Origin: Mauremys mutica | Lineage: Eukaryota; Chordata; Testudines; Geoemydidae | Assembly (NCBI RefSeq): GCF_020497125.1 | Contig: NC_059072.1 | Span: forward strand, 307,910,781-307,974,780 | DNA length: 64,000 nucleotides | Direction: 5' to 3' | Part shown: positions 1-64,000 of the stretch, piece by piece | How the letters are laid out: every line of letters begins with the position of its first letter | Position numbering within the stretch: the stretch's first letter is position 1 | Translations under genes and position numbers: made by a program | Notes under the pieces: generated by a model | Database searches by the model: none | Told to the model about the DNA's origin: nothing | Seen by the model: the letters and a program-made list of their open reading frames with translations, nothing else

Positions 1-551
1 CAATAAACAGCTTGATCCTGCACTTGTGGCACCTTGGAAAATCAGTTACCATGCAGCAGTAGTTGATTTTCCAAGACAACTGTCAAGGAATTTACATACA
101 CTATAGGGCAAAATCAAAGCTCAAGCCCATGTGGTTTATGGGCTGGATGCTAGCTAGTCTTTACATGGGTGTGGAGTATGGTATAAAAAGCCTCCTCCCC
201 TCCCCCGACCCTGGCACAGCTTGCATAAGGACCAGACAGAATTGCAGTGTCTATGCTCCAGGAAGCATGGGGACTGCTCCCTAATTATTCCCTCTGGGTA
301 CATGGTGCCTCAGAAGGGGTGAGGAGCCAGTGGAGATGTGGGTGTGTGATCTTGGGGAAACCTCTTATATGGGAGGAGTGGTTTGAGTACTTCTGTCATG
401 GGGTGTGTGTACCCCATGCTGGCCCAGCAACCAAAGGATTTACCCAGGGACTGCCTGCCACTGCTGACTGGTAGCCTCACAGTAGCTGGGAGGATAAAAG
501 GGCTAGGAAGCAGAAGGGTGGGGTGGCTACCAGAGGAGTGAGAAGGCTGGA
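1..551. other. No supported gene or repeat
   Basis: I see no coding signature, RNA gene or clear repeat boundary in this stretch. Short open frames exist but have no recognisable domain and overlap one another. The last 8 bases (544-551, AGGCTGGA) are the left target duplication of the hAT element that follows. Confidence 0.5.
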
Positions 552-832
552 CAGGGACGTCTCTAGCTTTTTTGCTACCCCAAGCATGGCAGGCAGGCTA
601 CCTTTGGCAGCGTGCCTGCGGGAGGTCCTCGGTCCCGCAGATTTGGCAGCGTGCCTGCAGGAGGTCCGCTGGTCCCACAGCTTCGGCGTACCCACCGCCA
701 AATTGCCACCGAATCCGCGGGACCAGCGGACCTCCCACAGGCAAGCCGCCGAACGCAGCCTGACTGCCACCCCCACCGCGGCTTGCCGCCCCAGGCACAC
801 ACTTGGAGCGCTGGTGCCTGGAGCAGCCGCTG
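552..832. mobile_element. hAT-type MITE, 281 bp, perfect 8-bp TSD
   Basis: The element begins CAGGGACGTCTCTAG, and the reverse complement of its end is CAGCGGCTGCTCCAG, so the ends are imperfect inverted repeats. It is flanked on both sides by the identical octamer AGGCTGGA (544-551 and 833-840). An 8-bp duplication with CAGGG-type ends is the hallmark of hAT transposons. There is no transposase, so it is non-autonomous. The interior is GC- and CpG-rich and contains a fold-back between about 658-680 and 719-741 (GGTCCGCTGGTCCC against its complement). The open frames through it on both strands come from this repeat and are not genes. Confidence 0.85.
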
Positions 833-840
833 AGGCTGGA

Positions 841-1148
841 TAAGAGAACTTCTAGGACAACGCCCAGAGACGACCAGACCAACAGGCTGAAGAGCCTGCA
901 GAAACCGGGGGGAGGTAGGAAGGAGTTCAGGGCACAACTGGAGTCAATGAACCCTGATCCAGCTTATCTAGCTCAAGGGCCCTGAGCTGGAAACCTCAGT
1001 GGTGTGCGTGGGCCTGGGTTTCCCTACCAGCCCTCTGATAGACTTAAGAGCAGAGATGGTTTTCAGATTCCTGGGCACCAGGGATAGACTAACAGCCCCG
1101 CCCAGCTCAGTGAGCTCAGGTGCCACGCCCTGCCTGGCCAGAGGGGTC
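841..1148. other. Spacer without identified feature
   Basis: Purine-rich sequence with no gene or repeat that I can define. Its last 8 bases (1141-1148, GAGGGGTC) are the left target duplication of the next hAT MITE. Confidence 0.4.
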
Positions 1149-1272
1149 TAGGGTGACCAGACAGCAAATGTGAAAAATCAGGACAGGAGGTTGGGGGTAA
1201 TAGGAGCCTATATACGAAAAAGACGCAAAAATCGGGACTGTCCCTATAAAATCGGGACATCTGGTCACCCTA
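1149..1272. mobile_element. hAT-type MITE, 124 bp (family A, copy 1)
   Basis: It starts TAGGGTGACCAGAC and ends CTGGTCACCCTA, a near-perfect inverted terminal repeat. It is flanked by GAGGGGTC (1141-1148) and GAGGGGGC (1273-1280), an 8-bp target duplication with one mismatch, so hAT is favoured over a TA-inserting family. A second copy with a perfect octamer duplication lies at 30627-30749, and the longer element at 16939-18715 shares the right-hand ~38 bp. The interior has GGGACTGTCCC-type blocks and no coding capacity. Confidence 0.85.
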
Positions 1273-1280
1273 GAGGGGGC

Positions 1281-1794
1281 ACGGTTGCATTGATACACCG
1301 ACTCACAACTTCTCCTACGCACCAGAAAGCAGGCCTGGGTAACCCGCTGAGTGGAGTGGCTCTGAAATGCCCGCAGTGCAGGGCTGTGTGCTGACATGGC
1401 ACAATCTAGGCCTATGCAAATGTTTTCTTCAGGTAAACTTTATTTGGGGGTGGGAGAGTATTTTAGTGTCTGCAATAATGGAGAAAGAGCACTTGGTAGC
1501 TGTGAAATAATCCATGTTTGAACCCTATCAAACTACCTCTATCTTGAACCTAAAGTGTGCCTGTTTCTTAATCCTGGGTCTCTTCTGAGCTGACTGCCAA
1601 GTTTTGTGCTAGTTTTGAAATGCGGTTGATGTCCCTCAGGACTGGGACCACTAAATACACCAATGTGGACTCTTCAGTGTCTAGTTTCTCTGTGCCTGGA
1701 GTTGTCAGTGAACCAGCCCTTGTGGGCTTGTTTTGGACATTTGGCTTCTTTGGCCCCAGAAGGTGGAGGCCCTGACCAATAAAATACTTAAATG
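1281..1794. other. No supported feature
   Basis: AT-rich, apparently unique sequence. I see no exon-like frame, RNA gene or repeat with definable ends. Confidence 0.4.
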
Positions 1795-1975
1795 TATTAT
1801 CCTGCCTGTGGAATGATTTCTGTGGGGGGAACTGGTGGAAGCCCCCTCTTTCGGCAAATTTAAAAGTAGGCTGGACAAAATGGTGGTGAATGTACAGAAG
1901 GGAACACCTTGCACTGGAAGGGAGATGGATTACATGGCCTAGCACTTCCTTATCTAACTTAATTCTGTGATCTCT
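1795..1975 (+). mobile_element. CR1 LINE 3'-terminal fragment
   Basis: The order GTGGAATGATTT, GGTGGAAGCCCC, AGGCTGGACAAAATGG, ATGGCCTAGCACTTCC and finally TTCTGTGATCTCTGAG follows the C-terminal/3'-UTR plan seen in the better CR1 copies at 26495-27426 and 29250-30335. The 5' part is missing, as is usual for CR1. It is diverged and non-functional. Boundaries are approximate because CR1 leaves little or no target duplication. Confidence 0.6.
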
Positions 1976-3279
1976 GAGCTGGCTTTTAGGAGTGAGATGG
2001 CTGAATGGAAGCAGGAATATTTCTTGGTGCCCTCTGCCTTGTTATGGGTTGGAAGGTACCTTCTGAGGTACTTTTGGATTGGGGGCAATAAATTGTATTG
2101 GCAGAGTTGGTTGGATTGTATTGTTTGCAATATTTTGTTTGTTTTTTCCCCAAAATGGCTTTTTCATCAAAAACAGAAATTTCCACAGGAAATGTCCATT
2201 TTTACAATATTTTCCAGATTTTTTTGGATGAAAACAAAAAATTCTGAAGAAAAATTATGATGAAAACAAAAGCTTCTTCAGTGTATTGTAATTTTCTGAG
2301 GGAACAAAAATCAGTCATTTCCTGACCAGCTCTGTATATCAGTCATTCCCTCTGAGGATCCTGCCGAGAGACCACATCCATCCATTGCCTAATGAAGAGG
2401 GCATCTGTTCCTAGGAAGAGCAAGGTAAAAAAAGGCCATTGGATTCCCCCACCCCCTTACACACACACCGAAGACATCAAAAGCTAAATAGAGGCCCCAG
2501 CAACTGAGTGTAAGGGGAAAGGCTGGGGATGAGGTTTGCTATTTAACATAATATTGACTCAACCTACCCTGACTTGGGGTGAGTTCTATGGGACCCTTCT
2601 GAAAAGCCAGACCTCTAAATTCATTTCATTTGTGACATAAAATCCAAACATTCAAAGTGGTCTCAATGCAGCCTCTACATTTCACTGCCTGAAATTGCAT
2701 GTGAGACACCTTGTCCCTGGATGAGTCAGCAGCAGCAAGGCTTGAATCTGTGACCTCTGGATCTAAAACCATGAGCCTCTATTGCTGGAGTTAAAAGACT
2801 CAGGGCTATTATCTCAAATGCAGTGGCAGACTACAGCCATTAGAAGGGGAACAAAGAGCCATGCTGTGTCTGCGCTGCAGTTGGGAGCATGCTTCCCAGC
2901 TCAGGTAGGCAGACATGTGCTAGCTCTGCTCAAGCTAGCATACTGAAGATAGGTGCAAAGCCAGGGTAGCACAGGTGTTGGCTCAGGCTAGTTGCCTCAG
3001 TAGAAACCTGCCTCACTCCTTGGGTCTGTATTTGGGCAGCTAGCCTGAACCGCTGCCCCTGGGTATGCTGCTATTTTTAGCATGCTAGCTCAAGCACAGC
3101 TAGCACATGTATGTCTACCCAAGCTGGGAAGCACTGTCCCAGCCACAGTGAAGATGTACCCTCAGCGTAGATTACACATACATAAGGTTTTGTGTGTGAA
3201 GTTTTGGGTGTGCATGAAAAGGCTGTTTGTGTGAGCAACTCCATGCCTTGGGTAGTGAAAAAGTTTGGACGCTCTAACC
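1976..3279. other. Non-coding; AT-rich fold-back-like patch at 2110-2335
   Basis: No gene is seen. Around 2110-2335 there are repeated blocks of the kind TTTTCATCAAAAA and GATGAAAAC in both orientations. The same style recurs near 21613-21910 and 35520-35655, suggesting an old AT-rich inverted-repeat family. 2690-3279 looks unique apart from the hAT target duplication CTCTAACC at 3272-3279. Confidence 0.4.
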
Positions 3280-3590
3280 CAGGGATCGGCAACCTTTCAG
3301 AAATGGTGTGCCGAATCTTCATTTATTCACTCTAATTTAAGGTTTCGCGTGCCGGTAATACATTTTAACATTTTTAGAAGGTCTCTTTCTCTAAGTCTAT
3401 AATATATAACTAAACTATTGTTGTATGTAAAGTAAATAAGGTTTTTAAAATGTTTGAGAAGCTTCATTTAAAATTAAATTAAAATGCAGAGCCCCCCGGA
3501 CTGGTGGCCAGGACCTGGGCAGTGTGAGTGCCACTGAAAATCAGCTCGCGTGCCGCCTTCGGCACCCGTGCCATAGGTTGCCTACCCCTG
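3280..3590. mobile_element. hAT-type MITE, 311 bp, perfect 8-bp TSD
   Basis: It starts CAGGGATCGGCAACCTTT, and its reverse-complemented end is CAGGGGTAGGCAACCT. Both flanks carry the identical octamer CTCTAACC (3272-3279 and 3591-3598). These are standard hAT termini and duplication length. The interior is AT-rich on the left and has a CG-containing block at about 3541-3575 on the right. No transposase is encoded. Confidence 0.9.
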
Positions 3591-3598
3591 CTCTAACC

Positions 3599-6500
3599 TG
3601 TCGGTGCAAAAAACCAAATGGATGTGCAGTGCGGTTTATAATCTGCTTTTAAAAATATGGTCACAGGCAGTAAAATTAAAACTCACCTCTCTAGATAGTG
3701 CTAGCTCATGAGCTTAAAATATATCTTGAGCTAACATTTTTGTGAGTCATCTTACATCCTCTTAATGTGCAATGATATAAATGATTTGAACTCCATGCAT
3801 TTAGGAAGAAGAAGGCGTACGTAGTGCTTTGTTCCATTATTAATATTTAGAATTCTCTGACATAGCCTTATTGACTCATTGGGCCAAGTTTGTTCCTGGT
3901 GTAACTCCACTGTAGCAAACAAGGGATGAATTTAGTCCAGTCACTATGCCAATAAGGCTGGGTATGGTTTGCCATATGAGCTATCACTATATGCCATCTT
4001 TTAACTCAACAGCCAGAATAAATTATTGTGGTTTTGGATTCTAGTGATGCTTTAATGAGAAACCTCGAATGGAAGTACTTGGTGTGGGGACACTTCATAA
4101 TCAATCCACTCAGAAAGTAAAGATGGCTTCAATACACACAAGGAGGATGATTCTTTTTAATCAGAGATATCTTGACGAACAACAGCAAAATGTGAAATAA
4201 ATTTGGTTTGCAGTTATGCCAGACTGCTGTGTATTGAAACAAAAGCAAGGATTGCATAAGGCCACATTTTAACTGAAAGATCTTACAGGGATATGAACAA
4301 AAGACAGCCAATTTTTTTCAGGATATCTGGACAGTGGACTCATTCCTGTGTGGGGTTTGCATACCACCCTGTCCATGGCCAGATAAGCCATTTCTATTTT
4401 AGGAGTGATCTAAAGCAAAGTGAAATGAAGACCAGAAGTGTGAGGGATCTGATCTGGAGGAAGCAATAATAAATCCCACTTCACTGTAAAACCTCTTGCT
4501 CTTTCACCTACAGCAACATTATTTTCCAATCAAACACTTCCTTAATAAACAAATAGGCTTTGTGTTTGAAACATATTTTTCAGGGGGGCTGGGGAGCTCA
4601 GGATTTGACATTAGTACAGTCAAGAACCTACAGTGGTTCGAATTTGATCCAGGTTGCATCGCTCTCAATTTGTTGTTAGCCATTCTAGTGTATGACCCAG
4701 GTTAGAGAAGTTTGCAGTTCTTTGTGCATGGGTCTGTATTGCCAAAAGCTGTCACACTAACACCAATTGGACTCCTGTTTGTCAGGTCTATCATCAGAGA
4801 GATTGAATAGGGTTCAGTAGAGCCAGACAAAGAGAAAAAACATTTCTCACAAATACTTAGCTGAATTTTTTAAAAGTGAATTCACATTGATCACATTCAT
4901 GCACCTTCTGCATTCACTTTCTGCAAATCTTCCAGCGAATAATTATACTGGAAGGAATGTTTCCTGAAACAGCACATTTTTCAGGGAATATTGGAGAGAT
5001 ATTCATGGGAAGTGAATTTTGAATTAATGAATGTAAGTATGCGATTAGTAATCTAATTATGAGAATTATCCTCCTTCCTGTAGGGGACAGAAACATAATG
5101 GGCCATAATGATTTTTCATTCAGTTACATAGATGTAACTTGGTTGACTTCAGAGGTGTGGCAGTGCTGTAAAACTGATGTAACTGAGTGGAGAATCAGGA
5201 CCACCATGGGATTTATGGATTAGATTTGCTGGTACGTTCCAGCAGCTTTGCCACACTCTGGCAATGCAAAGCCTCCATAAACCCAGCTCAAACCCTCAAA
5301 GCAGCTGGAGCATACTGGTGAGTCTGGGCCTATAGTGAAACTACTTAATGCAGCTCAGCCTGTGAATTCTAACAATTAACAGCTGATGAATGAGCTGCAC
5401 GCCAAGAATTATTCATAGAAAATATTAATTGAACAGTTTAAATAAATTTGAGAAAATCACAAAGTCTTTGCAGACAATTAATTAGCAGAAACAAAAAATG
5501 CCTGTTAAATCATTTGCAGTAAGTTATGCAGCTTGACTGTTCTCCCTCAGTGGGCATTCTGGGGACAGATACACTGCTAACATCCATGCTGTGATTGTTC
5601 TATGGATAAAGAAACTACTTTGCTTTTCAGTGCCGTCAATCTGGCGGCTTCCAATAGTACACCCCCTCCCCGCAACACTGGAAAATGATGAGAGAGTTTG
5701 CTAACACACAGTTTTAGTAAAAGAAACAGCTGGGTTGTTCTATATCTAGTTCTTTGCAAAGACTTTCGGCATGTCTGTGCAACATGGGTGTAGTGTGATG
5801 AGCTGTTTCTGTTGAGAAACCAGAGTTTACAGAATAAACAGACTTGAGGTAAACCCTGATTATGGGGAAAGTCTGTGCATTAGGATCTCTACCAGCATTA
5901 ACTCACACGCCTGGACTGTATTTTTGGAAACACTTCCAAGGTTTTTCCTTTGTGAATTGGTGTAAATGGTTTGTTGGAGCCAGGCGTGTCTCAATTCTCA
6001 CCGACTTTCCCCTAATCTTTTTGACTTGTGCAGGGCCTCAGACAGGCATAAGCAGATCAAGGGATTCTCTTGGGAGAGCTCAGCAAGTAGGGTACTGTCC
6101 AGGAGAACAATTCTTTCATTTCCAAGTTCCAGCCACGCACATAGTTATACACTTTCCTAAACAGAGAGGAAAAACAAAGAAATGTATGTGAATTAGCTAC
6201 AAGGAATTATCTAATGTAAAAGACGCAGCTATGTATGTGTTTTCATTTGCTTGTGCCTCTTGATTTTGTCATAAAGGCTAGTTTTCTGGGCCAAATTCTG
6301 CCCTAGAGAAATTTGGGTGCAACTCCCACTGGCATCTCAGGACTAAATTTGGTGATGGGATAAATCAGGTTTCCATTTACACATTAGGAGCAACTTGGTC
6401 AGAAAACAGCTGTAAGTTGGTGCAAGTGGTAAAGTCATGTAAGAAGCAACTTCTCCTGGCCTTTGGACTTCTACACAACCTAATTACTGCCTAACTGGCC

Positions 6501-9500
6501 TTAATGCTGTCATCTCTTTTCATTCCCCATCACCACAAGGAGCACAACTAACCATTCCCTTTGTATCCTCCACCCTCTTGTCTTAGGCCTTGATCTTCAA
6601 AAGGCCTAAGACATGCACATATGCTTAAAGTTAGGCATGTGCATAAAGGTTTGAATTATCAGAGCCTTTGTTCCTTCTTTCTTATAGCCTCCCACACCTG
6701 GAACATATGCCCTAGTCTGCTCCATGATGTATTATTAATTATTCTTAATTATTAGTATTGTTTTATTTTAATACTTATTTATGCAGAACCAGCCATCTGC
6801 TATGCCACTTTGCAATATAGATAAAGATGGATTCTCTGCCCTAAAGATTTTACAATTCAAGTTACAATCTAGCAATTCTATTCTTTATACTGCCTTGCAC
6901 CAGGTGTCATTACTTTACACCTGTGCAAAACTCTCCTTGAATCCAATAGGCCTAAATCCTGAATACCTTTCTTAGTCCTCATATTCAGGCAAAAATTTCA
7001 TAGCTAATGAGGTTTTTTGAGTGTGGGCTGAGGGAAAACGGAGATCAGGCCAAATACTGAGGTTCTATGATAGTATTATAACCTCTCCCTATTCTTCCCA
7101 GTATAATAGGATTTAGCATTATTAAAAAGACAGGATGAGCATTTTTCTAACTAAATGGCCAGAGATTTCTCATAGTTTAATTTGTTCGGGGACACAAGTG
7201 ACGGTTCAAAGATTAAAGCTTGGTTATGAATTATGATGTGAGTTCACTCAACTTTGAACTGACATTTGGCCAGAGCTTCAAAGTTAGGTTTTGACCAGTT
7301 TTCTTCAGATTTGCACTTCAGGAGGGCACACTATTATCTGGGAATTATTAATTAGAAGATGCTTTACTCTCTTGCATCACGCACAAACAACTGGAACAGC
7401 AATGTGAAATGAAAATGAAAACAATATTCAGTCCTCTCTCTTTGAAGTTAAGGGGAAAAAACCCTCAGCATATATCTGAATTACCACATAAAGCAACTTT
7501 TTTTCTTAAGTAGAGATCAAAGTAGGGGGAGAAAAGTATCACAAGGAGTTCACTTTGATGAGTTTGGTTAAGAATCAAAACTTGCTTTGATAGGGGAGAT
7601 ACAGACACAAAGCACTGTGTGCCGTGGATTTGCTGAATATGTTAAAAAAGTGCTGAGCAGTATTAAATTAATGCAAAACTGAAGATTACACAAGGGTAAA
7701 CACTGCTGCTAATGTTTGACTAGAGCTGAACTGAGGGCTGAGTGCTTCCACTTAATTTACAGACCATGCCTACGGCAGCCCCCAGGAGGCTGGGAGTGGA
7801 GGAGACAGACATTTTATAGTGAGGAGCCACATGATTATTTTTAAATTTAGAAAAAAAAAATCTGGCTAAAGTTTCTTCTTCAAAACTTTGGGGAGAGGGA
7901 ACTGCAAGAGAGAGAAAGGACAGTGGCTTTTAAAATTGAGAGACGGATCTGTTATGCTCGTATTTGGTAGGTGTGAATGGGTTCAGTAAATTCTAGAGCA
8001 AAACTAGAGCTGGGAGAATAATGTATAACCAATAATATATTTGAGAAATGTCACATCTCTTTCTCTTCATGAAATGTACATGAACAGATTACAGAATTTT
8101 AACATTTATTCACAAATTAGTTCAGAAAACAATTCTTAGTCTGCAGATCTGCAGACTATAAAACTTCAAAATTCACACGTTACATAGATCACACAATATT
8201 GCTTCTGATCTCAGATTGGAAAATAACTGACACCTATTCAATTCAAAATTGCCTTTCAGTGAATATTCAAGCTTTTGAACGAGAAATTTGCTTTTCATGA
8301 GTATTTGTGCATGTAAAGCCCAGCAATAAAATATTCACGATAAATGAAACCAATGGGGTTCTAAACAAAGTGAAATCCGGATTTACTTTCAAATTCAAAT
8401 GCATAGCTCCATCCAGCTCAAATTATGACACATTTTTGTTTCCAAATAAGCTGGGTAGTTCCTGTAGTGTAGTTTGATGGTCCCGATTCTGCATTCCTTA
8501 CTCTGGGAGAAAGCACCCACCAACTTCAAAGGAAGCCATTTCGGAATAAAGACTGCAAGCTAATGCCCTCACATTGTAATAATTACTTTTATGTAAGAGC
8601 CTAAATATAGGGGACCAATCTTGAACTTCTTAGTTGGGCAAGATTCCCATTTGCTTTAATGGCTTAGGAGCACAGAAAGGAGTGCAGGGCTGGATCTGGA
8701 TTGTCAGTTTGCTGAATGATCTCTTAAGTTACACTCACTCACTCCTCAGATAACTCTTTCCTGGTCACTGAAGTTCTAAATGCCTTTTAGACACACATGA
8801 GATACTGCGTCTTCAGTAGCACAGCAGTGGATATCTTTAGATTGGGTTTTCATCATATACTTTAATTTTCTAGGCCCAGGGATGACCATAATTGCTGAAC
8901 AATTCAATGTAATGGAATGGGCTAATTCAGCACTTTTTACTGCATTTTTCCACATAATATCTAAAATCTTGTTCCACGGTAACCCATGTTTATGAAAGCA
9001 AGTACTTAACCCGCACATTTCCTGGGCTTGAATCATTTCCTTAATAAGGCATAACATTTTACAAAATCACTCCCTTTACATTAACACATCATTATAAGGC
9101 GATATCGAAGTTTAGCACATCAGAGACATACTCTAGTCTGTGCAATGTAATGCTACACCATCAGCTTCAGAGATGTGCACTGCTGCTTTTGAATGATAAT
9201 TATGTAAAAGCAGTATCTTAAAAAATTAAACCTTCTCTTCCCTGTTAGTTACAGGTTTTCTCTTGCACAGGATGAAATATGACAAACATGCGAGCTTTAC
9301 TTTTAGTTTTGGTTTAGAGTATAGTACGTGAAAACAAAGCAGCAATGGCTACAACTTCTAAACTTCTAAAACCGCAGTTAATAAAACAATATTAAAGGAT
9401 GGCAAAAATGATTAAAATCTTTGCATTTCCTTTAGTTCCTATGTGCCATCAGATAGGAACCTTTGCACAGAGATACTGAATGGGCTGCTATATTAATGCA

Positions 9501-9682
9501 ATAATAATGGAAAAGAGTGTTGTGTTACGACTTGTGGGTCTTTATACTTTGGCAGACTATTTTGACTTCTAATATCTAGTGATCCTGCAAACAGTTAAGT
9601 TCATGTGTAAATTTACTGGTGGTGGGAGTAGTCCCTTTGACTTAAATACGATTACTTGCATGTGTAGAGTTATGCATATGCT
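3599..9682. other. 6-kb gene-free stretch with faint old repeat traces
   Basis: No coding region, RNA gene or well-bounded element was found. Several short passages recall a degenerate, roughly palindromic sauropsid repeat whose arms read like GGGCCAAATTCTGCCC and 'TGACTTCAATGG' (for example near 3885-3915, 6290-6345 and 8480-8530). The copies are too eroded to delimit. 6596-6665 has a short fold-back (AAAGGCCTAAG with inverted partner motifs). The rest appears unique and AT-rich. Confidence 0.4.
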
Positions 9683-9685
9683 TAA

Positions 9686-9989
9686 GGCCTGAGCTACACA
9701 CAGACTTTGTACTGATATAATTATGTTTGTTCGGAGTGTGATTTCTTACCAGAATAGTTGTACCAGCACAAGCCCTGATGTGGGTATAGTTATGCCAGTG
9801 TAAAGGTATCTTACACCAGTATACCTTATTCTCTTATGGGAAGAGGAATAAGGTATATCGATATAAGGCACCTTTATACTGGTATAAGCCTGTTTATACC
9901 AATATAACTTTATCCAGACAAGAGAGATTGTAGTGCTTTAACTATACCAGTATATTTGAAGAGGCAAACCTTTGCATGTAGACCTGGCC
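9686..9989. mobile_element. PIF/Harbinger-like MITE, 304 bp
   Basis: The left end reads GGCCTGAGCTACAC, and the reverse-complemented right end reads GGCCAGGTCTACAT. These resemble the termini of the full-length Harbinger copy at 50626-55436 (GGCCTGGTCTACAC). The flanking trinucleotides are TAA (9683-9685) and TGA (9990-9992), compatible with a decayed 3-bp duplication. The interior holds repeated TATACCAGTATA-like motifs and no coding frame. Family membership is inferred from the ends. Confidence 0.55.
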
Positions 9990-10881
9990 TGAGTGTGGGC
10001 AGGATCGGGGCCTTACTGAGCAAATAGGAAAATAAGCTCTCCCCCTTATAACATAAGATCACTTCACAGCTTTCACTTTGCTTATTGCTAAGGTTCTTCA
10101 CAGCAGGAGTTCAACCAAAACTAGACATTTGATTAATCCATGCCGCTTTATTTATTAATAGCACTGTTGACTGTTATCGTGCCTTTTAGCAGGGGATCTC
10201 AAAACACTGTACAACATTAGTTTGTTAAACCTCATAACACCCCTGAGTTGGGAATAGAACCCTAGATCATCCAATTGTGCTTTAGCCCCAAGACCACCCT
10301 TTTCCTTTGTTGGGACAGTCTTGCCCAAATTGAAGTCAACTGGAGTTTTGCTATTGACTTAAATAGTAGCAAGATCAGGGTTGTAATTGGTAAGAAATAT
10401 CATTAAATGAACTATAGACAATGGCATCATTTTATAAAATACCCATATTTGACATTCTTCTGTTACCATTTCTGAATTTTCTCACATTGTGTGAATTATA
10501 TACACACAGACAAGAGTTTTTAACAGTTCAAGTCACGTGAAGAATGAGAGAATTCCAACAATTAAAAAATAATGGATGAAGTGAAGAGTACTGGCACCTA
10601 ACATTTTGCACATCATACAGTACAGGGTTAAGGAAAAGTAAACACACAAGGGTTAGCCACAACCAGAATTAGCAGTGCTAGCCTGCTGGGTCAGTTCTTT
10701 ACAGCATGTTCAGGATTAGTATGAGCGGCTAGCAGCATATTACTACAGTGAGGCTATTTGTGTGGGACTGGTCTTATTTCCCTTGGAAATGCAAAATCAT
10801 AATTATTGGGTTTCTTTCAGTCTGAAGCGATCCAGAAATGATACATCTTCTAAGTGTGTGGGAGGAGAATTTCCTTTGTTT

Positions 10882-10885
<4 letters not shown>

Positions 10886-10917
<32 letters not shown>
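10886..10917. repeat. (TC)16 microsatellite
   Basis: Uninterrupted TC dinucleotides over 32 bases. Confidence 0.95.
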
Positions 10918-10920
<3 letters not shown>

Positions 10921-12505
10921 ACTGATGCATGGCAGTAAATAGTGCTGACAAAATACTTTATCATAAATAATTTATTCAACAAACTTCACCTCTGGAACCT
11001 CTGCAAGCGGATCATGATTTTTCTCAAATGTATTTGAAAAAATTCCATTACATTTAAGCCACATGATATTGTTTCTGTTTCCTTATTGGATGGTGGCAGC
11101 TCTTGTTAGGTTTTTGGTGTGAATACTCAAATAGATCATGAGTACAAGCTTAAAATTTGCCTTCTTTGTGAAATTCAGAGGGCCATCTGAAGGTTTACAC
11201 TCCATGTATACCCAATTTAAGCTCTGCTTTGGGATTAAGTGGTACTATTGCATAGAGGGAATGTAAGGGAGATAGAGGGGTTGATGGGATGGACGTCTGA
11301 TAGGGTCAGGAATGGAACATCTTTGAGCCAACGGTGATCCTGCCGGGTACAAAGATTTGCATTCACCACCTCTTTCTATTGTTCAGTTTGAGCACTAGAT
11401 CCTGTATGTTGTCACTTCTGCTGATGGTAAGACGAACTGGTTTGCCTAGCTACTAGTTCTTCATCCAACCACAGGGACCTAGTTAAATTTGAGGCTGGTG
11501 CTGGAGCCCTAATTCACCACTTAAGAAGAGCCTGCTGCCTATTCTGTTTCCACAGATTTGTTTTGTTGCACTCAGTAAACTGCAGGAGGCTCTCTAACAA
11601 CAGAGCCTTTTAAAGGGATTGACTTTACCCCACTCCCCATGTGAGTTCCTCCTCTGACAGAGAAGCTAAAGCCAAGGGAGAAAGGGAGAGAGTAGGAAAG
11701 AGAGAGGGGGTTAAAAAAAGCTAAAAATGAAGACTCACAAAGAGTCTTTTACTGAAGAGTTTGGCATAGCACAGAAGGTTACCAGTAAGGCACCAGCAGC
11801 AGCATACAGGCAGGTTAATGTCCCTAAAACAAAGTATGAGCCAGTAATAACAGGGTCTTACAAATAGCAGTTACAGCTGGTAAGAAAGTCTGCATGGTAA
11901 CACACCATTAGATTTAGCAATTACTGCATATACAGAATCATGTCCTCACCTTCTGATGGGGCACAGTGGGAACCGTAGCAAAGAGCTTTTCTCCCAGAGA
12001 TAACCCAATATTTTCTGGCATATACCTTTCAGGATTAAGGAAAGCATAAATAGTAAGAATTATTCATTGTGTCCTTTGTTTTTGAGGCCAGATTAAAGGT
12101 GATACAGAGTTTGGGCTCAGTCCTATAAACACATATGCATGAGTAAGTTTACACATGTGAACTCAATGGCACTTCTCTTTGTACACAATTACTCATGTAT
12201 TGCGTGATCAGGCCTTTTGTATGAAAGAGATTGGTTTGTCTGAAGAATTAGGGAAGATTTTGAGGACGAGAATGAAAAATGTGGCAGAGGTTTGTGAATT
12301 TGACAAAGCAACTGGTAATAATACAGAGCTTTGCCCACTTGGGTCAGATTTTTACAAACTACTATTAACTTGCAAATTTTGCAGTAATTATTCAGGAAAT
12401 GTGTAGACACCGTTCTGATTTTTTCCCCATTTTTAACAGAGCATTTCATTTTATTGCAAAAATAGAAAAATTGACTGACAATATGGAGAATGTTTGGTGC
12501 TTTAA

Positions 12506-12530
12506 ATATATATATATATATTTTTTTTTT
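12506..12530. repeat. (AT)8 followed by T-run
   Basis: Sixteen bases of alternating AT followed directly by a run of T. Confidence 0.9.
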
Positions 12531-13107
12531 GCAAAAAAGCTAGAATTTCCAGCATTACGTACAGTAAATGCAAAAATATCTGAGAAGTTCATGTTATCTT
12601 TTCTTTAATAATTTCTTCCTTTCTGAGCTTTTGGATCTGTTCTTTACACTGGTTGTTTTTTCATTTGTCTACCACTAGCTCCAAAGTAGAGATGTGTAAA
12701 AGCAAAAGAATGTCTTCATGAAATTTAGCCTGAATATTTAGCTTCTCCCCTGTCCTCCCATTTTACTTGTATATTAAAGTTTTAAGGCAATGGAATATTG
12801 AAAAGTTGAAACATGAAAGTATGAAAAACATCTTTGTGAGAAATTTTGTGTTTGCAACATTTTATAGATACAGAAGTTCAGTAAGTAAGTTAATCAAAAG
12901 TTAATGTATTGACATATAAAAAAAGAAACTGTCCAGGGATCTAGATGTTTTACAATCATGAAACATTTAAGAAGCTGATCCAGCAAGCAGCTCCAAGCCT
13001 AGCCCCATTGACTTAATTGGGGCATTGTGGAGGTGAAGGGGTCTGCCCGTGTGGGATTTTTTGCAGCATCAGGACTGTAATAAATGAGCCTTGCAGTGTC
13101 ATAAATC

Positions 13108-13126
13108 AAAATAAATAAATAAATAC
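13108..13126. repeat. (AAAT)n short tandem repeat
   Basis: About four to five copies of AAAT within a purine-rich context. Confidence 0.8.
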
Positions 13127-14281
13127 ATCTGGTAGTAGACACAGATAAGACGTCTGTCTCCCCAGCAGCGTGCCATGGATGCCTTAGAGAATGAACTGAG
13201 TTTCACTCACAGACTGAATGTAAAATCTATAAAATTAAAGTAATGTGAACCAAAAGGGAAAATGGGACCACATCCACTCATCTGCTGTGTGTGTAGCACA
13301 GTAGGGGATTTTAATGACTAGGCCCGAATCCAAACCCTGTTCAAGTCAATGGAAAGGTGTCCATTAACTTCAGAGGGCTTTGGATCAGATGTTATAGGGG
13401 CAACAAATGTAGACAACAGAGATGAGGCAAATTGGTTTTGTACTTATGGCCGACAGGAATATGGAATACTCTGCACTTTCCAAGCCCCCCCTTCCCCTGC
13501 CGCTCAGTTGTATCTCACACTGAAATATTATTCCCATTTCAATAATTCTTGCCCTGCTACAAGCACTACAGGGACAAGAAAATAAATTCAACCAAACCAA
13601 AATAATGCAAATCTCAGCATTAATTCAACAGAACTGCAGATAGTAGGGTAAATGAGCATGCAGGAAACCAGCCTCCCATAACAAAACCGCACACAGACGC
13701 ATGCTATAAGCTAGTCTCCACACAGCAAAATTACATTTAAAAAGCAGGCATTAAATTAGCCCTGTCACTGTAAAACTACAAAAACATGCAGTAAACCAAC
13801 CTTAATGTTGAACAATATGTATAAAAGAAGTGATGGAGAAATCCCTCATTGGTTCAGAGATTGATTTGAATAAGAATCCAGATGTCTGATGGAACTTCCC
13901 ATTACGCTCCCAAACCAAAACATGCCACCTTCCTAACAGGCCCAGAAATAATCCTCCCCCAGCTAACCTCCCTGTCCCTCTGCTTGCTGTTATGTTCTTG
14001 CAGGGAGTTCCTGCTCCCCACTTTGGGTTTCTTTGGTAGATAGCTGGCTTGCTTCCTCCCTTTGACATCTTTTAGGAGTCTATTTCATTGCTCTCTCCAC
14101 ACAAAGGACTGTGAAAATTAATTAAAAAAAAAAAGCTTCTGCTGAAACCTCCTGAGCACATGAAGATTCAGACTAGTGGGGCATCTGAAGAAATACCACC
14201 TGAATTCAGCTATGTGATGAAATCCAGCCAACCCATCTTGGGTCTCACGAAAGCACTGCAAAAATCTCTGACATTTGATTA

Positions 14282-14778
14282 AGCAGCAAAGAATCCTGTG
14301 GCACCTTATAGACTAACAGACGTTTTGCAGCATGAGCTTTCATGGGTGAATACCCACTTCTTCGGATGCAAGTGGTGGAAATTTCCTGGGGCAGGTATAT
14401 ATAAGCAAGCAAGAAGCAAGCTAGAGATAACGAGGTTAGATCAATCAGGGTGGATGAGGCCCTGTTCTAGCAGTTGAGGTGTGAAAACCAAGGGAGGAGA
14501 AACTGGTTCTGTAATTGGCAAGCCATTCACAGTCTTTGTTTAGTCCTGAGCTGATGGTGTCAAATTTGCAGATGAACTGGAGCTCAGCAGTTTCTCTTTG
14601 AAGTCTGGTCCTAAAGTTTTTTTGCTGTAGGATGGCCACCTTAAGATCTGCTATTGTGTGGCCAGGGAGGTTGAAGTGTTCTCCTACAGGTTTTTGTATA
14701 TTGCCATTCCTAATGTCTGATTTGTGTCCATTTATCCTTTTCCTTAGAGACTGTCCAGTTTGGCCGATGTACAAACTG
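14282..14778 (-). mobile_element. 5'-truncated Penelope-like element, 497 bp
   Basis: The minus strand carries the end of a GIY-YIG endonuclease frame, then a 3' untranslated stretch, then the PLE terminal sequence (TGGGTATTCACCC, GAAAGCTCATGC, GTCTGTTAGTC, AGGTGCCACAGGATTC in that order). Flanks are GACATTTGATTA (14270-14281) and GACATTTGATTG (14779-14790), a 12-bp target duplication with one mismatch. The reverse-transcriptase part is lost by 5' truncation, so this copy cannot move by itself. The same terminal sequence recurs at 27535-27667 and 63725-63953. Confidence 0.85.
14445..14778 (-). pseudogene. PLE GIY-YIG endonuclease C-terminal remnant
   Basis: Read on the minus strand, the frame begins inside the endonuclease with SLYIGQTGQSLRKR, the YIG half of a GIY-YIG motif followed by the usual basic helix. 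It continues with KPVGEHFNLPGH and ends in a conserved tail containing GLNKDCEWL. This is the arrangement of the C-terminal nuclease of Penelope-like retroelements, which nicks target DNA during insertion. The GIY strand and all of the reverse transcriptase are missing because the copy begins at 14778. The in-frame ATG at 14783 lies in the target duplication and is host DNA, not the element's start. The frame runs about 110 codons and is a dead fragment. Confidence 0.8.
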
Positions 14779-14954
14779 GACATTTGATTGACATCCAGAT
14801 AGTGAAGAAAATATGCATCACCAACAAAGATATTTTCACTGCCACAAATAGCTAATTAATAGTTAATAATATAGTTAATAACTAATAATAAAATAGTCAA
14901 TAATTATCAAAGTCAATGGAACTATCCTGACTTACACCAGCTGAGGATCAGGCC

Positions 14955-15136
14955 CTCTGTGCCTCAGTTTCCCATCTGTAAAATGGAGCTAAGAATACTT
15001 CCTTTCTCCCACACTTTGTCTGCATTGTCTATTTATCTTGTAAGCAGTTTGGGAAAAGGACTGTCTGTTGCCATATTTGTGTACAGTGACTAGCATATAA
15101 GACTTTAATGTCTGGGGATCATAGATGCTTCTGTAA
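14955..15136 (+). repeat. MIR-like SINE, 3' half
   Basis: Contains CTCTGTGCCTCAGTTTCCC and CATCTGTAAAATGG, the core/tail signature of MIR-type tRNA-derived SINEs, followed by a tail with GTACAGTGACTAGCATA. The tRNA-derived head is absent. Boundaries are approximate. Confidence 0.6.
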
Positions 15137-15288
15137 CAAAATAATAATAATGGACCTCCAAAGATGCATGTTTTTTCCACCCTCCTTCTAAAAACAGGGC
15201 CCTTTCAGGTACATCAAATTGGGCACCGAAACACTGAGGCCTTCAAACTAGTCACTTTGGAAAATCTTGGCCAAATTTGTCTCTTTGC

Positions 15289-15623
15289 CCGGGGTTCTCA
15301 AACTTCACTGCACCGCACTTCTGACAACAAAAATTACTACATGACCCCAAGAGGGGGCCAGGGCCAGGGCCAAAGCCCAAGGGATTCAGCCCTGGACAGG
15401 GGGGACCTGTAACCTGAGCTCTGCTGCCCAGGGCTGAAGCCTGAGCCCCACTGCCCAGGGCTTTGGCCCCAGGTGGTGGCACTTGGCCTTCAGCTTCGGC
15501 CTCAGGCAGTGAGGCTCAGGCTTCAGCCCCAAGCTCCAGCAAGTCTAACGCCAGCCTGGTGACCCCATTAAAATGGGATCATGACCCACTTTGGGGTCCC
15601 GACCCACACGTTGAGAACCTCTG
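15289..15623. mobile_element. hAT-type MITE, 335 bp, perfect 8-bp TSD
   Basis: The left end is CCGGGGTTCTCAAAC and the right end is GTTGAGAACCTCTG, an inverted pair. Both flanks carry CTCTTTGC (15281-15288 and 15624-15631). The interior is GC-rich with repeated GGGCTTTGG/CCCAGGGC-like blocks. A long open frame on the plus strand (15463-16152) begins in this MITE and runs into flanking DNA. I do not regard it as a gene. Confidence 0.85.
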
Positions 15624-15631
15624 CTCTTTGC

Positions 15632-16571
15632 AGTTGTTCTGTTGCTCATATTCATGTACCAGCCAGGCCACTGGGCAGAGGTGGGTGTTGTGCACACACT
15701 CCCATCTACAACACTTAATGTTTATTAGAAACGATCAGGCTCAGAGCACACCTGATTTTTTTAAAGGTTTCCTATATCCTCCACTTCTGCCAGTGCAGCT
15801 ACTAGTCCCCCATCTCACTTGCATCCTGCTGAGTAGGTACAGCTGTATGCAGTGCCTCCTGTCAACCAATGAGAACCCCAGGAGAAACAGTGGTGGAAGG
15901 GATAGTCTAGCAGGAGCAGTGATGGGAGGCCCTCTGACACTGAGTTACCTTTTTCAAATGTCAGTAAGAGAGGCTGACAGAAGAAAGAGGAGGCCAAAAT
16001 GGACATTCCTTCAGAGAGACTGGTGCTGGTGGGGAGAAGCTGAGGGACTGCAGTATAGGGCCTCCCACAAAAGGTTAGGGGAAAGGCATTTATATGGAGT
16101 AGTCAACAGAGCAGTTTTTAAGAAGGCATGTGGTAACATATTTAGAGGATAATAATGTAGGGGAAGGAAGATGCAGGGACGGAACATAATCTGAAAAGGA
16201 TTCTCCTCCTTGGATACAGTAAAGATGTGCTTGTTGGTGTGTGCATCTGTGGACCGAATTTGTCCCTTGAGTAATAGACCCACATGCAGGAATGGATGTG
16301 GAGAGATGGGCACATCGCTCAGTTTTACACACCATTTCCTTTAGGCAACATCCCACCACTAGCATTCACATGTAACTACTGAAACCATCATGTCCAGGCA
16401 CTGGAAGTAGTTTGGATTAGAATGTGAATCCCCATCTTTTTTTAGATGAATATTTGGCTATTGAGCCAAAGGGTCAGAGCTACTAGCCCAAGCTATCTGA
16501 TAATCTTGGACATGATTCTATTCTAACTTACATTGGTTTATCTCAGAACAACTCCATTCATCTCAGTGAAT
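15632..16571. other. No supported gene
   Basis: Open frames run through this interval on both strands but show no domain, splice structure or homologous partner. I see no defined repeat. Confidence 0.4.
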
Positions 16572-16938
16572 GGGACACTAGATGGGGAGGACTCTAACTT
16601 ACCACAGAGAATTCTTTCCCAGGTATCTGGCTGATGGGTCTTGCCCACATGCTCAGGGTCTAACTGATCACCATATTTGGGGTCGGGAAGGAATTTTCCC
16701 CCAGGTCAGATTGGCAGAGACCCTGGGGGTTTTCGCCTTCCTCTGCAGCATGTGGCACGAGTCACTTGCAGGTTTAAACTAATGTAAATGGTGGATTCTC
16801 TGTAACTTGAAGTCTTTAAATCATGTTTTGAGGACTACAGTAACTCAGCCAGAGGTTAGGGGTCTATTACAGGAGTGGGTGGGTGAGGTTCTGTGGCCTG
16901 CAATTGTGCAGGAGGTCCAACTAGATGGTCATGATGGT
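16572..16938 (+). mobile_element. CR1 LINE 3' UTR, left part (interrupted)
   Basis: Typical CR1 3'-end sequence: GGGAAGGAATTTTCCCCCAG, then GGGTTTTCGCCTTCCTCTGCAG, then CAGGAGGTCCAACTAGATGG. It stops at 16938 where a hAT element is inserted and resumes at 18724 with CTTTTCTAGCCTTAAAGTC. The insertion splits what was a continuous CR1 tail. The 16572 boundary is approximate. Confidence 0.75.
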
Positions 16939-18715
16939 TAGGGTGATCGTATTTCCCTATGCTGAATACAGGACACCTGGTAAAATTACTCATATTCAAG
17001 CAAGTTCAATGGCAATGAATCGTACAAACATTCAAATTAACATCAAGTTGACTGAGCCCCTGTTAAAAAGAAATACTGCGTAGTTGGATTCTTTTTATTT
17101 ACCTTCTTACCTTTAAGGCTTTAGGGGTCACATGGGGAGAGGTGACACACACACATTCTTGTACACTCTCTCACACAGGGGGAGTAACCGACTGACCTGA
17201 CCTTCCCTGTCCGGTGCTCTCTGCCCTCCATGCCTGGCTGGGCCCCCAGAACAGATCCACCTCTCCTGGTACCTGGCACTGATCTTCCCGAGGCAACACA
17301 CTGGGGGAAGGGGTCGCACAGGGTCACATATCCCTCCTCCCCAGATTTCTGCCAGGGTTCACACCAGAATGTGGCCAGCAGCAGCCTTTCGGCACTGTGT
17401 AGGAGGGAAGGGACAAGAGCTGCTTCCAGCTGCAGGGGGGTGGTGGGGATGACCTGGCCCATGTCTTTGCAGAGCTCATCTCTTCTCACACCCCCTCCAT
17501 TCCCCCCCCCCTCCCCTCCCGTGGCTGGAAGCAGCTTGTCCCTTCCTGCCCGCACAGTGTCAAAAGGCAGCTAACACCTCCAAGCTGCTGCTGGCTACCA
17601 ACATAACCCAGTCACTTCCTGTCCCGTGGCTACAGCACGGGCAGGAAGGGGTTAAGCCCTAAGGACGCATTGTGCACCAGGGCCCAGGGAACCTGACTGC
17701 AGGGGCTTCAGCGAACCAGGCCAGAGAGGTGGCTCAACAGATGAGGGTGCATAGGGGTGGAGCAGCCCCACGCTCCCTGGGGGCAGGACCCAGGGTGGTG
17801 GTGGTGGGGGGGACGGGGATGCAGGAGAAGAGGGTGCTAAGCCCCTGCCCTGGGGCTGCTGTGGAGCTGAAGGGTCGGGGTGGGAGCAGGCTGGAAATAG
17901 CTCCCCCCGGCCCCGCCACTCCAGAGCTTAGCTGAGGGGCGGAGAGACTTCCATGTGCCAGCGCAGTGTGGGACTTTGGCACATGCAGGGCTCGGCTTCT
18001 CCTGGCCAGCACCCTGAGCCAGAGGGTCGTGGGCTTTCCCAGGGTGCTGCCCCAGCCAGAGGCAGTGGGGGAAGGAAGGAGCCTCTCAGCCAGGCTGTTG
18101 GTGAGCTGAGCACTCAGACCAGGGGCTGGTTCTCCACACAGCGCCGGGAGCAGGACGCGCCCCGCTGGAGGGGATACGGAGGAGCGGTGGGGCTGGAGGG
18201 GGGCAGCAAAGGGGGAAAGCAGGGTGAGGACAGCGAGATGGGGAGCATATAAAGTGCTGATGGCTGGGCAGCAGAGGCGACACATAACTGGCTGCCCCCT
18301 GGCGCCTCCATGCACTCACCAACCACCGCAATTCGCAGCCAGTGCCGGGCGGAAACGGGATGGGGGGCAGGGCCCTGCTGGCTGACAGCCAGCACGCAGC
18401 AGGGGCTGTGCTGACGGACCAGCAGGGGGGGCAGCTGGCCCCACATGCTGTATCTTCGCCCCCTTACCAGCTTTGCACACCCACCCTCATCGTTGGCCAG
18501 TGGACCTGCCCACTCACCGCTGATGGGCAGGCGACTGGCGAGTAGGGATCCAACCAGCATCAGGACCCACCAGTACTGACCGGGGGGTGGGGTGGGGGGA
18601 GAGGGAGACAGAAAATACGGAACAATTTGTCCATTTTAAAGAAAAAGTCGGGACACCTGTAGGAGGGCTTAAATTCAGGACTGTCCCTATAAAAATGGGA
18701 CATCTGGTCACTCTA
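16939..18715. mobile_element. hAT element with 1.5-kb GC-rich core, inserted in CR1
   Basis: It starts TAGGGTGATCG and ends GGTCACTCTA, with the perfect octamer ATGATGGT on both sides (16931-16938 and 18716-18723). Its right end (about 18678-18715) is nearly identical to the right end of the 124-bp hAT MITEs at 1149 and 30627, so it belongs to the same family. The first ~180 bases are AT-rich, and 17120-18600 is strongly GC-rich. Open frames of up to 193 codons occur on both strands, but none has a hAT dimerisation or DDE motif, so it is non-autonomous. The core may be captured DNA or a derived part of the family. Confidence 0.85.
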
Positions 18716-18723
18716 ATGATGGT

Positions 18724-18760
18724 CTTTTCTAGCCTTAAAGTCTATGAATCTCTGAGCCAA
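18724..18760 (+). mobile_element. CR1 LINE 3' UTR, right part (interrupted)
   Basis: Continuation of the CR1 tail broken at 16938: CTTTTCTAGCCTTAAAGTC followed by TATGAATCTC. Joining 16938 to 18724 (with one copy of the octamer) restores the usual CR1 3' end. Confidence 0.75.
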
Positions 18761-20361
18761 TCCTGAAGTACGCTGGTGCTAGTGACATAAGAATGAGGCT
18801 CCGCAAATGACATGTCTGGTATGTTATATCCAGCAAATGTGTGTGTTTATGAGCACTGACACATGCCTGGGATGGTAAATCTTAAAATTTCATTAATTTG
18901 AATTAAATGTTTCAAATAAATGCTCCTCCTTGAGCCCCTTACAAAGAAATTTATACCGAGTCTTTAAGATGTTAGTGAATGCATAAAGCAGGTGAATGTC
19001 ACCATCACCTGACAGTAGCAATCACATTTCATGGTAAATAATTACCAGCTCCCAACTACAAATGTGAGCTTCTTAAACTAACATAATTCATTGCAATGTG
19101 TTCACAGCCTGCAAATTGCAAATGTTCATTTTCCACCACAACTACTGCTAGGATATATGCGAGAGAGCCATATGTACCAATCTGCAGCAAAGACTTTTAA
19201 AAGCCAGCTTGATTAATATTGCTATTGTCTTTCTTCCTGGAAACATAATCTTGAAGATTTCAGTATAGAAGAGTGAGTGTGATTGTGCATTTCCCATTCC
19301 CAATGTACAAAATCTTTTCAATGATTCTCCTGACTCTACCTCCTAATTAAGGTAACCAGATCAGCATTCAGAGCTGCTTCTAAAAACCCCATGTCAGAAC
19401 CTCTTGTGTCCACTCAGCAGCCTCAGTCTGCGGGCAGTTCTGTAAGGACTGTTAAACCAAGGTTATATTGATAAACACTTGTCTTAACAATAACCTTACG
19501 TGCTTCACGGGGTTTTCCATAGCATGAAATATATTATTAGATTAGCAGACATTATTAGTTCTTTGTCTGGCAGCTGAATCTAACAGCAAAGAACTTCAGT
19601 AAGCTAGCGGAACAACCAAGCTCCTACCTCAGTGTCCACATCTCTGTCATGGTCCAAATGACTCATATACAGTGCTACAGCTGTTTCAGCATTCTTCAGG
19701 TTTTAAGCAGCTTTATCAGTGACTAAAGTTTATATAAGTAATCTATACCTCAGCATTTGCAATATAAAGACACCACAAGCAGCTCTCTCTCAGACTTTAA
19801 GCTTCGGTAGGATATTATTTGGAGGAATTTTATTTAAAATGCAATATCCTTTTTCTTTTCTTTCTTTTTTCTCCTTTTCTATGAGAAATTAAATCAACTG
19901 AACTTGGATGGAACTGCACTCTTTATAAAAAGGGCTTACATCATTTGTGTAAAAAAGGGAAGACTGTCAACCTTGATTGGAAAGTAATAATTCTTAAAAG
20001 GAATGAGTAAGGTGTAATATTATCTTTCCTGTGCCTGAAGTGATAGATATTTTCAAGACTTTTAAGCAAAAAGGCAAAAGTGAATATGTAGTGGATCTCA
20101 AAGCTACAGCCATGGTTGGTTTAAAAAAGAAATCCAAAGTAGCGTTATAGTCTGAAATCTTGCTCAAAGCCTTGAGGGGGCAATGCAATCAAAGCACACT
20201 TTTTTTTGCGTCTTTCTACTGCTTTTACACTACAAACAATGGGTGTAACTCCAGAGTGACAATACTCCAGAGTATTGCAGTGGTGAATCAGGCCCTTGGT
20301 GCTTGCCGTCCCTTTATCTGGGCATTTCATTTATCCTATTCAGCTTGTCTACATATTCTGC
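18761..20361. other. No supported feature
   Basis: AT-rich, apparently unique sequence. I found no gene or bounded repeat. Confidence 0.4.
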
Positions 20362-20540
20362 AGCACAAAGATGGTCTACACACAACATTGCACTGGTTTA
20401 ACTAAAATTGGCTTTAAAACAACTTAGTTAAACTGGTGCAAAACTCCTGTGTGGTCACTTAACTTATTTAAATCTCCATATTTAGATTAAGTCAATTCCT
20501 TACAAATTAAACTAAATCACTATAAGCCAGGTTCAAGAGT
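20362..20540. repeat. Decayed MITE related to 50380-50560
   Basis: Contains ATGGTCTACACACAAC, then inverted blocks TTTAACTAAAATTGG and AACTTAGTTAAACTGG, then AAACTAAATCACTATAAG. Similar blocks in the same order (AAACTGGTTTTGTTAAATTGG, GGCGCAAAACCC, AAGCTAAATCAACATAAG) occur near 50400-50540. The GTCTACAC motif hints at the Harbinger group, but I cannot define both ends. Confidence 0.4.
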
Positions 20541-20544
20541 TTGA

Positions 20545-20722
20545 GAGTTTATGGTTCTAATCCTAGCTCTACCACATATGTCCTGTGTGACCTTGGGCAA
20601 GTCACTTCACCTTTCTGTGCCTCTGTTTCCCTTCCTGCCCTTTGTCTGTCTTATCTATTTAAATTCTAAGCTCTTCAGGGCAGGGACTGTCACTTACTAT
20701 ATGTTTGGATAGTGCCAGAAAC
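20545..20722 (+). repeat. MIR-like SINE
   Basis: Shows a B-box-like GGTTCTAATCC, then GTGTGACCTTGGGCAAGTCA and CTGTGCCTCTGTTTCCC, the conserved core of MIR-type SINEs. It ends with a tail containing CTCTTCAGGGCAGGGACTG. The copy is old, and its left end merges with the MITE remnant before it. Confidence 0.65.
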
Positions 20723-21394
20723 AAAGAAATGGAGGGTGGGTATGTGTCTTCTTGGCATTAGGGTTTGTACATCCTGTATGTTTATAATGACTCATTCTAA
20801 GTTTTAAAAACAGAAATTACAGGGAGAGACAAAAGCCAACAAAATATGTCTAGTCGTATAGTTAAAATTAGCTTAAATTCTTATATACCATAGGAAAGTA
20901 ATCTAAGTAAGGAGGCACTCAAACTTTGCCCACTGAGACACGCTGGCAACATGACAAGGCCATACCAAATTTGTATTAATTAAACAGAATAGGCAGCAGC
21001 ACCTCTCACCTTTAATCGACTAGTTCTGCAAGCTATAGGGTCCAGTCTGTTATGTTTTATTTTGATGGGAGAAGACAACTGTTAATAATAATAATGGTGC
21101 ATGATGGGATTTTGAGTCTCCACAAGTTCATCTCTGTACTAATTAAAAAATGAAAACTACGGCAGACTCCATTGTAGAACTTGATACGTCCCATTTACCC
21201 TCCCAGCAGCAAACTACATTTCACCAACCCTGAAATAATTTTTTTCCATGTAAATGTTATGGTTAAGACACTTCTTAATTCAATTTCTATAGTAAAAGGA
21301 ATTTGCAGATGGAATAATTCAAATCCGTCCATTTCTGTTTTGCAAATTTTCTTATTAAGATATTAAAATTTTGTTTCTTTTCTTGTTCTTTCAC

Positions 21395-21612
21395 AGAGGA
21401 AGGCTGGGTTTGTGGCTAAGGCACTGGTTTACAGCAGATGTGGGTTCAATTCTCAGCTCCGTCCACAAACTTCCAGTATGATGCTGGGGCATTCACTTAA
21501 TTGCTCTGCACCTCAATTCCCCATCTGTAAAATTAGAGTAATTGTCTGTCCTGTCTATTTAGATTGCTACCTCTTTGGGGCAGGAACTATCTACTGCTAT
21601 CTTTGTTTTTTG
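21395..21612 (+). repeat. Near-complete tRNA-derived SINE (MIR-like)
   Basis: A tRNA-like head has a plausible A box TGGCTAAGGC (21413-21422) and B box GGTTCAATTC (21443-21452). It is followed by the core CTCTGCACCTCAATTCCCC and CATCTGTAAAATTAG and a tail with CCTCTTTGGGGCAGGAACT. The spacing of the two boxes fits an internal Pol III promoter. It is a retroposed SINE and not a functional tRNA gene, since no cloverleaf can be completed. Confidence 0.7.
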
Positions 21613-21910
21613 TGAAAATTTCTGAATTTCGTCAAGGTCAGAATTTCTGTCAGCAAAAAGGGGCTTTGTATTTGTTTTGTTTGTTTGTTTGTTTTCCTAA
21701 GCAAAAAAATGGGCACAATTCCACCCCTGAAATAAACTGCAGGTTTCATCCATTTGCTTTTAGTAAAATTATACCATTTTCAAGAAGAGAGATTATCCCT
21801 ATTTGCAGAGATAGTCATTTTTGCCCCGCTGCAAACATTTTCTCTTATACTTTTTTTTAGAAATATAAGAAATCTTTGGTAAAACAGGAAAGAATTTCAG
21901 TTTTTGTGAA
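21613..21910. other. AT-rich fold-back-like patch with (GTTT)n
   Basis: Contains TGTGAAAATTTCTGAATTTC and GTCAGAATTTCTGTCAG in an AT-rich setting, plus the (GTTT)n tract at 21677-21697. It resembles the patches at 2110-2335 and 35520-35655. Ends are undefined and there is no gene. Confidence 0.35.
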
Positions 21911-23080
21911 ACAGCCAAAAAACTTGAACCAAACTAAAAACAACTATAAATATATTTTTTTCTACAGGAAGTGCAAATAGTTTTTCCTAATTGCAGCACT
22001 GGTTACTCATTGATGGTTTTTTGTTTTCATAACTGACAGATATCTTTCTAGCAAATATGTTAACTGGCTTGTGATAGGCCCATTGAAATCTTCCCACATC
22101 TAGACTGTTCCCATTCTTTTAGAGAGAAAAGGTGGGTGAGGTAATATTTTTTATTGGACCAACTGCTGTGGACCATGTTGCATTCCAATAATTTTATGAT
22201 ATGGTACCTTCAAGCTGGTACTGGGATGAACAGGAATTAAGTAAGAATGGCTTGTTTATATTGTTGGGGCCAAATCCTTCCCTTGGGTATATGTAAATAA
22301 CTTCCAGTTGTTTCTACTGAAGCCTATCGTAAAACTGACTTCAGTAGGATCAGAGTTAGGCCAATGCCGGGCAATTGAAAATTTCACCCAATGTTCTTGT
22401 ACTCATTGATGGCTGCATGCATGTATCTAAATGCAGAAGTTTGCTCTGTTGTATTGCTTAGTGAGAATTTTCATTGAACTACAGTGCAGTTAATTTAAAT
22501 ATATCACATAAGTAATGCCCAATAGCATAACCTCCCTGAAATGATATTAAAGTTGCAATATTTTGGAGCTTGACAATGTTTTCTCAGCCATGCAGGGTCA
22601 CATCCCTACAGCAGCCCAACCACACTGTTGATTATTCTTTGTTCCTTTTTGACTCATTTTTTATGTTACTGTTTGTTGTGTTTTGCCAGTTGTGTGACCC
22701 ATGTGAAATAACTTGTTCCATTGCTCCATTATTGTAACTAATACTTGGGCAGTGTTCATTAATGATAGCCATATAACTGCAAACCTTGACTAAGATTTTC
22801 AAACATGAACTGTGATATTTGGCAACCCCCAAAAATAACTAGTCACTTTTGAATATCATGGCCAATATTACTTTTAATTTTCAAAACACAGTTCTCTAAA
22901 ATATGGATGATACCCTGGCCCTAGTGAAGTCAATGGCAAAACTTCCATTTACTTGAATGGGCCTAGGATTTTGCCTAATCAAAAACAAGAAATGGACTCA
23001 AGTCAACGTTTGGTGTGTGCAATGTGGTATTTTTAATTGTATGTAATCTAAAGAGACCCCCCTAACAATGGATAGTGCAA
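21911..23080. other. Non-coding; PLE scrap and small fold-back
   Basis: 22120-22165 (GGTGGGTGAGGTAATATTTT, ATTGGACCAACT) looks like a short piece of another PLE terminal family. 22795-22870 is a small inverted repeat (AAGATTTTCAAACATGA against TCACTTTTGAATATCAT). I see nothing else. Confidence 0.4.
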
Positions 23081-23104
23081 AAACAAACAAACAAACAAAC
23101 AAAA
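23081..23104. repeat. (CAAA)n short tandem repeat
   Basis: About six copies of the tetranucleotide. Confidence 0.85.
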
Positions 23105-25105
23105 AGCCTCTTGCTGGAACTTAGGTCAGTCAAGTTTGTGTATCAGCAGGAGATGGGCTGGAATTTAAACATTCACACTGAAATACCCAGAATCAGGCAC
23201 CTGACCAACCTGTCACAGTCTTTCCGACATTATTGGAAATTCCCAAACCCACAAATTACTGGAAGCTGGACTAAAGACTGTATACATGTAACTCTTACAG
23301 TGTAAAGGACAAGAACTAAAAGCTGTGAAATGGAGAGGATTAAAAGGAGAGCTCTGCGGAGCAGCTGGGGGAACTGTCATTGCTGGTAAACATGGAGGCA
23401 GGTGCATGTGTGCACACACGCTCCTTAGTTTCTCACTCTATCGCTGGGTCTATTAGGGAAGAATCTCCATTATGCATGGGGTTTGATCTAACACTCATTG
23501 AAAACAATGGAAAAGCTCCTGTTGATTTCAGTGGAAGTTGGATCTGACCTTTAGGGAGGAGCAGTTTGCAGAGGATATTATAGGACTGGGAAAGGGTGGA
23601 GCAACGTGAAATGGAGTGTGGGTTGGTATATGGAGAGCCAGGGAAGGCTGGAGAACCAGAATGAACAGAAGGGATTTTGCACAGCCCAGAGAAGTTGAAT
23701 CAGAGTCCGTAAGATGCAGGGGATGGTACTGAATGTTTTTAGGAAGATTGTCCAGATAGGCTTCTCAGTGGCAGAAGAAGCTAGGAGGTTTGAAGAGACA
23801 AACTCTCCTTGAGTGCAGGATAAGAATTGTGACTTTCTCATTGCATTCAGTGATGTTTTAATTAAATAAAATGTGTGCCTGATGTACTCAGAAAGCCTTA
23901 AGGATAACTGGTGTGCTCTGTTAAGCAGAGAGCTTGTTGAATACATGAAGACACTCAACTTATCACCAACAACACACCCACGTAATTCATGCAAACTCCC
24001 AAATGGAAACTTCCCAAAAACAATACCACATAATATCTCTCTTCCCTTCTCTTTGTGATAGGCAGTGGTGCAGCTAAGGGTAGGCTTGGTTAGACAGAGT
24101 ATAATCACTTTTTATTTTTGGAGGCAAGAGTTTGCCTGTTTTTTGGCAGCTATGAATGCTGGTATGCAGGGGGGAAAAACTGTTGACATTACGTGGCTTC
24201 CAATCCTCTTGTTTACTGAAAACAACCCCAAGACAGCTGCCTTGTTATACCTCCTGGAGGCAGGATCTTTTATGGAAACCTACCTGCTTAATAAACCAGA
24301 TATTCTCTTCTGCTAGATTAAGAATTCCAATTAAAAAAACAAATCTTCCCCTCCCCTCCCATCCCCTCCTTGTCAATGCCATGGACTGACTGCCTTGCCC
24401 AGCCACTGTACTAGTCTCCCGGTGACAGGCATGGGACGTGGTCAGTTCTTAATTATGGATTTGGTTTCGGAAGCATTAGCAGTGTCAGCCACATTCATGC
24501 TGGTCTATAAGAGACAACAGTAGTGTGGGAAATCTGAGCTGGCAGTGAGGGGTTTACGTTGCTGTCATGGCCACAAGGGGCTAGCATGGCGGAGGCAGTG
24601 TATTGTATGTACAGTGTACCAGCATTTTATGGCCAAGATTTTCAAAAACAGATGCACAAAAGGGTTTTCAGTACATATTTAGATACCTAAATAAGTGGCC
24701 TGATTTTCAACAGTGCTGAGCTGCCAGCAGCTTCCGTTGAAGTCCAATTAAGCCCTCAAAAATAGAGCTGGGAGAGGTGAGCAATAATAATTTATTAGTG
24801 AATATTCAAAAAATGTTAAATGTGCATATATTTGTGAATAGCCATGAACTGTTTGCCCAGCTTTGTAAAATGGGCAAATAACGAATACAAATTTACTGAC
24901 TGATCATTTAATGGCAAATTATCATGAAGTACATTGAAAAATTATTGAAGTCCTAATCCAAAATTCCAAAGGGAGACTTTTCACTGACTTCCATGGGTTT
25001 TGGATCAGGCTCCAGATTATCATTTGGCCAGCTTTATACAAAAGCTAGGAGATGCTACAGTTAAGCTTGCATGTACAACCCTAACTTTGCCCTCTTTTGC
25101 CTATG
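23105..25105. other. No supported gene
   Basis: A 176-codon open frame on the minus strand (23578-24108) has no recognisable motif and a composition like its surroundings, so I do not call it. 24650-24760 carries the old TTTTCAA-type fold-back family in a decayed state. Confidence 0.4.
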
Positions 25106-25113
25106 CATTATGA

Positions 25114-25400
25114 CAGTGGTCCCCAACCTTTTCGTCTGGCGGGCACCAGATGAAGGACCGTGGCGGCAACGCCTCTCGATGACATCGCTTGTTGGCGGCA
25201 AGTGACGTCATCGAGAGGCATCGCCACCGAATTTCTGCGGCGTTTCGGCGGCGATGCCTCTCGATGATGTCACTTGCCGCTGACAAGTGACATCATCAGA
25301 GGCGTCGCCGCCGAAATGCCGCAGAAATTCGGCGGCATTTCGGAGGAAGCTCCACCACCGGCCAGGATGGCACCTGCGGGCACCGCATTGGGGACCCCTG
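25114..25400. mobile_element. hAT-type MITE, 287 bp, CpG-rich double hairpin
   Basis: It starts CAGTGGTCCCCAACC and ends TTGGGGACCCCTG, with the octamer CATTATGA on both sides (25106-25113 and 25401-25408). The interior forms two strong hairpins: 25171-25219 (GCCTCTCGATGA paired with TCATCGAGAGGC) and 25256-25303. A third GC-rich fold-back (GCCGCCGAAATGCCGC against GCGGCATTTCGG) follows. The many surviving CpGs suggest a young or weakly methylated copy. It has no coding capacity. Confidence 0.9.
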
Positions 25401-25408
25401 CATTATGA

Positions 25409-26494
25409 TAATCGCATATCATTAGAAACTATTTCTCCACCAATCAATTTTTTCTATGATTTTAAAATAATTTATGTATGTAGGGTGACCTGTTTTCATG
25501 TATATTAAAACCTCTATCATTAATACACATGCACTAGCAGGCAGAGTTATGGTTATATATTCAGTCTTTTGACATTTCCTGATTTTGTGAGTCTAAGTAT
25601 ATAGCCTTAATATTTCATTAATTTAGTGGTTTTTTTAAATTAACGTTCCTAGTTTATTGAGCAAAACAAGGGGTAAGGAAACATCTAGGCCTGTTTTGTT
25701 TGCACAGCTTAAAACCTGATGATATAACTTACTTATTTCTTCATATCTGATGCTTTTTAAATAATCACAATGACTCTAATAACTTGTATAATTATTGCAT
25801 ACAAAACTATGAATAAAAATCCAAAAACGTTTAACAGTCCCAATGCCAACCGTCCAACAAAAAGCGATAGCCTCCCCCAACTAGCCATCCTGATTCTGTC
25901 AACCCTTCATCTCAAGAAAAACCTCAGAAAATAAATGTGTCTTGTCAGCATGCTCTGAAGCTCAGTAAATCTGGACTTTCTCAGATCAGGAAGAGGAAGG
26001 AAGTTTCAGAATGGAGGACCCCACATGGAAAAAACCTGCTACCAATCCACTCCCTATTAGAAAAAAGATTTGTTAGTTCAAATTCCTCCACTGATCACTC
26101 CTGTGGTAGTATGGTTCTTGCAAAGATAGAAGGGATCTCTCTAGTAGTCACTTCCCAAACCTTTTAGGGCCTTATAGATCAATACCTTAAACTCCACTTT
26201 GACACTAAATGGAATCCAGTATAGACTACAGAGAACCATTGTAAAATATTCTCTTTGCAAAGTATCAATTAATACATAAGCAGCCACTTTATACACTAAC
26301 TTAAGTTCCCAGTGGTCTTAAATGGTATCCTTTTAAGGCTTGGTGATACTAAAAAATTATATCATGATATAACAAGCCTTGAAGGGTCATGGTAACTAAC
26401 ACAATATTAAACAGGCTGTTCGACACTCAGGATGGACAGGGACTGTCATGTTTAACATCATACCAGTTAGTTGGGTTTAAGCGTAAATACCATA
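25409..26494. other. No supported gene
   Basis: Mostly unique, AT-rich. 26160-26240 has a passage (CTTATAGATCAATACC, TTAAACTCCA) that may be an old LINE fragment also hinted at, in the other orientation, near 29205-29240. I cannot delimit it. Confidence 0.35.
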
Positions 26495-27426
26495 ACCAGG
26501 TCCGTCCTGGGTCCAGTACTTTTCAGTATTTTCAGTAATGATTTGGATCACAGAGTGAAGAGTATGCTCTTTAAAATTTGTGGAGGAAAGCTTTTGAGAA
26601 CAGGATTAGAATTCAACACAACTTTGACAAATTGGAGAATTGTCTGAAATCCACAAGATGAAATTTACTAAAGACTGGTACAAAGTATGTGTTTTAGGAT
26701 GGAAAAATCAAATGCACAGCTACAAAATGGGAAATAACTGCTAGGCATTAGTACTCCTGAAAAAGATCCAGAGGTCATAGTGGATCACTAATTGAATATG
26801 TCAACATTATGATGCAGTTTCAAAAAAAGCTAATATCATTCTGGGATGCATTAATAGGAGTGTTATACGTAAGACATGGGAACTAATTGTCCTGCTCAAC
26901 TTGGCACTGGTAAGGCCTCAGCTGGAGTACAATATCCAACTATGGGTCTTTAGGAAAGATGTGAATGAACTGGAGAGACTCCAGAGGAGAGCAACAAAAA
27001 ACTATACAAGGTTTAGGAAAACCTACGAAGAAAGGTTAAAAAAACTGAGCATGTTTAGTATTTAGAAAAGAAGACTATCATCAGCTCCCACCTCAATCTT
27101 CAAATATTGTAAGGGCCGTTATAAAGAGGATGGTGATCAATTGTTCTCCTTGTCCATTGAAAGTAGGAGAAGGGGTAGTAGGATTAATATGCAGCAAGGG
27201 AGATTTAGGTTAGATATTAGGGAAAACTTTCCAACTATACGGGTAGCTAAGTTCTGGAAGAGGCTTCCAATGGGGGTTGTTGAATCTTTATCATTGGAGG
27301 TTTTTAAGAACAGGTTTGACAAGGGATGGTCTAGGTTTACTTGGTCCTGCCTCAGGGCAGGAGGCTGGACTAGATGACTTCTTGAGTTTCCTTCCAGCCC
27401 TACATTTCTATGATTTATGATTTTAT
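26495..27426 (+). mobile_element. CR1 LINE, 3' portion of ORF2 plus 3' UTR
   Basis: The end of a CR1 reverse-transcriptase frame, broken by stops: a decayed FSVFSNDLDH-like passage near 26520-26550, the TRPQLEYN-type passage near 26910-26935, then the post-RT region (about 27150-27320). The DNA ends with GACTAGATGACTTCTTGAG, CTTCCAGCCCTACATTTC and the short TATGATTTATGATT repeats typical of CR1 termini. It is 5'-truncated and inactive. The left boundary is approximate. Confidence 0.8.
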
Positions 27427-27534
27427 GATAGTCCCTCTTTATGTTGAGTGTTTAACAGAATTTTAGTGGCCATAATTCTTCAGAGTCATGTTCTAATATC
27501 ATCTAATTTTCTAGCATAGACAAGCCCTTGTAGA

Positions 27535-27667
27535 CATGCATCCGACGAAGTGGGTATTCACCCACGAAAGCTCATGCTCCAATACGTCTGTTAGTCTATA
27601 AGGTGCCACAGGACTCTTTGCTGCTTTTGCAGATCCAGACTAGCACAGCTACCCCTCTGATACTTGA
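27535..27667 (+). mobile_element. PLE 3' terminal sequence, 133 bp, 12-bp TSD
   Basis: Flanked by identical 12-mers AGCCCTTGTAGA (27523-27534 and 27668-27679). Contains TGGGTATTCACCCACGAAAG, CTCATGCTCC, GTCTGTTAGTC, AGGTGCCACAGGACTC and CTACCCCTCTGATAC in that order, the same as the ends of the PLE at 14282-14778 read on its coding strand. Only the 3' terminus was inserted. It contains a hammerhead-like core with an intact CGAAAGC and a C at the would-be cleavage position. Confidence 0.85.
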
Positions 27668-27679
27668 AGCCCTTGTAGA

Positions 27680-29249
27680 GTGCATTATGCTAGTCTAACC
27701 TCATTGTGACAAAGACACATAATTGTAGCAAGGTACCAAGGACAGGTGGCTAATTAAGGCTGCTCTATTGTACACCAAGGACTTAACCAGCTCCAGCATA
27801 CAATGACCACAAAAGGTAGCTAAAACCCACCTTTCTTCCCTTAGTCAGCCAGGTGACAGACTCTGATCTTACATTTGCAGCCTATGATATGGCTGGGCAA
27901 TCACTGTATTGTGCTGATGGTATAAATATCAGAGAAATGGCATCCTGAAATCATAACAAGCCCTGACTTTTGGAGAGAACTTATCTTAGAACAGGAGGAA
28001 GTAGAGACAAATGCTTGAACTGTATTTGTGTGCAAGCAACATGGTGAGGAAAAAGATGACAAGCATCTGCTTTCCTTCATGTGATTGGGTATGATGCATT
28101 GGAAGTACATTTGGCTTTGTAATATAAAAGGATAACATGAAGTTAACTCTACCAATGGATCAGTTCCAGAACTATTTCAGCCTGAAGAAAAATGTGATAT
28201 TTGGATGTCTCTTTTCATTTATTACCAGAAATGAGGCTGCTGCAGGAACAATAGATCAGTATGTGAATGTTTTAAAAATGAAGGCCAGGTCTTGTGATTC
28301 TGTGCAGCTTGACGGATGACAAACTCCATGGCTGACTATTGAGAGGACTAGATCTTTGGCCTTTAAGGGGAAAAAGAAAAGAGCAGAGCAAGTGAAAACA
28401 GGCTTTCCTCTGAATGAAAATGAAAACAACATACACATGGCTTAAAGCAAAGAAATGGAAATCTATATACCAAACAGTGTTAAAAGAACATGGCCCGTGA
28501 CAGTGTGACTAAGTATGGGAGTGATTATTGGGCAAGTTTTTCAGAAATGTGTATTTGAAGTTAGGCTCTTAAACCCTTGACCATTATTATTAATAAATAA
28601 AGTCTTTATAAAGTGCCTTAACCTTTCATGGCACTTTACAGAGATTAACAAAATAGACATGGACCTCACCCTGGAGAATTTCCAATCTAAGAGCTCCATT
28701 TTGACATCCTGACTCATATTGTCTGGTACCTTCCTATAAGAGAAGGCTCCTTGATTTCAGCAGGACTGCTGGCATGGTAAAGTACTACCTAATATATGTC
28801 AAGGTGGCAGAATCAAGCACTAAATCAGACCATGAAAGAATGGAGGTAGGGAAAGCAGGGATGAGCTCTAAAACTGATTTTCTAAAAAGTGAGCCATATG
28901 ACATAGTGAGCAAATCAGATTTATTCTGATATTTTAAGTGGAGACTGAGCTAACACAAGGAAAGGAGAAGAAGACAGCACCGGAAAATGGATTTTGAAGA
29001 GAGATTTGAAGGAAATGCATGAAGGGGGAGATGATGTTGTTTCAGGCATAGAGAGCAATGTGAAACATGGCCCTAAAGTGAGAGTAGGAGACAGATATAA
29101 AAGGAGTAGTAAAGTGAGAAGAGTGGAAAAAGCATGAGGGGTAAATTGGAGGCCCACTGGAGATTAGAAACAAGATGACGTTGAGAGCAAGGCTGTGTGC
29201 AGAGCCTTAAAAGTGAGAATGAGGAGTTTGAACTTTAAATGAAAAGAGA
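27680..29249. other. No supported gene
   Basis: 28573-28680 recalls an antisense MIR-like SINE (TAAAGTGCCTTAACC, GGCACTTTACAGAG). 28990-29249 is purine-rich and may be the older element into which the following CR1 inserted. No coding evidence. Confidence 0.35.
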
Positions 29250-30335
29250 CGGGGAGCAACGAAGGGACGGCACTGGGACCTTTTGCTGTTCACCATATTC
29301 ATAAATGATCTGGAAAAAGGGGTAAGCAGTGAGGTGGCAGCATTTACAGATGGTACAAAATTACTCAAGAGAAGTGCAAAGCTGATTGCAAAGAGTTACA
29401 AAGGGATCTCACAAAACTGAGTGACTGGGTAACAAAATGGCAGATGAAATTCAATGTTGATGAGTGCAAAGTAATGTATATTGGAAAAAATAATGCCCGA
29501 CTATACACAGAAAATGTTGGGGTCTAAATTAACTATTACCACTCAAGAAAGAGATCTTGGAGTCATCATGTATAGTACCCTGAAAACATCTGCTCAATGT
29601 GCAATGGCAGCCAAAAAAAGCTATCAGAATGTTAGGAATCATTAAGAAAGATTACAGATAATAAAACAGAAAATGCCATAATGCCACTATATAAATCCAT
29701 GGTATGCCTATACCTTGAATACTGTATGCAATTCTGGTCACCCCATCTGAAAAAAGATGTATAAGAATTGGAAAAGGTATAGAGAAGGGAGCTTCCATAT
29801 GAGGAGAGATGGAAAACACTGGGACTGTTCAGCTAAGAAAAGAGTTGACTTAGGGCGGATATGATAGAGGGCTAGAAAATCATGAATGATGTGGAGAAAG
29901 TAAATGGGGAAGTGTTATTTACCCCTTCGCATAACACAAGAACAAGAGGTCACCCAATGCAATTAATAGGCAGCAAGTTTAAAACAAACAAAATGAAGTA
30001 TTTCTTCACAAAATGCACAATCTGTGGAACTTGTTGCCAGGGGATTTTGTTGGCCAGTTGCATAACTGGGTTAAAAAAAGAATTAGATAAGTTCATGGAG
30101 GATAGGTCCATCCATAGCTATTAGCCAGGATGGTCAGGGACACAACCCCTTGCTCTGGGTATCACTAGAACTCCAAATGCTAGAAACTGGGACTGGACAA
30201 CAGGGAATGGATCAAAATTGTTCTGTTCTGTTTATTCCCTCTGAAGCATCTGGCATTGGCCACTGTTAGAAGACAGGATACTGGGCTAGATGGCCATTGG
30301 AATAACCCAGTAAGACCGTTCTTATGACTCTTCAG
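29250..30335 (+). mobile_element. CR1 LINE, RT fragment plus 3' UTR
   Basis: Reads in pieces as a CR1 reverse transcriptase: GTVLGPLLFTIFINDLEKG, then VAAFTDGTKLL where the catalytic YADD has decayed to FTDG. An ERDLGVIM motif and an LNTVCNSGHP block follow further on. Several stops and shifts interrupt it. The 3' UTR ends with CTGGGCTAGATGGCCATTGG and CCGTTCTTATG, the canonical CR1 terminus. 5'-truncated, dead. Confidence 0.8.
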
Positions 30336-30626
30336 GGAAAGGGGAGTGGTGACATGATGAGAGCAGGGGAAGAAGATGATTACTTTAGCTGTTGAGTAGG
30401 TTGAACAAGGAAGAGACTAGAGTTGAGGATACCACACAAAAGAGTAACAGGGCTGTACTCAATCTTGCATCTGACCCTCTGCTGCCTCAGATCCCCCTTG
30501 TTGTGGTCTCGAAAACTATACCCAGACTCTTGTAAGTCAGATAACACCCCAGGGATCAGGTGATGGCCTGGTCACCTGGTCATTGAAAAAACGGCCATCA
30601 AGAAGCTCATTTAGGAAAGACATCTG
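30336..30626. other. Spacer
   Basis: Possible continuation of the older purine-rich element interrupted by the CR1. Its last 8 bases (30619-30626, GACATCTG) are the target duplication of the next hAT MITE. Confidence 0.35.
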
Positions 30627-30749
30627 TAGAGTGACCAGACAGCAAGTGTGAAAAATTGGGATGGGGGTGGGGGATAATAGGGGCCTATATAAGAAAAAGA
30701 CCCCAAAATCAGGACTGTCTCTATAAAATTGGGACATCTGGTCACCCTA
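30627..30749. mobile_element. hAT-type MITE, 123 bp (family A, copy 2)
   Basis: Starts TAGAGTGACCAGAC, ends CTGGTCACCCTA, flanked by the perfect octamer GACATCTG (30619-30626 and 30750-30757). Colinear with the copy at 1149-1272. The perfect duplication settles the family as hAT. Confidence 0.92.
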
Positions 30750-30757
30750 GACATCTG

Positions 30758-31514
30758 CAAGTGACCTTGGGTCAGGGGAAAGGACCTGGCTGAAGCTACC
30801 TGCAGGGAGGGGCAGAAGCCTAAAGTGGCTTGAGGGCATGCCAGGCAGTGGAAGCTGGGTTTTGAGAAAGAAATGTTGAGCCCAGACAGAATTTGAAGAA
30901 ACTATTGAGCTGGGGAAAGGATTGCTTTTTAAGTTGACATTTCAACTGTGATGTCCTCCAATATCACCCTCCACAGGAGAGGAGGAGGGAATGGATGATG
31001 GATCTGTGTAGTCAATGCCCACTGATTAATAGGATGAGGATTTCACTCACAGATTTTAAGTCCAGAAGGGACCACTATGACTGCGCAGTCTGATATCCTG
31101 CAACATGGGACACAGAATTTCATTCAGTGACCTACTTGCCCCTTCCCTAGACAGCTCTGGTTCAGCCCCTTAAATTCCCATGTGTGTTGAGGTAGAAGGT
31201 GCTACTTGTGCTCCAGGACAGGGAAGGACTTTGCTTGTGGTTCAGAAACAAATAAGAACTGACTCAAACAAATCTTTTTTGAGGTTCCTAAATGCTCAGC
31301 TCAGTTAGCTTCCTGCTCCCTGCCCACCAATCTCCCATTTTTATTTTTTTATTTTTGCATATCTCTAAACTTCCTGCCTTTGGCTCGGGTCAGTAATGTA
31401 AGAGCCAAAATACCATTTTTTAAAAAAAAGCTGTTTTTGATGTTATTTCCAGCCTGACTGGAAGCAGGAAATAACTGGAAATCTCATGGGGAAACCTCTT
31501 CTCATGAGATTTCC
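30758..31514. other. No supported gene
   Basis: 31050-31140 (AGATTTTAAGTCCAGAAGG, ACCACTATGACTGCGCAGTC) resembles a common sauropsid interspersed repeat I cannot name. Otherwise unique. Confidence 0.35.
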
Positions 31515-31526
31515 AGTCCAATTTTA

Positions 31527-31598
31527 GAGTGGTAGCCGTGTTAGTCTGTATCAGCAAAAACAACGAGGAGTCCTTGTGGCACAAGTCCTTGTTGTTTT
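31527..31598. mobile_element. Short fold-back PLE end, 72 bp, 12-bp TSD
   Basis: Flanked by identical 12-mers AGTCCAATTTTA (31515-31526 and 31599-31610). Begins GAGTGGTAGCCGTGTTAGTC, a PLE terminal motif in reverse orientation. It then folds back on itself (AAAACAACGAGGAGTCC against AGTCCTTGTTGTTTT). The smallest of the PLE insertions here. Confidence 0.75.
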
Positions 31599-31610
31599 AG
31601 TCCAATTTTA

Positions 31611-32605
31611 AAGATTCAAAGTTTCAGATACTCTGGATAAAGTTCAAGTACACAACCAAGGCCAAATCTTACAGACGTGTATGCATGCAACACCCAATGA
31701 AGCCAGTGGGAGTTCTACATATCCAGTGGCTGCTAGAGTCTGCGCCCAGACTTTTGGGTGCTTATTTGAACTAAACTCCTGAACAGATTGTATAGAGCTG
31801 TGCTGCAGTAGTACCTTGATTCTGAACACCTCCAAAGTCTGGACTGGGAATACCAAATTTAGGTTACTCCCTGGTCTCCATCCAAAATAAAAAAAAAAGC
31901 AGGAGGCCCATTTCTGGATCTGAGATCATAGAGAAGGAAATAAGCAAGAATACCGTTCTCATGTTCTCATCTCCACTTTCTGTTCCTTTTGCTGTTTCAC
32001 GGACATTGTTGATTTCATGTTGCAATATGCTTCATTTCTAAAAGCATTCATTTCAGCACAAGCACCATTCCCAAGCGGACAGACATGCCCAAGGACAGCA
32101 CTACTGACGTGAAGCACCGTCAGAAATCAAATACAGTAGCAGCATTCATGATTGTTATTATCGCTAGATGCTATACACACACCTAGCTGAACGCTATCTC
32201 TGCCACAAATTGTATGTTTTTTGTTTGATCACATTTACTGTATACCCAAACTAGGTTCCCTATCCTATAGCTTTTGTACCCTCCAGTTTTCCTGTCTCTC
32301 TTATTGTCTCTGTTGAGACTCAGGACTGTATTCTCATTCATTTACACCCACTCATTTACACTCATTCTATCTGTATGCGTGCTTCTGCTCATATGTTTTG
32401 CTGCCTTTTACTACCTCTTTGCATTCCATAATAAGGGATGGGAGGGAGTCTCATATCTGAGATGAATACTATGGTTACAGGCAATATGCTGGGTGTTACA
32501 TCTCCAGGGAGTAGTAACCGGGAGAGATATTACAGTATTTGGGTAAAATGGCCTTTTCATTATATGGAACAGCTGCCCTCACTGAAACCACACTCGCTGG
32601 CTGCT
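31611..32605. other. No supported gene
   Basis: AT-rich, apparently unique. I found no exon or bounded repeat. Confidence 0.4.
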
Positions 32606-33535
32606 TACTCCTGGGCGAATGCTGAGCCAAAAATTAAAAATTCTGTGCACAATATTTTAAAATTCAGCATATTTTATTTGTCAAAATAACACAATATAAT
32701 CATGCCAGTGTCAATTATTTTGGTAATTTATTTCAAAATACCTGTCAGCAAGTATGTCTGTAACAATACAGACAACAAAAAGGATTCAGGAAATGTTTTT
32801 TGACAAATAGATTCCTTACTAGGCATGTTAATACAGAACTTTGAGTAAACTACAGTACAGAACTGTATTTCCCGCACCCCTCAGAAGCAGTGCAAAGGCT
32901 TGGAGGAGTCAGAGGCAATGGAGAAGCTGAGGGACAGGGAAGTAAATTGTTGGGAAGGAGCCTGGGAGTGAACCTGGAGAGCTGTTGGGTGTGGGTGGGA
33001 GAAGTATGGAACAAGGGATTTTTTTTGTGGGGGGCGGGGATTGCTAGAGAGTTGGGGAGTCTTCCCCATGCAGACCCTGACTGACCCCTAGCCTCTCTCA
33101 TTCAGTCAGGCACATCGGCCCCTGTCCTCATCTGTCCCTGCACCCCCACTAAGCCACCCTCCTCCCCCCATCAGTGTGACCCTGCACCCTCCTCCCATTC
33201 AGCCATGACTCAAGGCTATCACCCCACTAGCTCCTGTGTCCCCAACACCATGTGCCCCCCTCACTAGCCCTTCTGAACCCCAGTCTATGTGACCCCCCCA
33301 GCAGCCCTGCATGTCCCACTCTGTCCGTCCACCTCAAAGCCCCTGCCTCCTCACCTGGCCTTGAGGGCAAAGCGCTGTGAAGAAAGAAGCATCTCCTCTT
33401 CCCTATGCACGGCTTGCTGGTCTGGCCCGTGAGCCAGCTGCCTTCTGTTCTGGTGACACAGCAGCGCCTGGTGGGTGAAAGGTGTAATTGCAGTGCCTCT
33501 CTGGCAGAATGTGGTGCAGAATTCCCTGAGGAGTA
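32606..33535. mobile_element. 0.93-kb DNA element with inverted ends
   Basis: The left end is TACTCCTGGGCGAATGCTG, and the reverse-complemented right end is TACTCCTCAGGGAATTCTGC, so the termini are inverted. The left third is AT-rich with ATTTTATTTGTCAAAATAAC, and the right two thirds are C-rich. I could not find a convincing target duplication (GCTGCT-like bases occur on both sides), so the superfamily is open. Frames of up to 153 codons inside it overlap on both strands and lack domains. Confidence 0.55.
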
Positions 33536-33689
33536 GCAGCTGCTCACATTGTGGCAAGCGTTGGTCCCCCATTGCAGGTACAGAGGGCCTTGACAGCAGT
33601 GGGTATGGTGAAGGGGTAGCATTCTGGAAGCTATGTATGGAGGGATGAGGTCCCAGTGCATTGTGGCACAAAGCTGCATGAGGATCACT

Positions 33690-33963
33690 GCATAGGTCTA
33701 CATTGCAGTAAAACCGATGGCTGACCCAGTCTCACTGGGCTTGGGCTCGGGGGCTGTTTAATTGCAGTGCTTGCAGACATTTGGGCTTGGGCTGGAACCT
33801 GGGCTCTGAGACCCTCTCACCTCACCGGGTCCTAGAACCTGGGCTCCAGCCTGAGCCCAAACATCTACACCACAGCTAAACAGCCCCTTAGCCTGAGCCC
33901 CATGAGCCTGAGTCAGCTGTCATGGGCAAGCCATGGGTTTTTAATTGCAGTGTAGACTTACCC
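33690..33963. mobile_element. PIF/Harbinger-like MITE, 274 bp, 3-bp TSD
   Basis: Left end GCATAGGTCTACATTGCAG. The right end, reverse-complemented, is GGGTAAGTCTACACTGCAA. Both flanks carry ACT (33687-33689 and 33964-33966). The ends share the GTCTACA(C/T) block, six bases in, with the two full-length Harbingers downstream. The interior is symmetric and GC-rich (GGGCTTGGGCTGG, GAACCTGGGCTC, TTTAATTGCAGTG). It encodes nothing. Confidence 0.65.
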
Positions 33964-33966
33964 ACT

Positions 33967-35164
33967 AGGGCCCAGTGCCTAAGGTGCTTTGGTGAACAAG
34001 ATGGAGTAGGCTGGGGAAAGAGTTTCTGGATTTCCCATTAAAGGAATGTTCGGTCACTCCGCCCTCTCACACATTGGGCTGGGGTGTTGATGTTGCCTAG
34101 AAGCCACTACATTTATAAGTCTGTGCTAGTAGCTGCACACTGATTCCACAGACAGGGAAGAAGGTTTCCTTCCCCCCAGACTCCTGTGTAGGTCCCCCGT
34201 GTGCATCTCTGCTACTTGGCCTGTGAGCTGGAGACTGCAATTGACCCTTTGAACATTTGGAAGGATTTGATTGGGCAGTTTACTTTCCTCTATTTTTGAT
34301 CCATTTTTGGAATATCTTTCCCGCTGCCTAGGAGAGAATGATCTGGCCAGTATCTTGTTAGAATATTGTGTGTTGTTTGATTCTGATTTATGGGAGAGGG
34401 AAAAGCAAAAGGATTTCCTAAGAAAGCCCAGGGTTTGATTCCACCAGTCACTCTGTGTCATCACCACCTGTGATACATGGCCCCAAGCACAGCAACTCCT
34501 CCCAAAAGGGGTGTGGGCGCAATTGTGTAGGGTGTCCTGAGGTGCATCTGACACAACACCATATGTGAGTAGCACTGGCTAACCAGGGGGCATGGCCAAG
34601 ACACCCAAGTGTAATCAGAGCCTCCTAATGCAGCTTCTGCCAGCTGTGCTCCTGTCAGCAAATTAAAACTGAGTTCTGGCAGAACACTCCAGGATGGCAG
34701 CTCTGCAAATACTGCCTACCCCTGAAAGTAAATCCTTCTCCACCTTGGATTCAGCAGCCTCAGCTGGTGCAGAGATGGGGAGTTAACACATTCTTATCCC
34801 ATTGGGGGAGGGGTGACGTCCCTCAGCTCTCCCATCCTGTGGAACTTTCCACTGGGAATAAAAAACTGTAAAAGTGTGGAAAAATCTGTGGCACTCTTGG
34901 CAGGATGGAAGGAGACGAGCACAGTGTTGTCTTCATGTCAGTGTGATTTTTACCACTAGCACAATAATAATCCCACATAGTACTCCTGTCCTCACTGTGT
35001 GCTCAGCAAACACCATGGACATGCAAAGATTTATACACATCAGCCACTGTCAGAGAAGCAGCGATAAATGTTTCAGGAGCCAATTTCTGTGGAAAAGCCT
35101 GAGAATGCGTTGTCTGACCAGCAGCTGTTTGTTTACTATTATAATTATTATTTTGTATTGCTTG
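33967..35164. other. No supported gene
   Basis: Unique-looking sequence. A 149-codon minus-strand frame (34126-34575) has no motif and is not called. Confidence 0.4.
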
Positions 35165-35362
35165 TATTGTATGTAGAGCCTGGGACCGTAACTAAAAATT
35201 GAACCCCATTGCACTAGGCATTGTACTTGCACATAGTAAGAGACAGTCTCTGCCCCCAAAGAGTTTATATCTAAAAGGTGGACAAGACATGAGGGAGACA
35301 GGAAGGATTATTATCTCAGTTTTACAATGGGGAGTTGAGGCACAGAGAGATTAAGTAATTTG
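35165..35362 (-). repeat. MIR-like SINE, antisense
   Basis: On the plus strand it reads GACAGTCTCTGCCCCCAAAG, then TTATCTCAGTTTTACAATGG and GAGGCACAGAGAGATTAAG, the reverse complement of the MIR core (CTCTGTGCCTC then CATTGTAAAACTGAG). Confidence 0.6.
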
Positions 35363-35654
35363 AGATGTATTTTCAGAATCCACTCTATTCTACAAATACC
35401 CCAACCAACTGCAATACTCTCTCCCCCCTGCCCCCAGATAATTATGGATTTTTTTTGCATAATTTTGAATACTGAAAAATGTGGGCCAAAAATTGAAATA
35501 TTTTTGGCTGAAATATTTTGTTTTTCGGGCATTTGGGTTTTTCATGGAAAATCAGAATTTTCCACTAAAAGCAGTCACTTTTCATGAAAAATTGTGTTTT
35601 ATCAAAATCCCCATCAAAAAACAATTGTGATGGAAAATTTTCACCCAGCCCTTC
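35363..35654. other. AT-rich inverted-repeat patch
   Basis: Contains GAAAATCAGAATTTTCC, CATGAAAAATTG and GATGGAAAATTTTCACC, the same style as 2110-2335 and 21613-21910. Probably an old AT-rich DNA element. Ends not found. Confidence 0.35.
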
Positions 35655-36400
35655 TAAAAAAGATTGCTGCCAAAGTCAGGACCAGAAATAATCTAATCAG
35701 CAAATTAGCCGGTTCGACATGGGGCACAGGCACACAGACACTTCATTCAGCAGCTCTGGCACTGTGCTATTCCCCAGTGGAATACTGTGCCCCTGCATGG
35801 TGGTGTTCACCTCACACTAAATTGGTTGATGTTGAATTGAGCTCGACCATGTGCATCACCACAGGCACACTGCACCCCACTTCTATTCCATGGCTACCAG
35901 TTCTGAGCCACAGAGTGCCTCCACTCATTCATTGCAGAGAGTCTACGGTCAGACTGGTGGAAAAGCTACATGCCACTCCAGGTCTTCCACTGTACACAAA
36001 CATCTTCAGTCACCCGAGAGCATGACTTATGTCAAGGCATCCATTGTGGTCTCAACTGCCAGATTGGAATCTGTCAGCAGCAATCCTATGGTGCGATGAG
36101 TGGTCGGCTAAAGACTTTGGAATGGTTTCCTTCTCACTGATCCAACTGTTCAACCATTGGGATTTGACTTGCCACATCTTTGGACTCCACTGAACAGGTT
36201 CCAAACCAACCAAGGAATATGTGCAGCCAATCTCTAGACGTCGAGTCTGTGAGACATCCCACTTTGTCAATGTGGTCACCATCAGTCAATGGTGCATGTT
36301 GTTGACGAGCATCAATTAGCCAGACTTCATGGTAGTCTTAGGGCCCTTCATTCTGCTGCTGAAGCTGCTGTCGGGTAGCTTGGCAAGCATTGCAAATGTT
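35655..36400 (+). pseudogene. Non-LTR retrotransposon ORF2 C-terminus, frameshifted
   Basis: The frame from about 35660 to 36025 reads as the region after the RT palm of a LINE: RNNLISKLAGSTWGTGTQTL, then YSPVEYCAPAWW, then WLPVLSHRVPP. After a frame change the tail is still readable at 36177-36390: WTPLNRFQTNQG, then CQCGHHQSMVHVV (a C-x-C-type knuckle), then GSLRALHSAAEAAVG, with stops. This order (KLAG..WG, EYC.P.W, LPVL, NRF.T.QG, C.CG..Q.M.H) is a known LINE C-terminal architecture different from the CR1 copies here. I am unsure of the clade. It is inactive. Confidence 0.65.
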
Positions 36401-39400
36401 TGAAGAAGAACCCCACCTTAATGTAAAGTATCTCTCTGAGCAATTCATTTTATGCTTTTGTATCCATCTCCCTGTACAGGTCACTGAATAGCTGTGGTCC
36501 CCCAACCTTTGTTCTGATACAATCCTTGGAAGCGCACTGTTACCAGCTCTTGTGATTTTCATCATGAATCTCACTATTTTTGGTGTTTTTCCTTACATGA
36601 CTCCAGGAGCTGGAGCTCTAGCTCAGTTTTCATTAAAAAATACAAAAAAAAGCTTCTGGCCCTCATGGTTGTGGAGAAAAAGATTGGAAATGTAAATCCA
36701 AAAGGCTGAAAAAAACCCCAAGGGAAATAAAGACTCTGGTTCTTTCAGTGCTTGGGTTTGGTAATACTGAGCACACCAGGTGTTGCGTGACTCAAGAAAA
36801 GCATTTAAGGCACTTCAGCTGCTAGACGTGGCACCTCATGCATCCTATGAGCTCTCTGGCAATGGTGTCTATCAGCATCTCCCAACTGCCCTGGAGCCTT
36901 CCTTCTGGAGACAGCTCCCATGCCACTGCCTCTGACCTGCTGCACCTGCTCACAAGCTGTTTCGATCTCTAGCCTAAGCCTGATCCTTTGGAGCAGGTGG
37001 GAGAAGAGTAGCAGATTCATCACATTGCCATTTGCTGACCTGTAACTGTTCAGCCACTTTTCTTTGCCCTGATCACATGCAGAGGTGGAAAGCCAATAGA
37101 ATGGGCATGAGGAAGCTGGGTAATAGGGAGCAGTCCATTTTGGACTATTGTCTTGAGTAGTTGTGTTACAGTGGGCAGGTGGTAAAAGCCCTGGACCAGG
37201 AGCCAGTTGCTTGGACACCTGTGTTGTCATCTCCTTAGGCGCCATTAAGTACTCATTAAATATTCCTCTCAGGACCTGTCAATCCGCAAGTCTTGATTCC
37301 TTCATCATAAATTCCTTGTCCTTCTGCCTGAATCTGTCCTGTCTTTGATAAGTAGTGCTGGCTTTCTCCTCCTTGAACCAGAACAGTGGGTCAGACTTCT
37401 GTTTTATTCCCTCTGAATACAGGAAAAAAAATCTTCCCTTGGTTTTTCTTTTCCTTTTCTTTTGTTTTTTTTCTTCCTTTTTGGTTTTGATTTGCCTTGT
37501 CTCAGGTTAGACGTTCCACCACTTTAGATCTTGTCCGCTTGCCCTCCTGCTGTTCTGGGAGACTTTTGGTCCAGTGTGGATCACCACAAGGAAAATGGAT
37601 GGGGTTAATAATCACAGCAAAAGTTCATTCATCCCCCTAAGAATGTGATAAAAGTGACAATTTCTGATCAGTTTTGAATACACCTTCCTGCAAGTCACTT
37701 TGTCCTGGGACTCTATGTGGTAGGGATATATAGACAGCCTTTTGTCACAAAACTAATAAGAATAAGGGTGTGTGGGGTAGGGAGATTCTGTGGGAATGGA
37801 AGCAGTGGAGGAAGAAGAGGGGCCAATGGGGCTGTGAGGTTCACTTTAACTGGACAAGCAGAGAGATTATTTATTGCAGACAGTCAGGAACCTGAAAGCC
37901 TCTGTTCACAGGGTCCACGTAAGACTAAGGAAGGCACTTCCTGTCAGAGCTGGGCAGAAAGGCTGATAAATTTGAACTAGAGCTATTCACCCAGATGCAA
38001 GCAGAGGATCAGCTCCATGAATAGACAAAGCTATATGAGCTTCCTGGGTGCAGGGAAATATGCATTTCCCCCAAATTTGATTATCGTGGTAGTAATGGTG
38101 TATACTGTCGGGTAGCATTTTAACTATCATGTCAACGAACCCTGTTCAGAGCAGATCTGAATGTCACTGAGTTTAAAATGATGGTGGATACTGACAGTTT
38201 GTCATGGCTGTAATTCAAAGTCAGGAGTTCCTGGTCCTCAGTCCCATGCACACACCTTTAAACCACACTTAGGACCACTATTGAAAATATGAATGAATTG
38301 AATAAAAAAAAATAGTCAAGAAAACAAAACATTTCTCCTCTATTGAAAAAAACAGTACTAGTGAAAACCTGTTTAGAGTATGATAGAGACTGAATGTATC
38401 AGGATATCTATGCCAAGTACTCGCTATCAAAATGTTTTCACAAATTCTAACACTTCAGAAGAATGTTTCAGAAGAAGCTAAGACCAGATGTTTCATGACA
38501 TAAATATAAACACCACAAAGGAACATGCTTATATATTTTTTTCTTCTTTCTCTTCTATTTGTGCTGAGAAGTATACCATCAAATAATGAAAAGGTTATGC
38601 CAGGGGTTTAGCAGAAAGCTTGCTGCTTCAAATAATGTCTACTAATAGAAACATAAATACAGCTTTAGAGTGACATGTCTCCAGGGGGCAGGGTGGGTGG
38701 CCCTAACGGCAAGAAGAGCTTCAGTAAATGGGGCATCTTTCAAAAGCAGTTATTTGGAAGACAACGTGCATTGTTTGTAAATTAATTCTGTAGCAGAAAA
38801 TTGGCTGAAAGGGCAAAACCCACAAAAATGCAGGGGGGGGAATGCTTTGCAGTGTTGTCCATATACTTTTGAACTACAATTAGCTTAATAGTTACAGTAG
38901 CATGAAGATTTGTGTGGGTGGAAAAGGAGGATGTAATATATTTTAAAAAATCTTAGCAGTTCTATGTGTTTTTTATCTTCAAAGGCCTTTAAAAACATGA
39001 GAGCACAAGTATGCATTTCTTGCACATCTAGGGAGCTCTCTGACTTCATTGGGAGTTTTGGGTGACCAAAGGATATGAGACTGGGAAAGGATATGCTCCA
39101 GAACATGAGATTAGCACATACTCTACACACAATGCATGCTGTATGTATTCCCTGTATGGATGCTTTTTTAAAACTAGCTATTGAATTAAATAAGAATTTA
39201 AGAAGGCAAGACTATTGCTCCATGGGGTTTAGATTCCAAGTGTTGCAATTGATCTGCTAGTAAATTTTGTTTTGGAACAGGCATATGTGTTAGAATTAAG
39301 CAAAAGTTACTTAACATGAATTAATATATTCACACTTTCTCAAAGACTACAGGAATGATCTCCATGATTAGAAATAACCTTGGGTTATGTGGACTTATGA

Positions 39401-41415
39401 ATGACTTTGTTTTGGGATTCTATGTTAACGTGTATTTTATATTATTTAAAGTTTGTTATATTTATAAACCCAGTCCCCAAGAAGGGGTATTTTTTGACCA
39501 GGAGAAAGCCTGAAGCAAAGTTTATTTGAACAGTTCAAGAGGGCAAACTGAGGCAGGCTGCCTGTAGCGTGATCATAGGCCCTGAGGCGGCACGTGGGAG
39601 GCAGCTGGCCCAGTTGCAGTGTCCATCATCATGTCTGAAAGTGGAATTGGGCACTTTATTAACAACTTATGAAATAAGCAGATGCACATAAAACTGAACT
39701 TACTCCTGAAATGGCCATTAAGCCAAGATCACTACCATACTGCTTATTATCCATATTAGAAGTGAGATAGCTTGAAAAACCTTAAGTGCTTGTCACAGCA
39801 TGATGCAGACCATCTGCCGCCCATTCACCATTTGTGATTATTCAGTACACCTAATGCTGAGGTTTTTAAAGTGTTTTTGGAGAGATAAGATTACCAATGA
39901 AAACGTTATAGACTATACATTTTACGTGGCTCCTGACAACTATCTCCTGTATATGTTCTACCTGTGTGTTTGTATCTGGGGTTCATATTAATCGAAGAGT
40001 GATAAATGTAGCACTTCCCTTCCATGCTGAGCTCAGTGGTCACTTGTTTGCAGAGTTGTTTCTAGCATATACCATGCTCTCTCTTGGAGTCTTTATTTTT
40101 GTCCTTTCTTGTTATTGTCCTTAGTCTAAAAATAAAAGTATTTAAGGACATGTTTTGCTGGCTTGTGTCTGTGTGGAAATGTAACCAAACACATATCATC
40201 TTAGAATTGTGACTTGGGAGAGAGCATACAGAATTATGGTTTCCATAATCTACATGATCAAGAGAAATAGGAAGATACAAGATTATTTCCAAATATTTTG
40301 GTGCCAAGCCTATTTGTTAACCTACACAAATCCCCTAACCCTACATTTTGGCCCACACTATTAAAAGCAGCAGATGGGTCAGGTTTCTCTGTAGACAGAG
40401 GCAAAAAGCCATAGCAGTAAGGAACAGCAATTGTCTTGGCAGGTCTGTAGTTAATTATATTTTTCCATCTTCTCTGAATGTGGATGCCTGCATGGCATTT
40501 CTGTTGTTGAGTTGGGGGTATTGTTATTAAAGAGTCAAGAAGTAAGTTAGAAAAATTACTTTTATCCTCCATACAAATAGTGGATCTGGGGTGTTTTTTG
40601 AGCTCCAGAGACAGCTCAGACCACTTCATTTACTAAAACTCTCTAGCAAGGAGTTAAACAATCATCACATTAGAAAAAACTGTAACTAGCTAATCAATCA
40701 CCCTGAGGCTTTGACACTGTAACCTAGCAACTTCTGGGAACCGATTAACCCTTTCATGGGTGAGAGATACACCGCATCTATGAGATAGTCACAAGAAGGC
40801 AAATATTAATTAACTAATTAATTAGTACTAATTATTAGCATTTCTATAGAGCCAGAAGGATACACAGCACTTTAAAATAAAGTGTGCCAAACAATGATGT
40901 CCTAAAGAGCTTCCAGTTTTAATGATGACATCTGCTAATGCCATGATACACCAAAGCTCTAGGTTATTATTAGCATGCCAGGTGTACCTCAACTTGGAGG
41001 GAAGTGCTGAAGGTGCTTCAGATTCTAGGCCCTACAGGCACTAGCCTTGTGGGTCTGAATAAGGAGTTGCACAAATGGCTAACTGAAGGGATGTTTTACT
41101 AGGATTGGCAGAAAGGGAAGGTGACAGATACATTTACTTTAGTAGCTTAAATAGTTGGGATTTAAGACAACCCTAACAGTTCATATTTGGGCCCTTGTGA
41201 GAGGCAGTCCGTTAGCATTAGGGTTCTTCAGTGGCTAGTGTCCTGAGGGCTGATGCTGACAGTTGTGAAACACACATGAGCAAAGCTGTTGATCTTTCAT
41301 TCCTTTTCTGAGTTCCAGTTTGTTCCTCTGCCACAGAGGATAACCAGGATCAGAGCAAAGTCTTAACTTCTTGTTTGTCAGAAGCTGGGTGCACATCCCC
41401 ATGATATGCTTAAAT
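36401..41415. other. 5-kb gene-free stretch
   Basis: No recognisable gene or bounded repeat. A 146-codon minus-strand frame (36805-37245) is noted but unsupported. 40820-40910 has a faint antisense SINE-like passage (CACAGCACTTTAAAATAAAG). Confidence 0.4.
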
Positions 41416-42294
41416 TAGCACAGGGAGCAGGGGTTATCAGCACTTTAATTATGATTTCACTGTTGAGAATCATAAGACCAGCTGTTTTCTTGAAGAACAA
41501 AAGAGATGAAAACAAGAGACCAACAACCCTTTCATTAATGATTGAAAAGTTAATTTGGTGCTACCTTAAATGGAGTTACCCACACAGTTCACACTGCTAG
41601 ATTAAAAGAACAAAAACAGTTTATTTAACTACAAAGAGATAGATTTTAAGTGAGTACAAGTATAGGCATTAAAGTCAGAAATAGTTACAAGAGAAATAAA
41701 GATAAAACGCTTCCTGATACTGAAACTTTACAAACTAGGCTTAGTTCAAGGTAAAATTATTACCACATGCTCCCAACAGCATTACTAACTAATCTTCAGG
41801 TCAGGATCCTTCCCAAAGTCATAGAGCTGGATTCTTTTGTCTTCTTAGGTTCAAGAGAGATGAATAGGGAGAGAGAACTTTGGGTGTTTGCCCCTCACTT
41901 TTATAGTCCTGTCACCCTCCTTAAGTTCTTTTCAGCAGAGAACAAAGATACATTGAGTTGGGGGAGAGGTTTCCTGCTGTTCCTTCTCTCCCCTCTGTTT
42001 GCTGAGATGCAGATTTTCTTTGTCTTCTTCCTCTTCTTGTCTGAGGACTCTGTTTGCAGCTTATATGCAAATGAGGTAAACACAAATCTCTTTGCTTAAG
42101 TCTTGTTTGACCAGTTTTATCTAATCGGGGCTATGTGAGTTTGAACATGTGCCTTTAACCTCATACAGGCGGGATTTCATACCTTTACACACACTGTCTG
42201 TGGCTACATATATTATTAACCACTGAATTATTAGTTTTCAAATGATGCCTCACAAGGAATAATTTGTAGAAAGATTATTACAATAGTGTGTAAT
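41416..42294. other. Probable old retroelement sequence, class unclear
   Basis: Contains AACAGTTTATTTAACTACAA, AGATTTTAAGTGAGTACAAG, TTTTATAGTCCTGTCACCC and TATATGCAAATGAGG, which together look like antisense LTR or other interspersed repeat DNA. I recognise the style and not the family. No coding frame is supported. Confidence 0.3.
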
Positions 42295-42479
42295 ATGTGT
42301 AACCCTTCTGCCCCTCTGAGTTGGCAGCAACAAGGGCTGGGTTCAGTATCCAGGGGTTCCGTTTCAATAACACAATGCAAAACCGGCTCGAGCCCCCACC
42401 CAGTGACCTGGGACAATTACATACCACCCCCCCGGGCGCCTCTAGGAGGGAATACTTCCCCTCTCGCAAGCACGGAGTC
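42295..42479. repeat. Left part of an older repeat split by Harbinger copy 1
   Basis: Runs from TGTAACCCTTCTGCC up to the Harbinger insertion point. The continuation is 47165-48240, beginning GTGTAGCAAAATCC and soon followed by TTTTAATAAAGG (AATAAA). TG at the start and an AATAAA in the body suggest an LTR, but no second LTR or internal region was found. The transposon target duplication TGA joins the halves. Confidence 0.35.
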
Positions 42480-42499
42480 TGAGGGCTTGTCTACACTAC

Positions 42500-42660
42500 A
42501 GGACTATTTCGAATCTACTTAAGTCGAATTTGTGGATTCGACCTTATGAAGTCGAATTTGTGTATCCATACTAAATACACAAATTCGAACTTCTGAGTCC
42601 ACATTCACGGGGCCAGCTTCGACTTTGGAAGCGGTGCACTGTGGGAAGCTATCCCACAGT
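42500..42660. promoter_or_regulatory. Left subterminal region: TCGAA cluster and inverted box
   Basis: TCGAA/TTCGA occurs about six times between 42508 and 42623 (ATTTCGAAT, AGTCGAATT, ATTCGACC, AGTCGAATT, ATTCGAAC, CTTCGACT). At 42638-42660 there is a 9-bp-arm palindrome ACTGTGGGA...TCCCACAGT. AGCTATCCCACAGT (42647-42660) reappears inverted at the other end (46933-46946). Such subterminal motifs are where Harbinger Myb-like proteins and transposases are expected to bind. That role is inferred. Confidence 0.6.
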
Positions 42661-42842
42661 TCCCGCACTCCCCGCTGCCCATTGGAATTGTGGGATTTCC
42701 CCCCAATGCATGCTGGGGGAAAAAATGTGTCGTCATTGAACCGTCAATCCCGCCCTCCCTGTCTTCCTTGAAAGCGCCGGCGGGAAATCTGTTCGCGCCC
42801 TTGTCTGGTCGGTTACAGCGCGGACGCCACAGCACTGCGAGC

Positions 42843-44114
42843 ATGGAGCCCGCTGCGATCATCGCTGCACTTATGGCCGTTGTCAACTCCTCGCACGTTA
42901 TCGTCCACCTCTTCCACAGTCAGATGCTGAGAAACCGGGCGAGGAGGCTCCGGCAGCACGGTGAGGAGAGTGGCGCAGACCTCTCAGAAAGCAGGGTACG
43001 CCGGGCAGTGGAGATCATGGTGGCAATGGGTCAAGTTCATGGTGTGGAACGGCGATTCTGGGCCCGGGAAACAAGCACAGACTGGTGGGACCGCATAGTG
43101 CTGCAGGTCTGGGATGACACAGAGTGGCTGCGAAACTTCAGGATGCGTAAGGGCACTTTCCTTGAACTGTGTGACTTGCTGTCCCCTGCCCTGAAGCGCC
43201 AGGACACAAGGATGCGAGCAGCCCTGAGTGTGCAGAAGCGAGTGGCCATAGCCCTCTGGAAACTTGCCACGCCAGACAGCTACCGGTCAGTAGCGAACCA
43301 CTTTGGCGTGGGCAAATCTACCGTGGGGATTGCTGTCATTCAAGTAGCCCACGCAATCGTTGAGCAACTGTTCTCAAAGGTAGTGACTCTCGGAAATGTC
43401 CAGGTCATCATAGATGGCTTCGCCGCGATGGGATTCCCAAACTGCGGTGGGGCTATAGATGGGACTCACATCCCTATCCTGGCACCAGCCCACCAGGCCA
43501 GCGAGTACATTAACCGAAAGGGCTACTTTTCAATGGTGCTGCAAGCTGTGGTGGACCATAGGGGACGTTTTACCAACATCAACGTCGGGTGGGCGGGCAA
43601 GGTTCATGACGCGCGTGTGTTCAGGAACTCTGGTCTGTTTAGACGCCTCCAGGCAGGCACTTTCTTCCCGGACCACAAAATAACGGTTGGGGATGTGCAG
43701 ATGCCTACAGTGATCCTCGGGGACCCGGCCTACCCGCTAATGCCCTGGCTCATGAAGCCCTATACAGGCGCCTTGGACAGAGACAAGGAACTCTTCAACT
43801 ACCGGCTGAGCAAGTGCAGAATGGTGGTGGAGTGTGCTTTCGGACGTCTCAAGGGGAGATGGCGGACCTTACTGACTCGCTCGGACATCAGCGAAAAGAA
43901 TATCCCCGTAGTGATTGCTGCTTGCTGTGTGCTCCACAATCTCTGTGAGAGCAAGGGCGAGACCTTTTTGGCCGCTTGGGAGGTTGAGGCAAATCGCCTG
44001 GCTGCTGTTTACGATCAGCCAGACACCCGTGCTGAGAGAATATCCCAGCGGGAAGCGATATGCATCAGGGAGGCTTTGAAAGCGAGTTTCCTCGCAGAGC
44101 AGGGTAACCTGTGA
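42843..44114 (+). CDS. HARBI1-like PIF/Harbinger DDE transposase, copy 1
   Basis: Predicted 423-residue transposase that would cut and paste the element, normally together with its Myb-like partner. An HTH-like region at about 146-168 (SVANHFGVGKSTV) is followed by the RNase-H-fold DDE core: D206 in GAIDGTHIPI, D256 in GKVHDARVF and E330 in VVECAFGRLKGRW, with GDPAYPL at 293-299 between the last two. This spacing and these motifs match the HARBI1/PIF family. The start chosen is the ATG of MEPAAIIAAL, conserved in copy 2. The frame is open upstream to 42690 but without an ATG. No stop or frameshift is present. About 90 % identical to the copy 2 protein by hand count. An AATAAA lies 95 bases downstream. 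The nearest element gene, the Myb-like one, converges on it. Confidence 0.94.
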   Translation: MEPAAIIAALMAVVNSSHVIVHLFHSQMLRNRARRLRQHGEESGADLSESRVRRAVEIMVAMGQVHGVERRFWARETSTDWWDRIVLQVWDDTEWLRNFRMRKGTFLELCDLLSPALKRQDTRMRAALSVQKRVAIALWKLATPDSYRSVANHFGVGKSTVGIAVIQVAHAIVEQLFSKVVTLGNVQVIIDGFAAMGFPNCGGAIDGTHIPILAPAHQASEYINRKGYFSMVLQAVVDHRGRFTNINVGWAGKVHDARVFRNSGLFRRLQAGTFFPDHKITVGDVQMPTVILGDPAYPLMPWLMKPYTGALDRDKELFNYRLSKCRMVVECAFGRLKGRWRTLLTRSDISEKNIPVVIAACCVLHNLCESKGETFLAAWEVEANRLAAVYDQPDTRAERISQREAICIREALKASFLAEQGNL

Positions 44115-44209
44115 CTGTCCACTTGATTTTAAGAGAGCCTGATCATAAACCAAGTTTCCCCCAGTTCCGAAGGACGTTTTAAAACTAAGGACATGTTTTA
44201 GTAATTAAT

Positions 44210-44215
44210 AATAAA
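44210..44215 (+). terminator. Poly(A) signal of transposase, copy 1
   Basis: AATAAA 95 bases after the transposase stop codon. Confidence 0.6.
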
Positions 44216-44752
44216 TATTTCGTTGACTTTGCATTTCTCTTTCTTCGTTGAAACATGGAAGCACTCCGTGCTGGTTAAGGTGTGCACTGATGGGTGGGTT
44301 TGCAGGAAGGGGCGAGGGGTGCCGTCTTTGGATAGGGGTTAACATGACGGCTGTGGGTTTGGGCGTTGGAAGGGGTGAGGGGTGTGGGGGAAGGGTGAGT
44401 ATCTGCCCCTGGATGAGGTCTCTTTTTGGGGCTCAGGGCACCGGGGAGGATCGTGACTACGGTCCAAGAGCATGTGAAGGGAAGCCTGCCTTTACATTCT
44501 GGGATGTCAGGCACCAGGACCCTGCACAAGCATACACATCAAGGAAAGACCCGGGGCAGCATACACCACACAGACTGTCCCTGGTGCCTAGTGACTGCAG
44601 TCTGTGTGTGCCCTGCAGTTGACCCTGCAGCCAAGTCTGTAGCATGGCACTGTGGGCTATGCAGTGAAATTACACCCCCCCCCCCTACAGAACAACAGAA
44701 AGTCTTCTGACACCAGAAACATGACGGAAACAGTCAGTAACACAAAACCGCT

Positions 44753-44758
44753 TTTAAT
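44753..44758 (-). terminator. Probable poly(A) signal of Myb gene, copy 1
   Basis: ATTAAA on the minus strand, about 160 bases beyond the predicted stop at 44919. Confidence 0.45.
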
Positions 44759-44918
44759 AATGTAGTACACAGTGGGGGGTTTAAACTTGGAGTTGGGACT
44801 GGTTGATGCTTTAAGGAAAGAGCTTGTACAAATTTACAGCGCGACAGTTGTCTCGAACATTATCGGTGTGCTGCGGTGCAGGGACAGTTCTCACGGCCCC
44901 TACCGCCCCTCCGTCTTG

Positions 44919-45295
44919 TCACTTTGGGTGAGGGGGGGACAGGACTTCTTGGCGTTGGAGGGCGGTTGCAGATGCACTGCAGGGGGCTCTCTCCTCCTGA
45001 CTGCGGTCTTGCAGAACATCTACAAGGCGCCGGAGCGTGTCCGTTTGCTCCCTCATTAGACCAAGCAGCGTTTGAGTCGCCTGCTGGTCTTCCTGCCGCC
45101 ACCTATCCTCCCGTTCCATGTGTGTGCGATGCTGCTGACACAGGCTCTCCCTCGACTGTCTCTGCTCTGCCGCCTCCGCTCTGGAGCTGGCCATCAGTTC
45201 CTGGAACATGTCGTCCCTTGTCTTTTTCTTTCGGCGTCTAATCTGAGCCAGCCTCTGCGAGGGGGATGGCGGGGCAGTCCGGGAAGGACCCGAAG
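44919..45295 (-). CDS. Myb/SANT-like gene, exon 2, copy 1 (C-terminal frameshift)
   Basis: The acceptor is TCACACAG directly before 45295. The exon continues the phase left by exon 1 (one base carried over), giving ASGPSRTAPPSPS, then a basic cluster IRRRKKKTRDDM that looks like a nuclear localisation signal. A Q/E/R-rich, probably coiled-coil stretch (EDRWRQEDQQATQ, REQTDTLRRLVDVL) follows. Compared with copy 2, one C is missing from the C run at 44982-44986, so the last ~50 residues are replaced by about 20 unrelated ones before a stop. Predicted spliced protein: 317 residues. Residue 222 falls at the same codon distance from the acceptor in both copies, which supports the splice model. Confidence 0.8.
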
Positions 45296-45680
45296 CTGTG
45301 TGATGCGAAAAAGTAGGTGATTTCCTTGAACAAATACATGTTTTCCAACAGTAAACACAGTCTAGTCAGTTTCAGTTAAGAAGACCAAACAGGGAACCAA
45401 GTCTCAGGAGATCTCGGAACTAGTCCGAGATTTCGGAATACGCTCTCATTGGCGGCGCGATTGCACTGGATAGTGCACAAGCGAGGAGAGACAGCTGCAT
45501 CCCTCTTGCACAAAGTCCTGGTAAGCCTTACAGTACAGAGTGCTTATCAGTCACTGCTTAGCTGTGCTCTCCTGCTGGAGGCAATGTGCAAAGCAGAAAA
45601 GATGAGCGTTATGCGGCACCTCCCGCCAGTGAACGGGAAAGACCCCTGTATGCGTTTCCTCTGTGGCCTGCAACACGTGG

Positions 45681-45754
45681 CTGTTAAGCGAGGGTCATTC
45701 TTATGCAAAGTAAAACTCTGTTAAGCGAGGGTCATTCTTATGCAAAGTAAAAGT
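45681..45754. repeat. 37-bp tandem duplication
   Basis: CTGTTAAGCGAGGGTCATTC and the following 17 bases occur twice head to tail (45681-45717 and 45718-45754). Copy 2 has only one, so this arose in copy 1 or its lineage. Confidence 0.9.
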
Positions 45755-45797
45755 CTACCATGCACAATAGTAACAGTACACTAATTCCACTAATTAG

Positions 45798-46100
45798 ATG
45801 CAGCACTTCCACAACGACATCACCCTGAGGCGTGTCAGGCGCACACAGAGAGAGCGGATGCTAACAGAAGCCCTGCACAGACCAGGACCATACGCTGCCA
45901 TGCTCGTCGAGGCGATGGTCCCCCTGTACCTGAGGATGGCCTGGCGCGGAAGAGTGTGCTTCAACGGAGCACCCAATAAAGCACCTCTCCCAAGAAACCT
46001 CTTGCTGAGGCTTTTCCAGCTGCTCTCTGAGAGCTTTTTTGAACTATCCCCAGAGGACTATTGCTCCATTGCTGTTTGTGTAGACCTGCTGTTTGTCTAG
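45798..46100 (+). CDS. Conserved third ORF of Harbinger, copy 1 (unknown function)
   Basis: Codes for 100 residues and lies wholly inside the intron of the Myb-like gene, on the opposite strand. The protein starts MQHFHNDITLRRVRR and has a basic N-terminal third. A conserved centre follows (LHRPGPYAAMLVEAM, RMAWRGRVCF, GAPNKAP), then a helical LPRNLLLRLFQLLSESF segment and an acidic end. Copy 2 has an ORF of exactly 100 residues, about 77 % identical, with no indels. By my hand count about half of the changed codons are synonymous and most replacements are conservative (D/E, V/I, L/I, Q/E, Y/F), as expected under purifying selection. A TAG precedes the ATG in frame in both copies, and AATAAA follows 65 bases after the stop. 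I do not recognise the family. A distant BEN-domain-like helical fold is only a guess. Confidence 0.65.
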   Translation: MQHFHNDITLRRVRRTQRERMLTEALHRPGPYAAMLVEAMVPLYLRMAWRGRVCFNGAPNKAPLPRNLLLRLFQLLSESFFELSPEDYCSIAVCVDLLFV

Positions 46101-46164
46101 TTTCATATTTAAAAATTGTTATATAGTATTTCTATTTTTTATATATATCCCTGTTTCTTAAAAA

Positions 46165-46170
46165 AATAAA
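46165..46170 (+). terminator. Poly(A) signal of third ORF, copy 1
   Basis: AATAAA 65 bases after the third-ORF stop and before the Myb exon 1 splice donor (46194 on the other strand). The equivalent signal exists in copy 2. Confidence 0.55.
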
Positions 46171-46194
46171 TGTATCCCTGTTTGTAGCACTTAC

Positions 46195-46771
46195 CGCCTG
46201 ATCCTTCCCCTGATTCCGAGTCCGGGTTAACGGGCGGGGACGGTTGGTAGGGGATCTCTGTGAGGGTGATGAAGAGATCCTGGCTGTCAGGGAAAGCGGG
46301 AGTGGGTTCGATGTCGCCTGCGCCGTCCTCAACAGACCCTTCCTCATCTTCCCCATCGGCGAACAGGGAGGGGGAACTGTCCCGGTACACTATTCCGTCC
46401 TCGGAGTCCACCGTCACTGGTGGGGCACTGGTGGCAGACCCACCTAGAATGGCATGCAGTGCCTCGTAGAAGCGGCATGTCTGGGGCTGGGCTCCGGAGC
46501 GTCCGTTTGCCGCTCTGACTTTTTGATACCCTTGTCTTAGGTCCTTCACTTTCACGCGGCACTGCATCGCATCCCGGCTGTATCCTTTGTCTTTCATGGC
46601 TTTAGAGACCTTCTCGAAGGTCTTCGCGTTCCGCTTGTTGGAGCGCAGCTCCGAGAGCACAGACTCCTCGCCCCACACAGCGATCAGATCCTGGACTTCC
46701 CGGTCAGTCCATGCTGGGGACCTCTTTCTATTCTGGGATTGCCCGGACTCCTCTGCTGGAGAGCTCTGCAT
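46195..46771 (-). CDS. Myb/SANT-like DNA-binding protein, exon 1, copy 1
   Basis: Encodes residues 1-192 of the Harbinger accessory protein. A short Ser/Pro N-terminus (MQSSPAEESGQSQNRKRSP) is followed by a Myb/SANT-like (MADF-like) domain, about residues 17-110, with AWTDREVQDLIAVWG, RNAKTFEKVSKAM, QCRVKVKDLRQGYQK and CRFYEALHAIL. An acidic linker follows. In known Harbingers such a protein brings the transposase to the nucleus and to the element ends. The start is the ATG shared with copy 2. The frame stays open upstream, but the other copy lacks those residues' ATG. The donor is G|GTAAGTGC at 46195/46194. Confidence 0.88.
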
Positions 46772-46932
46772 CGTTGCAGGTGCTGCGGAGCTCGCCCCGA
46801 TGTGCAACCAGAACGTCAGATTCAAACCGCCCAGACAGGAAAATGAATTCAAATTTTCGCGGGTCATTTCCTGTGTGGCTGGCCAGAGAATCCAAGCTCG
46901 GAATGCTGTCCAGAGCGTCAACAGAGTGGTGA

Positions 46933-47145
46933 ACTGTGGGATAGCTCCCGGAGCTGCTAAGTTCGATTAGCATCCACACCAAGCCTAATTCGAGCTAGCA
47001 AGTGCGAATTTAGCGTTACTCCACCTGCCGGGGTGGAGTACCAAATTCGAACTAAAGAGCCCTCTAGTTCGAATTAAATGGCTTCCTGGTGTGGACGGTT
47101 GAGCGGTTAGTTCGAATTAACGCTGATAAATTCGAATTAAAGTCC
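46933..47145. promoter_or_regulatory. Right subterminal region: TCGAA cluster and inverted box
   Basis: Contains ACTGTGGGATAGCT (46933-46946), the inverse of the left-end box. It also has about seven TTCGA/TCGAA-type motifs between 46960 and 47140, several as palindromic ATTCGAATT or GTTCGAATT. It lies upstream of the Myb gene start, so it may double as that gene's promoter. Confidence 0.55.
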
Positions 47146-47480
47146 TAGTGTAGACCAGGGCTGAGTGTAGCAAAATCCTTTTAATAAAGGAGGGAAACAA
47201 TGTGGCATCACCATTGGAGAAACACCACAAACCAGATTATAACACAAACCATAAGCAAAAAAAAACCAATCCACCTCCAAGTACGTTTGGCAATGTCCTT
47301 TCCCCCTTAGGGTCTTAAGTCCAATCACCCCAAAGTCCAACAACCCAAAAGTCTCTGTCTCTGGTCAGTGCCCCCTCAGAGTTCAACAGTTTATCTGCAG
47401 AGTTTTACCCCCCCAGCCTGGGTGGAAATGGGGAGGGCACACACAGGGTGTTAAGGGGCACCTTACGTGGGCCGGGGCCA

Positions 47481-47790
47481 ACTGCTCCACCTCTCTGTGG
47501 AGTTCTGCTGCAGCCTTCACCACGACCAGCTCCACTCCACCAGCTGTGCTGCTCCTCCAGCCGACCCGCGAACTGCTCCACTCCGCTCACTGTTCCATGG
47601 GCTGCTCCAACATGCTGCAAACTGCTCCGCCTCTCCATGGAGTTCTGCTGCAGCCTTCACCACGACCAGCTCCACTCCACTCCACCAGCTGTGCCACTCC
47701 TCCAGCTGACCCGTGAGCCGCTCCCGCAAACCACTCCGCTCACTGTTCCATGGGCTGCTCCAACATGCTGCAAACTGCTCCGCTCTGCCA
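47481..47790. repeat. Tandem repeat, ~140-153-bp unit, ~2 copies
   Basis: ACTGCTCC(A/G)CCTCTC begins units at 47481, 47621 and a partial third at 47774. Each includes GAGTTCTGCTGCAGCC, CACGACCAGCTCCACTCC and TGTTCCATGGGCTGCTCC. Unit 2 is longer by a small internal insertion. The long open frame through it is a product of the repeat. Confidence 0.85.
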
Positions 47791-48058
47791 GCCGCTTAGC
47801 GATAGATCTTCAGGCTCCCCCACTAGTTAATACAGCACGCAGTGATCTCAGCTCAGTAAGCTTAGCTCTTTTAGTGATTTCAGCTTGTAGTAGAGGAGTC
47901 CCGGTGCTGGTGCACCATTGGCCCAATGTGAATTCAGGTCAGCAGCCTCTAGACAGACTTCTAAAGGATTCAAAATTAGCTCTGCTCTTCAACAGTGGAG
48001 AGAGGAGGAAGGGCAATTGGTGTTCCAGGCCCTCAAAAGGGGTCCATACCATCAGGTG

Positions 48059-48061
<3 letters not shown>

Positions 48062-48108
<47 letters not shown>
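48062..48108. repeat. (AC)23 microsatellite
   Basis: Uninterrupted AC/CA dinucleotides over about 47 bases. Confidence 0.95.
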
Positions 48109-48110
<2 letters not shown>

Positions 48111-48240
48111 CCCCAACCTCTCTCACTTCACTGGGTTGAGGCACCCATGTCCCTTGTCTAGCAAGTGCTACTTAATGGATAGTGAGACATCTCTGTCCTA
48201 ACGCAGTCTCATAGCTCCTCATTCACATAATCAGGGTGAC

Positions 48241-48459
48241 AACACTTTATTCCTCCTCCCCAATAACAAAGAAATTGGGGATCCCAGAGCTGTCAAAATA
48301 ACCATCCCAGAGTGCCGTGGGCTATGCTAGGTGGAGGGGGTGCGCCAATGCAAATACCTGAAATTCCTTTCCATACTCCCCATACTTCACCACCAGATGT
48401 CAGGGTAGAGCTCATCCTGACTCTGCTTACATATGTATAATAAGGGTGCATTCAGTCAT
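48241..48459. other. Spacer without identified feature
   Basis: Contains ACCACCAGATGTCAGGGTAG and may still belong to the interrupted repeat. No gene. Confidence 0.3.
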
Positions 48460-48690
48460 AGGCCCCTGTTACTGTAGCAACTGAGCACCTCACAATCACA
48501 TTTGTCCTCACAATACCCCTGTGAGGTAGGGAAGTACTATTATCACATATTCTATATGGGGGATTGAGGCACATAGAGCTAAGTGATTTGACCAAGATCA
48601 TGCAGGAAGCCTATAGCAAAGTAGAGAATTGAACATGTGTCTCTTTCCATACAGGCTAATTTCCTTACAGTTTGGTACTATCAGTCCCTG
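48460..48690 (-). repeat. MIR-like SINE, antisense
   Basis: Plus strand shows CCCCTGTGAGGTAGGGAAGT, GGATTGAGGCACATAGAGCT and AAGTGATTTGACCAAGATCA, followed by AGAATTGAAC (an inverted B-box-like motif). This is the reverse complement of the MIR/tRNA-SINE order. Confidence 0.6.
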
Positions 48691-49465
48691 ACAGACTATC
48701 CACCAGTTTAGAGTAGCCAGATTGCAGGGCCCTCAGGCAATCCCCCTCTAGCCTTCTGTATGCTCCCTCCTGCCCCTGGCATCCTCCCTGGTGCAAGGCA
48801 CGGAGGGGAGCAGACTGTTCCAATAGCTCTACTCTGGCTAGAGAATGTCCTTAGGCTGGGGGTATTCCTTGGAGACCATTTTCCCGCCTTTCTTTTATGG
48901 TCCCTTTATGCTGTTCGGCTGGTGTAAAGGGGCTGGAGTAGAAAACAGCTTTTTGTCTCTGTAGATCCATCTCTTCCTCTGGCCTTCTATGCTGGATTTT
49001 TCCTCAGGAGGGGGCGGTCTGACCCCAGCTCAGGCAATTACAGTCTGCCTACTTAAATGTCCACTGCAGTTTCACTTTGTGATGGTGGAATTCTTCACTT
49101 GTCACTTCCCTTCCTAAAGTGTTTAGTAGTTCACTGTTACACAGCTGTTGGGTTCGGCCTCCTTTCCCTGGTGTGTGAAGTGATTTCTAGATATTCTTTC
49201 CCTCCCTCCCAAGGGCACAACTATAGTTAATGTTTGTAAAATACTTTAAGATGCTCAGATGACAATCACCATCAGTCATTTGTATTAAAGCCTTTGTCTT
49301 TCTTTCTTTGCCCCACATTAGTTTGAGGATGCACCAATTTGGAGCTTTGCTTGAAATCCACCCATTGGACAGGTGCTCCTGCCACTCATTCTTTCTTGTC
49401 CAAATAAATGTTCTAACGATAGCATAGTTTTCTGCTAAAATATGTTTACATAGGGACGCAGCACG
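48691..49465. other. No supported gene
   Basis: Unique-looking sequence without a coding or repeat signature that I can define. Confidence 0.4.
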
Positions 49466-49560
49466 GGCCACTTGTCAGAGCGTAGAGCTGAGCTCTGCTA
49501 CAGACTTGCTATGTGACCTTGAGCAAATCACATGAATCTCTTTGTGCTTCAAGTCTGAGA
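49466..49560 (+). repeat. MIR-like SINE fragment
   Basis: GAGCTCTGCTACAGACTTGC, TATGTGACCTTGAGCAAATC and TCTCTTTGTGCTTCAAG follow the MIR core order. Confidence 0.5.
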
Positions 49561-50379
49561 GAGGATGGGAGATGTAGGATTGGAGAGGGGTAGGCCAGCC
49601 AGGAGTAGAAAGATGTCAGCACAGAAGTGGCAGCAGAAGCCATATTAGAAGCAGGGGTTAGAGCACTCAGAGAAAGCGTGTGAAGTGAGAAGAGGAGGGT
49701 CCAGGTACCAGAGCCCTGTGGGACTCCTGAATAGAGGAGGAGGAGGAGTTGCTAAAAGAGATGCTGAAGGAACAGCCAGAGAAATAGAAGGAAAACCAGT
49801 GAGCACAGTATCACAAAAGAATAGGCTGAATGTGATGTTGAGGAGGATAGTATGGCTGTCAGAGTCACTGCATTGGTCAAGGAGGATGAGCATAGACATG
49901 CGGCCAGGAAGAGGTCAGAAATATTGGTGAGAGTGGTTTGGATGGAATGAGAGAGGCAGGAACCAAGTTAGAGTTGTAGTGATGCTTGAAGCACCAGTTA
50001 TAAATGGCATATTTGAGGAGTTTAAAGGTGAAGAGGGAAAAGGAGAGTCTGGAGAGATGTGGGGGAGACTAGAACATGGTTAGTGGAATAGGGGGAGATA
50101 TTTATTCTCTTTTAGTATTTTCTAGTATTCCCAAGTGAATCTTTATAGGTAAGAATGTATGTGTGGTATCTGTCTGTCTATTACAAGTTGCCCATGACTC
50201 TGATCTCAGGTAAATAGACAAGCTACACTCTTTTAAAGGTGAATTTAAAGCTTATTTCAAAATTAAAGTAAAATGCTGCCTGAGCTTCTAAATCAACAAG
50301 AGAATAGGTGTAAACAAATATATTCAGTGTAAAAGTGAAACAGAATGCTTTATAGCTGCCAGAACCTGGGGCATTGTCT
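49561..50379. other. Purine-rich, no supported gene
   Basis: 49561-50100 is purine-rich and may be an old LINE-like repeat of the type also hinted at near 28990-29249. 50100-50379 looks unique. Confidence 0.35.
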
Positions 50380-50560
50380 AGGCACTGAAACTGCACAGGT
50401 TTCACTTACATTGATTTTTTAAACTGGTTTTGTTAAATTGGCGCAAAACCCTGATTAGACACTTTTTCTGTTAATTCAGCTTAATTCTGTTTAGCTTAAG
50501 TCTGTAAGGAATCAGTTTAAGCTAAATCAACATAAGCCACTAATAAACCAAAATAACAGT
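50380..50560. repeat. Decayed MITE related to 20362-20540
   Basis: AAACTGGTTTTGTTAAATTGG, GCGCAAAACCCTG and AAGCTAAATCAACATAAG match the order of blocks at 20362-20540. Ends are not resolved. Confidence 0.4.
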
Positions 50561-50639
50561 TTCTGTACAAAAACTTGTCCTTAATTAACTAAACCATACT
50601 ACTGTAGTTAAATTAGTGTAAGTTAGGCCTGGTCTACAC

Positions 50640-50854
50640 TAGGACTTTAAATCGAATTTAGCAGCGTTAATTCGAATTAACCGCTCAACCATCCACACCA
50701 GGAAGCCGTTTAATTCGACCTAGAGGGCTCTTTAGTTCGAATTCGGTACTCCACCCCGACGAGGGGGGTAGCGCTAAATTCGACATGGCTATCTCGAATT
50801 AGGCTATGTGTGGATGCAAATCGAACTTAGTAGCTCCGGGAGCTATCCCACAGT
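50640..50854. promoter_or_regulatory. Left subterminal region of copy 2
   Basis: About seven TCGAA/TTCGA motifs between 50650 and 50825, including palindromic ATTCGAATT at about 50670. AGCTATCCCACAGT follows at 50841-50854, with its inverse at 55259-55272. It lies just upstream of the Myb gene start and may serve as both transposase-binding region and promoter. Confidence 0.6.
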
Positions 50855-51015
50855 GCACCACTCTGTTGACACTCTGGACAGCAGTCCAAGCTTGGATTCA
50901 CTGACCAGCCACACAGGAAACGACCCGGGAAAATTTGAATTCCTTTTCCTGTCTGGGCACTTTGAATCTGATGTCCTGGTTGGACATCGGGGCGAGCTCA
51001 GCAGCACCTGCAACG

Positions 51016-51592
51016 ATGCAGAGCTCTCCAGCAGAGGAGTCCATGCAATCCCAGAATAGAAAGAGGTCCCCAGCATGGACAGACCGGGAAGTCCTGGATC
51101 TGATCACTGTGTGGGGCGATGAGTCTGTGCTTTCGGAGCTGCGCTCCAACAAACGGAATGCAAAGACCTACGAGAAGGTCTCCAAAGCCATGGCACTCAG
51201 AGGATACAGCCGGGATACAACGCAGTGCCGCGTGAAAATCAAGGACCTGAGACAAGGCTACCAAAAAGTCAGAGCGGCAAACGGACGCTCCGGAGCCCAG
51301 CCCCAGACATGCCGCTTCTACGAGGCACTGCATGCCATTCTAGGTGGGTCTGCCACCACTGCCCCACCAGTGACCGTGGACTCTGAGGATGGCATAGTGT
51401 CGACGGGCAGTTCCTCGGCGATGTTCGCCGATGGGGAAGATGAGGAAGGGTTTGTGGAGGACAACGCAGGCGACAGCGCTTACAATACTGCTTTCCCCGA
51501 CAGCCAGGATCTCTTCATCACCCTCACAGAGATCCCCTACCAACCCTCCCCGGCCGTTAACCCGGACTCAGAATCAGGGGAAGGATCAGTCG
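51016..51592 (+). CDS. Myb/SANT-like DNA-binding protein, exon 1, copy 2
   Basis: Encodes residues 1-192. The start is the ATG of MQSSPAEES, the first ATG shared by both copies; an in-frame ATG at 50971 is absent from copy 1. A Myb/SANT-like domain spans about residues 17-110 (AWTDREVLDLITVWG, RNAKTYEKVSKAM, QCRVKIKDLRQGYQK, CRFYEALHAIL). A long acidic Ser/Asp/Glu linker with FPDSQDLFITL follows. The donor CG|GTAAGTGC lies at 51592/51593 with phase 1. Without splicing the frame would run on only to 51663 through a lysine-rich, low-complexity tail that is not matched as a protein in copy 1, so I favour the spliced form of 348 residues. Confidence 0.9.
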
Positions 51593-51616
51593 GTAAGTGC
51601 TATAAACGTGGAAACA

Positions 51617-51622
51617 TTTATT
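51617..51622 (-). terminator. Poly(A) signal of third ORF, copy 2
   Basis: AATAAA on the minus strand, 60 bases beyond the third-ORF stop and inside the Myb intron, equivalent to 46165-46170 in copy 1. Confidence 0.55.
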
Positions 51623-51681
51623 TTTTTAAAAACAGGAATAAAAAATGTATAAAAACTATATAAAAACTTTTCCCTATAAAA

Positions 51682-51984
51682 CTATATAAAAAGAAGGTCC
51701 ACACATATAGGGATGGAACAGAAATCCTCCTGGGACACTTCCACGAAGCTCTCGTAGAGCAGCTCGAAAAGTCTCCGCAGGAGGTTCCTGGGGATAGGTG
51801 CCTTATTTGGTGCTCCGTGGAAGCACACTCTTCCGCGCCAGGCCATCCTAATGTACAGCGGAATCATTGCCTCCACCAGCATGGCAGCATACGGTCCTGG
51901 TCTGTGCAGGGATTCTCGCAGCATCCTCTCTCTCTCTCTCCGAGTGACCCGCCTCAGGGTAATCTCGTTCGGCGACTGCTGCAT
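51682..51984 (-). CDS. Conserved third ORF of Harbinger, copy 2 (unknown function)
   Basis: Codes for 100 residues, antisense within the Myb intron (51593-52449). The protein begins MQQSPNEITLRRVTRRERER and shares LHRPGPYAAMLVEAM, RMAWRGRVCF and GAPNKAPIPRNLL with the copy 1 ORF, ending CVDLLFI where copy 1 has CVDLLFV. The upstream DNA is also conserved (AATAGTAACAGTACACTAAT, then CTAATTAG just before the ATG). That CTAATTAG could be a splice acceptor, in which case the ORF would be a last exon instead of an independent gene. Predicted small, basic at the N-terminus, mostly helical, with no membrane segment or signal peptide. Function unknown. It may be a nuclear accessory factor. Confidence 0.68.
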   Translation of the reverse strand: MQQSPNEITLRRVTRRERERMLRESLHRPGPYAAMLVEAMIPLYIRMAWRGRVCFHGAPNKAPIPRNLLRRLFELLYESFVEVSQEDFCSIPICVDLLFI

Positions 51985-52449
51985 CTAATTAGGGCAATTA
52001 GTGTACTGTTACTATTGTGAATGCTTGACTTTTACTTTGCATAGCAATGACCTTCGTTTAACAGCCACGTGTTGGAGGCCGCAGAGGAAAAGCATACAGT
52101 GATCTTTCCCGGGCACAGCCGCGAGGGGCTGGAACAGGGTCAGACTTTATGCTTTCCAGATTGCCTTCAGCGGGAGGGCACAGCTATCCATTAACTGTTA
52201 AGCAGCCTATAGTGTAGTGCTTACCAGGCCTGGCTGCTACACGGATTCAGCTGTACCGCCCCGCTTGTCTGATCTCCTGTGCACGACCACAGCCAATGAA
52301 AGCGTATTCCGAAATCTCGAACTTGTCCTGAGAGCTCGTGAGACTAGGTGCCCTGTATGGTCTTGTTCACAGAAACTGACTAGACTGTGTTCAGTGTTCG
52401 CAAACATGTATCTTTTCAAGGAAATTACTTCCTTTTTCCCATCACACAG

Positions 52450-52919
52450 CTGCGGCTCTTTCACGAACTGCCCCGGCTTCCCCCTCACAGAGGCTGGCGC
52501 AGATTAGGCGGCGAAAGAAAAAGACTAGGGACGACATGTTCTCGGAACTGATGGCCTGCTCCAGAGCCGAGGCGGCCCAGCAGAGACAGTGGAGGGAGAC
52601 CCTATGTCAGCACCAGCGCTCACACAGCGAACGGGAGGACAGGTGGCGGCAGGAAGACCAGCAGGCGACTCAAATGCTGCTTGGGCTAATGAGGGAGCAA
52701 ACGGACACGCTCCGGCGCCTTGTAGATGTTCTGCAGGACCGCAGGCAGGAGGAGAGAGCCCCCCTGAACTGTATCTGCAACCGCCCTCCCCCGCCACAAA
52801 GTCCTGTCCCCCCCTCACCCAAAATCACAAGAAGGAGGGGCGCTAGGGGCCGTGAAAACTGTCACTCCACCCCAGCAGAGCGCTCATGTACCAAACAGCT
52901 CTTATGCCATAAATTTTGA
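52450..52919 (+). CDS. Myb/SANT-like gene, exon 2, copy 2
   Basis: Acceptor ATCACACAG at 52441-52449. The exon continues in phase to give AAALSRTAPASPSQRLAQ, the basic cluster RRRKKKTRDDM (a likely nuclear localisation signal at about 212-219) and a Q/E/R-rich helical stretch (HSEREDRWRQEDQQATQ, REQTDTLRRLVDVLQDR). The C-terminus is Pro-rich then Arg-rich (PPPPQSPVPPSPKITRRRG). Stop at 52919. The frame is intact, unlike copy 1. The helical segment probably mediates self-association or transposase contact (inference). Confidence 0.85.
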
Positions 52920-53163
52920 GAAGTGCTTCCCTTCCTGGATCACCCAGTCCCAAATCCAAGTTTCATCCCCCCACTGTGTAGTTGAGTATTAAGAGTAGTT
53001 TGTTGTTATTCACTGTTTCCGTCACGTTTTCCTTGTCAGAAGACTTTGTGTGAAGGGGTGGGAGGGGTTTTTTAATTGCATAGGACAGCCTCCATTACCA
53101 GGGTACAGACTTGGGGGCAGGATCAACAGCAGGACACACACAGACTGCAGTCACTAGGCACCA

Positions 53164-53221
53164 GGGTCAGTCTGTGAGGTGTATGCTGCCCCGGGTCAGT
53201 CTGTGAGGTGTATGCTGCCCC
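53164..53221. repeat. 29-bp tandem duplication
   Basis: GGGTCAGTCTGTGAGGTGTA plus nine bases occurs twice head to tail. Copy 1 has a single related copy. Confidence 0.9.
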
Positions 53222-53655
53222 AGGGTCCTAGCGCCTGCCATCCACAAATGGCAAGGCAGGCTGCCCTTACCATGCCCTTCCACCCTAGCCACGAGCCTCT
53301 CCGATGCCCTGAGCCCCAGCAAGAGCCCTCATCCACGGACACATACTCACCCTTCCCACACACCCCTCATCCCTTCCTACGCCCCAACCCCCAGCCCAGA
53401 GCCTGCATCCAAACTCCGTCCCAAAGACGGCACCCCTCACCCCTTCCTGCAAACCCACCCCTTCCTGCACACCCACCTGCAACCGTCCTCCCCCCAGAGA
53501 CCGCTGTAGGAGCAGGAGCCTGTCATTCCTCTAGTGTAGAAGCGGTTTGTACATCAGTGCACACCGTACCCACCACAGTCCGCGTCCATGTTTCAACCCT
53601 TGAACAGGAATTCATAATTAAAGAAAACTTTGTTAATAATCAGTGTTCCATTAAA

Positions 53656-53661
53656 TTTATT
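53656..53661 (-). terminator. Poly(A) signal of transposase, copy 2
   Basis: AATAAA on the minus strand about 115 bases beyond the transposase stop. Confidence 0.55.
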
Positions 53662-53777
53662 TTAAAACGTGTGTTGGAAGGGGGGAAACCTGGAGAACGG
53701 GGTATGTAACTGCAGATCGAAGTCAACAGTCACTGAAACAGGCTCAGGTTCAGCTTCTCTGTAAATCAACTGGAGAG

Positions 53778-55058
53778 TCATAGGTTACCCTGCTCTCCGA
53801 GGAACCTAGCTTTCAAAGCCTCCCGGATGCACAGCGCTTCCCGCTGGGATCTTCTATCGGCACAGCTGTCTGGCTGAGCGTAATCAGCAGCCAGGCGATT
53901 TGCCTCAACCTCCCATCCCGCCATAAAGGTCTCCCCCTTGCTCTCACAGAGATTGTGGAGCACACAGCAAGCAGCAATAACAACAGGGATATTTTTTTCG
54001 CTGAGGTCCGAGCGAGTCAGTAAGCTCCGCCATCTCCCCTTGAGACGTCCGAAAGCACACTCCACCACCATTCTGCACTTGCTCAGCCGGTAGTTGAAGA
54101 GCTCCTTCTCACTGTCCAAGGCGCCTGTATAGGGCTTCATGAGCCAGGGCATTAGCGGGTAGGCTGGGTCCCCGAGGATCACTGTAGGCATCTGCACATC
54201 CCCAACCGTTATTTTGTGGTCCGGGAAGAAACTACCTGCCTGGAGGCGTTTAAACAGACCAGAGTTCCTGAACACACGCGCGTCATGAACCTTGCCCGGC
54301 CACCCGACGTAGATGTTGGTAAAACGTCCCCTATGGTCCACCAGTGCTTGCAGCACCATAGAAAAGTAGCCCTTTCGGTTAATGTACTCGCTGACCTGGT
54401 GGGCCGGTCCCAGGATAGGGATGTGAGTCCCATCTATAGCCCCACTGCAGTTTGGGAATCCCATCACGCCGAAGCCATCTATGACGACCTGGACGTTTCC
54501 CAGGGTCACTACCTTTGAGAGCAGTTGCTCAACGATTGCGTGGGCTACTTGAATCACAGCAAGCCCTACGGTAGATTTGCCCACGCCAAAGTGGTTCGCT
54601 ACTGACTGGTTGTCTGGCGTTGCAAGTTTCCAGAGGGCTATGGCCACTCGCTTCTGCAAAGTCAGGGCTGCTCGCATCCGGGTGTCCTGGCGCTTCAGGG
54701 CAGGGGACAGCAAGTCACAGAGTTCAAGGAAAGTGCCCTTATGCATCCTGAAGTTTCGCAGCCACTGTGATTCATCCCAGACCTGCAGCACTATGCGGTC
54801 CCACCAGTCTGTGCTTGTTTCCCGGGCCCAGAATCGCCGTTCCACACCATGAACTTGACCCATTGCCACCATGATCTCCACTGCGCGGCGTACCCTACTT
54901 TGTGAGAGGTCTGCGCCACTCTGTGACTTCCTGTCCTCACCGCGCTGACGGAGCCTCCTCGCCCGATTTCTCAGCAGCTGACTGTGGAAGAGGTGGACGA
55001 TAAGGTGCGAGGAGTTGACAACGGCCATAAGTGCAGCGATGATCGCAGCGGGATCCAT
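53778..55058 (-). CDS. HARBI1-like PIF/Harbinger DDE transposase, copy 2
   Basis: 426 residues from the ATG of MDPAAIIAAL (conserved with copy 1). Catalytic residues: D209 in GAIDGTHIPI, D259 in GKVHDARVF, E333 in VVECAFGRLKGRW. Compared with copy 1 it has four extra residues near position 42-46 (GEDRKSQ) and lacks one residue in the HTH-like segment (PDNQSVANHF against PDSYRSVANHF), both from in-frame indels. No stop or frameshift, so probably functional or recently so. An upstream extension of the frame to 55133 exists, but copy 1 does not share its start codon. Confidence 0.94.
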   Translation of the reverse strand: MDPAAIIAALMAVVNSSHLIVHLFHSQLLRNRARRLRQRGEDRKSQSGADLSQSRVRRAVEIMVAMGQVHGVERRFWARETSTDWWDRIVLQVWDESQWLRNFRMHKGTFLELCDLLSPALKRQDTRMRAALTLQKRVAIALWKLATPDNQSVANHFGVGKSTVGLAVIQVAHAIVEQLLSKVVTLGNVQVVIDGFGVMGFPNCSGAIDGTHIPILGPAHQVSEYINRKGYFSMVLQALVDHRGRFTNIYVGWPGKVHDARVFRNSGLFKRLQAGSFFPDHKITVGDVQMPTVILGDPAYPLMPWLMKPYTGALDSEKELFNYRLSKCRMVVECAFGRLKGRWRSLLTRSDLSEKNIPVVIAACCVLHNLCESKGETFMAGWEVEANRLAADYAQPDSCADRRSQREALCIREALKARFLGEQGNL

Positions 55059-55258
55059 GCTCGCAGTGCTGTGGCGTCCGAGCTGTAACCGACCAGAGAA
55101 GGGCGCGAACAGATTCCCCGCCGGCGCTTTCAAGGAGAGAGGGCGGGAGTGACGGTTGAATGATGACAGTTACCCAAAACCACGCTCGACACATTTTTTC
55201 CCCCAGCAGGCATTGGGGGCTCTACCCAGCATTCCAATGGGCAGCGGGGACTGCGGGA

Positions 55259-55420
55259 ACTGTGGGATAGCTTCCCACAGTGCACCGCTTCCAAAGTCGA
55301 CGCTGGCCCCGTTACTGTGGACTCAGACAGTCGAATTAGTGTATTTAGTGTGGATACACAAATTCGACTTCATAAGGTCGATTTCACAAATTCGAATTAA
55401 GTAGATTCGAAATAGTCTTG
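55259..55420. promoter_or_regulatory. Right subterminal region of copy 2
   Basis: ACTGTGGGATAGCT (55259-55272) followed by GTCGAATT, ATTCGACTT, GTCGATTT, ATTCGAATT and ATTCGAAAT between about 55330 and 55410. Mirrors the left subterminal region of copy 1. Confidence 0.6.
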
Positions 55421-55439
55421 TAGTGTAGACGTACCCTTA

Positions 55440-57411
55440 GTGTGTAGACAATATTTGAGTCCAGGCAGCCTGTGTTTTGTGTCCCTGATTACAGCAGATG
55501 ACATAGCAAAAACCTTAAGCACTGCAAGGAGCACTATTCCTCAGGTTCATTAAGATGATAATGACTGTAGCAGGGAGAGAAAGGCAAAACTGGGAGTGTC
55601 TGAACTCAAGACTTGACAGATAAGTGAAGGATTAATGATTTTAAATAAAACTTAAATGTATCTATTTGTGATTCCCACATTCTCTTCATGATTTGGGATT
55701 GCACTCAGGTTTTGTTATTATGGTATTTATTAATTTATAAATATATCTTTTAACATTTTGCTTCACTTTTAAAGTAGCCAGATTAAAGAATAACTGCAGC
55801 ATCAGAGCCCAGTTGTAGAAGTGCAAGTTCTATTAAATTTGGTGTGGTTTTGTTTTCACGCATTGCAACTTTTTTTTTTCTTTTGGTTGAAGTAACTTTT
55901 TTTTAATACCTCCAGCCACAAAGTAGTTTCATCTCAGCAGATGTCTTAAGCACATTCAGCTGCATCAGCAGATATTCCTGAGATGGTATTGCTCCCCTGT
56001 GACTCTAAACAGGGATTTTAGTTTTTTTTTTTTTTTTTTATTTAAGTGCTGGCAACATGGTTATTTATAACAAGGAACATATTTCAGGACCATTTTCTAT
56101 ATCCCTATCTATTACTCCAATCTCTATCTCAGTAAATAAAACCCTGCATTCAAATTCTGATATTTTCTCCCCCTTCCCTGTACAGTTTTTGCTTTTCAAA
56201 CAGCAGCATGTTTGAGAACGCTTTGGTGAAAGTGCTGTTTGACTAGTATTATAGCCCATAGCAGACTCAGCATCATTAAGCAAACATTTTCTTTACACCA
56301 TTAGTTCTTTCACCTACCAGATATATCAAATTAAAAGTTTGCAATGCTGCTTTTTCCTCATATGTGTTTCAATCTTTCTGACATCTGGAAAAATGTAGTT
56401 TCTGACTTGGTCCTTCCTGCATAACTCCTATTTAAACTTGATTCACAAAAAGATACAGTGTTTGCCTATGGTTTGGGTGATTAAGGATACTTCTCCTTTC
56501 GCCTGGCAATGCTACAGTTCTTTGGTAGAAGGAGCCCCAAAAGAACTACTATGGGAATTGTCACATTTTATGATGTATGAGGTTCTTTTCCTTTTTTTAA
56601 TTTTACCATAAGAAAGAGAGAGCGGGCTTACATCTGCACAGACCTGTTCAGCCCTTCTAAAGACTGGGGGTTGGAGCTGTTTAAAAGTTAGAGTGGAAGG
56701 CTCAAATCCTGCAGCGCTTGCTCAGCCAAAATTCTCATTGATTTCAGTAGGTGTTTTGCTTGATTAAGTACTGGGGCCCAAATCCTTAACACATGCACAA
56801 AGCCTGAATAAACAAGTTTCATGCAAGGGTCTCTCTGGTGGGACAGGATCTTTCCCCTGGCTACGGTGCAATAGTGGAGTTGCTTTGCAGCTGCTACTGC
56901 TATCTTAGGGCTAAAGTAATAGCAGTGGTCCCTCTATTTCCTCTCCAGAAGGATTTTTTTAGCCAGTGAATCTGCATAATTACAGAACCACGGGCCACTC
57001 TCTGGCCCTGCTTCTCCACTGAACCATTCCTGAGCAGAAACAGGGCAAGGAGCTTTGTGCTCTTCGTATTCTCAGATCATCCAGGGGCTTGGCTTGCCCA
57101 GCCTCCTCCATAAATTAGAGCAGCCTCAAGGAGCCAGAATAAAGGTTGGTATGGTGCCATTCCAGCAGCTGGGGAAACTCCTTATGCCAGGAATTTATCT
57201 GGGGTTGTTTCTCCCTGGTTTACAGAGGCATAACAGAACAAGGACAGAAAAGATAGTCAGCCTCATCTAAGGACTGTCTACATTCAGGAATAGCCCTGAT
57301 TCAGCAATCAGTGAAGCTGTTCCAGTTTTGACCTATACCTGAAGACAAGGGCAAGCTGATGTTTGCACCGACTGAGCTAAGGGGTGCTTATCTCTGGGAT
57401 AAGCTCACATA
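55440..57411. other. No supported gene
   Basis: AT-rich, unique-looking, with a T-run at 56022-56039. 56700-56790 shows the faint old 'TTGATTTCAGTAGG' repeat style. No coding evidence. Confidence 0.4.
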
Positions 57412-57504
57412 GGGTATGTCTACACTGCAATTAGACACCAGTAACTGGCCTATGCCAGCTGACTCAGGCTCAAGGGGCTTGTTTAATTGCGGTGTCAACA
57501 TATC
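57412..57504. mobile_element. Short Harbinger-like MITE, ~93 bp
   Basis: Begins GGGTATGTCTACACTGCAAT and ends near TTTAATTGCGGTGTCAACAT, an inverted and slightly decayed counterpart. The same termini (GTCTACACTGCAAT) appear in the MITE at 33690-33963. The target duplication is unclear. Confidence 0.5.
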
Positions 57505-59149
57505 TAAAGTGGTGAGCACTGGTACAACCATAGACTGCTGGCTGGCTGTTGAATCAAAGTTGTTTCCAACCCCTTTAGCTTCCTTAGTGTTATTAATCAG
57601 GCTATGGAAAAGCAGAGAAGAAGCTATGAGTACTTGGAAAGGCTGCTTGACAGCATCTCTTTTTCTCCCCCACTGTGAAAATAGCTCTCTAGATTCCTGA
57701 CACTAAGGAGAATGTAATTTAAAGGCATTGCCCATTTGCATAGCAATGCTCTGTCCATGCAGGGAGGGGATTATTTTAAAGTGTTGGTCAAAAGAATAAT
57801 GCTTCTTTTTCACCTCTCTGCAACAGACCCCCATCGTGATTTATGAATGGAAAACTATATTCTTTATTTGCCTTTGCCAGCTGTCAGATCCTACCCTGAT
57901 TTCACCTTAACTCAAATAAAAGGGTGTCTTCCTTTGCACACTCTTCCCTTCAAAACTGAAGAGTCCAGCACCAATCTCTGGTTTTGTCCAGTTTAGAGAA
58001 ATCTTCTGTCATCTAGCATTAGTCCAGTGCCCCTTTCACACCTCACCACAACAGAACTGGCCCCAAATAGCACCCAGATTCCTGTCCTCCAGAGGGACCC
58101 AAGCCTCCAACTACCAATCCCCTGAGAGCCCCCCTCCCAGAGAGCCAGACATCCCAGCAATTTCACACCAGGCCTCACTCAGCTGACACATCAGCAACTA
58201 CAGACACCCTTTAGCATCCACCCACCAATCCATGACATCATCCAGCACCTGCCCCAGCACTCTAGATACCCCTACATACTCCAGCCTCCTAGCTGCCAAA
58301 TTCCATGCAGCTCAGTGTTCTACATGTCATTGCTTAGAGCAGGGTATATTGATTGCAAGATGAAGTTTATAGTTATATGCCAATTATATAAAAGTATGAA
58401 AATAAGCTTATTAAATAATTTGCATGTCACACATAGAGCTGCACAAAATTCAGCAGGTATCCTTTTGGGTGATTGAAATCTGACTCCAGATCCAAAATTT
58501 GTGGCTGTAATGCTTATTTAGGGCTCACTCATCCCTTGGAGGGAGTGCTGAAAAACAGAATGTCTCCTGCTCCCCAGTGCAGAGACTTACACCCCTTTGT
58601 GGTGCAGTCAATGCACAGTGTGGCACAGACACAGCCTTTCCTTCTCCTCACTTGCTTTCAGACACCATGCATCTCTGGTGGAATATGGACAGAGCAGGGG
58701 CTGTAATTTTGCCTGGCATATATTTGGGCTGTATGAGGGGAAGGAGAACAGACACCTTTCCCTCCCACCATACTACATACCAGGCACAATCTGGCCCTTA
58801 AATGATCAGTTCTTCAGGGTAAGCATCTTGAGCTGGATTCTTATTTCATTAATGCTGGTGTTAATCATTGCAGTTACCCTGGAATCAAAGTGGTGTAACT
58901 AAGATCAGAATTAGGCCCTCTCACAGGCTGGCTGATCCTTTAAGGCAAGACTGGCTCAGCCTTACCTGTGACCGACCAGCTAGTCCCCAGCTGGTGGTGA
59001 TGTGGCAACTTAATGCTAATTAGTGAGCCCAGCTGCAGGGAACCCGGAAGGATTACTTCAGTAGAGCTGGGAGATCAGTCTCTAGAGAAAATTGTGATGA
59101 AGGGCTGAGAAAGAGTAAAGGTCTGTGCCTTTGGAGAAGGTAGGCTCCT
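57505..59149. other. No supported gene
   Basis: Unique-looking. 58830-58920 (TGCTGGTGTTAATCATTGCA, AAGTGGTGTAACTAAGATCA, GAATTAGGCCC) matches the style of an old sauropsid fold-back repeat. Confidence 0.4.
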
Positions 59150-59735
59150 TCTGCAGCTATGAGAGCCCCCAGGGAGTGAGTCAGGTTCTGGGGGAAGAAG
59201 AGCTCTGAGATAGGGCTGACTGGGAGATCCTATGGGGAAGCTGCTAGAGCCCCCCTGGGGAAGGGAGGTAGTGAGGGAAAACTGGCTCAGACCCTGACTC
59301 CTCCACCCCCAAAAAAAGCCATACAGGGAGAGCTCTACAGGAGCAGGTTAGGCTCTTGGGTGGGAGGCTCTGAGGTAGGGTCAGTAAAAGCAGTCTAGTA
59401 GAGTCTGAGGGGGTGGAAGACTTAGTAGCACAGCACATGAGAGCCAAATCGAGGCTAGGCTAAGCACAGACTAGAAGCAGCACAAAGGGTGTAGAAGTAG
59501 GAGGGAAACAGTAGCATATCTGAACAAGTAGCCCTTGTTGCTTCATCTAGGGTCCCTGGTCCAGAGCTCAGAGGAGAGCATAGGCCTGGGTTCTCAAACT
59601 AGCCCATGAGGAAGGAACATGCAGGTCCAACTATGGCCCACATTAGGCTTCTGTGGGGGAGGCCTTGAGACAGGGCCAGTAAAAGTACTTAAGTGGAGCC
59701 TGAGAGGTGTGGAAGAATTATCTGCACATGTAGGC
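59150..59735. repeat. Diverged direct repeats
   Basis: Blocks near 59155-59215, 59360-59435 and 59655-59730 share GAGGCTCTGAGGTAGGGTCA-like and GAGTCTGAGGGGGTGGAAG-like motifs at loose spacing. They look like an eroded tandem or segmental array. No gene. Confidence 0.4.
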
Positions 59736-61340
59736 TGGACTTTAGTGGTCCTTTCTCTCCTCCTGGAAGAGGACTGAACTTTGTGACTTGGGCTGAGGTC
59801 TGGCAGTTCAGGTGAGATGCCGCTAGCCTGTAGGAGGTGCTGGAGACAAGGGCCCCTGACAGCATTGCAGCCTGTTGCAAGGGGGTGCTACAGATGGTGC
59901 ATACGCTACCTTATGGGACCCATTTGTGCTTGTCTGTAAAGTGCCTCCTGTCAGTGCCATGTGAACAATAATGATGATCTCCAGTGGAATATACATGCAT
60001 TGTAACCTCCCTACCATAGGGTCAAATTTTCTTTTAACTGAGTGTTTGAATTGTCAGGATCCATTATAGCATGCTTGTTTATGGATTTGTTTGTTCCAGT
60101 TTTTAATTAACTGCTTTAGCAAGAGGCCAGGTTGAAGTGCTCACTAAGAATGTCAACAATAGCTTAGCTTCTGTCCCAGACCAAAGCAATTGGTGCCTGA
60201 GCAGAGGGGCTAATTGAGTTGGAGATGGCAGCAGATCTTTGGCATGAATAAGAGGGATTAAGCCAGTATTTTCAATCTGAGTTACAAATTAGTTGCTTCT
60301 ATAATGTGCAAAGACCCTATTCTGATATCCTCTATTCTGGTATAATTCTACTGACTTGAGTGCTTATCCTGGTGTTACGGTGGTATGGCTGACTTCATAA
60401 TCACTAAGAGAACAGTTGTAGGAAAAACAGCATTTTGTTTTTCCTAGCTGGACTGATTGCCTCATTTTTAGCAGCTGGAATTTATATGGGTATCTGATAA
60501 GGGGCAAATCCTGCTTGTTGTAGACATTTGATCAGTCCCATTGACTCAATGAGACTATTCCTCCCATGAGTGAGATGTGACCTCTGGTGAAATATTAGGA
60601 GCCCAGTTATGCACTTTAACCATAACCAGTAGCAGTACTAGTGACATCACTATTTTAAATCCCAATCCTGCCACCTTTACTCATGCTGAATAGTATCCCA
60701 GTGCTGCACTGATCTCAGTGCAGGTGGATTCTGTGTCTATGCAGCTCCCACTGAAACCACAGAGATTCCACATGGGCGCACAGATCAGGGCTATCCTGTT
60801 AATATCACTGGGACTGTAAGCTGGTGGAGCATTATTTCTATCCCATCTATTGAAGCTACCCAAGTCTCTTCCTCAGGGCTTTTTATCCACAAAATGGTCA
60901 CAAAACAAAAGCAAACTACCTGAAACAACACTAGGCAATAGTTCCCAGTGGCTTTCCGGGCTTCAGAAAACCGGGAGGGGAGAAAGCATTCCCTTCCCCC
61001 TTTGTCCTCTTTTGACCCAGCTTCACTTTCCTTTTGCACTCCCCACTTAGCAGCCATGTGACCAGCTGGGACCTACTAACTCTTTACAGGTGGCAGAGTC
61101 TCTACCTTGTCACAAGCACCTACCTGCAGAGTAAGGGTGGTACTTTTCTCTTTATTTAGAAGAGTGGTAGATTTGGGGTTTTAGTTATTATTCCCCTTGC
61201 ATGCCTCCCCAAATCTTGGTGAGCAGCATGCAGAAGTGTATTTGTGTTGGAGTTTTGGAATGATCTCACCTCATCCCTTTTTTTTTTCCACGTCATTTTG
61301 GACTAAATTTATCCCTGATAGAAGAAAGAATAACTCCTCC
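59736..61340. other. No supported gene
   Basis: Unique-looking sequence with no coding or repeat feature that I can bound. Confidence 0.4.
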
Positions 61341-61352
61341 GAAATCAACAGA

Positions 61353-61615
61353 AAGAACAGGAGTACTTGTGGCACCTTAGAGACTAACATTTATTTGAGC
61401 ATAAGAATTTGTGGGCTACAGCCCACTTCATTGGATGCATATAATTTGCATGTGCTGAGAAATGGCCAATGTGTTAATATAATGTTCCATTCTATGCATC
61501 CAATGAAGTGGGCTGTAGCCCACAAATTCTTATGCTCAAATAAATGTTAGTCTCTAAGGTGCCACAAGTACTCCTGTTCTTTTTGTGGATACAGACTAAC
61601 ACAGCTGTGACTCCT
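61353..61615. mobile_element. Fold-back PLE end pair, 263 bp, 12-bp TSD
   Basis: Two inverted copies of a PLE terminus face each other: AGAACAGGAGTACTTGTGG at the left and CCACAAGTACTCCTGTTCT at the right, separated by about 50 bases of centre. Flanks are GAAATCAACAGA (61341-61352) and GAAGTCAACAGA (61616-61627), 11 of 12 identical. The arms include ATTCTTATGCTCAAATAAAT and GTCTCTAAGGTGCC, a subfamily different from the copy at 27535. No coding capacity. The hammerhead-like core is mutated (GAAA lost). Confidence 0.85.
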
Positions 61616-61644
61616 GAAGTCAACAGACTTGCACCTGTTTACAC

Positions 61645-61747
61645 TAGGGTTGCCAACCCTCCAGGATTCTCCTGGAGTCTCCAGGAATTAAAGATAATGT
61701 CATGTGAAAACCTCCAAGAATTCATCCAACCAAAGTTGGCAATCCTA
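61645..61747. mobile_element. hAT-type MITE, 103 bp
   Basis: Starts TAGGGTTGCCAACCCTCC and ends AAGTTGGCAATCCTA. Flanked by GTTTACAC (61637-61644) and GTCTACAC (61748-61755), 7 of 8 identical. Confidence 0.75.
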
Positions 61748-61755
61748 GTCTACAC

Positions 61756-63712
61756 TGCTGCTGAATTTGAGCTCTCCTATCTCCCACTTGGAAATGTACA
61801 CTCCATTTGCTTTAAAGTGGTGTACATCTAGAGCAAGTCCCATGACTACACTGGAGTTGTGTTGGATTTGTACCAGTGTAACTGAACAGAATTTGGCCTA
61901 TAAAGGGTCTGGATATTTATGTGCTGGGAGGGAGGCAGGAAGATGGAGGGAAAAGGAGTTTCTGCATTATTGTAAGGCAGCAGTTAGGCAGGTTGTTTGA
62001 TATTCTGTTTCCACTTCTTCCCCTGGTGTCCCTGCAAAAAAAAACCTGGCATTTTTTTTAATCTATTGAGCAACAGAATCCTGATTAAGGATGCTCAGTG
62101 CTGTCTGTGCATGATCACCATCTCAAGTCACTTTCTACTCTCCTTAGCTGAGTAGAATTGTAAAGCACAGTAACAGCTTGCAAAAAGACTGACAAGAAGA
62201 AAATCACTAAACCTGACTTAATATTATTTAGGGATTTAAAAAAACCCACGTTTTTGTGCTGATGAAACAAGCTTTTGAAAGTAATGTGGAAAAAGTGATT
62301 TCATTTGAACACCTTTCAGCCAAAAAAACATATGCTGCTTTTAATGCAGCGCAATAGCGGAACTTCTGAGGGGACGAGCCTGTAGAGTCTTCACATCTTG
62401 AAGTCTGTGGTTCAACTGCTGGCACCTCTGTCAAGTGAGAACTTGCAGCTGTGGTGAAACAGTGAGCTTCAGAGTCTTGATCTGAGCCAGCAGGGTGAGG
62501 TTTGTTGATAGAGTGCTGGTCCCCTGGAAGAGGGCAGTGTTTCAAAAGAGCATCGGAAAATGACTTAGCTTGCACCTTTGAACTACTGTGTAAGCCACAC
62601 TGCTGAACACACATGTGCCAAGCTGTTATGCTGTCTTCCAAACAGGTGGCCAGCACTTTCACTGCTTTACAACTAGTGCATATGCTTTTGAGTTCATGCT
62701 GCTCAATCTTGGTGCAATAGGTGCTGCTCAACCGTTTTAAAAGGGCTGTCCTCTATATCTCATTATCAGTTGGCTGTTTAGCACTGACAATGAGCTATGT
62801 GCTGTAAATGATGCAAAGATAACTATAGTCCTTGCCTCAAAGTGCCTGCACTCTAAAACACAGATGTGGGAAGAAAGAAGAATAACTAGTGGCTTTGTGT
62901 GTAATATATATTCTAATCACTGCCTGTTTGGGACCTCACTGCTGTTGGGCAGTTTGGGAGAAGCAAGGTTTTAGGAGGGATTGGAATCAAGGGTGGGTGG
63001 TTGTCATTTTCTTAAGCAGTATCTTATCCTCTTTATAATTGGTAGCTTAATATTGGCACTTCTGTGTGGATGGAAGACTTACTAGGGTTACACTGATTGA
63101 TTTTGCCTGCTGTGAGATGGGATGGTGTATGGAACACCCAATACCCAACAGCCAGAGACAGTTTTGGCTCCTATGTTAGGAGGAGCACAGAGACTGCTGC
63201 CTCCATGACCCCTCAGAGGTACAAACAGAGCTGCGGGGGGAGAGGTGAAGAGGAGGCAGAGGACATGGCCTATATTCCTCCCCAACCTTGTCATTAATCT
63301 GCAGAGCTGATTTGATGAGTTGAAGGGGCAGATTCCACCATTCCCCTTGTAGCTGGGGAATCTTTAGGAGGGATAATTCTTCTCTGAAACACTGTGGTGT
63401 AGGTTAGCACATGCCACTCCTTACTCATTTTCAGGGCTTAATTTATAATGAAAAAGGTGCCCAGGACTCAAGCAAATTTTTTTACTTTCATAACTAATGT
63501 GGCAAGCCCAAAGGTGTCAGGGCTATGAACTGCCAAGCTAGAGGTGCTGTGTCTCAGCCTGGCAAGTTCTGGCACAAATTAAGCACTGCCTAAGTGCCAC
63601 AATCTAGCTCCTAAATGTTGGCCCAAATTATGCCCTCAATCAAATCCTGCAGATTTTGTGCAACAATAGTTTGGCCTGAAGTCGATGGGATAAATTCTAC
63701 TGTCTGGTACAA
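61756..63712. other. No supported gene
   Basis: A 167-codon minus-strand frame (62228-62731) has no motif, partner or codon evidence and is not called. Nothing else is bounded. Confidence 0.4.
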
Positions 63713-63724
63713 TAGGATTACTGT

Positions 63725-63953
63725 AAAAGCAACAAAGAATCCTGTGGCACCTTATAGACTAACAGACGTTTTGCAGCATGAGCTTTCGTGGGTGAATACC
63801 CACTTCTTCAGATGCAAGTGATGTCTTGCATCTGAAGAAGTGGGTATTCACCCACGAAAGCTCATGCTGCAAAACGTCTGTTAGTCTATAAGGTGCCACA
63901 GGATTCTTAGTCTGGATCTGTAAAAGCAACAAACACGGCTACCCCTCTGATAC
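63725..63953. mobile_element. Fold-back PLE end pair, 229 bp, perfect 12-bp TSD
   Basis: Flanked by identical TAGGATTACTGT (63713-63724 and 63954-63965). The left half is a PLE terminus in minus orientation and the right half in plus orientation. They meet head to head around 63811-63840 (CACTTCTTCAGATGCAAG, then CTTGCATCTGAAGAAGTG), giving an inverted repeat with arms of about 90 bases. The arms match the end of the PLE at 14282-14778. Confidence 0.88.
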
Positions 63954-64000
63954 TAGGATTACTGTGCTTGTCAGAATTACTCCAGACTTGCTCTGCTATA

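What the first reader, a model, noticed from the sequence alone, without database searches (positions are those of the whole stretch)
51682..51984. A third conserved protein in a two-gene transposon family
Vertebrate PIF/Harbinger elements are known for two proteins, a DDE transposase and a Myb-like factor. Both full-length copies here also keep a 100-codon ORF (51682-51984 minus; 45798-46100 plus) with identical length, no indels and about 77 % identity. By hand count roughly 23 codons differ silently and 23 by replacement, and most replacements are conservative. Neutral drift would give a much higher share of replacements and would have broken the frame. I do not recognise the protein.
Basis: partly seen in the sequence, partly recalled or inferred. 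Interest (0 to 1): 0.87.

Follow-up and report, generated by a model that had tools for sequence, protein, structure and literature searches.

The report
Hidden third gene in turtle transposons
A family of jumping genes in turtles, thought to carry two genes, carries a small third protein gene tucked backwards inside an intron of the second one; selection has kept it in three divergent lineages, and its function is not known.

Summary
Both Harbinger elements (42483-47161 plus, TSD TGA; 50626-55436 minus, TSD TTA) have a 100-codon ORF with no gap, 77/100 identical residues, codon-position differences 15/9/36 and pairwise dN/dS 0.16; 0 of 1,200 neutral simulations reached that. The ORF lies antisense in the Myb-gene intron, on the transposase strand. 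Elements chosen by transposase alone carry it, whole or in part: 39/40 of the window B family, 43/48 of a second lineage, 10/10 of a third. In the other two lineages it looks like a spliced gene whose ATG is the last codon of exon 1; a Chelonia mydas hypothetical protein starts exactly as that splice predicts. dN/dS is 0.23-0.25 on internal and about 0.7 on terminal branches. Pfam and PDB give nothing above threshold; the only annotated relatives found are 10 proteins, nine of them from turtles and none with a named function. AlphaFold was unreliable (pLDDT 48). I conclude that it is a real, apparently undescribed third Harbinger protein, most likely an accessory factor for transposition or regulation; which of these is open.

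The parts
51682..51984 (-). ORF3 of element B, 100 codons
   Evidence: homologue whole or in part in 39 of 40 B-family elements chosen by transposase, ungapped and intact in 28
45798..46100 (+). ORF3 of element A, 100 codons
   Evidence: 66 of the 150 best hits, the window copy included, have the identical protein
51985..52224 (-). inferred intron of the ORF3 gene in B (donor GTAAGC after CCTG; acceptor TTAG just before the ATG)
   Evidence: donor position; resembles ATG|GTAAG of the third lineage; use not shown
45521..45797 (+). inferred intron of the ORF3 gene in A (donor GTAAGC)
   Evidence: inferred, use not shown
51617..51622 (-). AATAAA, 59 nt after the ORF3 stop in B
46165..46170 (+). 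AATAAA, 64 nt after the ORF3 stop in A
50626..55436 (-). complete Harbinger element B, TSD TTA on both sides
42483..47161 (+). complete Harbinger element A, TSD TGA on both sides
53778..55058 (-). DDE transposase of B, 426 aa from MDPAAII
42843..44114 (+). DDE transposase of A, 423 aa from MEPAAII
51016..51592 (+). Myb/SANT protein exon 1 of B, donor GTAAGT
   Evidence: Myb_DNA-bind_4 E 9.3e-21; donor
52450..52919 (+). Myb protein exon 2 of B (acceptor inferred from reading phase)
   Evidence: sequence read by eye; paired conservation of its later part
46195..46771 (-). Myb/SANT protein exon 1 of A
44919..45295 (-). Myb protein exon 2 of A (acceptor inferred)
   Evidence: sequence read by eye

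Best explanation
ORF3 is a genuine third gene of turtle PIF/Harbinger transposons. It is transcribed on the transposase strand from inside the Myb-gene intron, spliced over one short intron that in two lineages starts right after the ATG, and ended at its own AATAAA. It makes a protein of about 100 residues, probably mostly helical. I think the protein most likely acts in trans as a small accessory factor with the transposase and Myb protein (complex assembly, nuclear entry or DNA binding). Shown: conserved frame, conserved splice-like and polyadenylation-like signals, purifying selection. Inferred: transcription, splicing, translation, fold and function. I put the gene's reality at about 0.95 and the co-factor role at about 0.4.
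For: Pairwise dN/dS: 0.164 A-B; 0.20-0.26 in three comparisons of A or B with the third lineage; 0.19-0.22 in three comparisons within the second or third lineage. Internal branches 0.234 and 0.254, terminal 0.679 and 0.701 (Fisher p 0.064 and 0.0014). Presence, whole or in part, in elements chosen by transposase: 39/40, 43/48, 10/10. ATG|GTGAGT upstream in 39 of 43 and a 3' splice-site motif at the frame start in 39 of 43. AATAAA 49-60 nt after the stop in 26 of 29. Chelonia mydas protein P0122 of 101 aa starts MELVLEDISLL, the predicted splice product. A conserved core (PGPY in all 13 sequences aligned) suits a conserved partner such as the element's own proteins.
Against: No RNA or peptide evidence was available. 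No domain match above cut-off and no reliable fold, so the co-factor role rests on company and constraint only. 10 of 43 second-lineage copies are frameshifted and 11 of 40 B copies are partial or carry indels, as expected of dead copies but not proof of need. One antisense frame shows a like contrast (internal 0.38, terminal 1.12, p 0.0005). Between A/B or the third lineage and the second lineage synonymous sites are saturated, so no ratio could be had. In A and B the acceptor has a poor pyrimidine tract, so splicing there is uncertain.
Confidence: 0.5

Rival explanations
1. ORF3 is an antagonist of host silencing or another regulator of host defence, like SET or TET proteins carried by other transposons.
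For: Precedents: HarbingerS with SET, TET-bearing PHISTA Harbingers, a plant VANDAL protein that regulates its own silencing (PMC12730594, passages). It looks like a separate transcription unit and is kept beside the two proteins usual for the superfamily.
Against: No SET, TET or other domain above cut-off. dN/dS about 0.2 across diverged lineages is slow for an arms-race protein.
Confidence: 0.3
2. ORF3 is a self-limiting regulator, a repressor of transposase or of the Myb gene, perhaps partly through its antisense transcript in the Myb intron.
For: Antisense nesting inside the Myb intron in A and B, and the same order in the eight second-lineage elements read (their Myb exon 2 matches are weak, E 5e-4 to 0.39).
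Against: An RNA-only effect does not explain protein-level constraint. Self-restraint is hard to select for in multi-copy elements.
Confidence: 0.17
3. The open frame is chance or shadow conservation: constraint on splicing signals or on the opposite strand keeps it.
For: One antisense frame also shows a low internal ratio (0.38 against terminal 1.12, p 0.0005), and it is free of stops in 19 of 28 B copies.
Against: The sense ratio is lower (0.254); the four other wrong frames give 1.2-2.2. That antisense frame has stops in all 27 second-lineage copies and in copy A, and it shares third positions with the sense frame. ATG|GT, the 3' splice motif and AATAAA sit where a sense gene needs them. 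0 of 1,200 simulations.
Confidence: 0.03

Closest known systems
PIF/Harbinger transposons with transposase plus Myb/SANT protein (PMC4482050, passages)
   Same: DDE_Tnp_4 transposase, Myb_DNA-bind_4 protein, TIRs, 3-bp TSD
   Different: a third conserved protein gene nested in the Myb intron
TET-bearing PHISTA Harbingers and HarbingerS with SET (PMC12730594, passages)
   Same: Harbinger-like elements with an additional protein
   Different: fungi or oomycetes; the added proteins are recognised enzymes, plus in PHISTA a further protein without Myb/SANT; ORF3 matches no family
ISL2EU elements with a YqaJ protein (PMC4482050, passages)
   Same: an auxiliary protein beside the transposase
   Different: the auxiliary protein has YqaJ instead of Myb/SANT; ORF3 has no such domain
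Chelonia mydas hypothetical proteins UY3_03743 and UY3_03524 (P0122, P0121)
   Same: 74% and 73% identical to ORF3 of locus L068, same predicted start
   Different: named only hypothetical protein; 35% and 34% to window B

Membership tests
PIF/Harbinger superfamily (the elements) | DDE transposase of the Harbinger type | tested here: met
   DDE_Tnp_4 E 1.6e-36 and 7.6e-38
PIF/Harbinger superfamily (the elements) | second protein with Myb/SANT domain | tested here: met
   Myb_DNA-bind_4 E about 9e-21 in both
PIF/Harbinger superfamily (the elements) | terminal inverted repeats and 3-bp target duplication | tested here: met
   imperfect TIRs; B TTA, A TGA
PIF/Harbinger superfamily (the elements) | TSD sequence TWA | tested here: inconclusive
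   B fits (TTA); A has TGA
Two-gene coding capacity as described for most PIF/Harbinger elements | two proteins and no other | tested here: not met
   ORF3 under purifying selection
ISL2EU (YqaJ accessory protein) | YqaJ domain | tested here: not met
   no Pfam family above cut-off for ORF3; best were DUF707 E 0.14 and UNC45-central E 0.2
SET-, TET- or Fanzor-bearing elements | SET, TET/JBP or Fanzor/TnpB domain in the added protein | tested here: not met
   no Pfam family above cut-off
Any solved protein structure family | sequence similarity to a PDB chain | tested here: not met
   best E 0.34 alone and 1.1 with profile
Any known fold | structural match of a reliable model | not testable with these tools
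   mean pLDDT 42 and 48; no fold search was made

The most novel reading that the evidence does not exclude
Turtle Harbingers are three-gene transposons. A spliced gene nested antisense in the Myb intron encodes a previously undescribed helical protein family that the element needs in order to spread in turtle cells, and it has travelled with at least three lineages since before their transposases diverged.
Probability: 0.6. Interest if true: 0.72.

Novelty: new variant of a known kind. Interest (0 to 1): 0.63.

Why it matters
Most PIF/Harbinger elements are described as two-protein systems, and the domesticated human offshoots (HARBI1, NAIF1; recalled, not from a call) are read through that lens. 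A third conserved protein would mean that two-component assays of turtle elements may lack a part. It gives a compact question (what does a 100-residue orphan protein add?) and a protein family without a named function that has many intact, recently copied genes in one vertebrate genome. It also suggests how small genes nested antisense in introns of transposon genes escape annotation.

Tried and rejected
Chance ORF: rejected. C-terminal exon of the transposase: a profile search of the 120 listed transposase relatives (of 2,656 found) gave no ORF3 tail (best E 2); P0123 is an annotated model that joins a transposase-like N-terminus to the ORF3 exon, which I treat as a gene-prediction join, untested. 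Viral origin: one scan of viral contigs, no relative. RNA families: none at gathering threshold in the window. Structure: two AlphaFold jobs, pLDDT 42 and 48, too low for a fold search. Pattern search with AGR arginine codons: 0 matches; with a non-GTG valine: 2 matches, not used. The first protein search with B alone found nothing; a profile with second-lineage sequences found 10 proteins, so one search showed a limit of sensitivity, not absence. The transposase search as control shows that the database holds turtle transposon proteins.

Rows dropped: from the 29 second-lineage copies called intact by length, L064 and L079 were left out of the tree (altered N- and C-terminus), leaving 27; one search left out L064 only (28). 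Of 40 B elements, 11 partial or indel copies and 1 absent were left out of the B tree; the window copy was added (29). The 11 were not examined for in-frame gaps. In one search, 29 B copies chosen by ORF3 score gave singletons 17 non (2 of them stops) to 11 syn and shared 9 to 10; this set is biased and is not relied on. One search ended in an error after printing the pairwise table; one search failed and was rerun. In one search the second-lineage AATAAA distances were counted from the start of the stop codon; one search gives them from its end.

Papers: PMC4482050, PMC9179366, PMC7998251, PMC12730594, PMC8437027, PMC3627910 seen as passages only; others only as search listings. No description of this protein was seen in the listings of searches of an open-licence library, nor in those passages; I read no paper whole, and Repbase was not available.

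Full report
What was checked. The two ORFs are at 51682-51984 (minus) and 45798-46100 (plus), 100 codons each, ATG to TAG, with no gap. 77 of 100 residues are identical. Differences fall 15/9/36 on codon positions, with 34 synonymous and 26 nonsynonymous, dN/dS 0.164. In 1,200 neutral simulations 10-18% stayed open but none reached that ratio.

The elements. Element A spans 42483-47161 with TSD TGA; element B spans 50626-55436 with TSD TTA; both have imperfect TIRs. Each has a DDE_Tnp_4 transposase and a Myb/SANT protein on the opposite strand. The Myb gene has an intron: B exon 1 ends at 51592 before GTAAGT, and by reading phase exon 2 starts at 52450 (my inference). ORF3 lies wholly inside that intron, antisense to Myb and on the transposase strand. 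An AATAAA lies 64 nt (A) and 59 nt (B) after the ORF3 stop, just before the Myb splice site.

The genome. Contigs C9 and C4 of the window's assembly (106,458,794 and 164,363,298 bases) have the same lengths as the contigs of annotated Mauremys mutica proteins P0001 and P0005. Searches by ORF3 itself, scoring only the best 150 of 15,960 and 15,393 candidates, gave 148 of 150 (B query) and 149 of 150 (A query) without a stop inside, and 66 identical proteins for A. These lists are ascertained by ORF3 score and do not test integrity.

Sampling by transposase. To avoid that bias I chose elements by transposase only; each list is itself the best-scoring part of a much larger candidate set, so young copies are favoured. 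B family, 40 of the 94 listed: 39 have ORF3 whole or in part, 28 are ungapped, full-length and without a stop, 11 are partial or carry indels, 1 lacks it. Second lineage, found with a Macrochelys transposase 59% identical to B's, 48 of the 101 listed: 43 have an ORF3 homologue and 29 are intact by length; in the first eight, the six without a frameshift are 37-42% identical to A and B over their best stretch. Of the other 14 of the 43, ten are frameshifted, nine of them by their translations right after a Met-Val/Ile/Ala-Pro where the DNA of the eight located has a run of C, and four had no recognised acceptor; five of the 48 gave no match in the stretch fetched. Third lineage, Gopherus query 69% identical to B, 10 of the 96 listed (8 fetched, 2 from the search): all 10 have the homologue, 54-63% identical to B in the aligned part. 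6 of the 8 fetched were used as open frames; L155 has a stop, L156 lacks a recognised start, L153 has a TGA and L154 ends within the frame.

Gene structure. In the second lineage the frame has no ATG at its start. Upstream lies ATG|GTGAGT (39 of 43) and at the frame start a 3' splice-site motif (39 of 43), with 112-180 nt between them where both were found (alignment of the first eight). Splicing would give ATG followed in phase by the frame, colinear with A and B. The third lineage has the same design with ATG|GTAAG in both loci that reach that far; four of its copies have no ATG near the start of exon 2. A and B keep a donor GTAAGC (45521; 52224) but with CTG before it, while an ATG is the first codon after the acceptor AG. 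I infer that the start codon moved across the intron. Independent support: Chelonia mydas protein P0122 (UY3_03743) has 101 residues and begins MELVLEDISLL, as the splice predicts. AATAAA lies 49-60 nt after the stop in 26 of 29 intact second-lineage copies. No RNA was available to me.

Selection. On a tree of 27 second-lineage copies the ratio is 0.254 on internal branches (46.5 syn, 33.5 non) and 0.701 on terminal branches (41.5, 82.5), Fisher p 0.0014. For 29 B-family copies it is 0.234 (12, 9) and 0.679 (17, 37), p 0.064. Wrong-frame controls were run in the second lineage only: four frames give internal ratios of 1.2-2.2; the antisense frame that shares third positions gives internal 0.38, terminal 1.12, p 0.0005. 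That frame has stops in all 27 second-lineage copies, though it is open in 19 of 28 B copies, so I read its signal as a shadow of the sense frame. Pairwise ratios among 28 second-lineage copies fall from a median of 0.67 at dS below 0.05 to 0.24 at dS of 0.45 and above. Three comparisons of A or B with the third lineage give 0.20-0.26; comparisons with the second lineage are saturated at synonymous sites. This is what is expected of a gene selected in active elements and decaying in dead copies. For comparison, the A-B ratio is 0.41 for the transposase, 0.41 for Myb exon 1 and 0.51 for Myb exon 2, at lower dS.

Identity. No Pfam family above cut-off and no PDB relative. AlphaFold models are mostly helical but unreliable. 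Function therefore rests on inference.

Mechanism. The protein has been kept with two known transposition proteins through the divergence of three lineages, and in the A-B comparison at a lower dN/dS than theirs. I rank a transposition co-factor first (about 0.4), an anti-silencing factor second (0.3), a repressor third (0.17). Third proteins in Harbinger-like elements are known elsewhere (SET in HarbingerS, TET in fungal PHISTA; PMC12730594, passages), so the kind is known. This protein and its nested antisense gene were not seen in the listings of my nine answered searches of an open-licence library; Repbase could not be checked.

Noticed in passing
42483-47161 and 50626-55436: The two elements differ unevenly: dS 0.11 in transposase, 0.20 in Myb exon 1, 0.38 in Myb exon 2, 0.75 in ORF3, which suggests exchange of element ends between subfamilies.
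   Followed up: no
42480-42482 and 47162-47164: TSD of element A is TGA, not the TWA given for the superfamily.
   Followed up: no
45681-45754: Tandem 37-bp duplication just upstream of ORF3 in element A; B lacks the second copy in the alignment.
   Followed up: no
45798-46100: 66 of the 150 best hits have an identical ORF3 protein: a recent burst of the A family in this genome.
   Followed up: no
45521 and 52224: Apparent start-codon shift across an intron: ATG ends exon 1 in two lineages, but A and B have CTG there and ATG at the start of exon 2.
   Followed up: partly
P0123 (Chelonia mydas): Annotated model joins a transposase-like N-terminus to the ORF3 exon; it could be an alternative splice product or a prediction artefact.
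   Followed up: no
L069, L070, L075, L084, L090, L092, L094, L095, L097: Nine of ten second-lineage ORF3 frameshifts begin at the same place; the eight located there have a run of C: slippage hotspot or assembly error.
   Followed up: partly
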